This document shows, piece by piece, positions 1-64,000 of a DNA stretch of 64,000 nucleotides (its first letter is position 1; every line of letters begins with the position of its first letter). The notes under the pieces are model-generated. The model saw nothing but the letters and a program-made list of their open reading frames with translations, had not been told where the DNA came from and did not search any database. The stretch is from Mogibacterium timidum ATCC 33093 (GTDB lineage: Bacteria; Bacillota; Clostridia; Peptostreptococcales; Anaerovoracaceae): the NCBI RefSeq assembly GCF_000525775.1, contig NZ_JALU01000018.1:62001-126000 (forward strand), given 5' to 3'. Position numbers and translations under genes: made by a program.

Positions 1-438
1 CTCTCTATCGGCTGTGGGGCTAAGGTCATGACGGCAATCGAGATCAGAGATATGGCAGAGGGGTATTCAAGGCGCAAGGCGCTGGATTATCTGGAAGAGG
101 GCAAGGTTGTGATATTTGGCGGTGGAACGGGAAGTCCGTTCTTCTCCACTGATACAACTGCTGCACTCAGAGCTGCCGAGATGAATGCAGAGGTCATACT
201 TATGGCAAAGGCAATCGATGCAGTGTACTCGGCAGATCCCAAGCTAGATCCTAACGCTGTAAGGTATGAGCATCTCACATATATGGATATCTTGGAGAAG
301 GATCTCAAGGTTATGGACTTAACGGCGGCCACGCTTTGCAAGGATAACTCTATTAAGCTATATGTGTTTGCACTGGCAGAAGAGGGTGGACTGATGAAGG
401 TTATAAATGGGGAGAACATAGGAACTCTAGTCGAGTAG
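1..438 (+). CDS. pyrH: UMP kinase, C-terminal part (5' end outside window)
   Basis: UMP kinase phosphorylates UMP to UDP in pyrimidine nucleotide synthesis in the cytoplasm. The reading frame is open from base 1, so the gene is cut by the window edge and roughly the first 100 residues are missing. An internal ATG at 28 is not the start. The visible part matches the C-terminal half of the amino acid kinase family: a TAIE segment, the Gly-rich stretch [17 protein letters not shown], the DAVYSADP segment and the ending [14 protein letters not shown]. It is followed 58 bases later by frr, the usual tsf-pyrH-frr order in Bacillota. Identity is secure; only the N-terminal half is unseen. Confidence 0.95.
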
Positions 439-496
439 TGACTCACCATTAATAAGGTATTATTTAACATTTATAAGAACCAGCATGGAGGAAATC

Positions 497-1045
497 ATGG
501 CTAAAAAGAGCTTAGAAGAGAAGATTGAAGTTACGAAATCCGTTCTTAAGGAGAATTTGAACACGGTGAGAGCAGGAAGAGCTAATCCGGCACTCCTGGA
601 CAAGGTTATGGTCAGCTATTACGGAACTATGACTCCGCTTAAGTCTCTATCCAACATCACAACGCCGGATCCGCGCACTCTGATGGTTACACCCTTTGAT
701 GCCGGCTCAATCAATGATATCGTGCACGCGCTTAATGAGGCTAATCTGGGTATTAATCCATCAAGTGATGGTAAGGTTATCAGACTTGCTATCCCTCAAT
801 TGACAGAGGAGAGACGTAAGGAACTCATGAAGCAGGTCAAGAAGTTTGGTGAGGATGCAAAGGTTGCGGTTCGTAACATCAGACGTGATGAGAACGAGGA
901 TTTCAAAAAGCAGGAAAAGGCTAACGAGATTACGGAGGATGAGCTCAAGAGTTCACTCGATAGCGTTCAGAAGAAGGTCGATAAGGCTGTAAAAGATATT
1001 GACGCTATCATAGAGGAGAAGAACAAAGAAGTAATGGCGGTATAA
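497..1045 (+). CDS. frr: Ribosome recycling factor
   Basis: Releases post-termination 70S ribosomes from mRNA together with EF-G. The protein is 182 residues, close to the family's usual 185. It has the hallmark three-helix-bundle segments NLNTVRAGRANPALLD near the start and RKELMKQVKKFGEDAKVAVRNIRRD in the second half. An ATG at 485 lies in frame, but the GGAGG at 487-491 would be inside such a gene and sits 5 bases ahead of the ATG at 497, so 497 is preferred. It lies between pyrH and uppS, as in most Bacillota. Confidence 0.96.
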   Translation: MAKKSLEEKIEVTKSVLKENLNTVRAGRANPALLDKVMVSYYGTMTPLKSLSNITTPDPRTLMVTPFDAGSINDIVHALNEANLGINPSSDGKVIRLAIPQLTEERRKELMKQVKKFGEDAKVAVRNIRRDENEDFKKQEKANEITEDELKSSLDSVQKKVDKAVKDIDAIIEEKNKEVMAV

Positions 1046-1050
1046 TTCTC

Positions 1051-1080
1051 AGCGAACGTGGCTTTGTCACGTTTGCTCTT
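1051..1080 (+). terminator. Hairpin between frr and uppS
   Basis: A 10-bp stem, 1051-1060 with 1068-1077 and one G-T pair, has a 7-base loop and is followed by CTTTT. It could be a weak terminator or attenuator that reduces transcription into uppS. The short T tract argues against full termination. Confidence 0.45.
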
Positions 1081-1095
1081 TTATGAGGTGTAGGG

Positions 1096-1839
1096 ATGTC
1101 AGAGATTAACAAAATGCCTGCGCATGTAGCGGTGATTATGGACGGAAACGGTCGCTGGGCCAGGGGCAAGAACAGACCAAGGCTATTCGGACATAATGCG
1201 GGCATGCAGGCTATGAAGAAGATTGTCATAGCTGCATCGAATATGGGTATTAAATACCTGACAGTATATGCGTTTTCAACTGAGAATTGGAAGCGCAGCA
1301 CAGAAGAGGTGTCGGGCATATTTAAACTGATAATCAAATATGTAGATTCGGAGCTCAAGGAGCTGATAGAGAACAATGTCCATATCAATATTTTGGGAAA
1401 CTACAACATGTTGCCGGTAGACTCAATCGAAGCCATCGACAAACTCGTTGATAAGACAAAGGCTAACGACGGACTTGTATTCAACATCGCGCTCAACTAC
1501 GGCGGCAGGGATGAAATCGTTCATGCTATAAATGAGATTATCATCGACAGGGAGGCGATGGCTGATCAGGGCGTTTCTGTAGATGTGACAGAGGACGAGG
1601 TGTCCAACCATCTCTATACCGGCGTGCTGCACAATGATATTCCGGATCCCGATCTCATTATTCGCACGAGTGGCGAGGAGCGCCTGTCAAATTTCTTGAT
1701 ATGGCAATCTGCTTACAGCGAGATGATGTTTACCGACACGCTGTGGCCTGACTATTCTCCGGAAGAATTCGCGGAGATGATAGGGGAGTTTTCTCATCGC
1801 AAGAGAAGATTTGGCGGAAGAGAAAAGGAAGATAGATAA
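1096..1839 (+). CDS. uppS: Undecaprenyl diphosphate synthase (isoprenyl transferase)
   Basis: Adds isopentenyl units in cis to farnesyl diphosphate to make undecaprenyl diphosphate, the lipid carrier for cell wall synthesis. The protein is 247 residues, normal for the family. It shows the substrate-binding start HVAVIMDGNGRWARG with the catalytic Asp, the GHNAGMQA helix, and the C-terminal signature IRTSGEERLSNFLIWQ. An AGGTGTAGGG ribosome site precedes the ATG. The stop overlaps the start of cdsA by one base (TAATG), indicating translational coupling. Its precursors come from the MEP pathway genes dxr, ispG and ispH in this window. Confidence 0.97.
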   Translation: MSEINKMPAHVAVIMDGNGRWARGKNRPRLFGHNAGMQAMKKIVIAASNMGIKYLTVYAFSTENWKRSTEEVSGIFKLIIKYVDSELKELIENNVHINILGNYNMLPVDSIEAIDKLVDKTKANDGLVFNIALNYGGRDEIVHAINEIIIDREAMADQGVSVDVTEDEVSNHLYTGVLHNDIPDPDLIIRTSGEERLSNFLIWQSAYSEMMFTDTLWPDYSPEEFAEMIGEFSHRKRRFGGREKEDR

Positions 1840-2621
1840 TGAAAACTAGGATTATTTCATCATTGGTTATGGTTCCGCTTTTGGCAGTTCTGTATTTTGG
1901 CGGCGTGTGGCTGGTAGCAGCTGCGCTTTTTATCTCGGTTGTGGGTGTAAAGGAATTCTATGATGGATTCAACGCATGTGATATCAAGCCTTCTCGTAAG
2001 ATCGCTATTGCGATGGCGATTGTCCTCTATGCGGGTTATCTGATACTTGGTAACGTACCGGACTTCCTCGGAGTATGGATTGTTGTTGCCATCATGGCCA
2101 GCCTTGTGTACGGCTGGGATATCAAGAACCGCGGCACAAGCGATGCAATAGCGACTCTCACCGGTATCGTATATATAGTGCTGTTCCCGTATTTCATAGT
2201 TCTTATAGACGGAACTAAGTATAGACAACTCACCTGGCTGGTGCTGATTGCTGCATTCGGGGCAGATATAATGGCATATTTTACCGGCATGGCTATCGGT
2301 AAACACAAGATGGCTCCTAATCTCAGTCCTAAGAAGACTATCGAGGGGGCAGTCGGCGGGCTTATAGGTTCTGCGCTCTTTTCGGCACTGTTTGGATACT
2401 TTGTGATGCCGGAGATAGTCGTTAAATGTGCGATTATCGGAGCTATAGGCGGAGCTGTATCCATGGCCGGTGACCTTACTGCTTCAGCGTTTAAGAGGCA
2501 GATGGGAATCAAGGATTATGGCAATCTCATACCGGGACATGGCGGAATACTCGACAGATTTGACAGCGTGCTGTTTGTTGCGCCGTTTGTATATTATTTT
2601 TCGGTATTTGTCCTTCAATAA
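1839..2621 (+). CDS. cdsA: Phosphatidate cytidylyltransferase
   Basis: Integral membrane enzyme that makes CDP-diacylglycerol from phosphatidic acid and CTP, the branch point of phospholipid synthesis. It is 260 residues with about seven hydrophobic segments. It carries the family's conserved elements: SPKKTIEGAVGGLIGS in the middle and the C-terminal signature KDYGNLIPGHGGILDRFDS. Its start overlaps the uppS stop (TAATG). It acts downstream of the acyltransferases PlsX/PlsY found later in this window. Confidence 0.97.
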   Translation: MKTRIISSLVMVPLLAVLYFGGVWLVAAALFISVVGVKEFYDGFNACDIKPSRKIAIAMAIVLYAGYLILGNVPDFLGVWIVVAIMASLVYGWDIKNRGTSDAIATLTGIVYIVLFPYFIVLIDGTKYRQLTWLVLIAAFGADIMAYFTGMAIGKHKMAPNLSPKKTIEGAVGGLIGSALFSALFGYFVMPEIVVKCAIIGAIGGAVSMAGDLTASAFKRQMGIKDYGNLIPGHGGILDRFDSVLFVAPFVYYFSVFVLQ

Positions 2622-2635
2622 GGGTGGAGAAATAA

Positions 2636-3784
2636 ATGGGAATTAAGAGAATCGTTTTGCTGGGCAGTACCGGTTCCATTGGAACTCAGGCCTTGGATAT
2701 CGTAAGAGAAAATCCGGACAGATTCAAGGTTGCTGCACTTACATGCAGAAATAGAATACAAGAACTTATGAAACAGGTTAAGGAATTTAGTCCTGAGGCT
2801 GTATGCGTTGGAAATGAAGAATCAGCCGCACAAGTAAGTGCGGCTTTTCCTGCACTTGAAGTGTATATCGGAGATGATGGTCTTCGTGAGATTGTCAAAA
2901 TTGACGCTGATATAGTGTTAAACGCTCTTATGGGCATAAGCGGTATGGCTCCAACATATGAGGCAATTTTGTCGGGAAGGGATATTGCGCTAGCCAACAA
3001 AGAGACTTTGGTCGCCGGCGGAAGCCTGATAATGGAATTGGCAACCAGGTGCGGTGTTAAAATCCTACCGGTCGATAGCGAACACAGTGCCATATTTCAA
3101 TGCCTTGAGGGTAATCATGGAAGAGCGGTGAAGAGAATTTTACTCACCGCTTCAGGCGGACCTTTTAGAAACTATTCCATGACAGAACTCGAGAGAGTAT
3201 CGCTTCGGGAAGCCCTTCGTCATCCTAAATGGAATATGGGACGCAAGATTACAATCGATTCTGCAACCATGATGAATAAGGGGCTTGAAGTTATTGAGGC
3301 GAAATGGCTGTTCGACATTGAACCGGAGAAAATTGATGTGCATGTGCACCCGGAGAGTATCGTTCATTCGATGGTTGAGTTTGCGGATACATCGATAATG
3401 GCGCAGCTGGGACTTCCGGATATGCGAATTCCTATAAGTCTGGCGCTGGGATATCCGGACAGACTGCAGTATTCCGGCAAGAGCCTCAACATGTTTGAGG
3501 AGGGTGCAAACCTTCACTTTGAAAAGCCTGATCTCGAGGTGTTCCAATGCCTTGCGATGGCTTATGAGGCAATTGGAGAGGGCGGCAGCTATCCTGTCAT
3601 GCTTAACGGTGCTAACGAGGAGCTGGTAGCAATGCTGCTTGACGGTACGATTGAGTTCATAGATATCCAGCGCTCGCTGCGCAAGCTCATGGATGGGCAT
3701 AGGGCTGTTGATCCATGTTCAATAGAGGATCTCCTTGAGATAGATAAAGAATCAAGAGCGCGAGCAAGGGAGCTCTTTGCTTAG
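2636..3784 (+). CDS. dxr: 1-deoxy-D-xylulose 5-phosphate reductoisomerase
   Basis: Second enzyme of the MEP isoprenoid pathway, converting DXP to MEP with NADPH. The protein is 382 residues, usual length. Visible are the nucleotide-binding loop GSTGSIGTQALDIV at residues 8-21, the LANKETLVAGG segment, the metal/substrate motif PVDSEHSAIFQCL, and HPKWNMGRKITIDSATMMNKGLE. A GGGTGGAG ribosome site precedes the ATG. It follows cdsA by 14 bases and continues the cell-envelope operon. Confidence 0.98.
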   Translation: MGIKRIVLLGSTGSIGTQALDIVRENPDRFKVAALTCRNRIQELMKQVKEFSPEAVCVGNEESAAQVSAAFPALEVYIGDDGLREIVKIDADIVLNALMGISGMAPTYEAILSGRDIALANKETLVAGGSLIMELATRCGVKILPVDSEHSAIFQCLEGNHGRAVKRILLTASGGPFRNYSMTELERVSLREALRHPKWNMGRKITIDSATMMNKGLEVIEAKWLFDIEPEKIDVHVHPESIVHSMVEFADTSIMAQLGLPDMRIPISLALGYPDRLQYSGKSLNMFEEGANLHFEKPDLEVFQCLAMAYEAIGEGGSYPVMLNGANEELVAMLLDGTIEFIDIQRSLRKLMDGHRAVDPCSIEDLLEIDKESRARARELFA

Positions 3785-3814
3785 GATCAATCCTCATGTA
3801 GACGCAGAAAATAC

Positions 3815-3847
3815 TGATATAATATTTCACAAAACAGACGATATAAT
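3815..3847 (+). promoter_or_regulatory. Candidate promoter before rseP
   Basis: Two TATAAT hexamers lie at 3818-3823 and 3842-3847. The first has an extended -10 TG (TGATATAAT). No good -35 is visible for either. This may allow rseP to be expressed separately from the operon; it is inferred from sequence only. Confidence 0.35.
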
Positions 3848-3855
3848 CGGACGAT

Positions 3856-4866
3856 ATGATAATAACTATTCTTCTAACAATTTTGATGCTCATGCTGATT
3901 ACCGTTCCGCATGAGCTCGGACACCTCATTACAGCCAAGCTGTTTGACATCAAGGTCAACGAGTTTGCTGTAGGAATGGGTCCGCTCATAGCCGGCAGGA
4001 CAAAAGGCGATACTCAGTATTCGCTTAGAGCAATTCCCATAGGCGGATACTGCGCCATGGAGGCGGAGAATGAGGAGAGCGATGACGAACGAGCTTTTAA
4101 CAACAAGCCTGCATGGCAACGCTTGATTGTATTGGTGGCAGGTGCGACTGTCAATGTTATGGTGGCACTGCTGTTGATGATAATAATAACAACCTCGGTA
4201 GGCATTCCTACAAATACTCTGGATAAGGTTGTACCCGATTCTCCGGCGGCTGTTTCGGGTGTCGAAGCCGGTGATGAAATCATATCTATCGATGGCAAAG
4301 CGACAAAATCATGGGCTGATACTGTGGCGGCAATCTCCGGTAATCAGGGTGCAAAGTCAATAAATGTGGTTGTCAGGAGAGCCGGTAAGCAGCACAGCTA
4401 CAGCATCAGGCCCACGAAGGATAAAGATGGCAGACTGGTGATCGGTATTGTTTCAAAGGCATCGCACAATGTGTTTGTATGCGCAGGACAGGGCGCAAAA
4501 CTGACATGGAGACTCAACGGAGAGATGCTCGGTGCACTCAGGCAGCTGTTCCATAAAGGCATTACCAAGGATAGTGTCACCGGTCCAATTGGAATGGTGA
4601 GTCTGGTCAGTCAAACCGCACAAACTGGCTTGATTGCATATCTGTATCTGGTCGCGTTGATTAGCCTCAATATGGCAATTGTCAATCTGCTGCCGTTTCC
4701 GGCACTTGATGGAGGCAGAATAATATTTGTGATAATACGGAAGATCACGGGAAATATGATTTCCGACAAGGTTGAAGGATATATGCATATCGCCGGATTT
4801 GCGGTTCTGATGCTACTTTTTGTATTTGTGGCATGGCAGGACATCTTGAGGCTGCTGGGACATTAG
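3856..4866 (+). CDS. rseP: RIP metalloprotease (site-2 protease, M50)
   Basis: Membrane-embedded zinc protease that cuts transmembrane substrates such as anti-sigma factors and signal peptide remnants. The protein is 336 residues. It has HELGH at residues 19-23 in the first membrane segment, a second segment, a single PDZ domain around residues 110-190 (DSPAAVSGVEAGDEIISIDG), and the C-terminal membrane motif NLLPFPALDGGR that supplies the third zinc ligand. Single-PDZ forms are usual in Bacillota. The ribosome site is weak (GGAC). A second, different M50 protein lies at 47883. Confidence 0.94.
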   Translation: MIITILLTILMLMLITVPHELGHLITAKLFDIKVNEFAVGMGPLIAGRTKGDTQYSLRAIPIGGYCAMEAENEESDDERAFNNKPAWQRLIVLVAGATVNVMVALLLMIIITTSVGIPTNTLDKVVPDSPAAVSGVEAGDEIISIDGKATKSWADTVAAISGNQGAKSINVVVRRAGKQHSYSIRPTKDKDGRLVIGIVSKASHNVFVCAGQGAKLTWRLNGEMLGALRQLFHKGITKDSVTGPIGMVSLVSQTAQTGLIAYLYLVALISLNMAIVNLLPFPALDGGRIIFVIIRKITGNMISDKVEGYMHIAGFAVLMLLFVFVAWQDILRLLGH

Positions 4867-4882
4867 AAGGGATAGCTGGATT

Positions 4883-5962
4883 ATGACTAAACAGGTTAGA
4901 TGTGGAAGGATTAAGATTGGCGGCGGTGCGCCAATATCTATCCAGTCCATGACAAATGTGGATACTAGAGACAGTGAGAAGCTGCTCTTTCAGATTAATG
5001 AGCTGGAGACAGCAGGCTGTGATATCGTTCGCGTGGCTATACCGGATGAAGCTGCTGCAAAATCGTTCGCCTTGGTTCGTAAACAGACGAAGATGCCGCT
5101 TGTTGCCGACATACATTTTAATTACAAGCTTGCTCTGGCGGCTATAGAGGCCGGCGCTGATAAGATCAGAATCAATCCCGGCAATATCGGTAGCGATGAG
5201 AAGGTAGCTAGAGTTGTCGAGGCTGCGGCTGATAAGGGAATTCCTATCCGAGTCGGTGTAAATTCCGGTTCGCTGGAGAAGAAGCTCCTGGAGAAGCACG
5301 GTGGAGTGACAGCGGCTGCGCTTGCTGAAAGTGCGGTAAATACGCTCGACAAGATAGAACAAATGGGCTTTGATGATCTTGTTCTATCGATTAAATCGTC
5401 CAACGTGAAGATAAATTACGATGCGCATATGATGGTCAAGGATATGACGGATCATCCTCTGCATATCGGTATCACCGAGTCAGGTACTCCTGCAAATGGA
5501 CGTCTCAAGTCCGCAGTAGGCATCGGTTCTCTGCTGCTTGCCGGCGTCGGAGATACGCTTCGAGTTTCGTTAACCGATGACCCTGTAAACGAAGTAATCT
5601 TTGGACGCAGAATTCTCGAGACAGTCGGGCTTCGTGAAAAGAGCATCGAGATAGTCTCCTGCCCAACCTGCGGCAGAACCGAGGTCGACCTTATTAACCT
5701 GGCCAACGAGGCCGAAGCTCAGCTGAGACCGATTGCCGACAAGAGAGCCGTGCTGGGACTGAAACCTCTCAAGGTTGCTGTTATGGGCTGCGTAGTCAAT
5801 GGGCCGGGAGAATCCAGAGAAGCGGACTACGGAATAGCCGGAGGCAACATGGAAGGACTCGTATTTGCGCACGGGGAGATAATCGCTAAGGTTCCGGAGA
5901 AGCAGTTGATTTCAACATTGATTGAAGTGATCTCGAAGGACGAAAGCTTGATAAATGTATAG
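4883..5962 (+). CDS. ispG: 4-hydroxy-3-methylbut-2-enyl diphosphate synthase (flavodoxin type)
   Basis: Iron-sulfur enzyme of the MEP pathway that reductively opens MEcPP to HMBPP. The protein is 359 residues. It starts with the conserved IKIGGGAPISIQSMTN and contains the C-terminal [4Fe-4S] ligands in CPTCGRTEVD and GCVVNGPGE. Its product is the substrate of IspH, encoded at 59039. The gene follows rseP by 16 bases. Bacillota often have proS after this gene; here polC follows directly. Confidence 0.97.
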   Translation: MTKQVRCGRIKIGGGAPISIQSMTNVDTRDSEKLLFQINELETAGCDIVRVAIPDEAAAKSFALVRKQTKMPLVADIHFNYKLALAAIEAGADKIRINPGNIGSDEKVARVVEAAADKGIPIRVGVNSGSLEKKLLEKHGGVTAAALAESAVNTLDKIEQMGFDDLVLSIKSSNVKINYDAHMMVKDMTDHPLHIGITESGTPANGRLKSAVGIGSLLLAGVGDTLRVSLTDDPVNEVIFGRRILETVGLREKSIEIVSCPTCGRTEVDLINLANEAEAQLRPIADKRAVLGLKPLKVAVMGCVVNGPGESREADYGIAGGNMEGLVFAHGEIIAKVPEKQLISTLIEVISKDESLINV

Positions 5963-5983
5963 GTTGATGGAGATACTGTATAT

Positions 5984-8900
5984 ATGATTGATATACCTGA
6001 TGGAATTCTGATGCCCGAAGAGGTGAGCGCATCTGCAGGTAGGCCTGCTGAAGAGTTAACACTTTCTTTTAAGCATATTTCACTCGATAGAGAAGGACTC
6101 GTGCTGGAGCTCGACGTGCTGACCAATTTCGATGTCAGGCCTCAGCTGGAGCACAAGATGAAGGATAGACTTATAAAGACTCTTGGAAATATCACTGATG
6201 TCAAGTTCAGCTATTTTTACGACGAGAGCTACGGAGCTTGCAAGCCGTGCTTAGCCGTGAGCGGAGCCAATCCGACTGAAAAGGCTAAGCCTGTAAGCGA
6301 TGGGGTAATTTTAGGCAAGAGAATCACGATGGCCGAGACATCGTACGAAAATCTTGCCGAGATTTCAGGTGCCCGCACAAAGGTTGCCATCTCCGGCGAT
6401 GTCTTTGAAATGGAAATCAAAGAGACCAGAAAGAAGAATTTCTGGGTTATGACGCTTAGGATTAATAAGGGACCTCGTGCAGCTGCGGTCAAGGCATTTA
6501 TCAAGAGCAAGCAGGAGTATGAGACTGTCAGTGAATCGCTCTCCGCCGGAGATACTATAATCGTACAGGGAGATATCAGATATGACGATTATATTCACGA
6601 AAATGTGATGATTGCTAACAGCATCAATAGAGGGATAAAGAGCAAGAGAGTTGAAACCTATGATGGCGACAAGAGAGTGGAATTGCATGCTCATACCAGG
6701 ATGAGCGAAAACGACGGTTTCAACGATGTCGATGAGATGGTTAAACAGGCTGCCGATTGGGGTCAACCGGCGATTGCCATAACAGATCACGGCGTTGTGC
6801 AGTCGTTTCCAGATGCGGCTAATACTGCCAAGAAGCTCGCCAAAAAGGGTAAAAAAATCAAAATCCTGTACGGTATGGAGGGATATCTATATCCCGATGA
6901 CGATGCTTACGATGAGAATGGAAATATCAATCTGAGCAAGAAAAGAAATACCTATCATATTATCCTCATAGCCAAGAATCTGACCGGGCTCAAGAACCTA
7001 TACAAGATAGTTTCGTATACTCATATTGATTATTTCTACAGGAGACCGCAGCTGCCTAGAAGAGTGCTGGATAAATACAAAGATGGGCTGATTATAGGCA
7101 GCGCCTGTGAGGCTGGCGAGGTATTTCAGGCAGTGCTTAAGGGTGCAAGTGATGATGAACTGCTCCGGATTGCTTCTTATTACGATTACCTTGAGATTCA
7201 GCCTCTCGGCAACAATTTCTTCTTGATAAACAGCGACAGGTATCCCAATGTAACATCCAAACAGGATTTAATCGATCTCAATATGAAGATTGTGGAGCTG
7301 GCCGATAAGCTGGGTAAGCCTGTCGTAGCTACTACAGATTCCCATTATCCGGATAAAGAGTCGGCAATATATCGCAACATCGTTATGTCGAGAGTTGGAT
7401 TTGGCGATACAAATTCCAACTCGCTGTATCTGAGAACTACTGCGGAGATGCTCAAGGAATTCGATTACCTCGGGGAAAGAGCTAAGGAGATAGTAATTGA
7501 TAATACGAATCTCATCGCTGCGATGACTGAAGAATTTCAACCGGTCCCTGATGAGAAATGCCCGCCAAGCATCGACGGCGCGGATGAGACGCTGCGGAGC
7601 ACCTGCTACGCAAATGCCGGGAGAATATACGGCGAGCCGCTTCCCGAAGAGATTCGGGAGAGGCTGGACACTGAACTCAACTCTATCATCAGCAACGGAT
7701 ATGCGGTCATGTACGTTGCGGCACAGCTGCTGGTTGAAAAGTCAAATAAAGACGGTTACTTGGTAGGCAGCAGAGGCTCTGTCGGCTCATCGTTTGCAGC
7801 TACGATGGCCGGGATCACTGAGGTTAATCCGTTAGAGCCGCATTATATCTGCCCTAAGTGTCACAAGCTGGAGTTTACAAAGAAATTGGATGTGTACGAC
7901 ACCGGTTTTGATATGCCTGACAAGGTATGTGTCAGATGTGGTACCCCTATGGACAAGAACGGACTCAACATTCCGTTTGCGACGTTCCTGGGCTTTAACG
8001 GGGACAAGGAGCCTGATATCGACCTCAACTTCGCCGGCGAATATCAGCCGATTGCGCATAAGTTCGTGGGCGAGATATTTGGAGAGAAGAATATCTTTAA
8101 GGCCGGAACAGTAGCAACTATCGCTGAAAAGACTGCCTTTGGATATGTTAAGAAGTATGAGGAGGACACCGGCAAGACCTTTTCCAGCTCGGAGGAGCTC
8201 ATCCTTGCAAATGGGTGCACAGGTACCAAGAGAACTACCGGTCAGCACCCGGGAGGCATCATCGTTGTTCCGGCCGACCGCGAGATATTCGAGTTCTGTC
8301 CGGTGCAGAAGCCTGCTAACAACAGGGATGCGGAGTTTATAACTACACATTTCGATTATCACAAGATAGATAAGAACCTGCTGAAGCTGGATATCCTCGG
8401 ACACGATGTTCCGCAGATGATTAGACATCTGCAGGACATGACAGGGGTGGACCCACTCAAGATAGACATAGCTGACAAGAAAACTCTGAGCATATTTACT
8501 TCCATCGATGCGCTCAACATACTGGATCCGGACGAATACGAGTTTAAGCACGGAACGTATGGTATTCCTGAGTTCGGAACCAACTTTACCAGAGGCATGC
8601 TGGATGCCATTCAGCCGAAGACAATTTCCGCTCTCATCAAGATTTCCGGCTTCTCGCACGGCACTGACGTGTGGACCAACAATGCCGAGGATCTGATCAA
8701 AAGCGGTGTTGCGACCATCGAGGAGCTAATCTCATGTCGTGACGACATCATGAACTATCTGATTATCAAGGGCGTGGACAAGAGCAATGCGTTTAGGATA
8801 ATGGAGGATGTCCGTAAGAACCGAGAGCTCAAGCAGGATGAGCTGGATATCATGAAGAAACACGGTGTTCCTGACTGGTATGTTGAGTCGTGCAGGACGC

Positions 8901-9445
8901 TAAAATATCTGTTCCCACGTGCACATGCTGCAGCCTACGTAATAATGGCTCTTCGGATGGCCTGGTTCAAGGTATACTATCCTAGCGCGTTCTACTGCGC
9001 ATGGTTGTCCACCAAAATCGACAACTTTGATGTGAATGTCGCCGGAGGAGGCATAAACGCCGTAAAGTCGGCTATGAATGCGCTTAATTCTGACGATGAC
9101 GATACCAGCTCAGCTAAAAAGAAGGAGCTCAAGGTCGTATATGAGGTGATATATGAGCTGCTATCTCGCGGATGTGAGTTCTCAATGCCGGAGCTGGGAG
9201 TTTCAGACCCGTGCATGTTCAATGTTGTGGATGACAGGATCAACATTCCTTTTATGGCTGTCACCGGCGTTGGACGGAGTGCTGCTATATCATTGGCAGA
9301 GGCGTACAAGGATGCTCCTTTCCTATCTATTGATGAGGTGCAGCGCAAGACTAAGCTGTCAAGCTCCAATATTGAGGACCTCAAGGCATGCGGAGTCTTC
9401 GATGATCTTCCCGACAGCGCCCAGGTATCTATATTTGATATGTAG
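5984..9445 (+). CDS. polC: DNA polymerase III alpha subunit, PolC type, without exonuclease domain
   Basis: Replicative DNA polymerase of Bacillota. The protein is 1153 residues against about 1430 for Bacillus subtilis PolC. Order of parts: a shortened N-terminal region, an OB fold (about 130-225), the PHP domain (H235, H237, D268-H269, E299, H325, C375, D452, H454), a zinc-binding CPKC...CVRCG segment, the palm with PDIDLNF (D678, D680) and THFDYH (D791), then helix-hairpin-helix and the C-terminal QVSIFDM that likely binds the clamp. The proofreading 3'-5' exonuclease that normally sits inside PHP is absent: only about 25 residues separate E299 from H325. The reading frame is intact throughout, so this looks like domain loss, not damage. 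Its start and the order ispG-polC-rimP fit the family context. Confidence 0.96.
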   Translation: MIDIPDGILMPEEVSASAGRPAEELTLSFKHISLDREGLVLELDVLTNFDVRPQLEHKMKDRLIKTLGNITDVKFSYFYDESYGACKPCLAVSGANPTEKAKPVSDGVILGKRITMAETSYENLAEISGARTKVAISGDVFEMEIKETRKKNFWVMTLRINKGPRAAAVKAFIKSKQEYETVSESLSAGDTIIVQGDIRYDDYIHENVMIANSINRGIKSKRVETYDGDKRVELHAHTRMSENDGFNDVDEMVKQAADWGQPAIAITDHGVVQSFPDAANTAKKLAKKGKKIKILYGMEGYLYPDDDAYDENGNINLSKKRNTYHIILIAKNLTGLKNLYKIVSYTHIDYFYRRPQLPRRVLDKYKDGLIIGSACEAGEVFQAVLKGASDDELLRIASYYDYLEIQPLGNNFFLINSDRYPNVTSKQDLIDLNMKIVELADKLGKPVVATTDSHYPDKESAIYRNIVMSRVGFGDTNSNSLYLRTTAEMLKEFDYLGERAKEIVIDNTNLIAAMTEEFQPVPDEKCPPSIDGADETLRSTCYANAGRIYGEPLPEEIRERLDTELNSIISNGYAVMYVAAQLLVEKSNKDGYLVGSRGSVGSSFAATMAGITEVNPLEPHYICPKCHKLEFTKKLDVYDTGFDMPDKVCVRCGTPMDKNGLNIPFATFLGFNGDKEPDIDLNFAGEYQPIAHKFVGEIFGEKNIFKAGTVATIAEKTAFGYVKKYEEDTGKTFSSSEELILANGCTGTKRTTGQHPGGIIVVPADREIFEFCPVQKPANNRDAEFITTHFDYHKIDKNLLKLDILGHDVPQMIRHLQDMTGVDPLKIDIADKKTLSIFTSIDALNILDPDEYEFKHGTYGIPEFGTNFTRGMLDAIQPKTISALIKISGFSHGTDVWTNNAEDLIKSGVATIEELISCRDDIMNYLIIKGVDKSNAFRIMEDVRKNRELKQDELDIMKKHGVPDWYVESCRTLKYLFPRAHAAAYVIMALRMAWFKVYYPSAFYCAWLSTKIDNFDVNVAGGGINAVKSAMNALNSDDDDTSSAKKKELKVVYEVIYELLSRGCEFSMPELGVSDPCMFNVVDDRINIPFMAVTGVGRSAAISLAEAYKDAPFLSIDEVQRKTKLSSSNIEDLKACGVFDDLPDSAQVSIFDM

Positions 9446-9510
9446 AAATATGTAGAAAAACTTGCAATTTTAAGGTTTATATGATAGCATACATGCGGAC
9501 GTTGGGAGCG

Positions 9511-9534
9511 AAAGAGTGGGGCAACCCACTCTTT
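9511..9534 (+). promoter_or_regulatory. Strong hairpin in the rimP leader
   Basis: A perfect 10-bp inverted repeat, AAAGAGTGGG and CCCACTCTTT, closes a 4-base GCAA loop. It lies between polC and rimP, 33 bases before the rimP start. GCAA is a stable GNRA tetraloop. There is no T run, so it is more likely an RNA processing, stability or regulatory element than a plain terminator. Confidence 0.6.
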
Positions 9535-9567
9535 CACTTATGTTATGACTTTTTCCCGGGAGGAATT

Positions 9568-10044
9568 ATGGCAAAACAGGATGTTGGTGCAAGAATTGAA
9601 GGCCTGCTGGATGAGTATCTCGCAGACAAGGAGCTTGAGATATATAACATTGAGTATAAGAAAGAAGGCAAGGACTGGAAGCTTCGCATATATCTGGACA
9701 AGCCAATAGGCTGTGATTCGGAGTATGTAGACATCAACGAGTGCGAAGATGTTACGCACTTCCTCAGCGACAGGCTGGATGAAGAGGACTTCATCGAGAG
9801 AAGCTACACACTCGAGGTTTCCTCGCCGGGATTGGATAGAGAGCTGTTGAAGCCTTCTGACTATGAGAGATTTAAGGGCAGAGATGTAGAAGTCAAGCTA
9901 TACACAGCTATTGATGGTCGCAAAGAGCTTGCCGGCAGACTGCTCGGTCGTACAGATGAAAGAGTAACTGTAGAGGTTGAAGGACGTGAAGTCGTGATAC
10001 CTGCTGATAAGATTGCCAAGATAAATTTAGCAGTAATATTTTAG
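9568..10044 (+). CDS. rimP: Ribosome maturation factor RimP
   Basis: Assembly factor for the 30S ribosomal subunit. The protein is 158 residues from the ATG at 9568, which follows a GGGAGG site at 9558-9563. A longer in-frame reading from 9481 would run through the leader hairpin and is rejected. Recognisable parts are an N-terminal alpha/beta domain with YTLEVSSPGLDRELLKP and a C-terminal SH3-like barrel (GRLLGRTDERVTVEVEGREVVIP). It leads the rimP-nusA-rnpM-infB-rbfA operon. Confidence 0.94.
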   Translation: MAKQDVGARIEGLLDEYLADKELEIYNIEYKKEGKDWKLRIYLDKPIGCDSEYVDINECEDVTHFLSDRLDEEDFIERSYTLEVSSPGLDRELLKPSDYERFKGRDVEVKLYTAIDGRKELAGRLLGRTDERVTVEVEGREVVIPADKIAKINLAVIF

Positions 10045-10053
10045 GAGGATTCG

Positions 10054-11280
10054 ATGAATAAAGAGTTTTTGGATGCTCTCACTGAACTTGAGCGTGAGAA
10101 AAACATTTCAAAAGAAGACATTATCACTGCGATTGAGGATGCTGTAGAACTCGCATATAAAAAGAACTACGGCAACTACCCTAATGTCAGGGTTTCGGTA
10201 GATCGCGAGGATGGCGAGGTTCTTGTTCTGATGAGCAAGGAGGTCGTCGAGGATGTAGAGGACGACATGATGGAGGTTTCCCTAGAGGAGGCCAGATCTT
10301 ACGACTCCAGATATGAGCTGGGTGACATCATTGAGTATCAGGTGGACCCTAAGGACTTTGGTCGCATCGCTGCACAGACCGCTAAGCAGGTAGTAGTGCA
10401 GAGAATCAGAGAAGCTGAGAGACGCAACTCTTACGATGAGTTCGTTAACAAGCAGGGAGAAATCATCACAGCCAAGATTGAGAGAATCAACAACGGAACT
10501 ATGTTCCTGTCGGTTGGAAATTCCGAGGGTATTCTGCCTCTATCCGAACAGGTGAAGAGCGAGTCTTTCAACGTAGGGGATCGCATCAAGGTATACGTAA
10601 TAGATGTCAAGAAAGCTACTAAAGGTCCTCAGATATTCCTTTCGAGATCGCATCCCGGCTTAGTTAGAAGGTTGTTTGAGCTTGAGGTTCCGGAAATTGC
10701 AGACGGCACAGTTGAAATCAAGGGAGTAGCTCGCGAGGCAGGCTCGAGAACCAAGATTGCCGTATATTCGCACGATGAGAATGTCGATCCTGTCGGTGCA
10801 TGTGTCGGCAACAGGGGAAGCAGAGTTCAGAATATCGTAGATGAGCTGTTTGGAGAGAAGATTGATATCATCGTATGGGATGAGGATCCGGCTATTCTAA
10901 TAAGCAACGTGCTCAGACCGGCGGAGGTTGAAGGTGTATACATCAACTACGTGAGCGAGAAGGAAAAGATGGCTACAGCCGTTGTTCCGGAGCAGCAGCT
11001 GTCGCTTGCTATCGGTAGAGAAGGCCAGAACGTAAGGCTCGCAGCAAGAGTAAGCGGCTGGAAGATCGATATCAAGAGCAAGGCTCAGCTGGAGGAGAGT
11101 GGCTTCGCGTTTGAAGAGTATGAGGACGAGGATGACTCATCGGAAAATGCTGTTAATGAGGTAGAACAGCCGGATAAGAGTCCTGCGGCAGAAGGTCAGA
11201 TTGCTGCAGAACCGGCAGCTGACGAGGCTGCAGCTCCTGCTGAGGTTGAAGCCGAAGTAGAAGCCGGTACGGAAGCGTAG
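10054..11280 (+). CDS. nusA: Transcription termination/antitermination factor NusA
   Basis: Binds RNA polymerase and nascent RNA and modulates pausing and termination. The protein is 408 residues. It has the N-terminal polymerase-binding domain, an S1 domain (about 135-200), and two KH domains (about 200-345) with GACVGNRGSRVQNIV and LAIGREGQNVRLAA. The last 50 or so residues are an acidic Glu/Ala-rich tail of low complexity, not a folded NusA repeat. It follows rimP by 9 bases with a GGAGG site. Confidence 0.97.
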   Translation: MNKEFLDALTELEREKNISKEDIITAIEDAVELAYKKNYGNYPNVRVSVDREDGEVLVLMSKEVVEDVEDDMMEVSLEEARSYDSRYELGDIIEYQVDPKDFGRIAAQTAKQVVVQRIREAERRNSYDEFVNKQGEIITAKIERINNGTMFLSVGNSEGILPLSEQVKSESFNVGDRIKVYVIDVKKATKGPQIFLSRSHPGLVRRLFELEVPEIADGTVEIKGVAREAGSRTKIAVYSHDENVDPVGACVGNRGSRVQNIVDELFGEKIDIIVWDEDPAILISNVLRPAEVEGVYINYVSEKEKMATAVVPEQQLSLAIGREGQNVRLAARVSGWKIDIKSKAQLEESGFAFEEYEDEDDSSENAVNEVEQPDKSPAAEGQIAAEPAADEAAAPAEVEAEVEAGTEA

Positions 11281-11284
11281 AGAT

Positions 11285-11563
11285 ATGGCTCTAAATGACA
11301 ATAGAGAACCGATGCGCAGGTGTATCGGCTGCAAGGAGTCACATCCACAAGGAGAGATGTTTAGATTTACATGCCGCGGCATACAAATCTACGAAGATAA
11401 AACGGGACATGATGAGGGCAGAGGCGTCTACTTATGCAGAGACGTGTCGTGCATCGAAGCTGCTCGTAAGAGTAGATCGTTCAACAGAGCTTTTCGCAAA
11501 GGGTTGGATGACACGAGCTTGAACGAACTGCTCGACGAGATACTGGAGAGAACAAGGAGGTAG
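11285..11563 (+). CDS. rnpM: YlxR family protein (RNase P modulator RnpM)
   Basis: Small RNA-binding protein of the DUF448 family; its B. subtilis relative is described as binding and modulating RNase P. The protein is 92 residues. It has the typical MRRCIGCKESHPQGEMFRF start, a GRGVYLCRD segment and a basic patch KSRSFNRAFRKG. It sits 4 bases after nusA and 3 bases before infB. The L7Ae-like YlxQ gene often found between the two is missing. Confidence 0.88.
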   Translation: MALNDNREPMRRCIGCKESHPQGEMFRFTCRGIQIYEDKTGHDEGRGVYLCRDVSCIEAARKSRSFNRAFRKGLDDTSLNELLDEILERTRR

Positions 11564-11566
11564 CGG

Positions 11567-14308
11567 ATGACAAAAAAGGTTAATGAGCTTATGACAGAAC
11601 TCGGAGTGTCATATCAGGAGCTCAAGAAGGCCGCTGATACGATGGGAATTGAGGTTAAGACCGAGCGCACTAATCTTGCTCAGAAGGACGCTGACAGACT
11701 GAGCGATACCTTTAGCAAGCTCAAGGGGTTGGATTCCAAGTCCGACAAAAATAGCAATAAGCCTAAAATTAAGGCGGCTCCAATAATTAACAAGGATTTT
11801 GCACACAAGCCTAAGGCACCTATGGGAAAGCCAATGCCACGCAGGGAAGAAGCTGCAGCTGACAAGGCTGCAGAGGTGTCAGCTAAGGCTGTAGAGGATT
11901 CTGGCAGCAAGGAGAAGGTACAGGCTGAGGCTGCTGCAGATGAACCCCAAAAGGCGCCAAAGATCAAGAAAAGCAAGGCTGAAGACAAGAAGCCCGCGAA
12001 GAAGGTCAAAGCTGCAGACAATGGTGAGAAGTCGGAGGAAGTATCTAAGAAGGCTGCCAAAACAGAGGAAAAGGCTAAAGATAAGAAGTCAGAGAAGAAG
12101 GATGAACCATACGAAAATGCTCCTAATAAGCCAATGCGCTTCAAGAAGATTTTCGACGCGTCAACAGCTCCTAAGGAAGAGTCTAAGAGCTCACGCAAGA
12201 AGTCCGGTGACAAGAAAGACGGCAAGAAGGCTGAACGTGGGGGCAGGAGAAACGATCGAAACGGACAGGGCGGCAAGAGCTCCGAGTCCAGACAAGGGAA
12301 AAATTCTTCCAGGCCACAGAGTTCATCGCGTGCAGATGCACCTATGGTTGATAAGCCGCAGAAGGGCAAGAGCAAGAAGTTTTTCGACAAGGATAAGGAC
12401 AAGGATAGAGATAAGTTCAAGCACGAAAAACGTAGCGAAGGAAAGAGCCGTTCACGCTTCTTCGATGAGAGAAACCTCGAGAAGCAGGTTAAGCATAGAA
12501 AGAAAAAGGCACCAAAGGTTACGGAGCCTGAGGTTGAGATTGAAGAGCTGCTGCCGGAAGGTACTGTTGCAGTCACAGCTCCAATCACCGTTGCCGGTCT
12601 GGCTGAGCAGGCCGAGATATCTGTAAGCAAGATCATCATGTCTCTGATGAAGCTGGGCATCATGGCAACTGTGAATCAGACTCTCGACAAGGATACGATT
12701 GAAATGCTGGCTGAGGATCTGGGGATACAGGTTGTCGTGACCGAAGAGCATGAGGAGGTCGTTGAGGAAGGGCTGGATCTGCACGAGGATAAGGAAAGCG
12801 AACTCAAACCTCGCGCACCGATCATCACTGTAATGGGGCACGTTGATCACGGCAAGACTTCGCTGCTCGATGCTATCCGTAACACCAATGTTACAGCCGG
12901 TGAGTCCGGAGGAATAACACAGCACATCGGTGCTTCTGAGGTCAAGATCAACGGCAAGAAAATTGTATTCCTCGATACTCCGGGACACGAAGCGTTTACG
13001 ACTATGCGTGCTAGAGGCGCACAGGTTACTGACATCGCAGTGCTTGTAGTTGCGGCTGACGATAGCGTTAAGCCTCAGACAGTTGAGTCTATCAGCCATG
13101 CAAAGGCAGCTAATGTTCCTATCATCGTAGCTATCAACAAGATTGATAAGCCGGGTGCAAATATAGATAGAGTTAAGAAGGATCTCGCCGATCACGGAGT
13201 TCTCGTTGAAGACTGGGGTGGCGATGTGATCAGCGTTCCGGTTTCAGCCAAGAAGGGCGAAGGGATAACTGATCTGCTGGAGATGATTCTGCTGCAGGCA
13301 GAGGTGCTGGAGCTGCGCGCAAATCCGGACAGACTCGCTATGGGTACTGTTATCGAAGCAAGACTCGACAAGAGCAAGGGACCTATCGCTACTCTGCTCG
13401 TTACCAACGGTACACTCAAGGCCGGTCAGAGTGTAGTAGCCGGAACAACATCCGGTAAAATACGGGTTATGACGAACTTCCGCGGTGAGACAATCAGAAA
13501 GGCTCTCCCGGCTACACCTGTTGAGATTCTGGGACTTTCGGATGTTCCAATGGCGGGAGATTCCTTCAACGCCGTTAAGGATGATAAGGTTGCTCGAGAA
13601 ATCGCTGAAAGCAGACAGGAGAAGGTGAGAGAGGATATACTTGCCAAGAACTCAAGCACAACTCTGGAGAAGCTGTTCTCCCAGATTCAGGAGGGCGAGA
13701 CCAAGGAGCTCAACCTCATCATCAAGGGGGACGTGCAGGGATCTGTCGGTGCTATCATATCGTCGCTTGAGAAGCTGGACACAGCTGACGTGCGTGTAAA
13801 TGTAGTTCACTCCGGAGTCGGTACTGTTACTGAGTCTGATGTAATGCTCGCAGAGACCTCCGGAGCTATCATCATAGGCTTCAATGTCAGACCTACTACG
13901 GCAGTTCAGACTCGTGCGGATGATGCAGAAATTGAAATCAGAACGTACCGTGTAATCTACGACATCATCGATGATGTACAGAACGCTATGAAGGGTATGC
14001 TTGATCCGGAGTATAAAGAAGAAATACTCGGTAAGGCTGAGATCAGAGAGATATTTAAGGTTCCTAACCTTGGAATCGTCGGTGGTGCATACATCATCGA
14101 GGGTAAGGTTAAGAGAAATGCACAGATTCGTCTCGTAAGAGATGGAATCGTAATACACGAGGGCACTATCTCGTCATTGCGCAGATTTAAGGATGACGTA
14201 AAGGAGGTTGCTCAGGGGTATGAGTGTGGTCTGGGTATAGAGTCATATAATGATATCAAGCCAAGTGATATTATCGAGTGCTTCCACATGGTGGAAATAG
14301 AGAGGTAA
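11567..14308 (+). CDS. infB: Translation initiation factor IF-2
   Basis: GTPase that brings initiator tRNA to the 30S subunit. The protein is 913 residues. An IF2_N helical domain comes first, then a long Lys/Glu/Ala/Ser-rich disordered region up to about residue 310, a second IF2_N (about 335-385), the GTPase domain from about 415 with GHVDHGKT near 424-431, the DTPGHEAF and NKIDKPG motifs, then domains II-IV. The low-complexity N-terminal stretch makes long but false reading frames on the other strand. It overlaps nothing; rbfA starts 2 bases after its stop. Confidence 0.98.
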
Positions 14309-14309
14309 T

Positions 14310-14696
14310 ATGGGTAGAAATTACAGACAGGGCAGACTTGGAGAGGAGATAAAAAAGTGTATCTCAGGTTATCTCCTCAACGGAATTAAGGATCCTAGAT
14401 TGTCTGCCAGAATCATAACAATTTCAGCGGTTGAGGTGTCTAGCGACGGGAGCTATGCTACCGTTTATTTCACACCTCTTACGCTGTCTGATGAAGACAG
14501 CCGAGAAGTTGCAAAGGAAGTTCTGACTGCATTTAACAGTGCAAAGGGCTTGTTTAGAACCAAAATTTCCCATGATATCAAGTTGAGGCACGCTCCGGAG
14601 CTGAACTTCAAGCTGGATTCATCCATGGAATACGGCAGACATATCGATGAGATTATTGATGGATTCAACAAACCGGAAGGTAATAAAAATGACTAA
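14310..14696 (+). CDS. rbfA: 30S ribosome-binding factor RbfA
   Basis: Late 30S maturation factor that acts on the 5' end region of 16S rRNA. The protein is 128 residues with a KH-like fold. The start GRNYRQGRLGEEIKKCISGYL and the motif LRHAPELNFKLDSSMEYGRHIDEII near the end are typical. It shares 8 bases with the nrnA start, indicating translational coupling. Confidence 0.96.
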   Translation: MGRNYRQGRLGEEIKKCISGYLLNGIKDPRLSARIITISAVEVSSDGSYATVYFTPLTLSDEDSREVAKEVLTAFNSAKGLFRTKISHDIKLRHAPELNFKLDSSMEYGRHIDEIIDGFNKPEGNKND

Positions 14697-15681
14697 TAAC
14701 ACTTATCTGGAAATCGCTGATAATCTGCTTAAGTCAGAAAAGATTCTGATATTTCCTCACGAAAATATGGATGGCGACTGCCTCGGTTCTGCCGCTGCAC
14801 TGTGTCAGATGATGCGCAACAGCGGAAAGGAAGCGTATGTTGTCGCTGATGGCAAGACTCCGCGGAATCTTGACTTTCTGGAGAGCGGTACATTGACCAG
14901 CAACAAGGATGTCTTTAATGAGTATGACCTCGCAGTTTTGGTCGACTGCGGCAGTAGGAGCAGAATCGGAGACCGTGCGGCTGTCTTTGACAGAGGCAGG
15001 GTAAAGGCAGTTATCGATCATCATGGTGTCTCAGAGCAGGATACTGCTTTTGATTTTGGCGTTATTGAACCTAGTTCGGCAGCGACTGCGGAGCTGGTGT
15101 ATCTTATAGCCAAGGAGATGGGGGTTGAGATAACTCTGCCTATCGCGCGATGTGTATTTGCAGCCATAAATACGGACACTGGCAGCTTTCAGCATTCAAA
15201 TACTACAGCCAGGACTCATGTAATTGTCAGTGAGCTCTACGACATTGATGGATTTGACGGAAACGAAATCACTCAGCTGCTATACAACAGACAATCGCTC
15301 GGTTCAATTCAGCTTGAAGGCAGAGTGATTTCCGGCATGAAGGTGTGTGCTGGCGGCAAGCTTGCGATAGGTGCAGTCACCCGACAGCTCCTTGATGAAA
15401 CCGACACGGATATGAGTGAGTCTGAGGGAATAGTTCAGAAGCTCATGAGCATTGATGGTGTCGAGATAGGCTGTATACTCAAGGAAACGGATGCGAACAC
15501 TGTCAGAGTCAGTTTGCGAGCAAAGTCCTATGCCAATGTTGCACGTGTCGCGCAGAGCTACGGCGGCGGTGGACACGTGCGGGCTGCGGGTTTTACCTTT
15601 GAAGGAACTGTAGACGAAGCGGTTGTTGATGTTTCAAGGGCTCTCGAAGCAGAGCTTGATAGGGCAAATGATGAAAAATAG
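14689..15681 (+). CDS. nrnA: DHH/DHHA1 phosphoesterase, oligoribonuclease / pAp phosphatase NrnA
   Basis: Degrades very short RNA oligonucleotides (nanoRNA) and dephosphorylates pAp. The protein is 330 residues from the ATG at 14689, which has GGAAGG at 14675-14680. An upstream in-frame ATG at 14647 lies deep in rbfA and is rejected. The DHH domain carries MDGDCLGS (Asp ligands), VDCGSR and VIDHHGV. The C-terminal DHHA1 domain carries the GGGGHVRAAGF glycine motif. It sits between rbfA and truB, as in many Bacillota. Confidence 0.93.
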   Translation: MTNNTYLEIADNLLKSEKILIFPHENMDGDCLGSAAALCQMMRNSGKEAYVVADGKTPRNLDFLESGTLTSNKDVFNEYDLAVLVDCGSRSRIGDRAAVFDRGRVKAVIDHHGVSEQDTAFDFGVIEPSSAATAELVYLIAKEMGVEITLPIARCVFAAINTDTGSFQHSNTTARTHVIVSELYDIDGFDGNEITQLLYNRQSLGSIQLEGRVISGMKVCAGGKLAIGAVTRQLLDETDTDMSESEGIVQKLMSIDGVEIGCILKETDANTVRVSLRAKSYANVARVAQSYGGGGHVRAAGFTFEGTVDEAVVDVSRALEAELDRANDEK

Positions 15682-16615
15682 CGGTGTTATCAATATTAAC
15701 AAGCCTGAGGGCTACACCTCGCATGATGTGGTTGCCAGGCTTAGGCGTAGGCTTGGCATCAAGCGTGTGGGGCATACGGGAACTCTCGATCCTATGGCGA
15801 CGGGAGTTCTTCCTGTATGTTACGGTAAGGCGACGAGAATTATCGAGTATTACGACCATGATTGGAAGACCTATGAGGCCGAGCTTGAGCTGGGGAAGGT
15901 AAGTGATACGCTCGATTCTACCGGTGAAGTTGTCGAAGAGCGTTCGGCTGCAGGAGTTACACGTGAGGATGTTCTCGCACTTGAGCCTATGTACAGAGGC
16001 ACTATAACGCAGATTCCGCCAAGGTATTCCGCTCTTAAAATCAACGGTCGACCTCTCTACAAGTATGCTCGTGAGGGACAGGAGATCGACATCGACTCCA
16101 AAAAGCGCGAGATTGAAATCCGCAGCTTTGCATTTACGAGCATTGATATTCCCACAAGAAAGGTTTCCTTCACCGTAACCTGCTCGAAGGGCACCTACAT
16201 AAGGAGCATCTGTGCAGAGATAGGCGAGCTTCTCGGTACAGGTGCAGTGATGACTAAGCTTGAAAGGACGAGAAGCGGGGTATTTGAGATTGTAGATGCC
16301 TATAATCTCGATGATGTGCTGGCGATGAACGATGAGGAACTGGAGAAAATAGTAATAGATTGCGACTCGACTATTATCAACCTCAGGAAGCTGGTGCTGA
16401 AAGAGGGGAGCGAACCGTTTTATTTTAATGGCAGGAAGATTGAACCTCGGTATTATTCTTCAGCAGGCAGTGATTCCTTTGAAAATGCGAATGACGGGGA
16501 TATCTTTCCGGATTTGTACAGGCTTTATGACGTACATGGAGAATTTCTCGGAACCTGTCGTATGCTTGAGGATGGCGTTTTAAAACCGGAAAAGGTAATT
16601 GGTAACAGAGATTAA
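15671..16615 (+). CDS. truB: tRNA pseudouridine(55) synthase TruB
   Basis: Makes pseudouridine 55 in the T loop of tRNAs. The protein is 314 residues. The start is one of two adjacent ATGs at 15668 and 15671. The second is preferred because the AGGG at 15661-15664 is better spaced. Conserved elements are GVININKPEGYTSHDVV, the catalytic GHTGTLDPMATGVLP with its Asp, and the C-terminal KGTYIRSI segment. It overlaps the nrnA end by 11 bases. Confidence 0.95.
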   Translation: MKNSGVININKPEGYTSHDVVARLRRRLGIKRVGHTGTLDPMATGVLPVCYGKATRIIEYYDHDWKTYEAELELGKVSDTLDSTGEVVEERSAAGVTREDVLALEPMYRGTITQIPPRYSALKINGRPLYKYAREGQEIDIDSKKREIEIRSFAFTSIDIPTRKVSFTVTCSKGTYIRSICAEIGELLGTGAVMTKLERTRSGVFEIVDAYNLDDVLAMNDEELEKIVIDCDSTIINLRKLVLKEGSEPFYFNGRKIEPRYYSSAGSDSFENANDGDIFPDLYRLYDVHGEFLGTCRMLEDGVLKPEKVIGNRD

Positions 16616-16616
16616 T

Positions 16617-17555
16617 ATGAAGGTGTATAGATCACTTGCAGATATTAATATTGAATTTGCGACTGCTGTCGCACTCGGGAACTTTGATGGAGTCCATATT
16701 GGGCATCAGCAGATTTTGGATGCGGCTGTAGATCTGGCCGGAAAGCTCGGAGCTGTTCCGGCCTGCTTTACTTTCTCCAATCATCCGCGGGAGCTGTTTG
16801 CCGGTGACGCTGAGTTGAGAGACAAAATTCTCTTCATCTCCGGCGATGAAGAGAAGCTGCAATTACTCGAACAAGCCGGCATACATGTCGTATTTGATGT
16901 TCCCTTTGATGAATTTACAATGAATATGTCTCCTGAGGTATTCATTAAAGAGATTCTATGTGATAAGCTTAACGCCAAGGGTGTATCTTGTGGCTTTAAC
17001 TACAGGTTTGGCGCAAGGGCTAGTGGGGATGAAAAGCTTTTGTCGCAGCTAGGAGTCGGCTACGGATATGAAACAAGAGTAATCCGGCCGGTAAAGGTGG
17101 GCGGAGAGGTTGTAAGCTCGACGTATATCCGTTGCGCTGTCGAAGCCGGAGACCTTGTCAAGGCTAATGAAGCTCTGGGCAGGCCTTTCAGCATTAGCGG
17201 TATAGTCGTTCAGGGCAACCATATCGGTTCCGCTATTGGATTCCCGACGGCTAATGTCCGGCTGAGTAAACGAAAGGTTGCACCGCTTAACGGAGTATAT
17301 TTTACGCGGACGACGATCGGCGGCAAGTCATATTGCAGCATCTCAAACGTTGGGACGAAGCCTACGATAGGTGAGTATGAGAAGTCTGTTGAAACCAATA
17401 TATTTGGAATTGACCATGATTTGTACGGCCAAAGTGTGAAGATCGAATTTCTGCAGCTGCTGAGACCTGAGATTAAGTTCGATTCAATAGAGCAGCTTGC
17501 CGTGCAAATTGCCGATGATATCAAGTCCGCGAGGAGATTTCATGGTATCGAATAA
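16617..17555 (+). CDS. ribF: Bifunctional riboflavin kinase / FAD synthetase
   Basis: Converts riboflavin to FMN and then to FAD. The protein is 312 residues, starting at the ATG one base after the truB stop. The N-terminal nucleotidyltransferase domain has VALGNFDGVHIGHQ and the VSSTYIR segment. The C-terminal riboflavin kinase domain (from about 185) has GIVVQGNHIGSAIGFPTAN. The last 14 bases are shared with the next gene, so the VWA-MoxR-LRR module is likely translated from the same transcript. Confidence 0.95.
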   Translation: MKVYRSLADINIEFATAVALGNFDGVHIGHQQILDAAVDLAGKLGAVPACFTFSNHPRELFAGDAELRDKILFISGDEEKLQLLEQAGIHVVFDVPFDEFTMNMSPEVFIKEILCDKLNAKGVSCGFNYRFGARASGDEKLLSQLGVGYGYETRVIRPVKVGGEVVSSTYIRCAVEAGDLVKANEALGRPFSISGIVVQGNHIGSAIGFPTANVRLSKRKVAPLNGVYFTRTTIGGKSYCSISNVGTKPTIGEYEKSVETNIFGIDHDLYGQSVKIEFLQLLRPEIKFDSIEQLAVQIADDIKSARRFHGIE

Positions 17556-19035
17556 CCCGGGTAGTGATAATCGTATAGATAGAGAACATAATAAAGAGGT
17601 ACTTTTAGCAGAGAAAATTATAGCCGCAGCACAGGACAAAATTGTCGGAGGTATGCGGTTTATGGACTCTGCTGTTTTTGCGCTTAAGGGAGTTTGTCTT
17701 GGAGACGCAGCTGTGAATACGCTTATGACGGATGGTTCAAAGCTGTATTATAATCCGCGCGTCATTTTCGACAGAGCTGAGCATGGATTATCGTGTTTTA
17801 CACACGACTATATGCATATCCTGCTCCACTGCGTATTCAAGCACTATTTCGTAACGGGCAGAGTTAACATGAGATACTGGAATCTGGCCGCAGACATTGC
17901 CGTTGAAGAGCTTATCGAGTCGCTGGGGCTCAGCTGCTTCAATACACCGGCAAGCAGCGAGCGGCGTGATGAGCTGCATAAAATAAGGATTAAGCGCGGC
18001 AGACTGTCGGCTGACAGGCTGTACAGGTCATTTCTTAATGACCCACCAATAGAGGCAGAGATTAACACCATGACGGATCTCTTTACCGTGGACGATCACA
18101 GATTTTGGTACAGAGATGTTCATCATAGCATTGATATGGCTGATTCTGAAGTTTCAGACAGCTCCGATGTAAAAAGAGAATGCAATCGGGATGCTGATTT
18201 ATACGATAAAAATTCAGATTATGATTCAAGCCCAGATGATATAAACGAGCTTGAGATTGAAAGAGTGGATGAGGCTGATGCGAACGATGGCAATGCTGAC
18301 GGTGCTGCTTTGCGGGCAGATCAGGATTGGGACAAGATCAGAGATATGGTCAAGACAGCTCTTGAGATGGATGACTCCGGGTTCGGGGAAGCCGGCGGCA
18401 GCATGCAGAAGGAGCTTAGGCGTGCGGAGGAGAAGCAGGTTGACTACAGCGCATTTCTCAGAAAGTTTGCAGCCATGCACGAGACGCTCAAGATTGATGA
18501 CAATGCATTCGACTACATCATGTACACATACGGTTTAGAAAGGTATAAGGATATGCCGCTGATAGAGCCGCTGGAGTACAGGGATGAAAAGAACATCAGG
18601 GATCTGGTCATTGCCATAGATACGTCCGGTTCGACGGACGGTGAGCTAGTCAAGAAGTTCGTGGACAAGAGCTTCGAGATACTGGGCAGCTCTGAGATAT
18701 TTGGCAACAGATTCAATATCCACGTGATACAATGTGACGCAGAGATACAGGATGATACGGTGCTGCGCACAAGAGAAGATGTGAATAGTTTTCTGCAAAA
18801 TATCGAGATCAAGGGTCTGGGGGGTACCGACTTCCGCCCGGTGTTTCGTTATATAAATGAGCTCATACAGCACAAGGAGATTCGCAATCTGCGCGGGCTG
18901 CTGTATTTTACAGATGGAAAGGGCACATATCCGAAGCGCAAGCCTCCATACGATACAGCGTTTATATTTGCAGATGATGAGGCTTATTCGGATGATGTGC
19001 CGGCATGGGCAATGAAGGTGTATTTTGATGAGTGA
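17542..19035 (+). CDS. VWA-like / DUF2201-type putative metallopeptidase protein
   Basis: The protein is 497 residues and soluble, with no signal peptide. The start at 17542 follows GAGGAG at 17531-17536. The N-terminal half resembles the DUF2201 putative metallopeptidase domain, but the expected HExxH is HDYMH (residues 88-92), followed by H96 and H101. A middle region (about 200-265) is acidic and Asp/Ser-rich. The C-terminal part is a VWA-like domain with an intact metal site: DTSGST (360-365), GGTDFRP and YFTDGKG. Proteins of this kind are usually paired with MoxR ATPases, as here (next gene). Substrate and role are unknown; proposed roles for such pairs are protein remodelling or metal-dependent maturation, which is inference for this case. 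Confidence 0.8.
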   Translation: MVSNNPGSDNRIDREHNKEVLLAEKIIAAAQDKIVGGMRFMDSAVFALKGVCLGDAAVNTLMTDGSKLYYNPRVIFDRAEHGLSCFTHDYMHILLHCVFKHYFVTGRVNMRYWNLAADIAVEELIESLGLSCFNTPASSERRDELHKIRIKRGRLSADRLYRSFLNDPPIEAEINTMTDLFTVDDHRFWYRDVHHSIDMADSEVSDSSDVKRECNRDADLYDKNSDYDSSPDDINELEIERVDEADANDGNADGAALRADQDWDKIRDMVKTALEMDDSGFGEAGGSMQKELRRAEEKQVDYSAFLRKFAAMHETLKIDDNAFDYIMYTYGLERYKDMPLIEPLEYRDEKNIRDLVIAIDTSGSTDGELVKKFVDKSFEILGSSEIFGNRFNIHVIQCDAEIQDDTVLRTREDVNSFLQNIEIKGLGGTDFRPVFRYINELIQHKEIRNLRGLLYFTDGKGTYPKRKPPYDTAFIFADDEAYSDDVPAWAMKVYFDE

Positions 19036-19065
19036 AGTACGTAATCATGTGGAAAGGGAGATAAT

Positions 19066-20568
19066 TTGAACATACAGGAAGCAAAGAATCAGGTGAAATA
19101 CGCAGTTATTTCATACCTGTCAAAGGATGAATTTGGTGAATATAGAATACAGGTAGAGAGACAGAGACCGCTGTTCCTTGTCGGCCCGCCCGGTGTCGGC
19201 AAGACCGAGATCATGTCTCAGGTTGCCGAGGAGATGGATATCGCACTTGTTTCATACTCGATGACGCACCATACGAGACAGAGTGCAATCGGTCTGCCTT
19301 TTATCTCTGAACATCAGTATGGAGACGAGACCTACAGGACTACTGAGTACACGATGAGCGAAATTATCGCCAGTGTCTACGATAAGATGAAGGAGACCGG
19401 CAAGCATGAGGGAATATTATTCCTCGACGAGATTAACTGTGTTTCAGAAACGCTCGCGCCTTCAATGCTGCAGTTCCTGCAAATGAAGACCTTTGGTCGT
19501 CACAGGCTGCCGGAGGGCTGGGTTGTGATAACGGCGGGAAATCCACTGGAGTACAACAGTTCGGCAAGAGAATTTGACCTTGCTACGATGGATCGGCTTA
19601 AGCGAATAGATGTGGAACCGGAGCTCGATCCGTGGCTTGCTTACGCAAGGACAAATGCAGTTCATGCTTCGGTGCTCAACTATCTGAGTGTCAAAAAAGA
19701 TGACTTCTACAGCGTGAGACTTACAGTTGACGGCAAGCTGTTTGTCACAGCAAGAGGCTGGGTTGACTTATCCGAGATGATATACTTATATGAGCAGAAC
19801 GATATAGACGTGAATATAGAGCTTGTAAGCCAGTACATACAGGATGAACGCATAGCGCGTGACTTCACTTCGTATTATGACCTTTTCTATCGATATCGCA
19901 GGGAATACGATATCGTGGGTATACTTGAAGGCAAGGGCTTAGATGAAGCGGCTTCCAAGCTGGTAAGGGCATCCTTCGATGAGCGCATTACCGTCGTGAG
20001 ATTGCTATGTGATGCGCTTGCGTCCGAATTTAGAAAGGAATATGTTCGCTCCGGAGTAATTGAAGAGGTTATGAACAGGATTAAGCTTAATAAGGACGAG
20101 CTTCTGGGTGCCGGCATTGATGACGCTGCCGGAATTCTGAAGAGCATAGCGGCAGAGATTGACGACGAGCTGAGAGAGAGCAAAAAGGCACATTCTGTAT
20201 CAAGGATGAACGAACGCATTGCCAGAAAATCTATTCAGACTATGCGCGACATCAGACAGCATATAGTAGGAGGCATAGGAGAAGCAGCGTCTATAATCAC
20301 CTCCGAGATGGGCAAGCTTAACGATGAACGCAACAGTCTCGTCAAGTCGGTAAATACTCGCCTCAGCAATGCTTTTGTATTTATAGATAAAGCTTTTGAA
20401 AGCGATAACGAGATGACGATATTTGTGAGAACGCTCTCCGAGGATAAGTTCAGTGCAGGCTTTCTCGCTAGGCACGGCAACGAAGAATATTCGAGATGGA
20501 GCAAGCGCCTTATCATGAGCGACAGGGAGCAGGAACTGGCTTCCGAGATTGCCGGCATCGGCGAGTAA
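19066..20568 (+). CDS. MoxR-like AAA+ ATPase
   Basis: The protein is 500 residues and starts at a TTG (19066) that is 5 bases after GGGAG. The AAA+ core has Walker A GPPGVGKTE (about 40-48), Walker B LFLDEIN (about 118-124), a sensor Asn in TAGNPLEYN, and a likely arginine finger in MDRLKRIDVEPE. The C-terminal 250 residues are helical and extend beyond a minimal MoxR. AAA+ proteins of this group act as chaperones for VWA-domain partners, and the partner gene lies 30 bases upstream. No known substrate can be named. Confidence 0.85.
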   Translation: MNIQEAKNQVKYAVISYLSKDEFGEYRIQVERQRPLFLVGPPGVGKTEIMSQVAEEMDIALVSYSMTHHTRQSAIGLPFISEHQYGDETYRTTEYTMSEIIASVYDKMKETGKHEGILFLDEINCVSETLAPSMLQFLQMKTFGRHRLPEGWVVITAGNPLEYNSSAREFDLATMDRLKRIDVEPELDPWLAYARTNAVHASVLNYLSVKKDDFYSVRLTVDGKLFVTARGWVDLSEMIYLYEQNDIDVNIELVSQYIQDERIARDFTSYYDLFYRYRREYDIVGILEGKGLDEAASKLVRASFDERITVVRLLCDALASEFRKEYVRSGVIEEVMNRIKLNKDELLGAGIDDAAGILKSIAAEIDDELRESKKAHSVSRMNERIARKSIQTMRDIRQHIVGGIGEAASIITSEMGKLNDERNSLVKSVNTRLSNAFVFIDKAFESDNEMTIFVRTLSEDKFSAGFLARHGNEEYSRWSKRLIMSDREQELASEIAGIGE

Positions 20569-20578
20569 GGGGGGAGCT

Positions 20579-21346
20579 ATGCCAAAGCTGATAGCAGGAC
20601 ATACCCTTGTAAATTACGACGAAAACGTATCACGTGTCATTATTCCGAATTTCGTGTATTCAATCGCTGATAAGGCTTTTTCCGAGCGTGGGAATATCAA
20701 GGCTGTAGAGATGGGAGCTTCTATTACCGGCATTGGGAATTATGCGTTTAGAATGTGCTATGGCATGAGGGAGATAGTGCTGCCGGAAGAGGTGGAGGAA
20801 TTTGGAGTCGGCGTCTTCGAGAATTGCTGGGCGCTGGAAAGCGTGGCACTTCCGAGTGGGGTCAAGCGAATAGATAGAGATATGTTCCTCGAATGCAATG
20901 CTCTGCGAGATATATTTATACCTGATAGTGTATCAGAGATTGATGCGACGGCATTTGACCAGACACCGTTACTTGAGAGGCTTGTCATTAGTCCGGCAAG
21001 GCTGGGTATACTTCCGGCGTCGCATAGAGACTTGGCGGTGCTGACATACATGGCAGAGCACAGCGATGATGAACCGGCGGAGGCTGACGGCAGCGTATTG
21101 ATCAGCGAGTACGCTCAGACGCATGGTGACACAATTATGCGTCTTGCGATCGGACACTCGAATGCCGGAGCTATAAGGTATATGATTAGAGCAAGCCTGA
21201 TTCGTTCAGAACAGATAGCGGAGTTGGTTGATCTGGCAGCCGGGCTGAAGAACTCCGAGATTGTAGCGATGCTGATCGATGAACAAGACAAGCTTAGGGC
21301 TGTGGGAGCCGAACCGGCTGAAGAGGAATGGAATCCGTTTGCATAG
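20579..21346 (+). CDS. Leucine-rich repeat (BspA-like LRR_5) protein, cytoplasmic
   Basis: The protein is 255 residues, starting at 20579 after a strong GGGGGGAG site. It has four to five LRR_5 units in the first 150 residues, for example VIIPNFVYSIADKAF, EIVLPEEVEEFGVGVF and DIFIPDSVSEIDATAF. The second half (about 170-250) is all-helical and looks like degenerate ankyrin-type repeats. No signal peptide or anchor is present, unlike surface BspA proteins, so it is expected in the cytoplasm. It lies 10 bases after the MoxR gene and is probably the substrate- or partner-recognition part of the same module; that role is inferred. Confidence 0.75.
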   Translation: MPKLIAGHTLVNYDENVSRVIIPNFVYSIADKAFSERGNIKAVEMGASITGIGNYAFRMCYGMREIVLPEEVEEFGVGVFENCWALESVALPSGVKRIDRDMFLECNALRDIFIPDSVSEIDATAFDQTPLLERLVISPARLGILPASHRDLAVLTYMAEHSDDEPAEADGSVLISEYAQTHGDTIMRLAIGHSNAGAIRYMIRASLIRSEQIAELVDLAAGLKNSEIVAMLIDEQDKLRAVGAEPAEEEWNPFA

Positions 21347-21377
21347 AGTTTTATTAGTTATATCCAAGGGGGGATAG

Positions 21378-22088
21378 ATGAAACAGAAGTTTGAGACTTC
21401 AGAATCTATAAGGATAGGCGTTGTGCTCGCCATCTCCGGCGGGTTTATGGACGCGTATTCGTATACCGGCAGGGGCGGAGTCTTTGCAAACGCAGAGACC
21501 GGTAACATCGTGCTTCTCGCAATCAGCATAGGTAACAAGAACTTGCAGGGGATCTTCCATTATTTAGTGCCAATTATGTCGTTTGCTGTAGGGGTTATGA
21601 TTTCGCAGCATGTCAAGATAAGGCGCAAGAACAGACCCACTAAGCTGCACTGGCGGCAGATCACTATTTTTTTCGAGACCGTAGCGATGTTTATAGCGGC
21701 TTTTTTACCGCAGCAGTACAACCTGTTGGCAAACTCTCTTATCTCGCTTACGTGCGGAATTCAGGTAGTCACGTTTGCCAAGATACGCGGTTATGCGATG
21801 TCGACGACGATGTGCACAGGCAACCTCAAGATAGGAACTATGAATCTGAATATGTATTTGGCAACAAAGGAATACCAATATATCAGGAAATCCCTTCACT
21901 ATTACGGATGTATCGTGTTTTTTATAGTAGGCGCGATTATAGGTGATTTCTTTACACGCAGGCTATATGAGTCAGCTGCGTTTATAGTCGTTGCGCTCTT
22001 GCTGATTGCCAATATCATGATGTTCTTTAACAACGAGAAAATCCGCAGAAACGAACAATTGAGCGAGCAGCGCAATTCAGCAAACTAA
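21378..22088 (+). CDS. YoaK family (DUF1275) membrane protein
   Basis: The protein is 236 residues with about six membrane segments. It matches the YoaK/DUF1275 family in GGFMDAYSYTGRGGVFANAETGNIVLLA and CGIQVVTFAKIRGYAMSTTMCTGNL (short parts quoted; the first spans residues 16-43). The function of the family is not established; transport is a guess. A GGGGGG ribosome site precedes the ATG. It follows the LRR gene by 31 bases and may be the last gene of that run. Confidence 0.85.
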   Translation: MKQKFETSESIRIGVVLAISGGFMDAYSYTGRGGVFANAETGNIVLLAISIGNKNLQGIFHYLVPIMSFAVGVMISQHVKIRRKNRPTKLHWRQITIFFETVAMFIAAFLPQQYNLLANSLISLTCGIQVVTFAKIRGYAMSTTMCTGNLKIGTMNLNMYLATKEYQYIRKSLHYYGCIVFFIVGAIIGDFFTRRLYESAAFIVVALLLIANIMMFFNNEKIRRNEQLSEQRNSAN

Positions 22089-22220
22089 AACAATTAGTAG
22101 CAAATAACATAACTATGAGGAATTAGGGGCATAGTCAGTTGGCGATATATCAGATCTGACTGACACCGGAGCTTATACAATAAATTCAATCATACATGCT
22201 GACAAACGAGGAGGATAAGC

Positions 22221-22904
22221 ATGACAAACAAAGAAATCAGGGAACACCTGCTCGGACTTCAGGATTTAGGCTACAAGGAGTTTCACTGCAAGCTCATTCC
22301 AAACGTGGATGCTTCACGCGTGATAGGCGTACGTACTCCGATGCTTCGAAGGTATGCTAAAGAACTGATAAAGTCGGGAGATTATCAAGAATTTATAAGC
22401 GAGCTTCCTCACGAGTATTTTGACGAGATGAATCTGCATGGCATGATCATCTGCGATATCTCGGATTATGAAGAGGCTGTCTGCGAGATAGACAAATTTC
22501 TTCCTTATGTCGATAACTGGGCTACGTGTGATTTGCTCAGCTTCAAGAAAGCCTTCAAAGGAAATCTTGACAGGCTGGAACACGATGTGTGCAGGTGGAT
22601 CAATTCCGGCGATACCTATACGATGCGCTTTGGAATGGGAGTACTGCTGGAATTTTATCTTGATGAGGCTTTTAACCCGCGGCATCTGGAATGGGTAGCG
22701 ACAGTTGAGTCTGACGAATACTATGTCAGAATGATGCAGGCTTGGTATTTTGCCACTGCGATTGCCAAGCAGTATGAAGCTTCAATTCCGTATATCGAGC
22801 AGCATAGGCTGCATGAATGGACACACCGCAAGGCTATTCAGAAAGCGCGGGAGAGCTTCAGGGTGAGTGACGAGGTAAAGGCATACCTCAAGTCGCTCAA
22901 ATAA
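22221..22904 (+). CDS. AlkD-type DNA alkylation repair protein
   Basis: HEAT-like-repeat DNA glycosylase family that removes alkylated purines. The protein is 227 residues. Features include IGVRTPMLRRYAKEL, VDNWATCDLLS with the Trp-Asp pair in the region of the catalytic Asp, MRFGMGVLLEFYL, YYVRMMQAWYFATA and the ending HRKAIQKARES. An AGGAGG site precedes the ATG. The 132-base gap before it contains a loose 6-bp inverted repeat (GTCAGT/ACTGAC) and a possible -10 TACAAT near 22177. Confidence 0.88.
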   Translation: MTNKEIREHLLGLQDLGYKEFHCKLIPNVDASRVIGVRTPMLRRYAKELIKSGDYQEFISELPHEYFDEMNLHGMIICDISDYEEAVCEIDKFLPYVDNWATCDLLSFKKAFKGNLDRLEHDVCRWINSGDTYTMRFGMGVLLEFYLDEAFNPRHLEWVATVESDEYYVRMMQAWYFATAIAKQYEASIPYIEQHRLHEWTHRKAIQKARESFRVSDEVKAYLKSLK

Positions 22905-23049
22905 TCGTGTTTTTAGCAGCAACAATGCTAGACAGTTCAACTCCAAGTATGATAGTATTACATGGTAATTTTTTATACCCTTACCTCAGCTGCTCGTTAC
23001 TCCGAACGGCGGCGATGCGAGGGCGGATGACAAAACAGGAGGAGAAACA
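22905..23049 (+). promoter_or_regulatory. rpsO upstream region / leader
   Basis: This 145-base gap holds a short inverted repeat (TAGCA...TGCTA) just after the AlkD gene, AT-rich sequence with possible promoter elements, and a GC-rich segment at about 22985-23030 that can fold (CTCG...CGAG, CCG...CGG). S15 commonly represses its own translation through such leaders. No exact class can be assigned here. Confidence 0.35.
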
Positions 23050-23316
23050 ATGCTTACAAAGGAAAAGAAGCAGGAAATCATCAAAGAATACGCTAATAAG
23101 GAAGGCGATACAGGTTCTCCGGAGGTTCAGGTTGCTATTCTTACCTATAGAATCAACGATCTCAATGAGCACCTCAAGGAGCATGCCAAGGACCATCACT
23201 CAAGAAGAGGTCTGCTCAAGATGGTAGGTCAGAGAAGAAACCTTCTCAAGTACCTAAGAGATACTGATATTGAGAGATATAGAACTCTTATTGCCAGACT
23301 GGGTCTCAGAAAGTAA
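23050..23316 (+). CDS. rpsO: 30S ribosomal protein S15
   Basis: Primary 16S rRNA-binding protein of the small subunit. The protein is 88 residues, exactly normal, with [17 protein letters not shown] and the conserved [21 protein letters not shown] region that contacts rRNA. AGGAGGAG precedes the ATG. It is followed by a hairpin and then pnp, the common rpsO-pnp pair. Confidence 0.98.
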
Positions 23317-23333
23317 TATTATTACCTGACAAT

Positions 23334-23362
23334 ATAAGCGGGATGTTTATCCCGCTTATTTG
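23334..23362 (+). terminator. Terminator-like hairpin after rpsO
   Basis: A perfect 11-bp stem (23334-23344 with 23349-23359) closes a GTTT loop and is followed by a weakly T-rich tract. It may end part of the rpsO transcripts while letting some reach pnp. Confidence 0.65.
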
Positions 23363-23394
23363 TATATAGGAGGGATCTTTTTCCCGAGACCGTT

Positions 23395-23419
23395 CGCGTT
23401 GTGGGCGGTTTGCAATGCG
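23395..23419 (+). promoter_or_regulatory. Hairpin in the pnp leader
   Basis: A 7-bp stem (23395-23401 with 23413-23419, one G-T pair) lies about 50 bases before the pnp start. Polynucleotide phosphorylase often controls its own mRNA through a leader stem; assignment here is by position only. Confidence 0.3.
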
Positions 23420-23469
23420 AATCTTATTAATAAAATAGTACGATTAACAGGAAGGAGTTGTTAATTATA

Positions 23470-25587
23470 ATGGGAAGATTCACTGATTATCACACATTTA
23501 GAACAGCACTGGGCGGTAGACTGCTGCAGCTCGAGCTCGGTAAGGTATGCGAGCAGGCGAACGGTCAGGTTACAGTAAGATACGGGGACACTGTAGTAAA
23601 CTGCACAGCTACCGCTTCTAAGCAGCCAAGACAGGATATTGATTTCTTTCCTCTTAGCTGTGATTATGAGGAGAAGATGTATTCCGTAGGAAAGATTCCT
23701 GGCGGATATATCAAGAGAGAGGGGCGACCGGGAGAGCACGGAATTCTAACTTCCAGACTTATGGATAGACCGCTCAGACCACTTTTTCCTAAGGGGTTTA
23801 GAAACGATGTTTCTGTCGTTGCAGTTGCAATGAGCGTTGATCACGATTGCTCACCGGAAATTGCTGCAATGATTGGATCATCCGTTGCACTTGCTACATC
23901 GGATATTCCTTGGGATGGTCCAACCGGTTCCGTCAAGGTTGGCAGAGTAAATGGTGAGCTCGTCATCAACCCAACCTATGAGCAGAGAATGAATTCCGAT
24001 ATCGACCTGACTGTAGCTGGAACTAAAGAAGCTATCATGATGGTTGAAGCAGGAGCTAAGGAGGTATCTGAGAGTGATATGCTCGACGCCATCATGTTTG
24101 CTCACGTTGAGATCAAGCAGCTATGCGAGTTCATCGAAGAGATTGTCAAGGAAGTCGGCAAAGACAAGATGGAGTATGTTTTATTTAAGGCTGCAGAGGA
24201 TGTCGAGACTGCAGTCAGAGAGTATGCGACAGACAAGATGGTAGCTGCTATCAAGACTTTCGACAAGCTTGAACGTCTTGAAAATATGGAGAAGGTCGAG
24301 GAAGATACTCAGGAGCATTTTGCAGAACTCTTCGAGGACAGGGATAAGGAAGTAGGAGAGGTTCTATATGCTATCAAAAAGGAGCAGGTAAGAGCTATGA
24401 TTCTTGATGAGGGCGTTAGACCTGATAACAGAAAGCTTACAGAGATCAGACCTCTATTCTCCGAGACCGGATTTTTGCCTAGAACACATGGAACCGGACT
24501 GTTCAAGAGAGGACAGACTCAAGTTCTGTCTGTTGCAACACTTGCACCCCTGTCTGATGCTCAGGATTTGGACAGCATTGATATCGACAGAACCACCAAG
24601 AGATATATGCATCAGTACAACTTTCCCGGCTACTGTACAGGTGAACCTAAGCCACCTCGTAGTCCCGGCAGAAGGGAAATCGGACACGGTGCACTGGCTG
24701 AGAGAGCATTGCTGCCGGTTATTCCCGGCGAGGAGGAATTCCCATATGCTATTAGAGTAGTATCCGAGGTGCTTTCCTCCAATGGTTCATCTTCGATGGC
24801 ATCTACCTGTGGTTCCTGCTTAGCACTTATGGATGCCGGCGTACCCATCAAGAAGCCGGTATCGGGTATTGCTATGGGACTAATCGAGAGAGTTGATCCT
24901 GATGGCAGCAGCAGATATGCTATCCTTTCGGATATTCAGGGGATGGAAGACTTCCTCGGAGACATGGATTTCAAGGTAACAGGTACACCAGATGGCGTTA
25001 CAGCAATCCAGATGGATATCAAGGTTCATGGACTTTCCAGAGAAATCCTGGAGCAGGCACTGGAGCAGGCAAGAGTCGGCAGGGCTCATATCCTTGAGAA
25101 CATGCTTGAGGAAATCGCTGAACCGAGAGCTGAGCTTTCCCCTTATGCGCCAAGATGCATTTCCATGAGAGTTGATCCGGATAAGGTCAGACTTGTAATC
25201 GGACCGGGAGGTAAGAACGTCAACAAGATTGTTGAGGAGACCGGATGCAAGATCGATATTTCAGATGATGATGTCGGTCTAATCAGCATTTACAGTTCTG
25301 ATGAGCCAAGTGCAGCTAAGGCTAAAGACATGATTGAATATCTTACAGCTGACGTTGAGGTCGGAAAGACTTACGAGGGAGAAGTTAAAAGAATCATGAG
25401 CTTCGGTGCGTTTATCGAGATTCTCCCCGGCAAGGAGGGCCTTCTGCACATCTCCAGGATTGCAAATCACAGAGTTGAGAAGGTTGAAGATGTCATGAAT
25501 ATAGGCGACAAGGTTAAGGTCAAGGTAACTGAGATTGATAACCAGAATCGCATCAACCTCTCCAGAAAAGAGCTTGTAGAAAACTAG
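23470..25587 (+). CDS. pnp: Polyribonucleotide nucleotidyltransferase (PNPase)
   Basis: Phosphorolytic 3'-5' exoribonuclease of the RNA degradation machinery. The protein is 705 residues from the ATG at 23470, after GGAAGGAG. A TTG at 23458 in the same frame is too close to that site to be the start. Two RNase PH-like domains are visible, with FFPLSCDYEEKMYSVGKIPG in the first and the conserved GTGLFKRGQTQ in the second. A KH domain (IGPGGKNVNKIVEETG) and a C-terminal S1 domain (GEVKRIMSFGAFIEILPG) follow. All parts are intact. Confidence 0.98.
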   Translation: MGRFTDYHTFRTALGGRLLQLELGKVCEQANGQVTVRYGDTVVNCTATASKQPRQDIDFFPLSCDYEEKMYSVGKIPGGYIKREGRPGEHGILTSRLMDRPLRPLFPKGFRNDVSVVAVAMSVDHDCSPEIAAMIGSSVALATSDIPWDGPTGSVKVGRVNGELVINPTYEQRMNSDIDLTVAGTKEAIMMVEAGAKEVSESDMLDAIMFAHVEIKQLCEFIEEIVKEVGKDKMEYVLFKAAEDVETAVREYATDKMVAAIKTFDKLERLENMEKVEEDTQEHFAELFEDRDKEVGEVLYAIKKEQVRAMILDEGVRPDNRKLTEIRPLFSETGFLPRTHGTGLFKRGQTQVLSVATLAPLSDAQDLDSIDIDRTTKRYMHQYNFPGYCTGEPKPPRSPGRREIGHGALAERALLPVIPGEEEFPYAIRVVSEVLSSNGSSSMASTCGSCLALMDAGVPIKKPVSGIAMGLIERVDPDGSSRYAILSDIQGMEDFLGDMDFKVTGTPDGVTAIQMDIKVHGLSREILEQALEQARVGRAHILENMLEEIAEPRAELSPYAPRCISMRVDPDKVRLVIGPGGKNVNKIVEETGCKIDISDDDVGLISIYSSDEPSAAKAKDMIEYLTADVEVGKTYEGEVKRIMSFGAFIEILPGKEGLLHISRIANHRVEKVEDVMNIGDKVKVKVTEIDNQNRINLSRKELVEN

Positions 25588-25610
25588 TACTCAATATAGT
25601 ATTCAGTTGA

Positions 25611-25645
25611 CAGCACATCGGCTTGTTGCTGATGTGCTGCTTTGT
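25611..25645 (+). terminator. Terminator after pnp
   Basis: A 9-bp stem CAGCACATC / GATGTGCTG (25611-25619, 25631-25639) is followed by CTTTGTT. It lies 24 bases past the pnp stop and likely ends the rpsO-pnp unit. Confidence 0.65.
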
Positions 25646-25678
25646 TAACATTGGTTAGGGGAATTGTTGAGAGATAGG

Positions 25679-25696
25679 GAGTGTTTGACAACACTC
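25679..25696 (+). repeat. Short perfect inverted repeat before the DUF2207 gene
   Basis: GAGTGTT and AACACTC flank a TGAC loop, 24 bases before the start codon. It could be an operator or mRNA hairpin. No known class. Confidence 0.4.
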
Positions 25697-25719
25697 GATT
25701 ATAGAGGGATTTTATAGCT

Positions 25720-27711
25720 ATGTTTGATAATATACAAGGAAACAAATTACGTAGGACTCTTCTTTCAATTATGATCGTTATCGTAATTGCCTTCAGTGGT
25801 ATTGCTCCTATTTATGCAGATGAGGATGTGTCCAATGATACCAAGTCTATATCATCCGAGCAGCAGGACTTTGAGTCCGGCTTTAACGAAGATTATTATG
25901 TTAACGGTTATGCTACTAATTCTTTTGATGTTGACGTAAAGGTTAACAAGGATTATTCGTATGATTTTACAGAGACCATCGATGTGGATTTCAAGACTCA
26001 AAAGCATGGTATAGTAAGGAATATTCCAATTGCAGGCAATTATAAAATAAAAAATATCAGCGTTGAAGGTGATGATTACGATGTCAAAAAAGAAGACGGC
26101 AATTTAATTATCAAGATAGGCAGCGCTGACAGATATGTCAATGGCAGGAAGACATATAAGATTAAATATAGGATTGAAAATTATCTGCAGAGAAATTCTG
26201 AAAATAATATTTATGTGGATGTATTACCTACCGGATGGGAAACTGTTATTTTATCTTCAAAGCTAAGAGTAAAGCTTCCGGATGATTTTAAATACGACGG
26301 GTTTAAGGCCTATTCCGGTCATTATGGCAGCAGCAGTGATAATAATGATAAATGGTATTATAACAAAGAAAACCATTCTCTTGAATCAAGTGACACAATG
26401 ATTCCTGCCAAAGCCGGCATCACTTTGCTGGTAAAAACACCAAAGAACTACTGGGTTGGAGCACGAAGCAAGTCCTGGAGCAATATATTTAACACGATAG
26501 TTGTTCTTGCTTGTTTTGCTACTGTTGCCTTTATAAGGCTAAGCAGAAATAAAAATAAAGAGATTGTGTCTCCGGTGATGTTCAATCCACCTGAGGGTAT
26601 AACTCCGGCGGAATTAGGATATTTAGCGGACGGAGCGGTTGACAAGAAGGATGTGACATCGCTATATTTATATCTTGCTTCTAAGGGATACATCCAAATA
26701 GAAGAAGGCTCAGACAAAAAAGCTATAAAGTTTAAGGCTTTAAAAGCACCTGTAAATGAACCGGGCTTTGTAAATAAATTCTACAAGTCTTTATTTGGCA
26801 GTGACAGTGAGAGCAGCATAGGAAAAACCGCTTCGCTTGAAAAAGCCGGGGAGTCAATTGGAGAAGCATACGATACGATTTGCAGTCAAATTGAGGATAA
26901 GTATTCGGGTGAAATGTCCATATTCTCCGGCAGCTCTTTAGTGATGGAACAACTTGCGATGGTTATTGGATGCATTGGATATGGAGTGACATTGGCACTT
27001 GGGATATACAGGTCTGATTTACCGATTTATTTTAGCGGTGCAGTGGTCGCGATGATAGGCGGTTTGCTTATATTCACCCTGCTGATATGGATATATATAA
27101 CGAGTAAAATAAGGACTCATTACTATTACCGTAAATCTATGAATGCTGTGAAGAGTGCGTCAGGTTTAATTGTATGGATTATCCTTTATTTGATTTTTAC
27201 TGCGGGCTTTATTTTAATGATGGCGGCGATTGGAAAAAAAGAGACGCCTACATATATATTCCTTATATTCGCACTGTATTCGCTTTTAATACCTGTCTTT
27301 GTTGTTGGGATAAAAGCCAGAAGTGAATATAATCGCAAAATTTACGGTGAAATACTCGGCTTCAAAGAGTTCATTGCGACCGCTGAAATAGACAGAATCA
27401 ATGAGCTTGTTACGGATAATCCGTCATATTTCTACGATGTGCTGCCATATGCATACGTATTGGGCTTAACTAGCAAATGGGTTAAGAAGTTTGATAATAT
27501 CAAGATACCTGAGCATGAAGGGTACAGCTATTATAATATGACTGTGTTTGATTACATGAGAATAAACATGATGATGAACAGCATTCAACATAGCACCTAT
27601 TCCGGCATCGCTGCCGCAAATGCAGATTCCGGAGGTGGCGGTATCGGCGATTTTTCCGGCGGCGGTTTCTCGGGAGGCGGCTCCGGCGGCGGAGGCGGAG
27701 GTGCCTGGTAG
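25720..27711 (+). CDS. DUF2207 family membrane protein
   Basis: The protein is 663 residues. It starts with a signal peptide (about 1-34, hydrophobic LLSIMIVIVIAFSGIAP, cut near ADED). An extracytoplasmic beta-rich DUF2207 domain follows (about 45-235), with the family-like IDVDFKTQKHGIVRNIPI. A membrane segment is at about 250, a cytoplasmic region with coiled or helical character, and three more membrane segments between about 410 and 530. It ends in a Gly/Ser-rich tail (GGGG repeats, then AW). The function of the family is unknown. It is paired with LemA 131 bases downstream, a recurrent pairing. Confidence 0.85.
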   Translation: MFDNIQGNKLRRTLLSIMIVIVIAFSGIAPIYADEDVSNDTKSISSEQQDFESGFNEDYYVNGYATNSFDVDVKVNKDYSYDFTETIDVDFKTQKHGIVRNIPIAGNYKIKNISVEGDDYDVKKEDGNLIIKIGSADRYVNGRKTYKIKYRIENYLQRNSENNIYVDVLPTGWETVILSSKLRVKLPDDFKYDGFKAYSGHYGSSSDNNDKWYYNKENHSLESSDTMIPAKAGITLLVKTPKNYWVGARSKSWSNIFNTIVVLACFATVAFIRLSRNKNKEIVSPVMFNPPEGITPAELGYLADGAVDKKDVTSLYLYLASKGYIQIEEGSDKKAIKFKALKAPVNEPGFVNKFYKSLFGSDSESSIGKTASLEKAGESIGEAYDTICSQIEDKYSGEMSIFSGSSLVMEQLAMVIGCIGYGVTLALGIYRSDLPIYFSGAVVAMIGGLLIFTLLIWIYITSKIRTHYYYRKSMNAVKSASGLIVWIILYLIFTAGFILMMAAIGKKETPTYIFLIFALYSLLIPVFVVGIKARSEYNRKIYGEILGFKEFIATAEIDRINELVTDNPSYFYDVLPYAYVLGLTSKWVKKFDNIKIPEHEGYSYYNMTVFDYMRINMMMNSIQHSTYSGIAAANADSGGGGIGDFSGGGFSGGGSGGGGGGAW

Positions 27712-27800
27712 AATACGGCCGGCTTGTGTCTGCCACGGTAATTTTACAATTAAGTGATGTAAAAAACACGTGATTTAACAGCTGTGTAATATAGAATAAA

Positions 27801-27828
27801 TTGAATCGTTTATAACTTAATATATAAG
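27801..27828 (+). promoter_or_regulatory. Candidate promoter for lemA
   Basis: TTGAAT at 27801-27806 and TATAAG at 27823-27828 are separated by 16 bases, 15 bases before the lemA start. The gap is AT-rich. The close distance would give a very short leader. Confidence 0.4.
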
Positions 27829-27842
27829 AATGAGGTGTAGAA

Positions 27843-28406
27843 ATGGCAATTTGGATAATTTTAGCGGTAGTCGTACTCTTTGCTATGTGGTTTATCGCTA
27901 CTTATAACGGTTTTGTTAAACTGGGTGTAGGCTGTGACGAAGCTTTCTCCACGATGGATGTTTATCTCAAGAAGAGGTTTGATTTGATCCCCAATCTGGT
28001 GGAGACTGTTAAGGGATATGCAGCTCATGAATCTGAAACACTTCAGGCGGTAACTGCGGCAAGATCTGCTGTAGGGAATTCATCTACAACTGCTGAAAAG
28101 CTGGAAAATGAGAATATACTCTCCGGTACGCTAAGGAGTCTTTTTGCAGTTGCAGAAGCATATCCCGATTTAAAGGCGAACACAAACTTTATAGAGCTTA
28201 TGGAACAGCTCAAGTCTGTGGAAAACGACATCGCAAGTGCTCGCAAATACTATAATGCAGTGGTAAAGAAATATAATGTAAAATGCAGAGTATTCCCATC
28301 TTCAATCATCGCCAGGATGTTTGGTTATGAGTCAAAGCCGATGTTCGAGGTATCGGCCGCAGCTGAGCGTGAGAACGTCAAGGTGGACTTTGGCACAAAT
28401 AAATAA
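27843..28406 (+). CDS. lemA: LemA family protein
   Basis: The protein is 187 residues with one N-terminal membrane segment (about 3-20) and a helical extracytoplasmic or cytoplasmic domain typical of LemA. Motifs are YNGFVKL, LKKRFDLIPNLVETVKGYAAHE and ARKYYNAVVKKYN. The biochemical role of LemA proteins is not established. It follows the DUF2207 protein, with which it is often encoded. Confidence 0.92.
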   Translation: MAIWIILAVVVLFAMWFIATYNGFVKLGVGCDEAFSTMDVYLKKRFDLIPNLVETVKGYAAHESETLQAVTAARSAVGNSSTTAEKLENENILSGTLRSLFAVAEAYPDLKANTNFIELMEQLKSVENDIASARKYYNAVVKKYNVKCRVFPSSIIARMFGYESKPMFEVSAAAERENVKVDFGTNK

Positions 28407-28439
28407 GCGGCAGATATTGTTTCCTGTACCGCAGATACA

Positions 28440-28456
28440 GATTATTATGAATAATC
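28440..28456 (+). repeat. Inverted repeat after lemA
   Basis: GATTATT and AATAATC flank ATG. It is a 7-bp AT-rich dyad, 34 bases past the lemA stop and just upstream of the terminator. It may be a regulator site or be unimportant. Confidence 0.35.
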
Positions 28457-28474
28457 ATTCGTATCGATGAGACT

Positions 28475-28510
28475 GGGCGCGCAGTGATGCGTGCTCGTTT
28501 TCTTGTTTAT
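28475..28510 (+). terminator. Intrinsic terminator after lemA
   Basis: A 9-bp GC-rich stem (28475-28483 with 28488-28496, two G-T pairs) with a GTGA loop is followed by GTTTTCTTGTTT. This is a clear terminator ending the DUF2207-lemA unit. Confidence 0.8.
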
Positions 28511-28620
28511 AACATAAACACAAAAAATTAATATGGAATTGTGTTTCAACTTTATATTTAAAGTGTATTTTGTTAGAATGAATGGACCAATCACAAATTA
28601 TATGGACAGAGGACGTTTTA

Positions 28621-29544
28621 ATGTATGTAATTATAGATATCGGCTCTAACACTGTGAGGATGGCTGTATACAACATAGAGAAGGACAACTCTTTTAACCA
28701 GATTATGAGCAACAAGGTATCCTGTGGATTAGCCGGCTACATTGAGGATGACGAGATGAACGCAGAGGGCATAGAAGTCATGATTGATGCGCTCAAGCAA
28801 TTCAGAATTGCCGTAGACGGGATGGCGCATGTCACGGTCTTTGCAATTGCCACTGCAAGCCTCAGGGAGCTCAGCAATCGCGATGCGGTTATCAAGCGTA
28901 TCAAGGATGAAACCGGTTTTGAAGTAAATGTCATCTCTGGCAAAGAGGAAGCTCTTTACGATTATTACGGAATTACGAAGGATATTGGCGAGGCTACCGG
29001 GATGCTTACCGACTGTGGAGGCGGAAGTACGGAGGTGTCGCTTTTTACAGGTGATACGGTCATCTTTGCGGATACCATGCCTATCGGATCTCTCAACTCA
29101 TACTACAATCACGTCAAAGGTATTTTCCCGACTGAGGAGGAATTGCGTGACATCAAGGCGGATACCGAGAGTATGCTGAACAGGCTTAATATTCCGGATG
29201 GTATTATCCTCTCAAATGGACACATATATGCAGTTGGTGGAACTGTTAGAGCCACGTGTAAGCTTGCAAATAAGCTTCTCGATAGGAGCAAGGACACGAC
29301 TACCCTCAGCGGAGTCGAGTATGACAGGCTCTTTGAGCTGTATTTTAAAGAACAAAAGAAATTTATAAAAACGTTGCTCAAGGTCAAGCCGGAGAGAGTA
29401 CAGACACTGGTAACCGGCATGTGCATACAGAAGACGATAATGGATAGGTTTGGAACAGATGTCATCAAAGTGTCCGAATCCGGCGTGCGCGAGGGCTATC
29501 TGTTGAACAAGCTTGAGGAATTGAATGGGGCTGTAAATGAGTGA
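28621..29544 (+). CDS. Ppx/GppA family phosphatase (exopolyphosphatase-like)
   Basis: Family members split polyphosphate or hydrolyse pppGpp. The protein is 307 residues from the ATG at 28621, preceded by GAGG at 28609-28612. An upstream in-frame ATG at 28582 lacks a ribosome site. It has an actin-like ATPase fold with DIGSNTVRMAVYN at the start, GKEEALYDYYGIT and TDCGGGSTEVSLF. It has only the two core domains of short Ppx proteins, without a C-terminal HD domain. Its 8-base overlap with ppk1 supports a polyphosphate role. Confidence 0.88.
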   Translation: MYVIIDIGSNTVRMAVYNIEKDNSFNQIMSNKVSCGLAGYIEDDEMNAEGIEVMIDALKQFRIAVDGMAHVTVFAIATASLRELSNRDAVIKRIKDETGFEVNVISGKEEALYDYYGITKDIGEATGMLTDCGGGSTEVSLFTGDTVIFADTMPIGSLNSYYNHVKGIFPTEEELRDIKADTESMLNRLNIPDGIILSNGHIYAVGGTVRATCKLANKLLDRSKDTTTLSGVEYDRLFELYFKEQKKFIKTLLKVKPERVQTLVTGMCIQKTIMDRFGTDVIKVSESGVREGYLLNKLEELNGAVNE

Positions 29545-31603
29545 GCTATACCTGGAGGGATACACGCAAAATCGTGAACTGTCGTGGTTAAAGTTCAATG
29601 AGCGGGTTCTGCTCGAAGCCGGAAACAGTGCCAATCCTCTTCTGGAGCGCATCAGGTTCTTGGGCATATACGAGAGCAATCTGGCTGAATTTATAAGGGT
29701 TCGCGTGGGCAGCCTTCATCACCTCAGCAGGGTGGATCACCTCAGCAGGGATTCAATGTCGGGAATGACCGCATCTGAACAGATAAATTCCATCTGGAAG
29801 GAGATCAGGCGAATACATGCAGCAGCCGAGCAGATTCTTCTCAAAATTTATGATGACCTGAAGCAGATTGGTGCTGCGCGCGAATCATCCGACAGCTTAA
29901 AGGCACAGACTGCGCAGTATCTTGATGGTCAGTTTATGATGAGGCTGGCCAGGGAGTTAGAGCCTAATTTTGTCGAGGTAGGTAACCTTGCCGAAATGGT
30001 TGAGGACGGAAAGTTTTATGTCCTCATAGACACTGATGCGGACAACAACCGGACGCTCATGCTGGTAGAGCTTCCTGATTCATGGCTTCAAGGCGTTGTG
30101 ATTGGTCGTGGCGATATTATGAGCTTGTTGCCGCCGATGGATATACTGCACCGATATATTGCCCGGATATGCTTTCCGTTCGTGCCACGAGGAAGTATTG
30201 CCTTCAGAGCTTTTAGAAATGCAGATATCGACTTTGAATATGATGAGTTCGAATTTGGAGCCGGAGCCAGAGAGCGTATTCGCAAGATGCTTGAAAAGCG
30301 AACCGACTCTGAGTTTGTGGGGACTTTTGTGTGCACAGATTACAGCAGCTCTGGACTGTGCGAGATACTCTGTGAGGCGCTTACACTGCCTGGGAATGAA
30401 CTTGTACAATGCTCGGAGCTACCTACGGTTAAGCATCTCGTGCATTTGCAGGAATGTCTGACGAGCAAGACTGTTAGTGCAAATTCATATCGGCGATTTG
30501 CTGCTGCTCCGTCTAACTGCAGGAACGGTGAGTCTGTGATAGCTTGTGCTATGGACAGGGATATTTTAGATGCATATCCATATGAGTCTATGGATAATCT
30601 GCTTGAGCTGCTCAAAGAGGCTTCCTCTCACCCTAAGGTCAAAGAGATTAGAATCAGTATATACAGGCTGTCCAACCACCCGCGAATATATGAGTACCTG
30701 ATCAAGGCGGCACACAATGGCAAGTGCGTCAAGGTCCTCATCGAGCTCAGGGCGAGATTTGATGAGTCGAGCAATATTAATTGGGCAAAACGACTGGAAG
30801 AAGCTGGTTGTCACGTATACTATGGTACCAAGAGCTACAAATCACACTTTAAGACATGCCAGGTAATTTTTAGGAAATCATTTAACAAATCAGGCGCTAA
30901 TGAGATTATTACGCAAGTCGGTACTGGTAATTACAACGAGAGCACAGCTAAGCAATACACTGACTTTTCCGTTATTACAGCAAATCATTTGCTGGGACTT
31001 GAAGTGATGCGTTTGTTTGACGATGCGGTGCGGGGAATAATCGATGATTCTTTTCAATGTATATTGGCTTCGCCGGGGAGCTTGCGCAAAGGGATCGTTA
31101 AACTGATCGATAGAGAAATAGAAAAAGGCTCTGCGGGACGAATTTTCATTAAGGTCAACTCAGTTACGGATAGAGCCATCATTGAGAAGCTGGCGGAGGC
31201 TTCGGTTGCAGGTGTTAAAATCCGCATGCTGGTGAGAGGGAGTTGTACATTGCTACCCGGGGTCAGCGGGTATACTGAAAATGTTCAGATTCTGAGCATC
31301 GTGGGTAGGTTCCTCGAACATTCACGCGTATATATTTTCGGTTCTGACGATGACGAAATCACATATATATCCTCTGCTGATCTTATGAATCGCAATATGG
31401 ATAAGCGTTTCGAGCTTGCGTTTCCGATTACGGATAGAGCCGCTATATCTGAGATTAAGCACATAATGTATGAAAACCTTACAGATAACGTTAGAGCAAG
31501 GTGCTTACGCAACGATGGACGGTACGCAGAACTGCGCGCAGATGGTATAATGCGTGATAGTCAGGAACGACTCCTGTACCAATTTAACGATTATATAGAT
31601 TGA
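29537..31603 (+). CDS. ppk1: Polyphosphate kinase 1
   Basis: Reversibly makes polyphosphate from ATP. The protein is 688 residues. It begins with NRELSWLKFNERVLLEA. The C-terminal catalytic domains belong to the phospholipase D-like fold, with the phospho-accepting His expected in SYKSHFKTC, GTGNYNESTAKQYTD, and SADLMNRNMDKRFELAFPI near the end. It overlaps the preceding phosphatase by 8 bases, so synthesis and breakdown of polyphosphate are probably co-expressed. Confidence 0.93.
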   Translation: MSELYLEGYTQNRELSWLKFNERVLLEAGNSANPLLERIRFLGIYESNLAEFIRVRVGSLHHLSRVDHLSRDSMSGMTASEQINSIWKEIRRIHAAAEQILLKIYDDLKQIGAARESSDSLKAQTAQYLDGQFMMRLARELEPNFVEVGNLAEMVEDGKFYVLIDTDADNNRTLMLVELPDSWLQGVVIGRGDIMSLLPPMDILHRYIARICFPFVPRGSIAFRAFRNADIDFEYDEFEFGAGARERIRKMLEKRTDSEFVGTFVCTDYSSSGLCEILCEALTLPGNELVQCSELPTVKHLVHLQECLTSKTVSANSYRRFAAAPSNCRNGESVIACAMDRDILDAYPYESMDNLLELLKEASSHPKVKEIRISIYRLSNHPRIYEYLIKAAHNGKCVKVLIELRARFDESSNINWAKRLEEAGCHVYYGTKSYKSHFKTCQVIFRKSFNKSGANEIITQVGTGNYNESTAKQYTDFSVITANHLLGLEVMRLFDDAVRGIIDDSFQCILASPGSLRKGIVKLIDREIEKGSAGRIFIKVNSVTDRAIIEKLAEASVAGVKIRMLVRGSCTLLPGVSGYTENVQILSIVGRFLEHSRVYIFGSDDDEITYISSADLMNRNMDKRFELAFPITDRAAISEIKHIMYENLTDNVRARCLRNDGRYAELRADGIMRDSQERLLYQFNDYID

Positions 31604-31613
31604 AGGGGGAACG

Positions 31614-32519
31614 ATGATAGGGGGCTATCAGATAACAGACATTGCAATTTTCTTTATTGTGTATTCGGTTCTCGGGTGGATTACGGAAGTGATTTATCAG
31701 GCGGTAAGCAAGGGGTTAGTCGTAAACAGGGGCTTTCTCAACGGACCGGTGTGCCCGATTTACGGGTTTGGAGCGTTATTCGTAATTCTTCTTGTAAATG
31801 TACTTGATCTCAGCCACAGTACTACGACATCAGACATAGAGGTGTTCTTGCTTGGCGTGGTTCTATCTACACTTCTTGAGTTGATCGGCGGCTACGTGCT
31901 TCTCAAAGTTTTCCACGCCAGGTGGTGGGACTATTCCGGGAAGCCTCTTAACTACCATGGCTATATATGCCTTGAGTTTAGCCTTATCTGGGGTTTTGGC
32001 ATTCTGTTTATTGTGAGACGCATTCATCCGTTGACGCAGTCGCTGCTTGGCGGATTCTCTATGTCGACTCTGGGCTTAATTGTGCTTGCAATTGCATATG
32101 CAGGATTTGCTTCAGATCTTGTGGTATCAGTTCTGATAATGCTCGGACTCAACAAGAAAATCAGAAAGCTTGACGATATGCAGCAGGCGATGCGGGAATT
32201 CAGTGATGAGCTGAGCACGAGGATTGGCGAGAACGCTCTCAGTACGAAGGAACATGTAGATGAATACAAAGTTCAGAGTGCGTTATTTGAGGCCGATGTG
32301 CGAGATATGGCAACCGCTAGAAGAGAAGAGGTTAGCCATGAGCTTGCTGAAATGAAACAGCAGTACGAGCTTGTGAGACAGGAGCTTTACAAAAATCTGA
32401 GCAAGACCTCGTTATTTGGATCAGGCAGAATTTTGAAGTCCTACCCTGATCTTCATTCTGTAAAATATCCGGAATTAGTGGATAAGATTAAGAGAAATTT
32501 CAATGAGTATCGCAAATAG
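31614..32519 (+). CDS. CmpB-type (putative ABC-transporter type IV) membrane protein with coiled-coil tail
   Basis: The protein is 301 residues. Five or so membrane segments lie in the first 180 residues and match the family first labelled putative ABC-transporter type IV: YSVLGWITEVIYQ, NRGFLNGPVCPIYGFGA, WWDYSGKPLNYHGYICLEFSLIWG. The last 115 residues are charged and predicted coiled coil. No ATPase partner is next to it, so transport is unproven. It starts 10 bases after ppk1 and probably belongs to that operon. Confidence 0.8.
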   Translation: MIGGYQITDIAIFFIVYSVLGWITEVIYQAVSKGLVVNRGFLNGPVCPIYGFGALFVILLVNVLDLSHSTTTSDIEVFLLGVVLSTLLELIGGYVLLKVFHARWWDYSGKPLNYHGYICLEFSLIWGFGILFIVRRIHPLTQSLLGGFSMSTLGLIVLAIAYAGFASDLVVSVLIMLGLNKKIRKLDDMQQAMREFSDELSTRIGENALSTKEHVDEYKVQSALFEADVRDMATARREEVSHELAEMKQQYELVRQELYKNLSKTSLFGSGRILKSYPDLHSVKYPELVDKIKRNFNEYRK

Positions 32520-32534
32520 TATTGTTTGTTTTAT

Positions 32535-32580
32535 ATGGTTTATAAACCATACATATTGTGAGCTTATAAGCCATACACAT
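32535..32580 (+). repeat. Palindrome and imperfect tandem repeat before ileS
   Basis: A perfect 16-bp palindrome ATGGTTTATAAACCAT is at 32535-32550. A second, similar unit follows: GCTTATAAGC at 32562-32571, then CCATACACATTATG echoing CCATACATATTGTG. Two related dyads about 26 bases apart just upstream of the ileS promoter suggest an operator. Confidence 0.55.
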
Positions 32581-32590
32581 TATGGTAATG

Positions 32591-32618
32591 TTGACATTTT
32601 GTGCTTTAATTAGTAAAA
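32591..32618 (+). promoter_or_regulatory. Promoter for ileS
   Basis: TTGACA at 32591-32596 and TAAAAT at 32613-32618 are spaced by 16 bases, a near-consensus SigA-type promoter 55 bases before the ileS start codon. The leader would be about 50 bases, too short for a T-box. Confidence 0.7.
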
Positions 32619-32672
32619 TTAATGAATATTTTGTTTATTACAATAATTAATGTTAGAGGAAGGGATGAAAAT

Positions 32673-35600
32673 ATGTTTGAAAACTTATCTGAGCAATCAG
32701 TAGCGGAAGTTCAAGAAGAACAGGTCAAGCATTGGGCCGACATAGATCTTCTGGAGCTCTGCGTAAGAGAGAGAGAAGGTGAACCAAGCTTCGTATTCTA
32801 CGAGGGGCCTCCGACAGCCAATGGTAAGCCGGGTATACACCATCTGATGGCTAGAACGCTCAAGGATTCCATCAACAGATACAAGACTATGCAGGGTTTC
32901 CAGGTAAAGAGAAAGGCTGGATGGGATACACACGGACTTCCGGTCGAAATTGAGGTAGAGAAGCAGCTCGGTATGTCCGGCAAAGGCGATATCGAGAAGT
33001 ACGGGATCAAGGAGTTTAATGAGAAGTGCCGGGACTCCGTCTTTAAATACACAGGTCTATGGCGTGAGATGTCGGAGAAAATGGCATATTTAGCCGATAT
33101 GGATGACCCGTATATCACATTTGATAATAACTATATCGAATCTGTATGGTGGATAATCAAGAAGTTCTTTGATGCGGGCTTAATCTACGAAGGTCACAAG
33201 GTTCTGCCATATTGCGCCAGATGCGGAACAGGTCTTGCTTCTCACGAGGTTGCACAGGGCTATAAGGAGGATCCGGTCCTCACAGTAACCTGCAAGTTCA
33301 AACGCAGAGACAGAGATAATGAGTATTTCTTAGCATGGACAACAACACCGTGGACACTTCCCTCTAACATTTTAATTACAGTAGGTCCAGAGGTTGTATA
33401 CATCAGAGCTAAGATGCTTGAGGGCGACGAAGAAGGCAACGTATTCTACGTAGCCAAGAATCTTGCCGATAGGGTTCTCGGAGAGGGCAAATACGAGGTT
33501 CTCGATGAGATGACAGGTAAGGAGCTCGAGCACGTTGAGTATGAGCCTCTTTCGACATTTGTATATGGCGATGATCCGGAAAAGGTTAAAGGCTTTTTCA
33601 TAGCGAATGCAGATTATGTAACAGTTGATGACGGTACAGGTCTTGTTCATACGGCATATGCTTTCGGTGAAGACGACTATAATACTTGCCGCAAATATGG
33701 TGTTGATTTTGCAGAACCGGTTGATGAGAGAGGATGTTTTACGGCAACTCCATGGAAGGGTAGATTCGTTATGGACGAGGGTCTGGATGTAGAGATACTC
33801 AAGCATTTTGCAGCTGAGAACAAGGTATTTGCTAAACAGAAGATGGTTCACAACTATCCACACTGCTGGAGGTGCGATACACCTTTGGTGTACTATTCAA
33901 AGCCCGGCTGGTATATTGAGATGACTAAGCTCAGAGAACAGCTGGTTGAGAATAATAATAAAGTTAATTGGTATCCGCCATATGTTGGCGAGAAGAGATT
34001 CGGCAATTGGATTTCTGATGTTAAGGACTGGAACATCTCAAGAGCCAGATACTGGGGTACTCCAATTCCAATCTGGAAGTGTGAGTGCGGACATCTTGAG
34101 GGTGCCGGCAGCCGTGCTGAGCTGGCTGAAAAGGCAATAGAGGATGTCGATCCGGAGACAATAGAGCTTCACAGACCATATGTAGATGATATTCATTTCA
34201 AGTGCCCTCATTGCGGCAAGGCTATGGAGAGAATTCCCGATGTTATGGACTGCTGGTTCGACTCGGGTTCGATGCCGTTTGCACAGTGGCATTATCCATT
34301 TGAGAACAAGGAGAGATTCGAAAGTGAGCTGTTCCCGGCTGATTTCATCTGTGAGGGTATTGACCAGACCAGAGGTTGGTTTTATTCACTGATGGCTATA
34401 TCCACTTTCATCATGGGCAAAGCACCTTACAAGAACGTACTGGTTAACGACCTGATTCTCGACGCAAATGGCAAGAAGATGTCCAAGCATGTAGGAAACA
34501 CAGTTGATCCGTTCGAGATGATGAGTAAGTACGGAGCTGACGTAATACGTTGGTATCTGGTATCCGTATCACCGGCCTGGACACCAACTAAGTTTGATGT
34601 GGAAGGAGTTAAGGACGTGCAGAGCAAGTTCTTCGGTACTCTCAGAAATATCTACAACTTCTTTGTACTATACTCAAATATGGACGACATAGATCCGGCG
34701 AAAATAGAGGTTCCTTATGCAGATCGACCGGAGCTGGACAGATGGATTATCTCCAGATATAACAGGCTTGCAGCTGAGGTCACTGAACACATGGATGAGT
34801 ACGACCATATGAAGACAGTCAGAGCAATCAACGATTTCGTAGTAGAGGACTTCTCCAACTGGTACATCAGAAGAGCTAGAAGAAGATTCTACGCCGAGGG
34901 AATGACTGACGATAAGAAGAGCGTTTACGCAACTACTTATGAGGTTCTTCTCGGTACAATCAAGATGATAGCGCCAATCGCTCCGTTTATTTCCGATGAA
35001 ATGTATGTCAAGCTGACAGGAGATAAGAGCGTTCATGTTGCCTACTTCCCGGTTGCCAACAAAGAACTCATCGATGAAAAAACTGAGGATAGGATGGGTC
35101 TAGTCAAGACTCTTGTTAACCTTGGAAGAGGAACCAGAGAAAAAGAGAGACTCAAGGTCAGACAGCCACTCAGCGAGGTAATCGTTGACGGTAAATACGA
35201 GAGCCTGATCAGCGACCTCGTACCCCTGATCACCGAGGAGCTCAACGTCAAGAATGTCGTGTTTGAAAACGATTTGGATAAATACATGAACTTCTCAGTT
35301 AAGCCGGACTTCAAGACAGCCGGACCGGTGCTCGGGAAGAATATCAAGGAGTTTGCCGCAAAGCTGGCACAGCTGGATGCCAAGGAGCTCCTGGCAAATG
35401 TCGCAAACGGTTCTGTTAAGCTGGAGCTCGGTGGTACTGAGTACGACATCACTGAAGAATTCCTCGATGTACGTATTTCGGCAAAGGAAGGCTTTATTGT
35501 GGGTATGGAGAACAACGTTTTCACTATCCTGGATACAACTCTAACTCCGGAGCTTGTCAGCGAGGGATATGTCCGTGAGGTTATTTCTAAGGTTCAGCAG

Positions 35601-35801
35601 CTTCGCAAGCAGCACGACTTCAAGATGCTTGACCACATAACCATCAGCTTGGAGGCAGATGATGATGTGAAGGCGGCTGTTCTAGGTGCGATTGATCATA
35701 TCAAGGAAGAGACTCTCGCCGATGCTGTTGTTGAAGCTACAGGCCTGGATGTGTTTGATATCAATGGTCACAATACCGGACTTGCAGTAGCTAAGTATTA
35801 A
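32673..35801 (+). CDS. ileS: Isoleucyl-tRNA synthetase, type 2 (GXHH motif)
   Basis: Charges tRNA-Ile. The protein is 1042 residues, typical of the eukaryote-like type 2 class and longer than the 920 or so of type 1. The start at 32673 follows AGAGGAAGGG at 32655-32664; an in-frame upstream start at 32622 is rejected. Motifs: FYEGPPTANGKP then GIHH (54-57) in place of the HIGH signature, GWDTHGLPVEIEVEK, the CP1 editing domain, a CxxC pair (CPHC) region, and KMSKH (602-606). Type 2 enzymes are known to tolerate mupirocin. The swapped GXHH form is described in a subset of type 2 enzymes with very high tolerance; that this one shares it is inferred. Confidence 0.95.
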   Translation: MFENLSEQSVAEVQEEQVKHWADIDLLELCVREREGEPSFVFYEGPPTANGKPGIHHLMARTLKDSINRYKTMQGFQVKRKAGWDTHGLPVEIEVEKQLGMSGKGDIEKYGIKEFNEKCRDSVFKYTGLWREMSEKMAYLADMDDPYITFDNNYIESVWWIIKKFFDAGLIYEGHKVLPYCARCGTGLASHEVAQGYKEDPVLTVTCKFKRRDRDNEYFLAWTTTPWTLPSNILITVGPEVVYIRAKMLEGDEEGNVFYVAKNLADRVLGEGKYEVLDEMTGKELEHVEYEPLSTFVYGDDPEKVKGFFIANADYVTVDDGTGLVHTAYAFGEDDYNTCRKYGVDFAEPVDERGCFTATPWKGRFVMDEGLDVEILKHFAAENKVFAKQKMVHNYPHCWRCDTPLVYYSKPGWYIEMTKLREQLVENNNKVNWYPPYVGEKRFGNWISDVKDWNISRARYWGTPIPIWKCECGHLEGAGSRAELAEKAIEDVDPETIELHRPYVDDIHFKCPHCGKAMERIPDVMDCWFDSGSMPFAQWHYPFENKERFESELFPADFICEGIDQTRGWFYSLMAISTFIMGKAPYKNVLVNDLILDANGKKMSKHVGNTVDPFEMMSKYGADVIRWYLVSVSPAWTPTKFDVEGVKDVQSKFFGTLRNIYNFFVLYSNMDDIDPAKIEVPYADRPELDRWIISRYNRLAAEVTEHMDEYDHMKTVRAINDFVVEDFSNWYIRRARRRFYAEGMTDDKKSVYATTYEVLLGTIKMIAPIAPFISDEMYVKLTGDKSVHVAYFPVANKELIDEKTEDRMGLVKTLVNLGRGTREKERLKVRQPLSEVIVDGKYESLISDLVPLITEELNVKNVVFENDLDKYMNFSVKPDFKTAGPVLGKNIKEFAAKLAQLDAKELLANVANGSVKLELGGTEYDITEEFLDVRISAKEGFIVGMENNVFTILDTTLTPELVSEGYVREVISKVQQLRKQHDFKMLDHITISLEADDDVKAAVLGAIDHIKEETLADAVVEATGLDVFDINGHNTGLAVAKY

Positions 35802-35815
35802 GAGCAATAAATATT

Positions 35816-36856
35816 ATGAGTGAAGATAACAAAAATAATTCTAAGCTCAACATCGCAGATTTCGATCCCGACGAATTAGCCGGGGTCGTTTCTTCATACG
35901 GTGAGAAAAAGTTTAGAGCCAAACAGATATTTGAGTGGATTTCAAAGGGTGTCGACTCGTTCGATGAGATGAGCAATCTACCAGTGAGGCTTAGAGGTGC
36001 GCTCGCTCAAGATTACTATATCGATATGCCCGGAGCGGTTACCGTTCAGGAGTCAAAGCAGGACGGAACTTGTAAATGCCTATTTGAGTTTTCGGATGGT
36101 GCACGCGTCGAAGCCGTATATATGAAATATAATTACGGCAACTCAATATGCATCAGCTCTCAAGTCGGATGCCGTATGGGGTGTACGTTCTGTGCATCGA
36201 CACGCAAAGGACTTGACAGATCGCTGACTGGCGGAGAAATGCTGGCACAGGTTCTCAAGATGCGCAGGTTGACCGGCGAGGACATTGGGCATGTCGTAAT
36301 AATGGGCATAGGGGAACCCTTTGATAATTACGAAGGACTATCAAAATTTATCAGTCTCATTAACAGCAAGCAGGGGTACAATCTCGGAATGAGGAATATT
36401 ACCGTATCTACGTGCGGACTTGTGCCGATGATTGAGCAATTCGGGAAAGATTTTCCTCAAGTGAATCTAGCGGTATCGCTACACGCGCCCAATGACGATA
36501 TCAGAAGACGTACCATGCCGATTGCAAGGAGATATGCGTACGAAGATCTCATCGCAGCATGCAGGACATACACAGAGTCGACTAAGAGACGTATAACTTT
36601 TGAATATGCGCTCACCGACGGTGTCAATGATCAGAGGGAGCATGCGCTAGAACTTGCCAGCCATCTCAAGGGTTGGCTTACTCATGTTAATCTGATTCCA
36701 CTCAATGAGGTAGACGGTACAGGCTACCTCACATCTAACAGGGAAACTGTCAGAAGTTTCGCGTGGACACTCGAGGAACACGGCATTGCGGTTTCAGTGA
36801 GAAGGACTCTAGGTACTGATATCGATGCGGCGTGTGGTCAGCTCAGACTCAGATGA
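35816..36856 (+). CDS. rlmN: Dual-specificity 23S rRNA/tRNA adenine C2-methyltransferase RlmN
   Basis: Radical SAM enzyme that methylates A2503 of 23S rRNA and A37 of some tRNAs. The protein is 346 residues. The cluster ligands are C119, C123 and C126 in CRMGCTFC. The C-terminal catalytic Cys is in DIDAACGQLR. It also has GIGEPFDNY and VNLIPLNEV. It follows ileS by 14 bases. Confidence 0.96.
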   Translation: MSEDNKNNSKLNIADFDPDELAGVVSSYGEKKFRAKQIFEWISKGVDSFDEMSNLPVRLRGALAQDYYIDMPGAVTVQESKQDGTCKCLFEFSDGARVEAVYMKYNYGNSICISSQVGCRMGCTFCASTRKGLDRSLTGGEMLAQVLKMRRLTGEDIGHVVIMGIGEPFDNYEGLSKFISLINSKQGYNLGMRNITVSTCGLVPMIEQFGKDFPQVNLAVSLHAPNDDIRRRTMPIARRYAYEDLIAACRTYTESTKRRITFEYALTDGVNDQREHALELASHLKGWLTHVNLIPLNEVDGTGYLTSNRETVRSFAWTLEEHGIAVSVRRTLGTDIDAACGQLRLR

Positions 36857-36875
36857 ATACGATGTCGATCAATAC

Positions 36876-36916
36876 AGTGCTGTGTGCGGCCGGACTCCGG
36901 ATAACAGCACTTTTTT
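36876..36916 (+). terminator. Intrinsic terminator after rlmN
   Basis: An 8-bp outer stem AGTGCTGT / ACAGCACT (36876-36883, 36904-36911) encloses a small CCGG/CCGG inner stem. It is followed directly by six T. This is a strong terminator for the ileS-rlmN unit. Confidence 0.85.
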
Positions 36917-36947
36917 CATGCTCGATATACAATATAACCCTCAGAAA

Positions 36948-36977
36948 TTCACAAGGTTCAGGGGTTTATGGTATAAT
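36948..36977 (+). promoter_or_regulatory. Promoter for plsX
   Basis: TTCACA at 36948-36953 and TATAAT at 36972-36977 are spaced by 18 bases, with an extended -10 TGG. It lies between the rlmN terminator and plsX and likely starts the plsX-rnc-smc-ftsY-der unit. Confidence 0.75.
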
Positions 36978-37017
36978 ATTATGCTTAATTCTGTTTGTGC
37001 ATTATAGCGGAGGGATT

Positions 37018-38064
37018 ATGAATATATTGATTGATGGCATGGGTGGAGATTACGCTCCACAGGAAATCGTCAAGGGTGCGATTTCTGCCGCTAGAAAGAT
37101 AGAGGATACGATTACAATAATTGGAGCTCAAGAGCTTATCAGTACCGAACTGGAGAAGCGGGGGTGGGATGGAGACAACATTGCGGTTGTAAATGCAACC
37201 GAGGCTGTAACCAACAACGAAGCTCCCGCAATGGCAGTACGCAAGAAGAAGGATGCTACAGTCAATGTTGGAATGAGGATGATCAAGGCAGGAGATGGCG
37301 ACGTGTTTATCTCTGGTGGCAGCACGGGTGCACTGCTAGCCGCAGGACTTCTGGGGCTGGGCCGTATCAAGGGTATCAAGCGACCGGCAATTGCAGCGTT
37401 TTTTCCGCAGATTGGCAAGAATGAGACGACACTTCTCTTAGACTGTGGTGCAAATGTGGACTGCAAGTCTGAATATTTGTACCAGTTCGGTATTATGGGC
37501 AGCATTTACGTGGAAAATGTCAAAGGTATTGAGCATCCGGACGTAAGACTGCTTAACGTCGGAACAGAGGCTGAAAAGGGAGATGACCTTCATAAGGAAG
37601 CTCATGAACTTCTCGCTAATAGCTCCATCAATTTCAAAGGCAATGTTGAGGGTCGCGAGATTGCCTCTGGTGTCTGCGATGTTGTCGTTACTGACGGATT
37701 TTCAGGAAATGTATTCCTCAAGAGCTCGGAGGGTCTGGCGCTTTCGATCATGGGCAGGCTCAAGGATGTTCTGCTAGGGGGAACTATCTCCAGGATTGCT
37801 GCGCTTATGCTGTCTAAGCAACTCAAGGAAATGAAGAAGGAATTCGACTATTCAGAAGAAGGTGGAGCTCCTATTCTTGGACTCAAGGGACCGGTTCTCA
37901 AGATTCACGGTAGTTCTAAGGCTTACGCTGTCTATAATGCAATCCTCAAAGCCCGAGATTATGTAGCGTCAGATGTGACCGGGCAGATTGAAAAAGCTCT
38001 GGCTGATAACGATGAGCTTAGCGAATACAAAACTGAAGTAACGGATGGTAACGCAGAAGCGTAG
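37018..38064 (+). CDS. plsX: Phosphate acyltransferase PlsX
   Basis: Makes acyl-phosphate from acyl-ACP, the donor for PlsY. The protein is 348 residues from the ATG at 37018, which has GGAGGG just upstream. A longer in-frame reading from 36832 would cross the terminator and promoter and is rejected. It begins ILIDGMGGDYAPQEIV and contains NVGTEAEKGD and VVTDGFSGNVFLK. The acpP gene often found next to plsX is absent here. Its partner PlsY is fused to GpsA at 44647. Confidence 0.95.
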   Translation: MNILIDGMGGDYAPQEIVKGAISAARKIEDTITIIGAQELISTELEKRGWDGDNIAVVNATEAVTNNEAPAMAVRKKKDATVNVGMRMIKAGDGDVFISGGSTGALLAAGLLGLGRIKGIKRPAIAAFFPQIGKNETTLLLDCGANVDCKSEYLYQFGIMGSIYVENVKGIEHPDVRLLNVGTEAEKGDDLHKEAHELLANSSINFKGNVEGREIASGVCDVVVTDGFSGNVFLKSSEGLALSIMGRLKDVLLGGTISRIAALMLSKQLKEMKKEFDYSEEGGAPILGLKGPVLKIHGSSKAYAVYNAILKARDYVASDVTGQIEKALADNDELSEYKTEVTDGNAEA

Positions 38065-38136
38065 AAATATCAGGTTTCGGATACATAGCATTCACACGGC
38101 AGTGTTATGCATAAGTCATGTATAGGTTAGGATGAA

Positions 38137-38820
38137 ATGGATAGCTTAGAAAATAAATTAGGGTATAAATTCAAAAATGAAAAGCTGCTGGAGACTGCAC
38201 TCACTCACAGCTCATACGCTTCTGAGCATGGTAAGCACTATGAATTCAACAATGAGCGGCTTGAGTTTCTCGGAGACGCTTTTCTCGATGCAATAATCGG
38301 TAAGAAGATGTTTGCGGTTATGCCGGAGGCGCACGAAGGAGTATTGTCAAAAACTCGCGCAGATGTCGTGTGTGAGCGATCTCTTGCTGAGGTAGCTAGT
38401 CAGCTTGAGCTTGGTGAATATCTGAAGCTGGGTCATGGTGAAGAAAATGGTGGCGGTCGTCAGAAAACATCAATTGTCGGAGATGCTGTCGAAGCCGTTA
38501 TCGGTGCGATGATAATCGATGGAGGATATGCTGCAGCTGAGCGAGTGGTGCTGGATCTTTTTGCAGATAAGATTAGACTTGCAGTTAAGGGGGAGCTGTA
38601 TAAGGATTATAAGACTCTTCTGCAAGAGAAGCTGCAGGATTATATCAAGGGAGTTAATATCAGGTATCAGATAGTGAATGAGGCAGGTCCGGACCATAGC
38701 AAGGAGTTCGTGGCAGCGGTGCTTGTTGACGGCAATGAGCTGGGTAGAGGAATAGGCAAGAGCAAGAAGGAATCTGAGCAGGCCGCTGCAGCGGATGCAC
38801 TTATGAAAGGGGATATATAG
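38137..38820 (+). CDS. rnc: Ribonuclease III
   Basis: Double-strand RNA endonuclease for rRNA and mRNA processing. The protein is 227 residues. The catalytic signature NERLEFLGDAFLD is present, with the second acidic pair in GDAVEAVIGAM. A C-terminal dsRNA-binding domain (about 157-225, DYKTLLQEKLQ to SKKESEQAAAADAL) is complete. It lies directly before smc, a frequent rnc-smc-ftsY order. Confidence 0.97.
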   Translation: MDSLENKLGYKFKNEKLLETALTHSSYASEHGKHYEFNNERLEFLGDAFLDAIIGKKMFAVMPEAHEGVLSKTRADVVCERSLAEVASQLELGEYLKLGHGEENGGGRQKTSIVGDAVEAVIGAMIIDGGYAAAERVVLDLFADKIRLAVKGELYKDYKTLLQEKLQDYIKGVNIRYQIVNEAGPDHSKEFVAAVLVDGNELGRGIGKSKKESEQAAAADALMKGDI

Positions 38821-38821
38821 C

Positions 38822-41800
38822 TTGTATTTTAAACGTATTGAGCTACAGGGCTTTAAGTCATTTGCTGACCCGGTGACTATTGACCTCAACGACGGAATAA
38901 CATGTATAGTCGGACCTAACGGAAGTGGTAAGAGCAACATCAGCGATGCCCTCCGTTGGGTACTTGGCGAGCAGAGTCCTAAGTCGCTGCGTGGCGGTAA
39001 AATGGATGATATCATATTCGCCGGAACTGCGACGCGAAAGCCCAAGGGTATGGCCGAGGTGTCACTTGTCATTGATAATTCGCTTGGAATATTACCGCTA
39101 GAATACAACGAGGTTCAGGTAACACGCCGCATGTATCGGTCGGGAGACAGCGAATACTTGATTAATGGCAATCAGTGTCGGCTGAAAGATATCAAAGAGC
39201 TGTTTATGGATACCGGAATTGGAGTTGACGGATATTCAATTATTGGCCAAGGAAAAATCCAGGATATTGTGAGCACTAAGCCGGAGAACCGCAGGGAGAT
39301 ATTCGAAGAGGCTGCCGGAGTTGTGCTCTATAAGAGTCGCAAGGCAGAAGCTGAGAGAAAGCTGGCGGCGGCTTCTGATAACCTTGAACGCGTCAAGGAC
39401 ATCATTTCCGAGATTGAAAGCCGTATTGGAACTCTTAAGGAAGAGTCGGAAAAGGCGAGCGAATACATAGTGCTTCGCGACAGATATAAATACGTCGGCG
39501 TAAATATAATTATTCACAATATCGATAGTCTGATCCGTACGGTTGAGGCTTCTCGAGCTGAATTGTTCGACATGGAAGCTACGCTATCCGAGATGGATGA
39601 GAAGGGTAAATCTATCGAAGCCCTGATCGAAGAGAGAAGACTCAATTCGGCAGCGCTCGATCAATCGTATGAAGATGCCAATGCTGAGCTTCTCGATAGA
39701 ATAGATGAGCTCAACACTGTAACCAGCCGTGGACAGGTAAACGAAGAGAAGCTTCAAAGCATTGAGCGAGAGCTCGCAAGGCTTGAAGCTGTAATTTCAG
39801 ACAACCTGGCTAAGCTGGATTCTGAAAAGCGAAATTTCGGAGAGCTTGAGGCTAACGAAAAATCCTATAGAGCTGAAAAGGAGCAGGTTGAGAGAGAGCT
39901 GGCTCAGGCAGAAGCGGATTTCAACGATAGCAAGCGAAAGCTTGAGGCCGTCAATACAGAGATTGAAAACAGTAAGGACGACATTATCAGCCTGACGAAC
40001 AAAAATGTAACCCGCAGGGCCGATATTACAACCCTCGAGAATTATGTCAGCACGCTTAATGATAGAAGAGATCAGCTGAATGAGGAATACAGCGGCAAGG
40101 ATGAGACTGATGCTGAAAATGCTCGCAAGCTCAAGTCACTGGAATCACAGTTTGCTGAGGTTGAAGACAAGCAGAGCCACGCAGCCTCAAAGATCAACGA
40201 GATTGTCGTGCAGATCAGAGAGCTTGAAGAAACGTCCAATCAACGGAATAGGCAGATTGCAGAGCTGAGTAACAAGTATAACCGCACGCTGGCTCGTAAA
40301 AACACCATCGAAGAGATGGAAAGCAACTACGAAGGCTATAACAATGCTGTCAGACAGCTTATGAGACAGCATGTCAATGGAATTTTCGGTACGGTTTCAG
40401 ATCTTATCAAGGTACCCTCAGGATACGAGATAGCGACAGAGACTGCGCTCGGAGCGGCTATGCAGAATATAGTCTGTGATGACGATGCATCAGCAAAGGC
40501 AGCTGTGAGATGGCTCAAGGATAACAGAGCCGGTAGAGCGACATTCCTGCCTCTGTCATCTCTCAGGTATAACAAGCAATATCAGGAAAGAGATATTGAA
40601 AATTCTCCCGGCTATCTCGGCATAGCTTCCCAAATAGTGGGAGCGGACGAAAAATATCACGTCATACTTGAGTACCTGCTGGGACGAGTTATATTTGCAA
40701 GCAACATGGATGATGCCGTTCGAATTTCCAAGATGTCGAGCCGCGGATATAGGATTGTAACGACGGATGGAGAGGTTATCAATTCCAGCGGTGCGATCAC
40801 CGGTGGAAGGTACAAGAACAAATCAGCCAATATACTTGAGCGCAAAAACGAAATCAAGGAACTAAGTGAAATCGCCGATAAGCTGAGAGAACAGATTGCT
40901 GAGCATAGAGATAAGATTGCCGCGGGTGAAGCCAATGTCGCGGCACTCAAGGAGTCAAGGGCGCAGTGCTACGATGAGCTGCATCAGATAGAAATTGACA
41001 AGAGTGTTATAGGAAGCGAGCTTGATAGAATCAAGAAGTTAACTGAGGATGCTGGTGCGCATAGAGAGCAGTTTAGCAGTGAGCTTGCGACACTTGATGG
41101 TGATATCGCTAAAGCTACGGAGATGGTAGACAAGCACAGGGCTGAAATATCCGAGACTGATACGAGGATTGAGAAGCTCAACAATCATATTGAGGAGCTG
41201 ATGGTAGATGCTGAGCGATACGATTCACGTGTTAACAGGTTACGAGAGGTAACACTTGAGAACAAGCTGCAGCTAAGCGAGCAGGATGCCAGGATCCTTG
41301 GACTTAATGAGCTGATAGAGCGTGTCAGGGATACTGTAACGGATCTTGAAAATGAAATCGACGATGCCCGTATGTCATACGAGGAGCTCGATGAGAAGCA
41401 CCACATGCTGACAAGCAGCGATGCAGAGTCGAGTGATAAGATAGAAGAGCTGCAGAATCGCAGGAAACAGCTGGAGGATAAGATAAAGGCATTAGGAGAA
41501 GAAATCGACTCAAACAAGGCTGCATATGAAGTTGCAATTTCTAATCAAAAGGAATTGATCCGCGATGTGACCGAGCTGCAGGACGCTAAATACAAGCTTG
41601 AAGTCAAGAGCACCAGAAGTGAGACATTGCTTGATACTCAGAAGGATAAACTATGGGATGAATTCGAGGTGTCATTCGCAGAGGCTCAGGATATACGCGA
41701 TGAGAATTTCGGAATCACTGCCGGCAACAAAGAGGCTAAGGAAATCAAACTTCGTATGGCCGAACTGGGTGATGTAAACATATCATCAATAGAAGAGTAC

Positions 41801-42388
41801 AAGGCCGTGAGCAGGAGGTATGAGTTTATGACTGCTCAGGAAAACGATATCTCCACAGCTATGAAGGAGCTAAAGTCTATTATCAGCAATATGGAGCGCA
41901 AGATTAGAGACAAGTTCAAGGAGAACTTTGACAAGGTGGTTATCAATTTTGAGGAGATTTTCAGCGAGCTCTTTGGCGGCGGTCACGCCGAGCTAAGGCT
42001 TGAGGATGAATCTGATCCGCTGGCTTCAGGAATCGAGATCATAGCTCAGCCGCCGGGCAAGAGACTTAAGAATATCAACCTTATGTCCGGAGGAGAGAAA
42101 ACGCTGACAGCCATTGCGCTTATGTTTGCGGTTATCAAGGCGAAGCCTACGCCATTCTGTATACTGGATGAAGTTGAGGCTGCGCTGGATGAAGCGAATA
42201 TAGAGCGGTTTTCCAATTACCTCAAGCACTTTGAAGAAGTGCAGTTTGCTCTTATAACGCATCACAAGGCCACGATGGAACACGCAGACGTACTCTACGG
42301 TGTCACTATGCCTGAACAGGGAATTTCACGGGTTCTGTCGCTCAAATTTGAAGATGGATTTGATCCAAACGAGTATGCAGACGAATAA
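38822..42388 (+). CDS. smc: Chromosome segregation protein SMC
   Basis: Core of the bacterial condensin that compacts and segregates chromosomes. The protein is 1188 residues and starts with TTG (38822) one base after the rnc stop, with AAAGGGG upstream. It has Walker A GPNGSGKSN near 32-40, a coiled coil, the hinge at about 518-665 (GTVSDLIKVPSGYE), a second coiled coil, the ABC signature LMSGGEKTLTAIAL and Walker B FCILDEVEAALDEAN. Full length. Confidence 0.97.
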   Translation: MYFKRIELQGFKSFADPVTIDLNDGITCIVGPNGSGKSNISDALRWVLGEQSPKSLRGGKMDDIIFAGTATRKPKGMAEVSLVIDNSLGILPLEYNEVQVTRRMYRSGDSEYLINGNQCRLKDIKELFMDTGIGVDGYSIIGQGKIQDIVSTKPENRREIFEEAAGVVLYKSRKAEAERKLAAASDNLERVKDIISEIESRIGTLKEESEKASEYIVLRDRYKYVGVNIIIHNIDSLIRTVEASRAELFDMEATLSEMDEKGKSIEALIEERRLNSAALDQSYEDANAELLDRIDELNTVTSRGQVNEEKLQSIERELARLEAVISDNLAKLDSEKRNFGELEANEKSYRAEKEQVERELAQAEADFNDSKRKLEAVNTEIENSKDDIISLTNKNVTRRADITTLENYVSTLNDRRDQLNEEYSGKDETDAENARKLKSLESQFAEVEDKQSHAASKINEIVVQIRELEETSNQRNRQIAELSNKYNRTLARKNTIEEMESNYEGYNNAVRQLMRQHVNGIFGTVSDLIKVPSGYEIATETALGAAMQNIVCDDDASAKAAVRWLKDNRAGRATFLPLSSLRYNKQYQERDIENSPGYLGIASQIVGADEKYHVILEYLLGRVIFASNMDDAVRISKMSSRGYRIVTTDGEVINSSGAITGGRYKNKSANILERKNEIKELSEIADKLREQIAEHRDKIAAGEANVAALKESRAQCYDELHQIEIDKSVIGSELDRIKKLTEDAGAHREQFSSELATLDGDIAKATEMVDKHRAEISETDTRIEKLNNHIEELMVDAERYDSRVNRLREVTLENKLQLSEQDARILGLNELIERVRDTVTDLENEIDDARMSYEELDEKHHMLTSSDAESSDKIEELQNRRKQLEDKIKALGEEIDSNKAAYEVAISNQKELIRDVTELQDAKYKLEVKSTRSETLLDTQKDKLWDEFEVSFAEAQDIRDENFGITAGNKEAKEIKLRMAELGDVNISSIEEYKAVSRRYEFMTAQENDISTAMKELKSIISNMERKIRDKFKENFDKVVINFEEIFSELFGGGHAELRLEDESDPLASGIEIIAQPPGKRLKNINLMSGGEKTLTAIALMFAVIKAKPTPFCILDEVEAALDEANIERFSNYLKHFEEVQFALITHHKATMEHADVLYGVTMPEQGISRVLSLKFEDGFDPNEYADE

Positions 42389-42435
42389 CCGCACCGGCAA
42401 ATGCATTTGTACAGCGCAGGACGGAAAGGATAAAC

Positions 42436-43332
42436 ATGGGACTTTTCAAAGACAAGAGTACATTTAAAAAATTTACAGAGAGAGTTACAAACGTAATCGT
42501 CGGGAACCCTAATATCGACGAGGAGTTTTATGAAGAGCTTGAGGAATCGCTCGTTGTCTCCGATATTGGTATTGAAACCACAGAAAAGATAATGGATATG
42601 CTAAAAAAGCGCGTCAATGCCAAGTATCTGACCAAGCCGGACGAAATAAAGAAGGCTCTATCTGATGTCATTGCCGAAATTGTGGACAAGGGCGAACGCA
42701 ACAAACTATCGGCAGATTATCCGCTTGTGATTCTTATGATCGGGATCAATGGCGGCGGCAAGACGACTTCGATAGGAAAGCTTGCCAACTATTTCAAGGA
42801 GCGCGGTCAGAGCGTTTTGCTCGCAGCTGCGGACACCTTTCGTGCGGCGGCTGCCGACCAGCTGGTTGAGTGGGGAAATCGCTCAGGAGTGCGAGTAATT
42901 CGCCACGATGAGGGTACAGACCCTGCTGCGGTAATATATGACGCTGTTCAGTCAGCTAAAGCCAACAATATCGACGTGCTCATATGCGACACGGCCGGGA
43001 GGCTTCAGAATAAGACAAATCTTATGAAAGAGCTTGAAAAGATGGATAAGATCATTGGACGTGAGTATCCTGATGCTTCACGTGAGACTCTTATAGTTCT
43101 CGATTCGACAACCGGCAAAAATGCTATCAGTCAGGCCAAGGAATTCAGTGAAATTGCTGATATCACAGGCATCATACTTACCAAGCTTGACGGTACAGCG
43201 AGGGGAGGCATCTCTATAACGGTGACGGACGAGTACGATCTGCCTATCAAGTTCATTGGAGTAGGTGAAGGTATGCATGACCTCAAGGAGTTCGATCCGC
43301 AGGAATTTGCAGGAGGTATTTTTGATGAGTAA
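42436..43332 (+). CDS. ftsY: Signal recognition particle receptor FtsY
   Basis: Membrane-associated SRP GTPase that docks ribosomes at the translocon. The protein is 298 residues, the short form without a long acidic N-terminal domain. The NG domain shows GINGGGKTT (about 103-111), [23 protein letters not shown] and [11 protein letters not shown]. It overlaps der by 8 bases. ffh is not in this window. Confidence 0.96.
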
Positions 43333-44647
43333 ACCTATACTCGCTGTAGTAGGGAGGCCTAATGTAGGAAAATCTACTTTCTTCAACAGAATAATTGGAG
43401 AGCGCAAGGCTATAGTGCAAGATACTCCGGGAGTAACTCGCGATAGGATTTATGCCGAGACTGAATGGAACGGACGTGAATTTGCCATTATCGATACGGG
43501 CGGTATTGAAGCAAATACCGGCGATATCATTCTCTCACAGATGCGGGAGCAGGCGGTTACGGCTATGGAGCTCGCCGATGTTATCCTTTTCATGGTTGAT
43601 GGCAAGGAAGGTCTTACCATTGCCGACCATGACGTTGCTGATATCCTCAGAAGGACGGGCAAGGAGGTCATACTGGTTGTCAATAAGGTTGACAATCCGG
43701 GCAAGCTTGGTGACGATATATATGATTTTTATGAGCTTGGATTTGGCGAACCAATCGCTATCAGCTCGGTCAACATGCTCAATATGGGTGACCTGCTCGA
43801 TGCAATCGTGACAGGCTTCCCGGACGATGAGCTTTATGGATATGAAGATTCAACCAGGATTGCCATTATAGGGAAGCCTAATGTCGGTAAATCCTCACTT
43901 GTAAATGCACTCACAAACGAAAAGCGCGTAATTGTCTCGCCGATTGCAGGAACTACCCGTGACTCGATTGATACGCCATTTTCGTATAATGATAAAGAAT
44001 ACACTCTGATAGATACAGCCGGGTTGAGACGCAAGAGCAAGGTCAACGATTCAATCGAGCATTTCAGTGTCATCAGAGCTGTTGCATCCGTTGAGCGGTG
44101 TGATATTTGCATAATGATGATTGATGCAGCCGAAGGCTTAACAGAGCAGGATAAGAAGATTCTGGGTATTGCTCATGAAGCCGGCAAGGGCCTTATGATT
44201 GTCGTTAATAAGTGGGATCTTGTCCAAAAAGAAACTAACACCATGAGAGATTATGAACGCAAGCTCAGAGCGGATCTCCGCTTCGTGTCATATGCACCGA
44301 TACTCTTTGTATCAGTACTGGAGAACAGGAGGGTTTTCGACATAATAGACAAAGCAGCTAAGATTGAGGATATTAGGTCGAGGCGAATCACAACAGGTAA
44401 GCTCAACAGCATTATCGAGGATGCAGTTATGATGAGGCAGCCGCCTTCAGACAAGGGCAAACGTCTCAAGATTTACTATGCGAGTCAGATTGGCTCCAGA
44501 CCGCCGCTGTTTTCGTTCAATATAAATTCGCGCCGGCTTATGCACTTCTCGTACTCAAGGTATCTGGAGAACAAGCTGCGTGAGGCATATGACTTTGAAG
44601 GAACGTCCATCAAGTTCTTGTTCAATGAGAAAAAGGGAGATAATTAA
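43325..44647 (+). CDS. der: Ribosome biogenesis GTPase Der (EngA)
   Basis: Double-GTPase factor for 50S assembly. The protein is 440 residues from the ATG at 43325, which lies within the ftsY end and follows GGAGGT. The first G domain has GRPNVGKST and NKVDNPG. The second has GKPNVGKSS and NKWDLV. A KH-like C-terminal domain ends the protein. An upstream in-frame ATG at 43265 is deep inside ftsY and is rejected. Its stop overlaps the next start (TAATG). Confidence 0.97.
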   Translation: MSKPILAVVGRPNVGKSTFFNRIIGERKAIVQDTPGVTRDRIYAETEWNGREFAIIDTGGIEANTGDIILSQMREQAVTAMELADVILFMVDGKEGLTIADHDVADILRRTGKEVILVVNKVDNPGKLGDDIYDFYELGFGEPIAISSVNMLNMGDLLDAIVTGFPDDELYGYEDSTRIAIIGKPNVGKSSLVNALTNEKRVIVSPIAGTTRDSIDTPFSYNDKEYTLIDTAGLRRKSKVNDSIEHFSVIRAVASVERCDICIMMIDAAEGLTEQDKKILGIAHEAGKGLMIVVNKWDLVQKETNTMRDYERKLRADLRFVSYAPILFVSVLENRRVFDIIDKAAKIEDIRSRRITTGKLNSIIEDAVMMRQPPSDKGKRLKIYYASQIGSRPPLFSFNINSRRLMHFSYSRYLENKLREAYDFEGTSIKFLFNEKKGDN

Positions 44648-46518
44648 TGAATTATGTATCGCTGACTATAATGGTGGTAATTGCATATCTCATCGGTAAT
44701 ATATCGCCGGCTACATTAATTGGTCGTTTCTACGGAATCGATATCAAGAAGGCAGGAAGCGGCAACGCCGGTACTACAAATGTGCTCAGAGTTCTGGGAA
44801 CTAAGGCTGCGGCCTGTACTCTTGTAATAGATATACTCAAGGGCCTCGTGGCTGTAACAATAGCACAGGGAAGATTTAATAATCTCGGTGCGATGTTAGC
44901 ATTTGCAGCTGTTGTTATCGGGCATATATATCCTGTTATCTTTAAATTCAAGGGTGGCAAGGGGGTGGCTACCTTTATAGGTGCTGCCATGGCTATCAAT
45001 TGGCCAAGTACCTTTGCAGCTGCTCTTATTGCAGTTATAGTTGCCGGAGTATCCAAGAAGATGTCTCTTGGTTCAATTACTGCAGCACTCATGTATCCTT
45101 TGTTAATGCTGTACTACTACCCAAAGGATTTGCCAATCGCCATCCTTATGGCACTTGTAATAGTGTTCACTCACCGCGGTAATATCAAGAGACTGATGAA
45201 TGGTGAGGAGAAGGAGCTGAGCATTGGTTCCAGAATCAGAGAGAAGCTCACAGCACAATCTAATACAGATACAGACGAAAGCTTTGATACTCCCGGTGAA
45301 AAATCAAGCATGAATATAGAGAAGGCTCACGATAATCTCGATAAATTTGATAAAGATGAAGACATGGGGCTCACTGGCTCGGTACATGATGATATACTGG
45401 CGTCCGGCTCCAGGGACGAGCTTATCAACGAGGCAACATCGATCAACCACACCAGGGTTGAGGTTTTGGATTCGGCGGCAGATTATTACAAGGACGTTGA
45501 GATACCACAGCTCAAGGGTTCGGCAAAGAAGAAAGTAGCAGTGATTGGAAACGGCAGCTTCGGTACCGCGATTGCGAATGTAATCGCGCATAACGGCCAT
45601 AGAGTTACGATCTACGGCCGTAACAAGGAAGATATTAACAGGATTCGAGAGAATAGGGTAAATGAGAAGTATTTGCCGGGAGCCAAGCTGGCTGACAGCA
45701 TCAGGTTCACCTCGAACCTGCGTACAGGGGTAAGTAAACGTGACATAGTTATATTTGCGATTCCTGCTCAGCAGTTTGGACGCGTTATCGAGAAATCTGC
45801 AAAGTATATCGACAAGGAAGCTATTCTTGTAAATCTTGCAAAGGGGATCGAAAACGATTCTCTTAAGACTATGTCTCAAATTGCAAAGTCCTTAGTTGAT
45901 AACAAATATGTCGCAGTTTCCGGACCTTCGCATGCTGAGGAAATCGTCCGCAACTACCCAACTACAGTAGTTGCTGCGTCTGATGACGATGATGCGGCCA
46001 AGGAAATTCAGAACATACTGATGAGCAAGACTTTCCGTGTGTACACCGGCGATGATATTCTCGGGGTCGAGCTTGGAGGTGCACTTAAGAACGTAATTGC
46101 ACTTGGCACAGGTATTGCAGACGGCATGAAATTCGGAGATAACTCCAAGGCTGCTCTGATGACAAGAGGTATCCACGAGATTTCCAGGCTTGGAGAAGCG
46201 ATGGGTGCCAAGAGCGAGACTTTTGCAGGGCTGTCAGGAATAGGAGATCTCATGGTTACATGCTCCTCCGATCTGTCGAGAAACAGAAGGTGCGGGTTGC
46301 TCATCGGAGGTGGAATGACACCGGATGAAGCGGTCGCCGAGATCAAGACTACAGTTGAGGGCTTCTATACAGTCGAGGCCGCTAGCAGGCTGGCGGCTAA
46401 GCTGGGAATAGAGATGCCGATTACAGATGCCGTCAAGAGTGTGATAGATGGTAACCTCAAACCTCGCGATGCAGTTGAACTGCTGATGAACAGAGATAGG
46501 AAACAAGAGAACAAATAA
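44647..46518 (+). CDS. PlsY-GpsA fusion: glycerol-3-phosphate acyltransferase / glycerol-3-phosphate dehydrogenase
   Basis: One 623-residue reading frame joins two normally separate enzymes. Residues 1-200 are PlsY, a membrane acyltransferase using acyl-phosphate, with YLIGNISPATLIGR, GSGNAGTTN, GHIYPV and FKGGKGVAT. Residues 200-293 are a charged linker. Residues 294-623 are GpsA, the NAD(P)-dependent dehydrogenase making sn-glycerol 3-phosphate, with GNGSFG (301-306), SGPSHAEEI, the catalytic Lys K481 in GGALKNVIALGTGI and SGIGDLMVTCSS. Both halves look complete and catalytic. Their reactions are consecutive, so the fusion would put G3P synthesis next to its use at the membrane. The gene overlaps der by one base. 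Confidence 0.94.
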   Translation: MNYVSLTIMVVIAYLIGNISPATLIGRFYGIDIKKAGSGNAGTTNVLRVLGTKAAACTLVIDILKGLVAVTIAQGRFNNLGAMLAFAAVVIGHIYPVIFKFKGGKGVATFIGAAMAINWPSTFAAALIAVIVAGVSKKMSLGSITAALMYPLLMLYYYPKDLPIAILMALVIVFTHRGNIKRLMNGEEKELSIGSRIREKLTAQSNTDTDESFDTPGEKSSMNIEKAHDNLDKFDKDEDMGLTGSVHDDILASGSRDELINEATSINHTRVEVLDSAADYYKDVEIPQLKGSAKKKVAVIGNGSFGTAIANVIAHNGHRVTIYGRNKEDINRIRENRVNEKYLPGAKLADSIRFTSNLRTGVSKRDIVIFAIPAQQFGRVIEKSAKYIDKEAILVNLAKGIENDSLKTMSQIAKSLVDNKYVAVSGPSHAEEIVRNYPTTVVAASDDDDAAKEIQNILMSKTFRVYTGDDILGVELGGALKNVIALGTGIADGMKFGDNSKAALMTRGIHEISRLGEAMGAKSETFAGLSGIGDLMVTCSSDLSRNRRCGLLIGGGMTPDEAVAEIKTTVEGFYTVEAASRLAAKLGIEMPITDAVKSVIDGNLKPRDAVELLMNRDRKQENK

Positions 46519-46521
46519 CAC

Positions 46522-47835
46522 ATGAAAAAATATCACATTATTACTTTCGGATGCCAGATGAACGAGCACGACTCGGAGAATATCGCCGGTATGCTCGAAG
46601 GCATGGGATACGAATTTGTTGCTGATCCTTATGAAGCGGATGTTGTAGTCATGAATACCTGCAGCGTCCGAGAGCATGCTGATAAGCGATTTTACGGCAT
46701 GCTCGGACAGTTTAAAAAACGCAGAGATGAAAATAAAGATTCCCGAATCGTCTGTGTTTGCGGCTGCATGCCGCAACAGCCGCGCGTGCAGGAGGAAATC
46801 AAGAAGAGCTTTGGATGGGTAGATGTTGTGTTTGGTACACAGACAATTGGTGATTTTCCGAGGCTCCTCAATTCAAGAATAGCAACTGGCAAAAAGCAGT
46901 TTTCCGTCACCGCAAACAGCCCTGTAATTCCGGATGAAAAGGAGCCTAAGAGGGTTTATGAGCATAAGGCGCTTGTAAATATCACTTACGGCTGCAATAA
47001 CTTCTGCACCTACTGCATTGTTCCATACACTCGCGGCAGAGAAAAGAGCAGGTCGCTTGCAGATGTTGTCGATGAAGTTAAAAAGCTGGCTTCTGACGGT
47101 GTGTTGGAGGTTATGCTGTTGGGACAGAATGTAAATTCCTTTAAGGACGGCGAAGGCAATGATTTCCCAACACTCGTCAGATATATTAACGAGGTTGAAG
47201 GAATTGAGAGAATCAGATTTATGACATCCAATCCCAAGGATCTTTCAGACGATCTGATAGATTGCTTCCGCACTTGTAACAAGCTGTGTAAGCACATCCA
47301 TTTACCTGTTCAGTCGGGCAGCAGCACTGTACTGAAGCGCATGAATCGCAGATACGACAGAGATAGGTATATCGAAATTATTGACAAGCTAAAAGCTGCA
47401 TGCCCGGATATTGCAATCACCACAGACATCATAGTCGGCTTTCCGGGGGAGACAGAGGATGAATTTGCAGAGACATTGTCGCTAGTCGAGTATGTCGGAT
47501 ACGACTCAGCATTTACATTTATATATTCGCCTCGTGAGGGCACTCCTGCGGCTGGTTACACAGATCAGATACCTTACGATGTCAAGCACGAGCGTTTTGA
47601 ACGCCTAAACGGGGTGGTTAACGAATGTTCTCTGCGCAACAATTCGATGCTTGCTGATCAAACTGTAAGGGTGCTCGTGGACGGAGCGAGTCGTAAGGAC
47701 GAAAACGCATATTCGGGAAGAACTGATGGCTTCAAGCTGGTTAATATCTCGTCCGGAAGGGATATCACAGGTCAGCTTGTCGATGTCAGGATTACAGACT
47801 GCAAGACGTTCAGCATAGATGGAATTCTGGCCTAG
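46522..47835 (+). CDS. miaB: tRNA-2-methylthio-N6-dimethylallyladenosine synthase MiaB
   Basis: Radical SAM methylthiotransferase acting on A37 of tRNAs. The protein is 437 residues. The N-terminal domain binds one cluster (TFGCQMNEHDSE and NTCSVRE are visible). The radical SAM cluster ligands are C158, C162 and C165 in YGCNNFCTYC. A TRAM domain ends the protein. It starts 3 bases after the plsY-gpsA stop, with no strong ribosome site. Confidence 0.96.
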   Translation: MKKYHIITFGCQMNEHDSENIAGMLEGMGYEFVADPYEADVVVMNTCSVREHADKRFYGMLGQFKKRRDENKDSRIVCVCGCMPQQPRVQEEIKKSFGWVDVVFGTQTIGDFPRLLNSRIATGKKQFSVTANSPVIPDEKEPKRVYEHKALVNITYGCNNFCTYCIVPYTRGREKSRSLADVVDEVKKLASDGVLEVMLLGQNVNSFKDGEGNDFPTLVRYINEVEGIERIRFMTSNPKDLSDDLIDCFRTCNKLCKHIHLPVQSGSSTVLKRMNRRYDRDRYIEIIDKLKAACPDIAITTDIIVGFPGETEDEFAETLSLVEYVGYDSAFTFIYSPREGTPAAGYTDQIPYDVKHERFERLNGVVNECSLRNNSMLADQTVRVLVDGASRKDENAYSGRTDGFKLVNISSGRDITGQLVDVRITDCKTFSIDGILA

Positions 47836-47882
47836 CTATTTATTTGCCACTTAAGAATAATAATACAAAAAGGAATATTTAT

Positions 47883-48620
47883 ATGAGAGATAAACTTAGC
47901 AGCTTATTGCGGTCAGGACCGGGTATTATATTAATCCTGCTTCTGATTACTAACTTTTTAAATGGCGGACTTAAAGATCCCAAGACGTATTTCTTCAATA
48001 TGCTGTTGACGCTGCCGGGCATAGTGGTGGGGCTTTCGTTCCACGAATTTGCCCATGCGTTTGCTTCAAATGCATTTGGAGACCCGACACCCAAGGCACA
48101 AGGCAGATTGACAATTAATCCGGCAAAGCACATTGATCCGTTTGGTTTCTTTGCGCTTATCTTTTGCGGATTCGGCTGGGGTGTTCCCGTACAAATAGAT
48201 AATCGTTATTATAAGAGGCCTCGTTTAGACGAGTTTATCGTATCCGTCGCGGGTGTAACGATGAATCTGATAATAGCGATAGTATTCGCCTTCATATCCA
48301 GATTTGCGATTAACCTTTGGGGCAGAGATGTTATATTGACAGATTCTGTGCAGGGGTTAGCTGTCAAGGTTCTGCTATACGTCGTTATGATCAATATAAC
48401 ACTGATGATATTTAATCTCATCCCCGTTCCGCCGCTGGACGGATTCGGTTTAGTTACGGAGCTGTTTAATCTGCGCAAGACCGGCTGGTACTACACAGTG
48501 TATCAGTATGGCGGATTGGTTTTATTGTTGTTGCTGTTATTCGGGGTAGTCAGCAGGATACTGTATCCACTGACCAGTTCGGTTTATTCAACGCTGCTTA
48601 CAGGGATTATATTAGCATAG
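47883..48620 (+). CDS. Site-2 protease family membrane protein (M50B)
   Basis: The protein is 245 residues from the ATG at 47883, with AAAAGGAA upstream; an in-frame TTG at 47844 lacks a ribosome site. Several membrane segments and the zinc motif HEFAHA are present, plus PVPPLDGFGL for the third ligand. No PDZ domain, so it belongs to the compact group distinct from RseP at 3856. The substrate is unknown. Confidence 0.88.
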   Translation: MRDKLSSLLRSGPGIILILLLITNFLNGGLKDPKTYFFNMLLTLPGIVVGLSFHEFAHAFASNAFGDPTPKAQGRLTINPAKHIDPFGFFALIFCGFGWGVPVQIDNRYYKRPRLDEFIVSVAGVTMNLIIAIVFAFISRFAINLWGRDVILTDSVQGLAVKVLLYVVMINITLMIFNLIPVPPLDGFGLVTELFNLRKTGWYYTVYQYGGLVLLLLLLFGVVSRILYPLTSSVYSTLLTGIILA

Positions 48621-48643
48621 AAGTTCTTCACAATTTCATCACG

Positions 48644-48684
48644 ATAATTATTAGCACTCGTCACAGACGAGTGCTAATAATTAT
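48644..48684 (+). promoter_or_regulatory. CIRCE operator (HrcA site) for clpB
   Basis: TTAGCACTC (48651-48659), nine bases, then GAGTGCTAA (48669-48677) match the CIRCE consensus exactly. The dyad extends outwards to a 16-bp perfect inverted repeat (48644-48659 with 48669-48684). A possible -35 TTCACA is at 48627-48632. HrcA is expected to repress clpB here and release it on heat stress. Confidence 0.95.
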
Positions 48685-48736
48685 CTTGTAAGCAAGTGAG
48701 ACTTGGATCATGAAATATTAAATGAGGAGGAAGGCA

Positions 48737-51262
48737 ATGAATATTGAAAAATATACGCAGAAAATGCAGGGTGCCATTCTCGATTCACAAAATTTAGCAA
48801 CTTCTTACGGGCATCAGCAGTTAGAGATAGCACATGTACATTACGCCATAATAAGCGACAGCGACGGATTGATTCCTAAGCTTCTTGAAGCTATGAACGT
48901 AGATGTGAGAGCGCTAAAGGCTGATTTAGAGAAAAATCTTGAGAAGATGCCAAAGGTTAGTGGCGGTAATGGGCAGGTATACATGAGTCCTGAACTCAAC
49001 AGCGTCCTTATAAAAGCTGAAAAAATTGCCGGAGATTTTAAGGATGATTATGTCAGTGTTGAGCACCTGTATCTGGCAATTATTGATTCCAAAAACTCCG
49101 AAGTTAACGGAATCCTGACAAAGTACGGTATCAACAAGGATGATTTTATGAGAGCTCTAACGATGGTTCGAGGTAACCAGAGAGTGACTAATCAGAATCC
49201 GGAAGATACCTATGATGCTCTTAATAAGTATGGCATCGATCTTGTTGATGCCGCTAGGAAGGGGAAGCTGGATCCGGTTATCGGCAGGGATGTGGAAATA
49301 AGGCGAGCTATCGAGATTCTATCGAGGAGAACCAAGAATAACCCGGTTTTAATTGGACAACCTGGAGTCGGCAAGACTGCCGTAGTAGAGGGATTGGCGC
49401 AGAGAATAGTCAATGGTGACGTACCGGATGGCCTGAGGGGTAAGACGATATTCTCGCTCGATATGGGTTCGTTGATTGCGGGAGCTAAGTACCGCGGAGA
49501 ATTCGAAGAGCGACTCAAGGCTGTTTTAAATGAGATAGATAAATCTGACGGGAACATTATCCTGTTCATAGATGAGATTCATAATATCGTTGGTGCAGGT
49601 CGCACAGAGGGATCTATGGATGCGGGAAATCTGCTTAAGCCAAAGCTGGCAAGAGGAGAGCTGCACTGCATCGGAGCGACTACACTTGATGAATATAGGA
49701 AATATATAGAAACTGACGCAGCTCTTGAGAGACGATTCCAAAAGGTAATGGTAGACGAACCTACTGTTGAGGACACGATTTCTATACTCAGGGGGCTGAA
49801 GGAGAAATTTGAGATTCACCACGGTGTCAGAATCACGGACAATGCTCTTATCGCTTGTGCGACACTTTCAAACAGGTATATAAGCGACCGATATTTGCCG
49901 GACAAGGCGATAGATTTGATGGATGAGGCAGCTGCCAGAATAAGAACCGAGATTGACAGCATGCCGTCCGATCTCGATCAGATATCACGTAAAATCATGC
50001 AGCTTGAAATAGAACAGCAAGCGTTATCCAAGGAGGACGATAAGGCGAGCAAGGTAAGGCTGGAAGCAATAAGCGAAGAGCTCGCTAATCTAAGGAGTGA
50101 AAATGACGAGCTGACCGCTAAATGGTCTAACGAGAAAAAGAATATTCAGGAACTCAAGAACAAGAAGCTTGAATTAGAGGAGATTCGTCATCAGATAGAA
50201 ACAGCTGAGAGAGAGTATGATCTTGAGAAGCTCGCAAAGCTTAGATACGGTGATTTGCCCAGACTCGAGAAGGAGATAGAGGGACTCAAGGAGAAGACTG
50301 AGCAATCAAGCGAAAATAGACTGCTGCGCGAGGAAGTGGGAGAAGAAGAAATTCAGTCGGTAATTTCCGAATGGACAGGAATTCCCATCAGTAAACTGGC
50401 TGAATCAGAACGCGAAAAACTGCTCCATTTAGGCGATATTCTGCATAAGCGGGTAATCGGACAGGATGCAGGTGTTAAGGCCGTATCTGAAGCGATATTG
50501 CGCGCAAGGGCCGGTCTTAAGAATGAGAATCGTCCGGTCGGTTCGTTTATATTCCTCGGACCTACCGGCGTGGGTAAGACTGAGCTGGCAAAGGCGCTTT
50601 CTGAAACTCTGTTCGACACAGAAAAAAATCTGATTAGAATCGATATGTCGGAGTATATGGAGAAACACACTGTGTCGAGACTTGTGGGCTCTCCTCCGGG
50701 ATATGTCGGCTATGATGAGGGCGGACAGCTCACTGAAGCAGTCAGAAGGAAACCGTACAGCGTTATTCTGTTCGATGAAATTGAGAAGGCTCACCCTGAT
50801 GTATTTAACATTTTACTGCAGCTCCTCGATGATGGAAGATTGACAGACAATCAGGGCAGAACAGTAGATTTTAAGAACACGATCATAATTATGACCTCTA
50901 ACCTTCAGGAATCTCAGCTGAAGTCGTTCTTCAGACCGGAATTTCTCAACAGAATCGATGATATTATCGTATTCCAGTCGTTAAATTTGGAGGAGATTGA
51001 GAAAATCGTTGATTTGACAGTTGAGTCACTGGTCAAAAGGCTTAAGGATAGAGGCATTGAGCTTGAAATGTCACCTGAAGCCCGCAGCTATATAGCTAAG
51101 GAGTCATATGACGAGGAGTTTGGCGCCAGACCGGTTAAGCGTTACATACAGCGCAACCTTGAGAATCAAATCGCTGAGATGATAATAGGCAGCAAGGTAG
51201 TCGATGGTCAGACGATAGAAGTTGACGTCTCGGATAATGGGCTTATGTTTGATATTCGTTAG
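48737..51262 (+). CDS. clpB: ATP-dependent chaperone ClpB
   Basis: Disaggregase working with DnaK. The protein is 841 residues from the ATG at 48737, after GAGGAGGAAGG. It has the Clp N-domain, AAA1 with GQPGVGKT (about 208), the M-domain coiled coil (about 400-520), and AAA2 with GPTGVGKT (about 608). The M-domain separates it from ClpA/ClpC. AAA2 is unusual: between TSNL and FRPEFLNR only about nine residues (QESQLKSF) stand where relatives have some 28. A CIRCE operator controls it. Confidence 0.95.
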
Positions 51263-51342
51263 TTTGGAATAAAACCGTTTACTAGTCAGCGTAGCTGCTG
51301 TATAGCAGACAGGTAAAGTTTTTAAAATGATAATTGCAGCAT

Positions 51343-51375
51343 GGGACAGGTGTTTTTATTGCACCTGTCTCTTAT
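51343..51375 (+). terminator. Terminator-like hairpin after clpB
   Basis: GACAGGTG (51345-51352) pairs with CACCTGTC (51362-51369), extended by two weaker pairs. The loop is T-rich and the T run afterwards is weak. It lies about 80 bases past clpB. The rest of the 246-base gap is AT-rich, with a small GTGCG/CGCAC dyad near 51464-51478 and no clear promoter. Confidence 0.55.
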
Positions 51376-51508
51376 GTTATACTTGATATGTTATCCGCGC
51401 ATAATCGACCTTGCGTGATAGCTGCTATATTAATTTTTAATTAGTAATTACTCATTACCAAGCGTGCGTAGACCGCACACCTTCTATATTTATTCATAAG
51501 GGGGGCAT

Positions 51509-52438
51509 ATGTCGGAATACAGGGATTTATACAGGAGAGCGGCTAACGGTGAGGGCCAGGTTGTTTCTTTCAAATTCACCAACGTCCATCCGCGAGCGAT
51601 AGTTCAGATAGTGCACGACATAAGCGAACATAGTCTTCGTTACAGAGAATTCGCTTCGGCGCTCAACGATGCGGGATTCTATGTATGTGGAAATGATTTA
51701 ATCGGACATGGGATGAGCAAACAGGGACATCCGGGCTGCTTTGGCTTGCGCAAGAACTCCTATGAGGGACTGCTCGGCGACATCGACTCGCTGTTCCGGG
51801 AAGTCTCAAATGAAGTCGGCGAAGATGTTCCAAGGATAATAATTGGAGCCGGATTTGGCGCAATGCTCAGTGAGCTCTATACAATAAGATATGGCAATAT
51901 CGCCATGATTGTATCCATGGAAAATCTCGAGATCCCCGGCGGTATCAGCTTCATCAAGATGAACGCCAACAACCACATCATGAGAAAGGGATATAACTCA
52001 ATCTCTGAAAGCGTTCACAACATGATGTACCAGACTGCCAAGCTCGGAGGCGGTGACGTTTACAGCGACTTTTATTGGGTTAGCAAGGTCAGAGAAGAAA
52101 TTGATAAGTACATTCAGGATGATAATTGCGGGTGCATGCTTACCGCATCGGCATACAGGGAGATGATTCGAGTTATTGAGGAGCTGAGGAGCAAAAAAGG
52201 GATTGTCAGGCTTCCGGATATTCCAATCTATATGGTTGCCGGTGCTGAGGACCAACGTGGCGGCTGCGGAAATGCTGTGATGAAAATAGCTACCATGTTG
52301 ACCGAAAAGGGGCATAACGAGGTAGCGTATAAGCTTTACAAAGACTGTTATCACGATATACTGCACGATAGCTGCAAAGCGTGCGTGACAAAGGATATTA
52401 TCGCTTGGATAGAGCAGAAGCTCAACCGGAGGGGATAG
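51509..52438 (+). CDS. Alpha/beta hydrolase-like protein lacking the serine nucleophile
   Basis: The protein is 309 residues, resembling the serine aminopeptidase S33 / monoglyceride lipase group, with VQIVHDISEHSLRY, NDLIGHGMSKQGHPG and a lid region. At the nucleophile elbow, where relatives have GHSMG, it reads GAGFG (113-117), so the serine is replaced by Gly 115. The expected Asp (D248 in GAEDQRGG) and His (H282 in YHDILHD) remain. It could be an inactive pseudo-enzyme or use another chemistry. A GGGGGG site precedes the ATG. It is convergent with the GntR gene, three bases apart. Confidence 0.8.
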   Translation: MSEYRDLYRRAANGEGQVVSFKFTNVHPRAIVQIVHDISEHSLRYREFASALNDAGFYVCGNDLIGHGMSKQGHPGCFGLRKNSYEGLLGDIDSLFREVSNEVGEDVPRIIIGAGFGAMLSELYTIRYGNIAMIVSMENLEIPGGISFIKMNANNHIMRKGYNSISESVHNMMYQTAKLGGGDVYSDFYWVSKVREEIDKYIQDDNCGCMLTASAYREMIRVIEELRSKKGIVRLPDIPIYMVAGAEDQRGGCGNAVMKIATMLTEKGHNEVAYKLYKDCYHDILHDSCKACVTKDIIAWIEQKLNRRG

Positions 52439-52441
52439 TAC

Positions 52442-53101
52442 CTAGAAGAGGTGAGACATTCTGCGGAGCTTGCTTTGCTGCATATGATAGTCCATGGCCT
52501 TTTTGCCTGCAGCAGGGTTCTTGGTTTCGAATGCCTCGAATATAGCCTTGTGTTCATCGAGAATAATTCTGAGGTAACCGTCGTTAAAAGTTTTTGCAGG
52601 TGCTGAATGCTTGAGATATGTCTGATATAACGACAACGTCTGGTACAGCATGCGATTCTTGGTACCTTTATAGATGATGTTGTGAAATGCGGAATTGAAC
52701 TGCAGCACCTTTTCGACATCGGCCTTGAGAGTGTAGAATTCCATGAATTCGATATTCTCGCGCAGAGTATCAATTTCACTGTCGTCCATACGCTCGATTG
52801 CCCATTCGACAGCCTTGACTTCAAAGGTTCTGCGCAGGTCAAACAGATCAGATATATCGCGACTGCTAAGGCCGATTACGTATGCACCGCGGTTAGGGAT
52901 GTTCTCGATTAGACCATCCGACTCCAGCTGTCTAAAGGCTTCACGAACCGGAGTCCTGCTGACATCGTACTGCTTGCAAACGGCCTGTTCCGTCAGCTTG
53001 GAGTTTGCCGGCAGCTTGCCGCTTAATATATCTTTTTGTATCTGTACAAAAAGCGTGTTGGATAGCGGCTGGTTGCTTTCGATTCCTGGGTTTGTCATCA
53101 T
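52442..53101 (-). CDS. GntR family (FCD) transcriptional regulator
   Basis: The protein is 219 residues. The winged helix-turn-helix (about 12-75) has the family signature QYDVSRTPVREAFRQLESDGLIE (residues 49-71; short part: SRTPVREAFRQLE). The FCD ligand domain (about 85-215) retains the metal-binding pattern with His in FHNII, DEHKAIF and DYHMQQS. Ligands of FCD regulators are usually organic acids; none can be named here. Two ATGs are adjacent; AGGAGG lies upstream of both, and the first (53101) is taken. Operator-like repeats overlap its promoter, so it probably represses itself. Confidence 0.9.
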   Translation of the reverse strand: MMTNPGIESNQPLSNTLFVQIQKDILSGKLPANSKLTEQAVCKQYDVSRTPVREAFRQLESDGLIENIPNRGAYVIGLSSRDISDLFDLRRTFEVKAVEWAIERMDDSEIDTLRENIEFMEFYTLKADVEKVLQFNSAFHNIIYKGTKNRMLYQTLSLYQTYLKHSAPAKTFNDGYLRIILDEHKAIFEAFETKNPAAGKKAMDYHMQQSKLRRMSHLF

Positions 53102-53140
53102 TATTACTTACCTCCTGAGATTAGTACCGATATCGTACAA

Positions 53141-53203
53141 GTATACAATCTATGCATTTGTACTATCAGTATACAATTATAGTGAGAGCATACAAAAAGT
53201 CAA
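53141..53203 (-). promoter_or_regulatory. GntR gene promoter with operator-like repeats
   Basis: On the - strand TTGACT (53198-53203) and TATAAT (53176-53181) are 16 bases apart, a strong promoter for the GntR gene. GTATACAAT occurs at 53141-53149 and again at 53169-53177, the second overlapping the -10. A related GCATACAAA lies near 53188. Such repeats are typical GntR operators. Confidence 0.65.
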
Positions 53204-53232
53204 TCAATCAATATATAGGATAAATTAATTAA

Positions 53233-53889
53233 ATGAAGAAGATTAAACCAATAAAATATTTTAAGAATTCAGATGAGATAAATGAAGTCCTCGACACACT
53301 GGAAGCTGAATATCCGGATGCAGGATGTGCGCTTCACCATGACTCTATATTCCATTTGCTTCTGGCTGTTGTTTTATCAGCTCAAACGACTGATGCCAGT
53401 GTGAATACAGTGACCCCTGAGCTGTTTAGTACATATCATGAACCTGCTGACCTGTCAGCTGCTGACATAAATGACGTAGAGGACATAATCAAAAAGCTGG
53501 GGTTATACAAGAATAAGGCGAAGAATCTTGTGGGCATCGGTAAACTGCTATGTTCCGAGTATGACGGTGTTGTACCACAGGATTTTACAGAGCTTCAAAA
53601 GCTCCCTGGCGTCGGCCGCAAGACTGCTAACGTAGTGCTTTCTGTCGGTTTTGGAGAGCAACATATTGCTGTCGACACGCACGTATTCCGAGTTACCAAC
53701 AGGATTGGGCTGGTTGATGAGGATGATGTTTTAAAGACGGAACGATCTCTTATGGAGATTATTCCGAAACATCGCTGGTCGCATATGCACCATGTTTTTA
53801 TATTCCACGGCAGGCGTTGTTGCACGGCTAGAAAACCAAAATGTGAAAGCTGCTGTATAGCGGATAAGTGTAAATATAATCAAAAATAA
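53233..53889 (+). CDS. nth: Endonuclease III
   Basis: DNA glycosylase/AP lyase for oxidised pyrimidines. The protein is 218 residues. The helix-hairpin-helix LPGVGRKTANVV contains the catalytic Lys, the AVDTHVFRV segment contains the catalytic Asp, and the C-terminal [4Fe-4S] loop has the standard C-x6-C-x2-C-x5-C spacing. It is divergent from the GntR gene; the shared region is 131 bases. No strong ribosome site is seen. Confidence 0.95.
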   Translation: MKKIKPIKYFKNSDEINEVLDTLEAEYPDAGCALHHDSIFHLLLAVVLSAQTTDASVNTVTPELFSTYHEPADLSAADINDVEDIIKKLGLYKNKAKNLVGIGKLLCSEYDGVVPQDFTELQKLPGVGRKTANVVLSVGFGEQHIAVDTHVFRVTNRIGLVDEDDVLKTERSLMEIIPKHRWSHMHHVFIFHGRRCCTARKPKCESCCIADKCKYNQK

Positions 53890-53952
53890 TTTAATACTCT
53901 GTTTAATATTTATGAGACTACGTAAGGCTCCGAAAATTGCAACTTGAGCGTG

Positions 53953-54001
53953 TTGACGTCTCAATTACATAAATAGACATTGACGTCTCGATTTTATAAA
54001 T
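53953..54001 (+). repeat. Two tandem 22-base direct repeats before trmL
   Basis: TTGACGTCTC-R-ATT-WY-ATAAAT occurs at 53953-53974 and 53980-54001, a 27-base period, differing at three positions. Each contains the palindrome GACGTC. They lie just upstream of the trmL promoter and look like regulator binding sites. Confidence 0.65.
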
Positions 54002-54007
54002 GCATCA

Positions 54008-54036
54008 TTGAAAATACAATGTTTAACTGATATTAT
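54008..54036 (+). promoter_or_regulatory. Promoter for trmL
   Basis: TTGAAA at 54008-54013 and TATTAT at 54031-54036 are spaced by 17 bases. The transcript would start near 54043, which supports the TTG start at 54074 and excludes the earlier ATG at 54008. Confidence 0.7.
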
Positions 54037-54073
54037 ATTTTTGTTGATGTATATTAGTTTAGAGGAGTTTATA

Positions 54074-54544
54074 TTGTCATTCCATATTGTTTTAGTCGAG
54101 CCGGAGATACCGCAGAATACTGGCAATATTGCGAGGACCTGCGCGGCTACCAACACAACCCTTCATTTAGTGAAGCCGCTTGGCTTTAGTATAGATGAGA
54201 AATCTGTGAGAAGGGCAGGACTCGACTACTGGAAGTACGTCGATGTAGTTGTTCATGATAGTCTTATGGCATTTTTAGGCGAATTCCCTAACGCCAGGAT
54301 GTTTCTCTCAACTACTCATGGCGATCGCATCTATACGGATGTCAAGTATAAGGATGGCGATATGTTCTTATTTGGAAGAGAGACCGCCGGCCTTCCACAG
54401 GAGCTTATAAGTGAGAATCGGGATTCAGCCGTAAGGATTCCTATGAGTGAGAATACGAGACTGAGGTCACTCAACCTCGCTAATTCAGTCAACATCGTTT
54501 TGTTTGAAGCTCTCCGTCAAAACGGATTCCCGGAGCTTCTATAG
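54074..54544 (+). CDS. trmL: tRNA (cytidine/uridine-2'-O-)-methyltransferase TrmL
   Basis: SPOUT-class enzyme that methylates the ribose at the wobble position of tRNA-Leu. The protein is 156 residues from a TTG start at 54074, preceded by GAGGAG at 54062-54067. A longer reading from 54008 would start inside the promoter. Motifs are FHIVLVEPEIPQNTGNIART, LFGRETAGLP and MSENTRLRSLNLANSVNI. Length matches the family (about 157). Confidence 0.92.
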   Translation: MSFHIVLVEPEIPQNTGNIARTCAATNTTLHLVKPLGFSIDEKSVRRAGLDYWKYVDVVVHDSLMAFLGEFPNARMFLSTTHGDRIYTDVKYKDGDMFLFGRETAGLPQELISENRDSAVRIPMSENTRLRSLNLANSVNIVLFEALRQNGFPELL

Positions 54545-54598
54545 TACTATTCATTAAAAAAGCAATGGCTATCTTTTTCGAATGTTAAGGAGGAAAAA

Positions 54599-55612
54599 AT
54601 GATTAAAGTCGGTATTAGCGGATTCGGAAGAATTTCGAGAGTCGTCATGAGAGCAGCACTTGATATGGACGATATCGAGATTGTAGGTATTAACTGGCGT
54701 AACTCCGATCTAGATTATATCGTCTATATGCTGAAGTACGATTCGACCTTTGGTAGGTTCCCTGGAGTTATCGAAAAGTATGATGACGGAATCGTGGTTA
54801 ACGGCAAGAATATTCCGGTATTTAGCGAAGATGATGCTAAAAATATTCCGTGGGGCGAGTGCGGCGCTGAGTACATTGTCGAGGGTACCGGTGCATATAA
54901 CACAACAGATAAGGCCCAGGCACACCTCGACGCCGGCGCTAAAAAAGTTATTATTTCTGCCCCTGCGAAGGACAAGGCTACACCTACATATGTTTTCGGT
55001 GTTAATCATGAGGATTATGATAGCAGGTTTGATGTGGTTTCAAACGCTTCCTGCACCACCAACTGCCTTGCGCCACTTTGTAAAGTAATCAATGATAACT
55101 GGGGTATTGAACAGGGGCTTATGTCGACAATTCACGCTGCAACTGCTAAGCAGAAGGTTGTCGATGCAAGGTCGATGAAGGATTGGAGGACGGGAAGATC
55201 GGTGTTTAACAACATCATCCCGACAACGACAGGCGCTGCAAAGGCTGTATCACTTGTAATTCCGGAGCTGGAAGGTAAACTGACAGGAAAAGCATATCGC
55301 GTTCCTACCGCTAACGTTTCCGTAATCGACCTCAATCTGATATTAAAGAATTCCGCAAAATACGAGGAGATTTGTGCAAAGGTAAAGGAAGCTTCCGAGA
55401 ATGAATTTAAAGGCATCATCGAATATGTTGATGACGAGGTTGTGTCATGCGATTTTATCGGTGATCCTTGCACCTGTATATACGATGCAAGAGAGGGAAT
55501 TGAGCTCAACGACAAGTTCTTTAAATTCATAACATTCTATGACAATGAATTCGGATACAGTGTTCAGCTGCTGAGGTTGATTCAGCACATGAGCAATGTT
55601 GATAACAAATAA
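54599..55612 (+). CDS. gap: Glyceraldehyde-3-phosphate dehydrogenase, type I, divergent
   Basis: Oxidises G3P to 1,3-bisphosphoglycerate in glycolysis. The protein is 337 residues. The catalytic ASCTTNC is intact, as are the His in STIHAAT and the NNIIPTTTGAAKAV segment. The NAD-binding part deviates: GFGRIS ends in Ser (S13) where Gly is usual, and the INDL-type segment after strand two reads INWRN (31-35), so the Asp that selects NAD is Trp 33. YDNEFGYS replaces YDNEWGYS. An AAGGAGG site precedes the ATG. It leads gap-pgk-tpiA-eno. Confidence 0.94.
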   Translation: MIKVGISGFGRISRVVMRAALDMDDIEIVGINWRNSDLDYIVYMLKYDSTFGRFPGVIEKYDDGIVVNGKNIPVFSEDDAKNIPWGECGAEYIVEGTGAYNTTDKAQAHLDAGAKKVIISAPAKDKATPTYVFGVNHEDYDSRFDVVSNASCTTNCLAPLCKVINDNWGIEQGLMSTIHAATAKQKVVDARSMKDWRTGRSVFNNIIPTTTGAAKAVSLVIPELEGKLTGKAYRVPTANVSVIDLNLILKNSAKYEEICAKVKEASENEFKGIIEYVDDEVVSCDFIGDPCTCIYDAREGIELNDKFFKFITFYDNEFGYSVQLLRLIQHMSNVDNK

Positions 55613-55634
55613 TCGGAGACATCTCAATCAGATA

Positions 55635-55668
55635 ATGCCGTGCATATTGCGCGGCATATCGTTTATTT
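55635..55668 (+). terminator. Hairpin between gap and pgk
   Basis: ATGCCGTGC and GCGCGGCAT form a 9-bp stem (one G-T pair) with a 5-base loop, followed by T-rich ATCGTTTATTTT. It is a likely attenuator or partial terminator that would make gap more abundant than the downstream genes. Confidence 0.6.
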
Positions 55669-55689
55669 TGTACAAGCGAGGTACATGCT

Positions 55690-56874
55690 ATGAAAAAGAC
55701 AGTTAGGGATATAGATTGGGCTGGTAAAACAGCTGTGGTTAGGTGCGATTTTAACGTTCCTTTCGTTGATGGAAAAATCAGCGACGAGACTCGGATAGTT
55801 GCTGCGCTTCCAACCATCGACTATCTGCGTGAAAATGGTGCAAAGGTTGTGTTGCTATCCCATTTAGGCAGACCTAAGGGAGAGCCTAAGCCGGAATTCT
55901 CGCTAGCTCCTGTAGCTGAAAGACTTGGAGAAAAGCTGGGAACGGCTGTTAGCTTTATCCCATCAGATTCGGTAGTTGACGGCAGTGTTTATGAGGCAGT
56001 CAGCAGCTTAGCTGCTTCTGATGTTGCATTGCTGGAGAATGTAAGATATAGGAGCGAAGAGACAAAAAATGATCCGGAATTTGCCAGAGCTCTGGCGGCA
56101 CTTGGTGACGTATTTGTACAGGATGCCTTTGGAACCGCGCATCGTGCACATGCGTCAACTACCGGAATTACTGATTATATTCCGGCCGTATCCGGATTTC
56201 TAATCGAGAAGGAGCTTAAGTTTCTCGGCAGCGCAATTGAGTCTCCGAAGAGACCTCTTGCAGCGATAATGGGAGGAGCAAAGGTTAAGGATAAGATTCC
56301 GGTAATTCTACACCTTATCGACAAAGTTGACCTGCTTTTCATCGGAGGAGGAATGGCATATACATTCCTCAAAGCTGAGGGGTATAATATAGGCAAGTCG
56401 ATTTTCGACGAAGAAGGATATGAACTGGTAGGCAGGATAAAATCAGAAGCTGCTGAAAAGGGGGTCAAGCTACTGCTTCCGATAGATGTAGTTGCTGCCA
56501 AAACCTTCGACAATGCTGCTGAGCACGGAATATTTAAGGTAGATAAGATTCCGGACGATATGATGGGAATGGATATAGGACCGGAGTCAGTGAAGCTTTA
56601 CTGTGCAGAGCTTGCAAAGGTCAAGACAGTTGTTTGGAACGGGCCTATGGGAGTGTTTGAGATGTCTGCATTTGCCGGAGGAACCAGAGCTGTTGCTGAA
56701 TGTTTGGCGTCTATTGATGCGACAACAATCATCGGAGGCGGAGATTCGGCAGCCGCAGTAACCTCCTTTGGATTGGCAGACAAAATGACTCATATCTCTA
56801 CAGGCGGGGGAGCCAGCTTAGAGTTCTTGGAGGGTAAGGAGCTTCCCGGTATCGCATGCCTCAGTGACAAATAA
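55690..56874 (+). CDS. pgk: Phosphoglycerate kinase
   Basis: Makes ATP from 1,3-bisphosphoglycerate. The protein is 394 residues. It has the substrate-binding [20 protein letters not shown] and [13 protein letters not shown], the hinge region, and the C-terminal nucleotide-binding [11 protein letters not shown] and [13 protein letters not shown]. All typical. Confidence 0.98.
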
Positions 56875-56888
56875 GGTAGGAGAATTTT

Positions 56889-57650
56889 ATGAAGAAATAT
56901 TTGATAGCCGGCAACTGGAAGATGAATAAATCCATAGCGGAGGCAAAAGCGTTTGCTGTACAGCTTAAGGAGGAATATATCGAGCACCCTGAACAGCTCG
57001 TGATTATAGCTCCGTTTACGCAGCTTGAGACGCTTAAGAAAGAGCTTTCCGAAACAGGTATTAGGGTTGGTGCTCAAAACGTTCATTATGAGAAGAGCGG
57101 GGCATTTACAGGAGAGATATCCGTGCCTATGCTCAGGGAGCTTGGTGTCGATATGTGTGTAGTCGGTCACTCAGAGAGGCGAGAGTATTTTGGTGAAACT
57201 GACAGCAGGGTTAATCTTAAGGTTAAGGCATTGATAAATGCGGGCATAACCCCAATTCTCTGCGTCGGAGAGAGCCTTGAGATTAGGGAAGCAGGAAACG
57301 CTATGCTGTTTGTAAGTGGCCAAATTGCTGAAGATCTTGATGGGCTTTCAGCAGCGGAGGTTTCCGATATTGTTATTGCCTATGAGCCGATTTGGGCGAT
57401 AGGTACCGGTAAAACAGCGTCGCCGGAACAGGCTGAAGAGATGTGCGGTTTTATAAGAGGGATGGTAGAAGGTATGTACGGAGCAGAAACTGCAGAGACT
57501 TTGATTATCCAGTACGGTGGAAGCATGAAGCCGTCAAATGCTCCTGAACTCCTGGCAAAACCGGATATTAACGGCGGCTTGATCGGAGGTGCAAGCCTTG
57601 AGGTCGACTCGTTCTTGGAGATTGCAAAGGCGGCAAACAAGCTTCAATAA
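56889..57650 (+). CDS. tpiA: Triosephosphate isomerase
   Basis: Interconverts DHAP and G3P. The protein is 253 residues. It has GNWKMNK with the catalytic Lys, the His in VVGHSERREYF, and AYEPIWAIGTGKTA with the catalytic Glu and the flexible loop. It starts 14 bases after pgk. Confidence 0.98.
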   Translation: MKKYLIAGNWKMNKSIAEAKAFAVQLKEEYIEHPEQLVIIAPFTQLETLKKELSETGIRVGAQNVHYEKSGAFTGEISVPMLRELGVDMCVVGHSERREYFGETDSRVNLKVKALINAGITPILCVGESLEIREAGNAMLFVSGQIAEDLDGLSAAEVSDIVIAYEPIWAIGTGKTASPEQAEEMCGFIRGMVEGMYGAETAETLIIQYGGSMKPSNAPELLAKPDINGGLIGGASLEVDSFLEIAKAANKLQ

Positions 57651-57685
57651 TATACGCATAATTGTTATTCGTAAGTCGCGCTGCA

Positions 57686-57703
57686 TCAAAGCTATAGCTT
57701 TGA
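57686..57703 (+). repeat. 18-base perfect palindrome before eno
   Basis: TCAAAGCTATAGCTTTGA is self-complementary across its full length. It lies 32 bases before eno and is followed by AT-rich DNA. It could be an operator or an mRNA hairpin between tpiA and eno. Confidence 0.5.
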
Positions 57704-57735
57704 GATTTGTATATTAATTTAACGGAGGGTATGAT

Positions 57736-59016
57736 ATGTCAACTGTAATCACTAAGGTAATTGGTAGAGAGATTTTAGATTCCAGGGGTAATCCGACTGT
57801 GGAGGCTGAGGTGTGGTTAGCTGATGGGACAGTAGCTGTGGGAGATACTCCCAGTGGAGCATCTACAGGTATTTACGAAGCGCTTGAGCTCCGCGATGCT
57901 GATAAATCGAGATATGGCGGTAAAGGTGTAACTAAGGCTGTTGATCACGTAAACAAAGAAATCAGCAATCTTCTTGTTGGACAGGATGCGCAGGATATAT
58001 ATGCTATCGAGAAGCTTATGCTTGACGCAGATGGAACTAAGGGCAAGAGCAATCTTGGCGCCAACGCTATACTCGCTGTTTCTCTCGCCTGCTCAAAGGC
58101 TGCTGCGGAGTCTCTCGGGATTCCTCTTTTTAGATTCTTCGGGGGACTTAATGGGAATACCCTTCCGGTTCCTATGATGAATATTCTAAATGGAGGAGAG
58201 CATGCATCCAACACTGTAGACGTGCAGGAATTTATGATTATGCCTGTTGGAGCTCCTTCTTTTAAGGAGTGCCTCAGATGGTGTGCAGAGGTTTATCATC
58301 AGCTTGGAAAAGATCTCAAGAATGCAGGATACTCTGTAGGAATTGGAGATGAGGGTGGCTATGCACCTGATTTAAAAGATGAATTTGAAGTCTTAGATTA
58401 CATAATTGCAGCAGTTAAGAACAGCGGATACGAGCCCGGAAAGGATTTTGTAATTGCAATTGACGCCGCAGCTAGTGGTTGGAAGACTGACAAGACAGGA
58501 TTCTACAAGATGCCAAAGTCAGGAAGAGAGTTCACTGCTGCTGAGCTTGTTCAGAACTGGGCTGAGCTTTGCGACAAATATCCGATTGCATCTATAGAGG
58601 ATGGAATGGACGAAGATGATTGGGATGGCTGGAAGCTCATGACAGAGAACCTCGGTGACAAGATTCAGATTGTCGGGGATGATCTTTTTGTTACTAACCC
58701 TGAGAAGCTTGCAAAGGGTATCGAGCTTGGTTGTGCCAATGCAATTCTTATTAAGCTTAACCAGATTGGAAGTATCTCTGAAACGCTGGAGGCAATCGCT
58801 CTTGCTAAGAAGAATGGATATAATGCGATCGTTTCCCACAGATCCGGAGAGACTGAGGATACGACTATTGCAGACCTTGTGGTTGCTGTGAATGCTTTGC
58901 AGATTAAAACCGGAGCCCCTGCTCGTACTGATAGAGTTGCAAAATATAACCAGCTGTTAAGAATCGAAGATAAGCTTGGTAAGGGGGCTAAGTTTCCGGG
59001 AGTAAAGTGCTTTTAG
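57736..59016 (+). CDS. eno: Enolase
   Basis: Converts 2-phosphoglycerate to phosphoenolpyruvate. The protein is 426 residues. It has [31 protein letters not shown], the catalytic GDEGGYAPD region, [14 protein letters not shown], and [23 protein letters not shown] site precedes the ATG. Bacillota clusters often have a phosphoglycerate mutase between tpiA and eno; it is absent here. Confidence 0.98.
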
Positions 59017-59038
59017 GCCTTGCGGATTAGGGGGACAG

Positions 59039-61009
59039 TTGGAGATTATAAGAGCTGAACATTCAGGGTTTTGTTTCGGCGTGCAGAAAGCCATTGACAA
59101 GACCTTTGAACGAATAGACGAAGCGAAAAGGGATTGCCGCACAACTTATACGTGCGGCAATCTGATCCATAACAAAGCTGTCATCAACAAAGTAGCTTCT
59201 AAGGGCGTATGTATGATTTCATCGCTTGATGAGGCGACATCGGGTGACGTTGTTATAGTGCGTTCGCATGGTGAACCGAAGGAATTTTACGACAAGGCGG
59301 AAAATTACGGGATAGAGCTCGTAGATACTACCTGCGTATTCGTAAAGAAGATTCATGAACTTGTTTATAAAGCCTATTTAGACTGTAGGCCGGTGATAAT
59401 AGTTGGAAGCGCTGATCATCAGGAGGTGAAAGCAACTAACGGTTGGTGTAATTACACAGCCATTATATTGGGAAATGCTCAAGAAGCTCGTGATTATGCA
59501 AAGAATTGCTGTGTAAATCAAATTCCGCTTGTAGTATGCCAGACTACTATTCGAAGAGAACTGCTGGATTCGATAATTGAGGTGTTTGATGAAGCTGCGA
59601 TTCCATATGAGATAAAGAATACGATATGTAACGCTACAAGGGATAGACAGGAAAGCTGTGCAGAACTTGCGGCGAAAGTCGATTGTATGGTGGTTATTGG
59701 CGACCCAAGCAGTTCAAATTCAAAAAAATTATATGAAATAGCAAATAATAATTGTAAAAACGCAATGTTTATCCAGGATATTTCAGATTTAGAGTTGAAA
59801 GAATTACACAATTATAATAAAATAGGGATAACTGCGGGTGCCTCGACACCCGAATGGATTATTAAGGAGGTTATTGCTAGTATGAGCGAAAATGTCACAG
59901 CTAATGTTGATCATAATCCTATGTTGGATTTTATGGATGACATTGAGAATTCTTTGCGTCTACCAAGACCTGGAGAAATTGTTGATGGAACTGTGCATCA
60001 GGTAATGGATAATGAGGTAATCGTTAATATCGGATGCAAGAAGGACGGAATCCTTCAGAAGAGTGAGGTTACTCTAGAGCCTGGACAGACTCTAGTTGAC
60101 TTATTCAAAGAGGGAGATGAGATCCAGGCTAAGGTAATGAAGTCCGATGATGGCGAAGGTGGAATTCTTCTGTCCAAGAAGAGACTCGAGATGAACGAGA
60201 ACTTCAAGGAACTTGCTGCAGCACAGGCTAACAAGGAGATTATCTCTGTTAAGTTGGTCAAGTCCGTAAATAGCGGAGTTATTGCTGCGTATAAGGAGAT
60301 ATCGGGATTTATTCCTCTATCTCAGCTATCGGACAGATATGTTGAAAATGCTGATGAATTCCTGGGACAAACAGTAGATGTTGAGGTCATCAAGGTTGAC
60401 AACAAGCGTAATAGAGCAGTTTTCTCAAGAAAGGCTGTACTAGTTGATGAAAAGCGCAAGCAGATTGCGGAGATTTGGGCAAACCTGAATGTTGGCGATA
60501 TCGTTGAGGGTAAGGTTATGAGATTCACTGACTACGGTGCTTTCGTAGACATTGGTGGAGTTGACGGTCTTCTTCATATTTCTGAGATTTCTTGGGGTAA
60601 GCTGAAGCACCCTAAGGAGGTTCTTAACATCGGAGATATCATCAATGTTAAGATTCTTGCTCTTAACGAGGAGAAAGGAAAGATTTCTCTTGGACTTAAG
60701 CAGACTCAACCTGAACCTTGGTCCCTTGTCGGCTCGAAGTACGAGGTTGGTCAGGTTATTGAGGGCAAGGTAGTTCAGATTAAGGACTACGGTGCTTTTG
60801 TTGAGCTTGAGGCCGGTCTTGATGGGCTGGTTCACATCTCTGAGATTGCTAACAGAAGAGTTGAGAATGTTTCTGATGAACTCGAGCTCGGGAAGATAAT
60901 CACTGCTAAGATTATGGAGATCGACGTAGATAGAAAGAGAATCAGCTTGAGCATTAAGGCTTTACTCGGTGATGAGGAAGAGTCTGAAGTGGAAGCAACA
61001 GAAGAATAA
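59039..61009 (+). CDS. ispH: IspH-S1 fusion: HMBPP reductase / 30S ribosomal protein S1-like
   Basis: The protein is 656 residues from a TTG start at 59039, after AGGGGG. Residues 1-285 are IspH, the last MEP-pathway enzyme, with cluster ligands C12 (GFCFGV), C99 (DTTCVF) and C197 (TICNAT). Residues from about 310 carry four S1 repeats, beginning near 311, 395, 485 and 570; the last two (YGAFVDIGGVDGLLHISEI, YGAFVELEAGLDGLVHISEI) are the most canonical. This two-part architecture is known in many Clostridia and gives the cell its S1-like protein. It follows eno by 22 bases. Confidence 0.95.
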   Translation: MEIIRAEHSGFCFGVQKAIDKTFERIDEAKRDCRTTYTCGNLIHNKAVINKVASKGVCMISSLDEATSGDVVIVRSHGEPKEFYDKAENYGIELVDTTCVFVKKIHELVYKAYLDCRPVIIVGSADHQEVKATNGWCNYTAIILGNAQEARDYAKNCCVNQIPLVVCQTTIRRELLDSIIEVFDEAAIPYEIKNTICNATRDRQESCAELAAKVDCMVVIGDPSSSNSKKLYEIANNNCKNAMFIQDISDLELKELHNYNKIGITAGASTPEWIIKEVIASMSENVTANVDHNPMLDFMDDIENSLRLPRPGEIVDGTVHQVMDNEVIVNIGCKKDGILQKSEVTLEPGQTLVDLFKEGDEIQAKVMKSDDGEGGILLSKKRLEMNENFKELAAAQANKEIISVKLVKSVNSGVIAAYKEISGFIPLSQLSDRYVENADEFLGQTVDVEVIKVDNKRNRAVFSRKAVLVDEKRKQIAEIWANLNVGDIVEGKVMRFTDYGAFVDIGGVDGLLHISEISWGKLKHPKEVLNIGDIINVKILALNEEKGKISLGLKQTQPEPWSLVGSKYEVGQVIEGKVVQIKDYGAFVELEAGLDGLVHISEIANRRVENVSDELELGKIITAKIMEIDVDRKRISLSIKALLGDEEESEVEATEE

Positions 61010-61026
61010 TGATCGTTTGATTATTT

Positions 61027-61053
61027 AGGCCGGCTTATGTCGGCCTTATTTTT
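61027..61053 (+). terminator. Intrinsic terminator after ispH-S1
   Basis: An 8-bp stem AGGCCGGC / GTCGGCCT with a TTAT loop is followed by TATTTTT. It lies 17 bases after the stop codon. Confidence 0.85.
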
Positions 61054-61074
61054 GTATTTGAATGTAGGGGTATA

Positions 61075-63033
61075 ATGTCTAGAAAACGAAAAATTAGAAA
61101 ACCACGACAACACAATAGAAATGCAACAATATTAGAAGGCAGGCTGGTCAAGAATAAGCGTGGCTTCGGTTTTGTGTGCCCGGAAGATGGTGATGACATT
61201 TTTGTCGCCGGCCGTGATATGAACGGGGCGATGAATGGTGATTTTGTGAGAGTCAAGGCGCATGAAAACTTCAGAAAGCGAGGAGCATTTGAAGGGAAAA
61301 TTATCAAGATTATAGAGCGCAGCTGTCAGGTTGTCGTTGGACACCTTATTATGGAACGTGGTCTGTTATTGATTGAGCCGATTAGCTCTAACGATGATGC
61401 GATATCAATTTCAAAAAAAAATATTGGGGCAGCACAAATTGGCGATGTTGTTCAAGCCAAAATTATCAAGTATCCTAAGGCAGGCTACATGGCTGAAGGT
61501 AAAGTAAAATCGATAGTTGCCGAAGCCGGTGATGAAGATGAATTTGTGTTAAGTCATATTGCCGATTATGGTATAAACCCCTACTTCTCAGATAAGGTAA
61601 TAAATGAGGCTGAAGCTGTTGCTAATGGTGTTAAAATTGCTCCCACTTCTTATAGGCAGGATTATCGCAGCATCAAGACGATAACCATCGATGGTGCAGA
61701 TTCAAGTGATTTCGATGACGCAATTTCAGTATCTAAGCTTGAAAACGGAAATTTTATGTTATTAGTGCACATAGCCGATGTTGCTGAGTATGTACGCGAA
61801 GGAACAATTCTTGATATGGAAGCTCTGTCTCGCGGCAATAGCGTGTATTTGCCCGATAGGGTAATTCCTATGCTTCCTGAAAGGCTTTCAAATGGTGAGT
61901 GCAGCTTGAATCCGGGAGTGAATAGGTTGACTCTCACAGCTTCAATGGAGATCGATGAAGACGGTCACGTGACAAGCTATGATATAGATGAGTCAATCAT
62001 AAGATCTGATTATAGACTCATATATGATGATATCTCAGATATTCTTGAGTATCGTGATAGTGCACTTGTTGAAAGATATAGCGATATTTATCCGATGCTT
62101 CTCGACGCATTAGAGCTGTTTAAGGTTTTGAACAAGCGACGTAAGAGAGACGGCAGTATAGATTTTGATTTACCGGAGTCTAAGATTATTCTTGACGAAG
62201 ATGGAAAACCGACTGACATCAAACTTTATGAGCGAAGGGTTGCCAATCGGATGATTGAGGAATTCATGCTTGTAGCTAATAAAACTGTCGCAGAGCATTA
62301 TTTCTGGGCAAAGGTACCGTTTGTATATCGCGTACATCAAAAGCCTGATGCGCTTAAAATGCAAGAGCTAAGAAGTTTTTTATCTGGATTGGGGATTACA
62401 ATAAATGGCAAGTCTGATTCTATTAAAACAAAAGAGTTGAGCAACGTGCTGCGCGCCATTGCCGGAAAGCCGGAAGAGCCTCTGGTAAGCAGAGTGATGA
62501 TTCGGACGATGCAGAAAGCTAATTATTCAACAGAGTGTTTGGGGCATTACGGCTTAGCCTTCAAATACTACTGTCATTTCACATCCCCTATTAGAAGATA
62601 TGCGGATTTGCTTGTCCACAGAGCTATCAAAGATCAGATACATAAAGGCAAATATATAGGTGTTAAAGGTCATTATATGAATGCGCTTGATGATGTGTGC
62701 AAGTATATTTCGGAAACAGAGCGCAATTCAATGGAGCTTGAGCGTAAAATTACGAAATATTATCATATTCTCTACATGCAGGGGCATCTTGGTGAAGAAT
62801 TCGATGGAATTGTCAGCGGGGTAAGGGCTCATGGCATCTATGTAGAACTGCCTAACACCGTTGAAGGCTTTGTCAGCTTTGACTCGCTAGATGAATATTA
62901 TATCGTTGATGAGAAGACTTATACTGCTGTGGGAGAGGTAAGCGGCAAGACAATAACACTCGGACAACCTGTCAGAATCAAGGTGTCCGAGGTAGTGCCT
63001 GAAGACGGATATATAGATTTTGATATTATCTGA
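61075..63033 (+). CDS. rnr: Ribonuclease R
   Basis: Processive 3'-5' exoribonuclease able to degrade structured RNA. The protein is 652 residues, at the short end for the family. After a basic start there is a cold-shock-type OB region (GFGFVCPEDGDDIFVA), the RNB catalytic domain with the Asp cluster in DGADSSDFDDAIS, and a C-terminal S1 domain (VSGVRAHGIYVELPNTVEGFV). AGGGG precedes the ATG. Its last 8 bases overlap the convergent trkH. smpB and ssrA, common neighbours, are not seen. Confidence 0.95.
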   Translation: MSRKRKIRKPRQHNRNATILEGRLVKNKRGFGFVCPEDGDDIFVAGRDMNGAMNGDFVRVKAHENFRKRGAFEGKIIKIIERSCQVVVGHLIMERGLLLIEPISSNDDAISISKKNIGAAQIGDVVQAKIIKYPKAGYMAEGKVKSIVAEAGDEDEFVLSHIADYGINPYFSDKVINEAEAVANGVKIAPTSYRQDYRSIKTITIDGADSSDFDDAISVSKLENGNFMLLVHIADVAEYVREGTILDMEALSRGNSVYLPDRVIPMLPERLSNGECSLNPGVNRLTLTASMEIDEDGHVTSYDIDESIIRSDYRLIYDDISDILEYRDSALVERYSDIYPMLLDALELFKVLNKRRKRDGSIDFDLPESKIILDEDGKPTDIKLYERRVANRMIEEFMLVANKTVAEHYFWAKVPFVYRVHQKPDALKMQELRSFLSGLGITINGKSDSIKTKELSNVLRAIAGKPEEPLVSRVMIRTMQKANYSTECLGHYGLAFKYYCHFTSPIRRYADLLVHRAIKDQIHKGKYIGVKGHYMNALDDVCKYISETERNSMELERKITKYYHILYMQGHLGEEFDGIVSGVRAHGIYVELPNTVEGFVSFDSLDEYYIVDEKTYTAVGEVSGKTITLGQPVRIKVSEVVPEDGYIDFDII

Positions 63034-64000
63034 TATCAGTATCATTCTTCCAGAAGCCTTTGAAGAATATCAGCAACACTGGGTAAATTTCAAGCCTTCC
63101 GGCAAGCATCAAGAACATCATGGTGATCTTGGATGCCGACGTGTAGTTATCCAGTACACCCGGGGTTGCAGTTTGACCAATATATGAACCTGTGTTGGTG
63201 AGCATAGCAATCGAGGTATTTAGTGAAGTTCTGAGATCAAGGTTAATAGATAGTGCCAGTGCTCCAAGCAGATAGGTTACTATAAATATTACAATATAAA
63301 GGTTGCAGCGCAGCAGTGTGTTGAGCTGGAGTGGAACTCCGGCGTACTTCACCGGTCTTATTGCATTCTTGTGGATATGGTGATAAAGCGTGCTTGTGGA
63401 TGTCTTGAAGGCTATTATTACGCGAGCGCCCTTAATACCTCCACCGGAAGATATAGCACATGCTCCGATGAACATTTGCATAAGTATAATCGCCACCGAT
63501 GATGCAGGCCAACTGCCAGTATTCGTAATTTTGTAACCGGCAGTTGAGAAATATGATATTACCTGCATTAAAGTCGTGCAAAAATCTTTGAACACATACA
63601 TTCCTCTGTTGTATGTGAAGAAGAGGATGCAAGTAATAATGATTGAAGTAACCAGGATTCGTACAGTGTGGAGCTTGAGTTCCGGTCCTTTTGCGATATC
63701 TCTAAATCTTCTCATAGATATGAGAAGCAAAACAGAGAAGTTAATTGAACCCAGAAACGCAAACATTGAAATTATTACCTTAATCGCTAGATTATAGCCA
63801 ATTATATTTCCATTATTTAAATTGACAAGTCCCGACGTGCTGATATTGCTGAGGGATGTAATCAGCGAATCACTGAGATTTAGACCTGCAATGTGTAGGC
63901 AACAAAACTGCAGAGCGGTGAGAGTTATATAAATCACGAGAGCTCTACGATAAGTTTTTCTAAATGTCGTGTTGCTCTTAAGAAATCCCGGACCTGCAAT
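63026..64000 (-). CDS. trkH: Trk/Ktr-type potassium uptake membrane subunit, C-terminal part
   Basis: The frame is open to the window edge, so the gene's 5' part lies beyond base 64000. A GTG at 63937 is internal. The visible 324 residues hold several membrane segments and match TrkH/KtrB: a pore loop YFSTAGYKI, FIGACAISSGGGIKGAR, a later pore loop LTNTGSYIG and the typical ending GRLEIYPVLLIFF. A TrkA/KtrA regulatory partner is expected nearby but out of view. It converges with rnr, sharing 8 bases. Confidence 0.9.
   Translation of the reverse strand: MAGPGFLKSNTTFRKTYRRALVIYITLTALQFCCLHIAGLNLSDSLITSLSNISTSGLVNLNNGNIIGYNLAIKVIISMFAFLGSINFSVLLLISMRRFRDIAKGPELKLHTVRILVTSIIITCILFFTYNRGMYVFKDFCTTLMQVISYFSTAGYKITNTGSWPASSVAIILMQMFIGACAISSGGGIKGARVIIAFKTSTSTLYHHIHKNAIRPVKYAGVPLQLNTLLRCNLYIVIFIVTYLLGALALSINLDLRTSLNTSIAMLTNTGSYIGQTATPGVLDNYTSASKITMMFLMLAGRLEIYPVLLIFFKGFWKNDTDIR

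Follow-up and report, generated by a model that had tools for sequence, protein, structure and literature searches.

How does a replisome proofread when its PolC has no proofreading exonuclease domain? The question is raised by the polC gene in the window, a stretch of 64,000 nucleotides of Mogibacterium DNA. The reading frame is open throughout, and its product of 1153 residues passed the cut-offs of both PolC profiles (TIGR01405, 1252 bits, cut-off 1043; PRK00448, 1343 bits, cut-off 873). Pfam recognized a single contiguous PHP domain (residues 233-398), the Pol3 palm, the fingers and HhH. Together with the alignment to 3f2b and the structure match, this gives an OB domain N-terminal to PHP, the polymerase core and a C-terminal HhH (Table 1). 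From the translations, we take the genes at this locus to be frr-uppS-cdsA-dxr-rseP-ispG-polC-rimP-nusA-infB. This is the usual order of the polC neighbourhood, and it marks the gene as the orthologous primary polC. The closest named relative of the protein is PolC of Mogibacterium pumilum (87% identity). The gene encodes a regular PolC orthologue from a species of Mogibacterium.

Table 1. Features of the polC locus, in positions of the window, with the evidence for each
Feature	Position	Strand	Length or basis
polC, PolC-type DNA polymerase III alpha without DnaQ-like exonuclease (Exo) domain	5984..9445	+	1153 aa
N-terminal region (residues 1-126), shorter than in Bacillus-type PolC by about 100 aa	5984..6361	+	
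OB-fold domain, about residues 127-226	6362..6661	+	3f2b alignment; OB-fold matches over residues 115-219
PHP, first part: H235, H237, D244, H269, E299	6680..6880	+	Pfam, invariant alignment columns
25-codon loop, residues 300-324, at the Exo insertion site of other PolCs	6881..6955	+	ligand alignment, model
PHP, second part: H325, C375, D452, H454	6956..7345	+	invariant alignment columns
Polymerase core (palm, thumb, fingers) and HhH	7589..9445	+	PDIDLNF motif = residues 677-683
ispG, upstream neighbour	4883..5962	+	translation; end 21 bases before polC
rimP-like and nusA-like genes, downstream of polC	9481..11280	+	translations

Exactly 25 codons separate the PHP ligands E299 and H325, which matches the earlier estimate made from the sequence alone; in other PolCs a DnaQ-like (DEDDh) exonuclease of about 210 residues is inserted there. 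In the PolC alignment this interval measures 198-217 residues in Exo-bearing (Exo+) relatives and 12-39 in Exo-less ones. RNase_T had no Pfam match in the 1153-residue protein. The AlphaFold model (mean pLDDT 76.8) has a simple hairpin at the loop, with strands 293-303 and 324-330, and its best structural matches are Geobacillus PolC 3F2C and 3F2B (Z 43.5, rmsd 5.3 over 934 and 910 residues, respectively). The protein therefore lacks the Exo hallmark of canonical PolC, and with the insertion absent and a DnaE1-like polymerase encoded in the same genome it belongs to the Exo-less variant, which is still counted as PolC (PMC3919608). An assembly deletion or a misannotated gene can practically be discounted, since the short loop recurs in the finished M. 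pumilum genome (NZ_CP016199.1, one contig) and in the other readable best hits from the genome collection, and the frame is open and conserved. The DEDDh insertion has been cleanly and naturally lost from Mogibacterium PolC. Hence, the sequence-only reading was right in describing a PolC without its proofreading exonuclease domain, with intact PHP and polymerase motifs in an unbroken frame, as natural and not an artefact.

The same reading had noticed an N-terminus about 100 residues shorter than in B. subtilis. Indeed, 234 residues precede the first PHP ligand in Mogibacterium PolC vs 343 in the B. subtilis-like protein L225. This shortening is real, because the end of ispG leaves no room for a missed upstream start. 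It is common to Mogibacterium and some relatives and is not found in most Exo-less PolCs. As many of these have full-length N-termini, the N-terminal and Exo reductions are separate.

The distribution of the Exo domain was followed in 165 genomes (≥90% complete) of the family to which the Mogibacterium genome belongs. PolC was matched in 150 of them, of which 12 were Exo+ and 138 Exo-less; close relatives thus do not all carry the exonuclease at this point. Elsewhere in the order, the families sampled had Exo wherever the PolC frame was complete. An even sample of the phylum contained 113 PolC-bearing genomes: 45 with Exo, 64 without it, one with an eroded domain and three in which a contig end truncates the frame. 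Both tallies are hand counts from tables, in which frames truncated by contig ends were either assigned from their separate pieces or left unclassed, as were the three of the phylum sample. The Exo-less architecture is already known: in Timinskas et al. 2014 (PMC3919608), it is reported for 6% of PolCs, all but one from Clostridia or Negativicutes. Its frequency in the even phylum sample is higher than the published 6%. The earlier view of a natural loss stands, but the case is no isolated oddity: the Exo-less state is the rule in the family, common in the phylum and published.

A tree of 137 PolC cores was calculated with the insertion columns removed and rooted on the Bacillus-like rows. The Exo state changed at least 11 times on this tree, compared to a mean of 43.9 after shuffling, with Exo+ as the root state; the count is approximate, given the weak support of several deep branches, and loss cannot be told from gain by parsimony alone. 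The direction is indicated by one genome of another family (G320; L215, G320:C143), in which PolC has kept the DEDDh insertion while the catalytic residues are gone (for example, DIETTG has become LALATTG). In the congener G293, PolC is without the Exo domain (L212). This pair argues for loss rather than gain, and the eroded domain of G320 looks like an intermediate of Exo loss. All other Exo+ rows have kept the first four DEDDh catalytic residues; the fifth, an Asp, lies one column past the scored column and is present in the rows printed. Within the family, a single Exo-less clade, corresponding to one loss, was not rejected (p-AU 0.31), and more than one loss is not needed there.

The nine PHP ligands of Mogibacterium PolC agree with the metal-ligand motif HHDHEH[C/H]DH, which marks active PHP exonucleases (PMC12926913). 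Every complete Exo-less PolC row (156/156) retains all nine (HHDHEHCDH), as do 61 of 69 Exo+ rows, some genomes being counted in two rows. The eight departing Exo+ rows (six genomes) comprise four with Asn at position 8, two with Asn at position 6 and two that are scrambled or misaligned. Position 8 is Asp in Mogibacterium PolC and Asn in B. subtilis-like rows. The exchange D226N at this position abolished the exonuclease of M. tuberculosis DnaE1, and Gka PolC, with one ligand altered, had no PHP activity (PMC5636811). An association of broken PHP sites with the presence of Exo, amounting to about 3-4 independent events, is suggestive only. Judged from the aligned ligands, the site was not newly gained to compensate for the lost domain, being intact in most Exo+ clostridial PolCs as well. 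Re-activation of PHP in Exo-less PolCs by an Asn-to-Asp exchange was rejected, as Asp is already present there in the majority of clostridial PolCs with Exo. The full ligand set was likewise present in 23 of 23 DnaE1 proteins checked, that of the Mogibacterium genome and 22 others. One Exo+ PolC of G048 (L261 and L031) reads SLDRETDHR in the ligand columns, which is either a degenerate site or a misalignment.

Other candidates for proofreading were sought in the Mogibacterium genome, which is 98% complete. The search for a separate DnaQ or DnaE, as suggested by the sequence-only reading, revealed DnaE1; for RNase_T (DEDDh), nothing exceeded the threshold (best match 12 bits), whereas the bacterial controls were detected. 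A takeover by a standalone DnaQ was rejected on this ground. No separate DnaQ/epsilon proofreader was thus found in this genome, and one distant DnaQ-superfamily protein remains, a YprB-like RNase_H_2 protein (394-aa frame, PF13482, L004). Across the family, 92 of 138 Exo-less genomes had no RNase_T match at E 0.01 (hand count). PF01612 was not matched above cut-off in Pol I of the Mogibacterium genome, and inspection of this protein revealed a degenerate 3'-5' exonuclease region with its motifs lost; Pol I was therefore also rejected as proofreader. MutS and MutL are intact and adjacent (MutL, like Pol I, was checked in the Mogibacterium genome only). The earlier statement that the cell must proofread in some other way is borne out by the missing RNase_T match and the degenerate Pol I, but it left the likeliest substitute unnamed, namely the PHP sites of PolC and DnaE1.

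In M. pumilum, the sole RNase_T match found belongs to a Cas2 (PF09707) fused to a DEDDh exonuclease (L150:379-1287, minus strand). As a Cas2-DnaQ fusion of CRISPR-system type, it was rejected as replacement proofreader.

The DEDDh domain was probably a redundant proofreader; after its recurrent loss, the task would fall to the zinc-dependent PHP site of PolC and/or DnaE1. In a clostridial-type PolC, the DEDDh domain is usually accompanied by an intact PHP exonuclease site of the trinuclear-zinc type, and the partner DnaE1 has a further intact PHP site. Indeed, a 2026 survey counts three potentially active proofreaders in most Clostridia, two in PolC (PHP and the DnaQ domain) and one in DnaE1 (PHP) (PMC12926913); one loss should therefore be tolerable. 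Redundancy would permit the loss of DEDDh, with which the PHP loop of PolC has returned to a DnaE-like length. The PHP sites of PolC itself and/or DnaE1 would then proofread, with MutS/MutL standing behind them. From its ligands we infer that the PHP site of PolC is catalytically active and proofreading. A biochemical or experimental test of the PHP exonuclease in an Exo-less PolC was not found in the open-access literature. In E. coli Pol III, PHP also serves a structural function (PMC3666897), and such a role alone could conserve parts of the domain. Furthermore, access of the primer strand to PHP may differ between PolC and DnaE1. A broader generalization is offered at slightly less than even odds: a large share of the bacteria with PolC and DnaE1 may have no DnaQ-fold proofreader, DEDDh having been lost independently about 10 times and the nine ligands always remaining intact, so that PHP would be both the sole and a sufficient replicative proofreader of these PolC-type replisomes.

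Alternatively, proofreading of PolC errors might have been lost altogether, a higher polymerase error rate being tolerated and buffered by MutS/MutL. We consider this unlikely. The presence of MutS/MutL and the failure to find a DnaQ-family proofreader are consistent with it, as is the long branch of Mogibacterium PolC (root-to-tip 1.94 vs about 1.2-1.4 in Exo+ family members). However, basal Exo-less members of the family are not faster (1.19-1.26), and the long branch is therefore not explained by Exo loss alone. G293 of the other family is not faster either (1.05 vs 1.06-1.10), and faster PolC evolution tied to Exo loss was rejected, as there was no consistent root-to-tip signal. Moreover, a useless set of nine PHP ligands should decay in some Exo-less lineages, but it has decayed in none.

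Marginally less probable still is that DnaE1 alone proofreads, either in trans or because it has assumed bulk synthesis, while PolC does not. All nine PHP ligands are present in DnaE1 of every genome checked, and DnaE1 apparently suffices in several genera of the family that have a single DnaE-type polymerase and no PolC match. Against this, the PHP site of PolC is equally conserved and polC is kept in the great majority of the family genomes (150/165). Proofreading by an unrecognised trans-acting nuclease, for example the YprB-like RNase_H_2 protein as the one distant DnaQ-superfamily member left in the genome, is highly improbable, because that protein is not close to DnaQ/epsilon and weak matches in similar-sized frames of Exo+ relatives do not give it the look of a replacement.

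Proofreading by PHP after loss of a redundant DEDDh domain can be compared with known systems. The Exo-less PolCs of Clostridia and Negativicutes share the OB/PHP/Pol3/HhH architecture, the missing Exo and the pairing with DnaE1; in the accessible part of that description (PMC3919608) nothing essential differs, apart from the shortened N-terminus of the Mogibacterium protein and a genome without another RNase_T match. Canonical PolC (B. subtilis, E. faecium 9QPC, G. kaustophilus) is orthologous by profile, neighbourhood and fold, with 44-46% identity in structural alignments to 3F2C and 9QRN. In contrast to it, Mogibacterium PolC is without the DEDDh Exo of about 210 residues and has Asp at PHP position 8, the residue found there in active PHP exonucleases. 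The Gka PolC construct (3F2B/C/D), the best structural match, lacks Exo at the same loop. There the domain was removed for crystallization (PMC12592400), whereas in Mogibacterium it is naturally absent and all PHP ligands are intact. The PHP exonuclease of M. tuberculosis DnaE1 (5LEW, PMC5636811) has the same nine-ligand site and is proposed to work in the same way. It is, however, of DnaE type, and its activity and trinuclear zinc centre are proven (PMC5636811), whereas for Mogibacterium PolC they are predicted from the ligands.

With Exo lost frequently and recurrently and PHP strictly conserved, these species offer a natural experiment: can the zinc site of PHP by itself proofread for a PolC replisome? 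Which site proofreads is also of practical interest, since the drug candidate ibezapolstat is directed against PolC (PMC12592400) and targeting of the PHP exonuclease by drugs has been suggested as well (PMC5636811).

A further observation concerns eleven genomes of the same family in which PolC was not matched (G159-G162, G169-G173, G198 and G199, from genera g74, g77, g78 and g85). In ten of these the only C-family polymerase match is of DnaE type; in G161 there was none at this cut-off. In the DnaE1 proteins that were read, the PHP motif is intact. PolC seems to have disappeared from entire genera, which would replicate with DnaE1 only.
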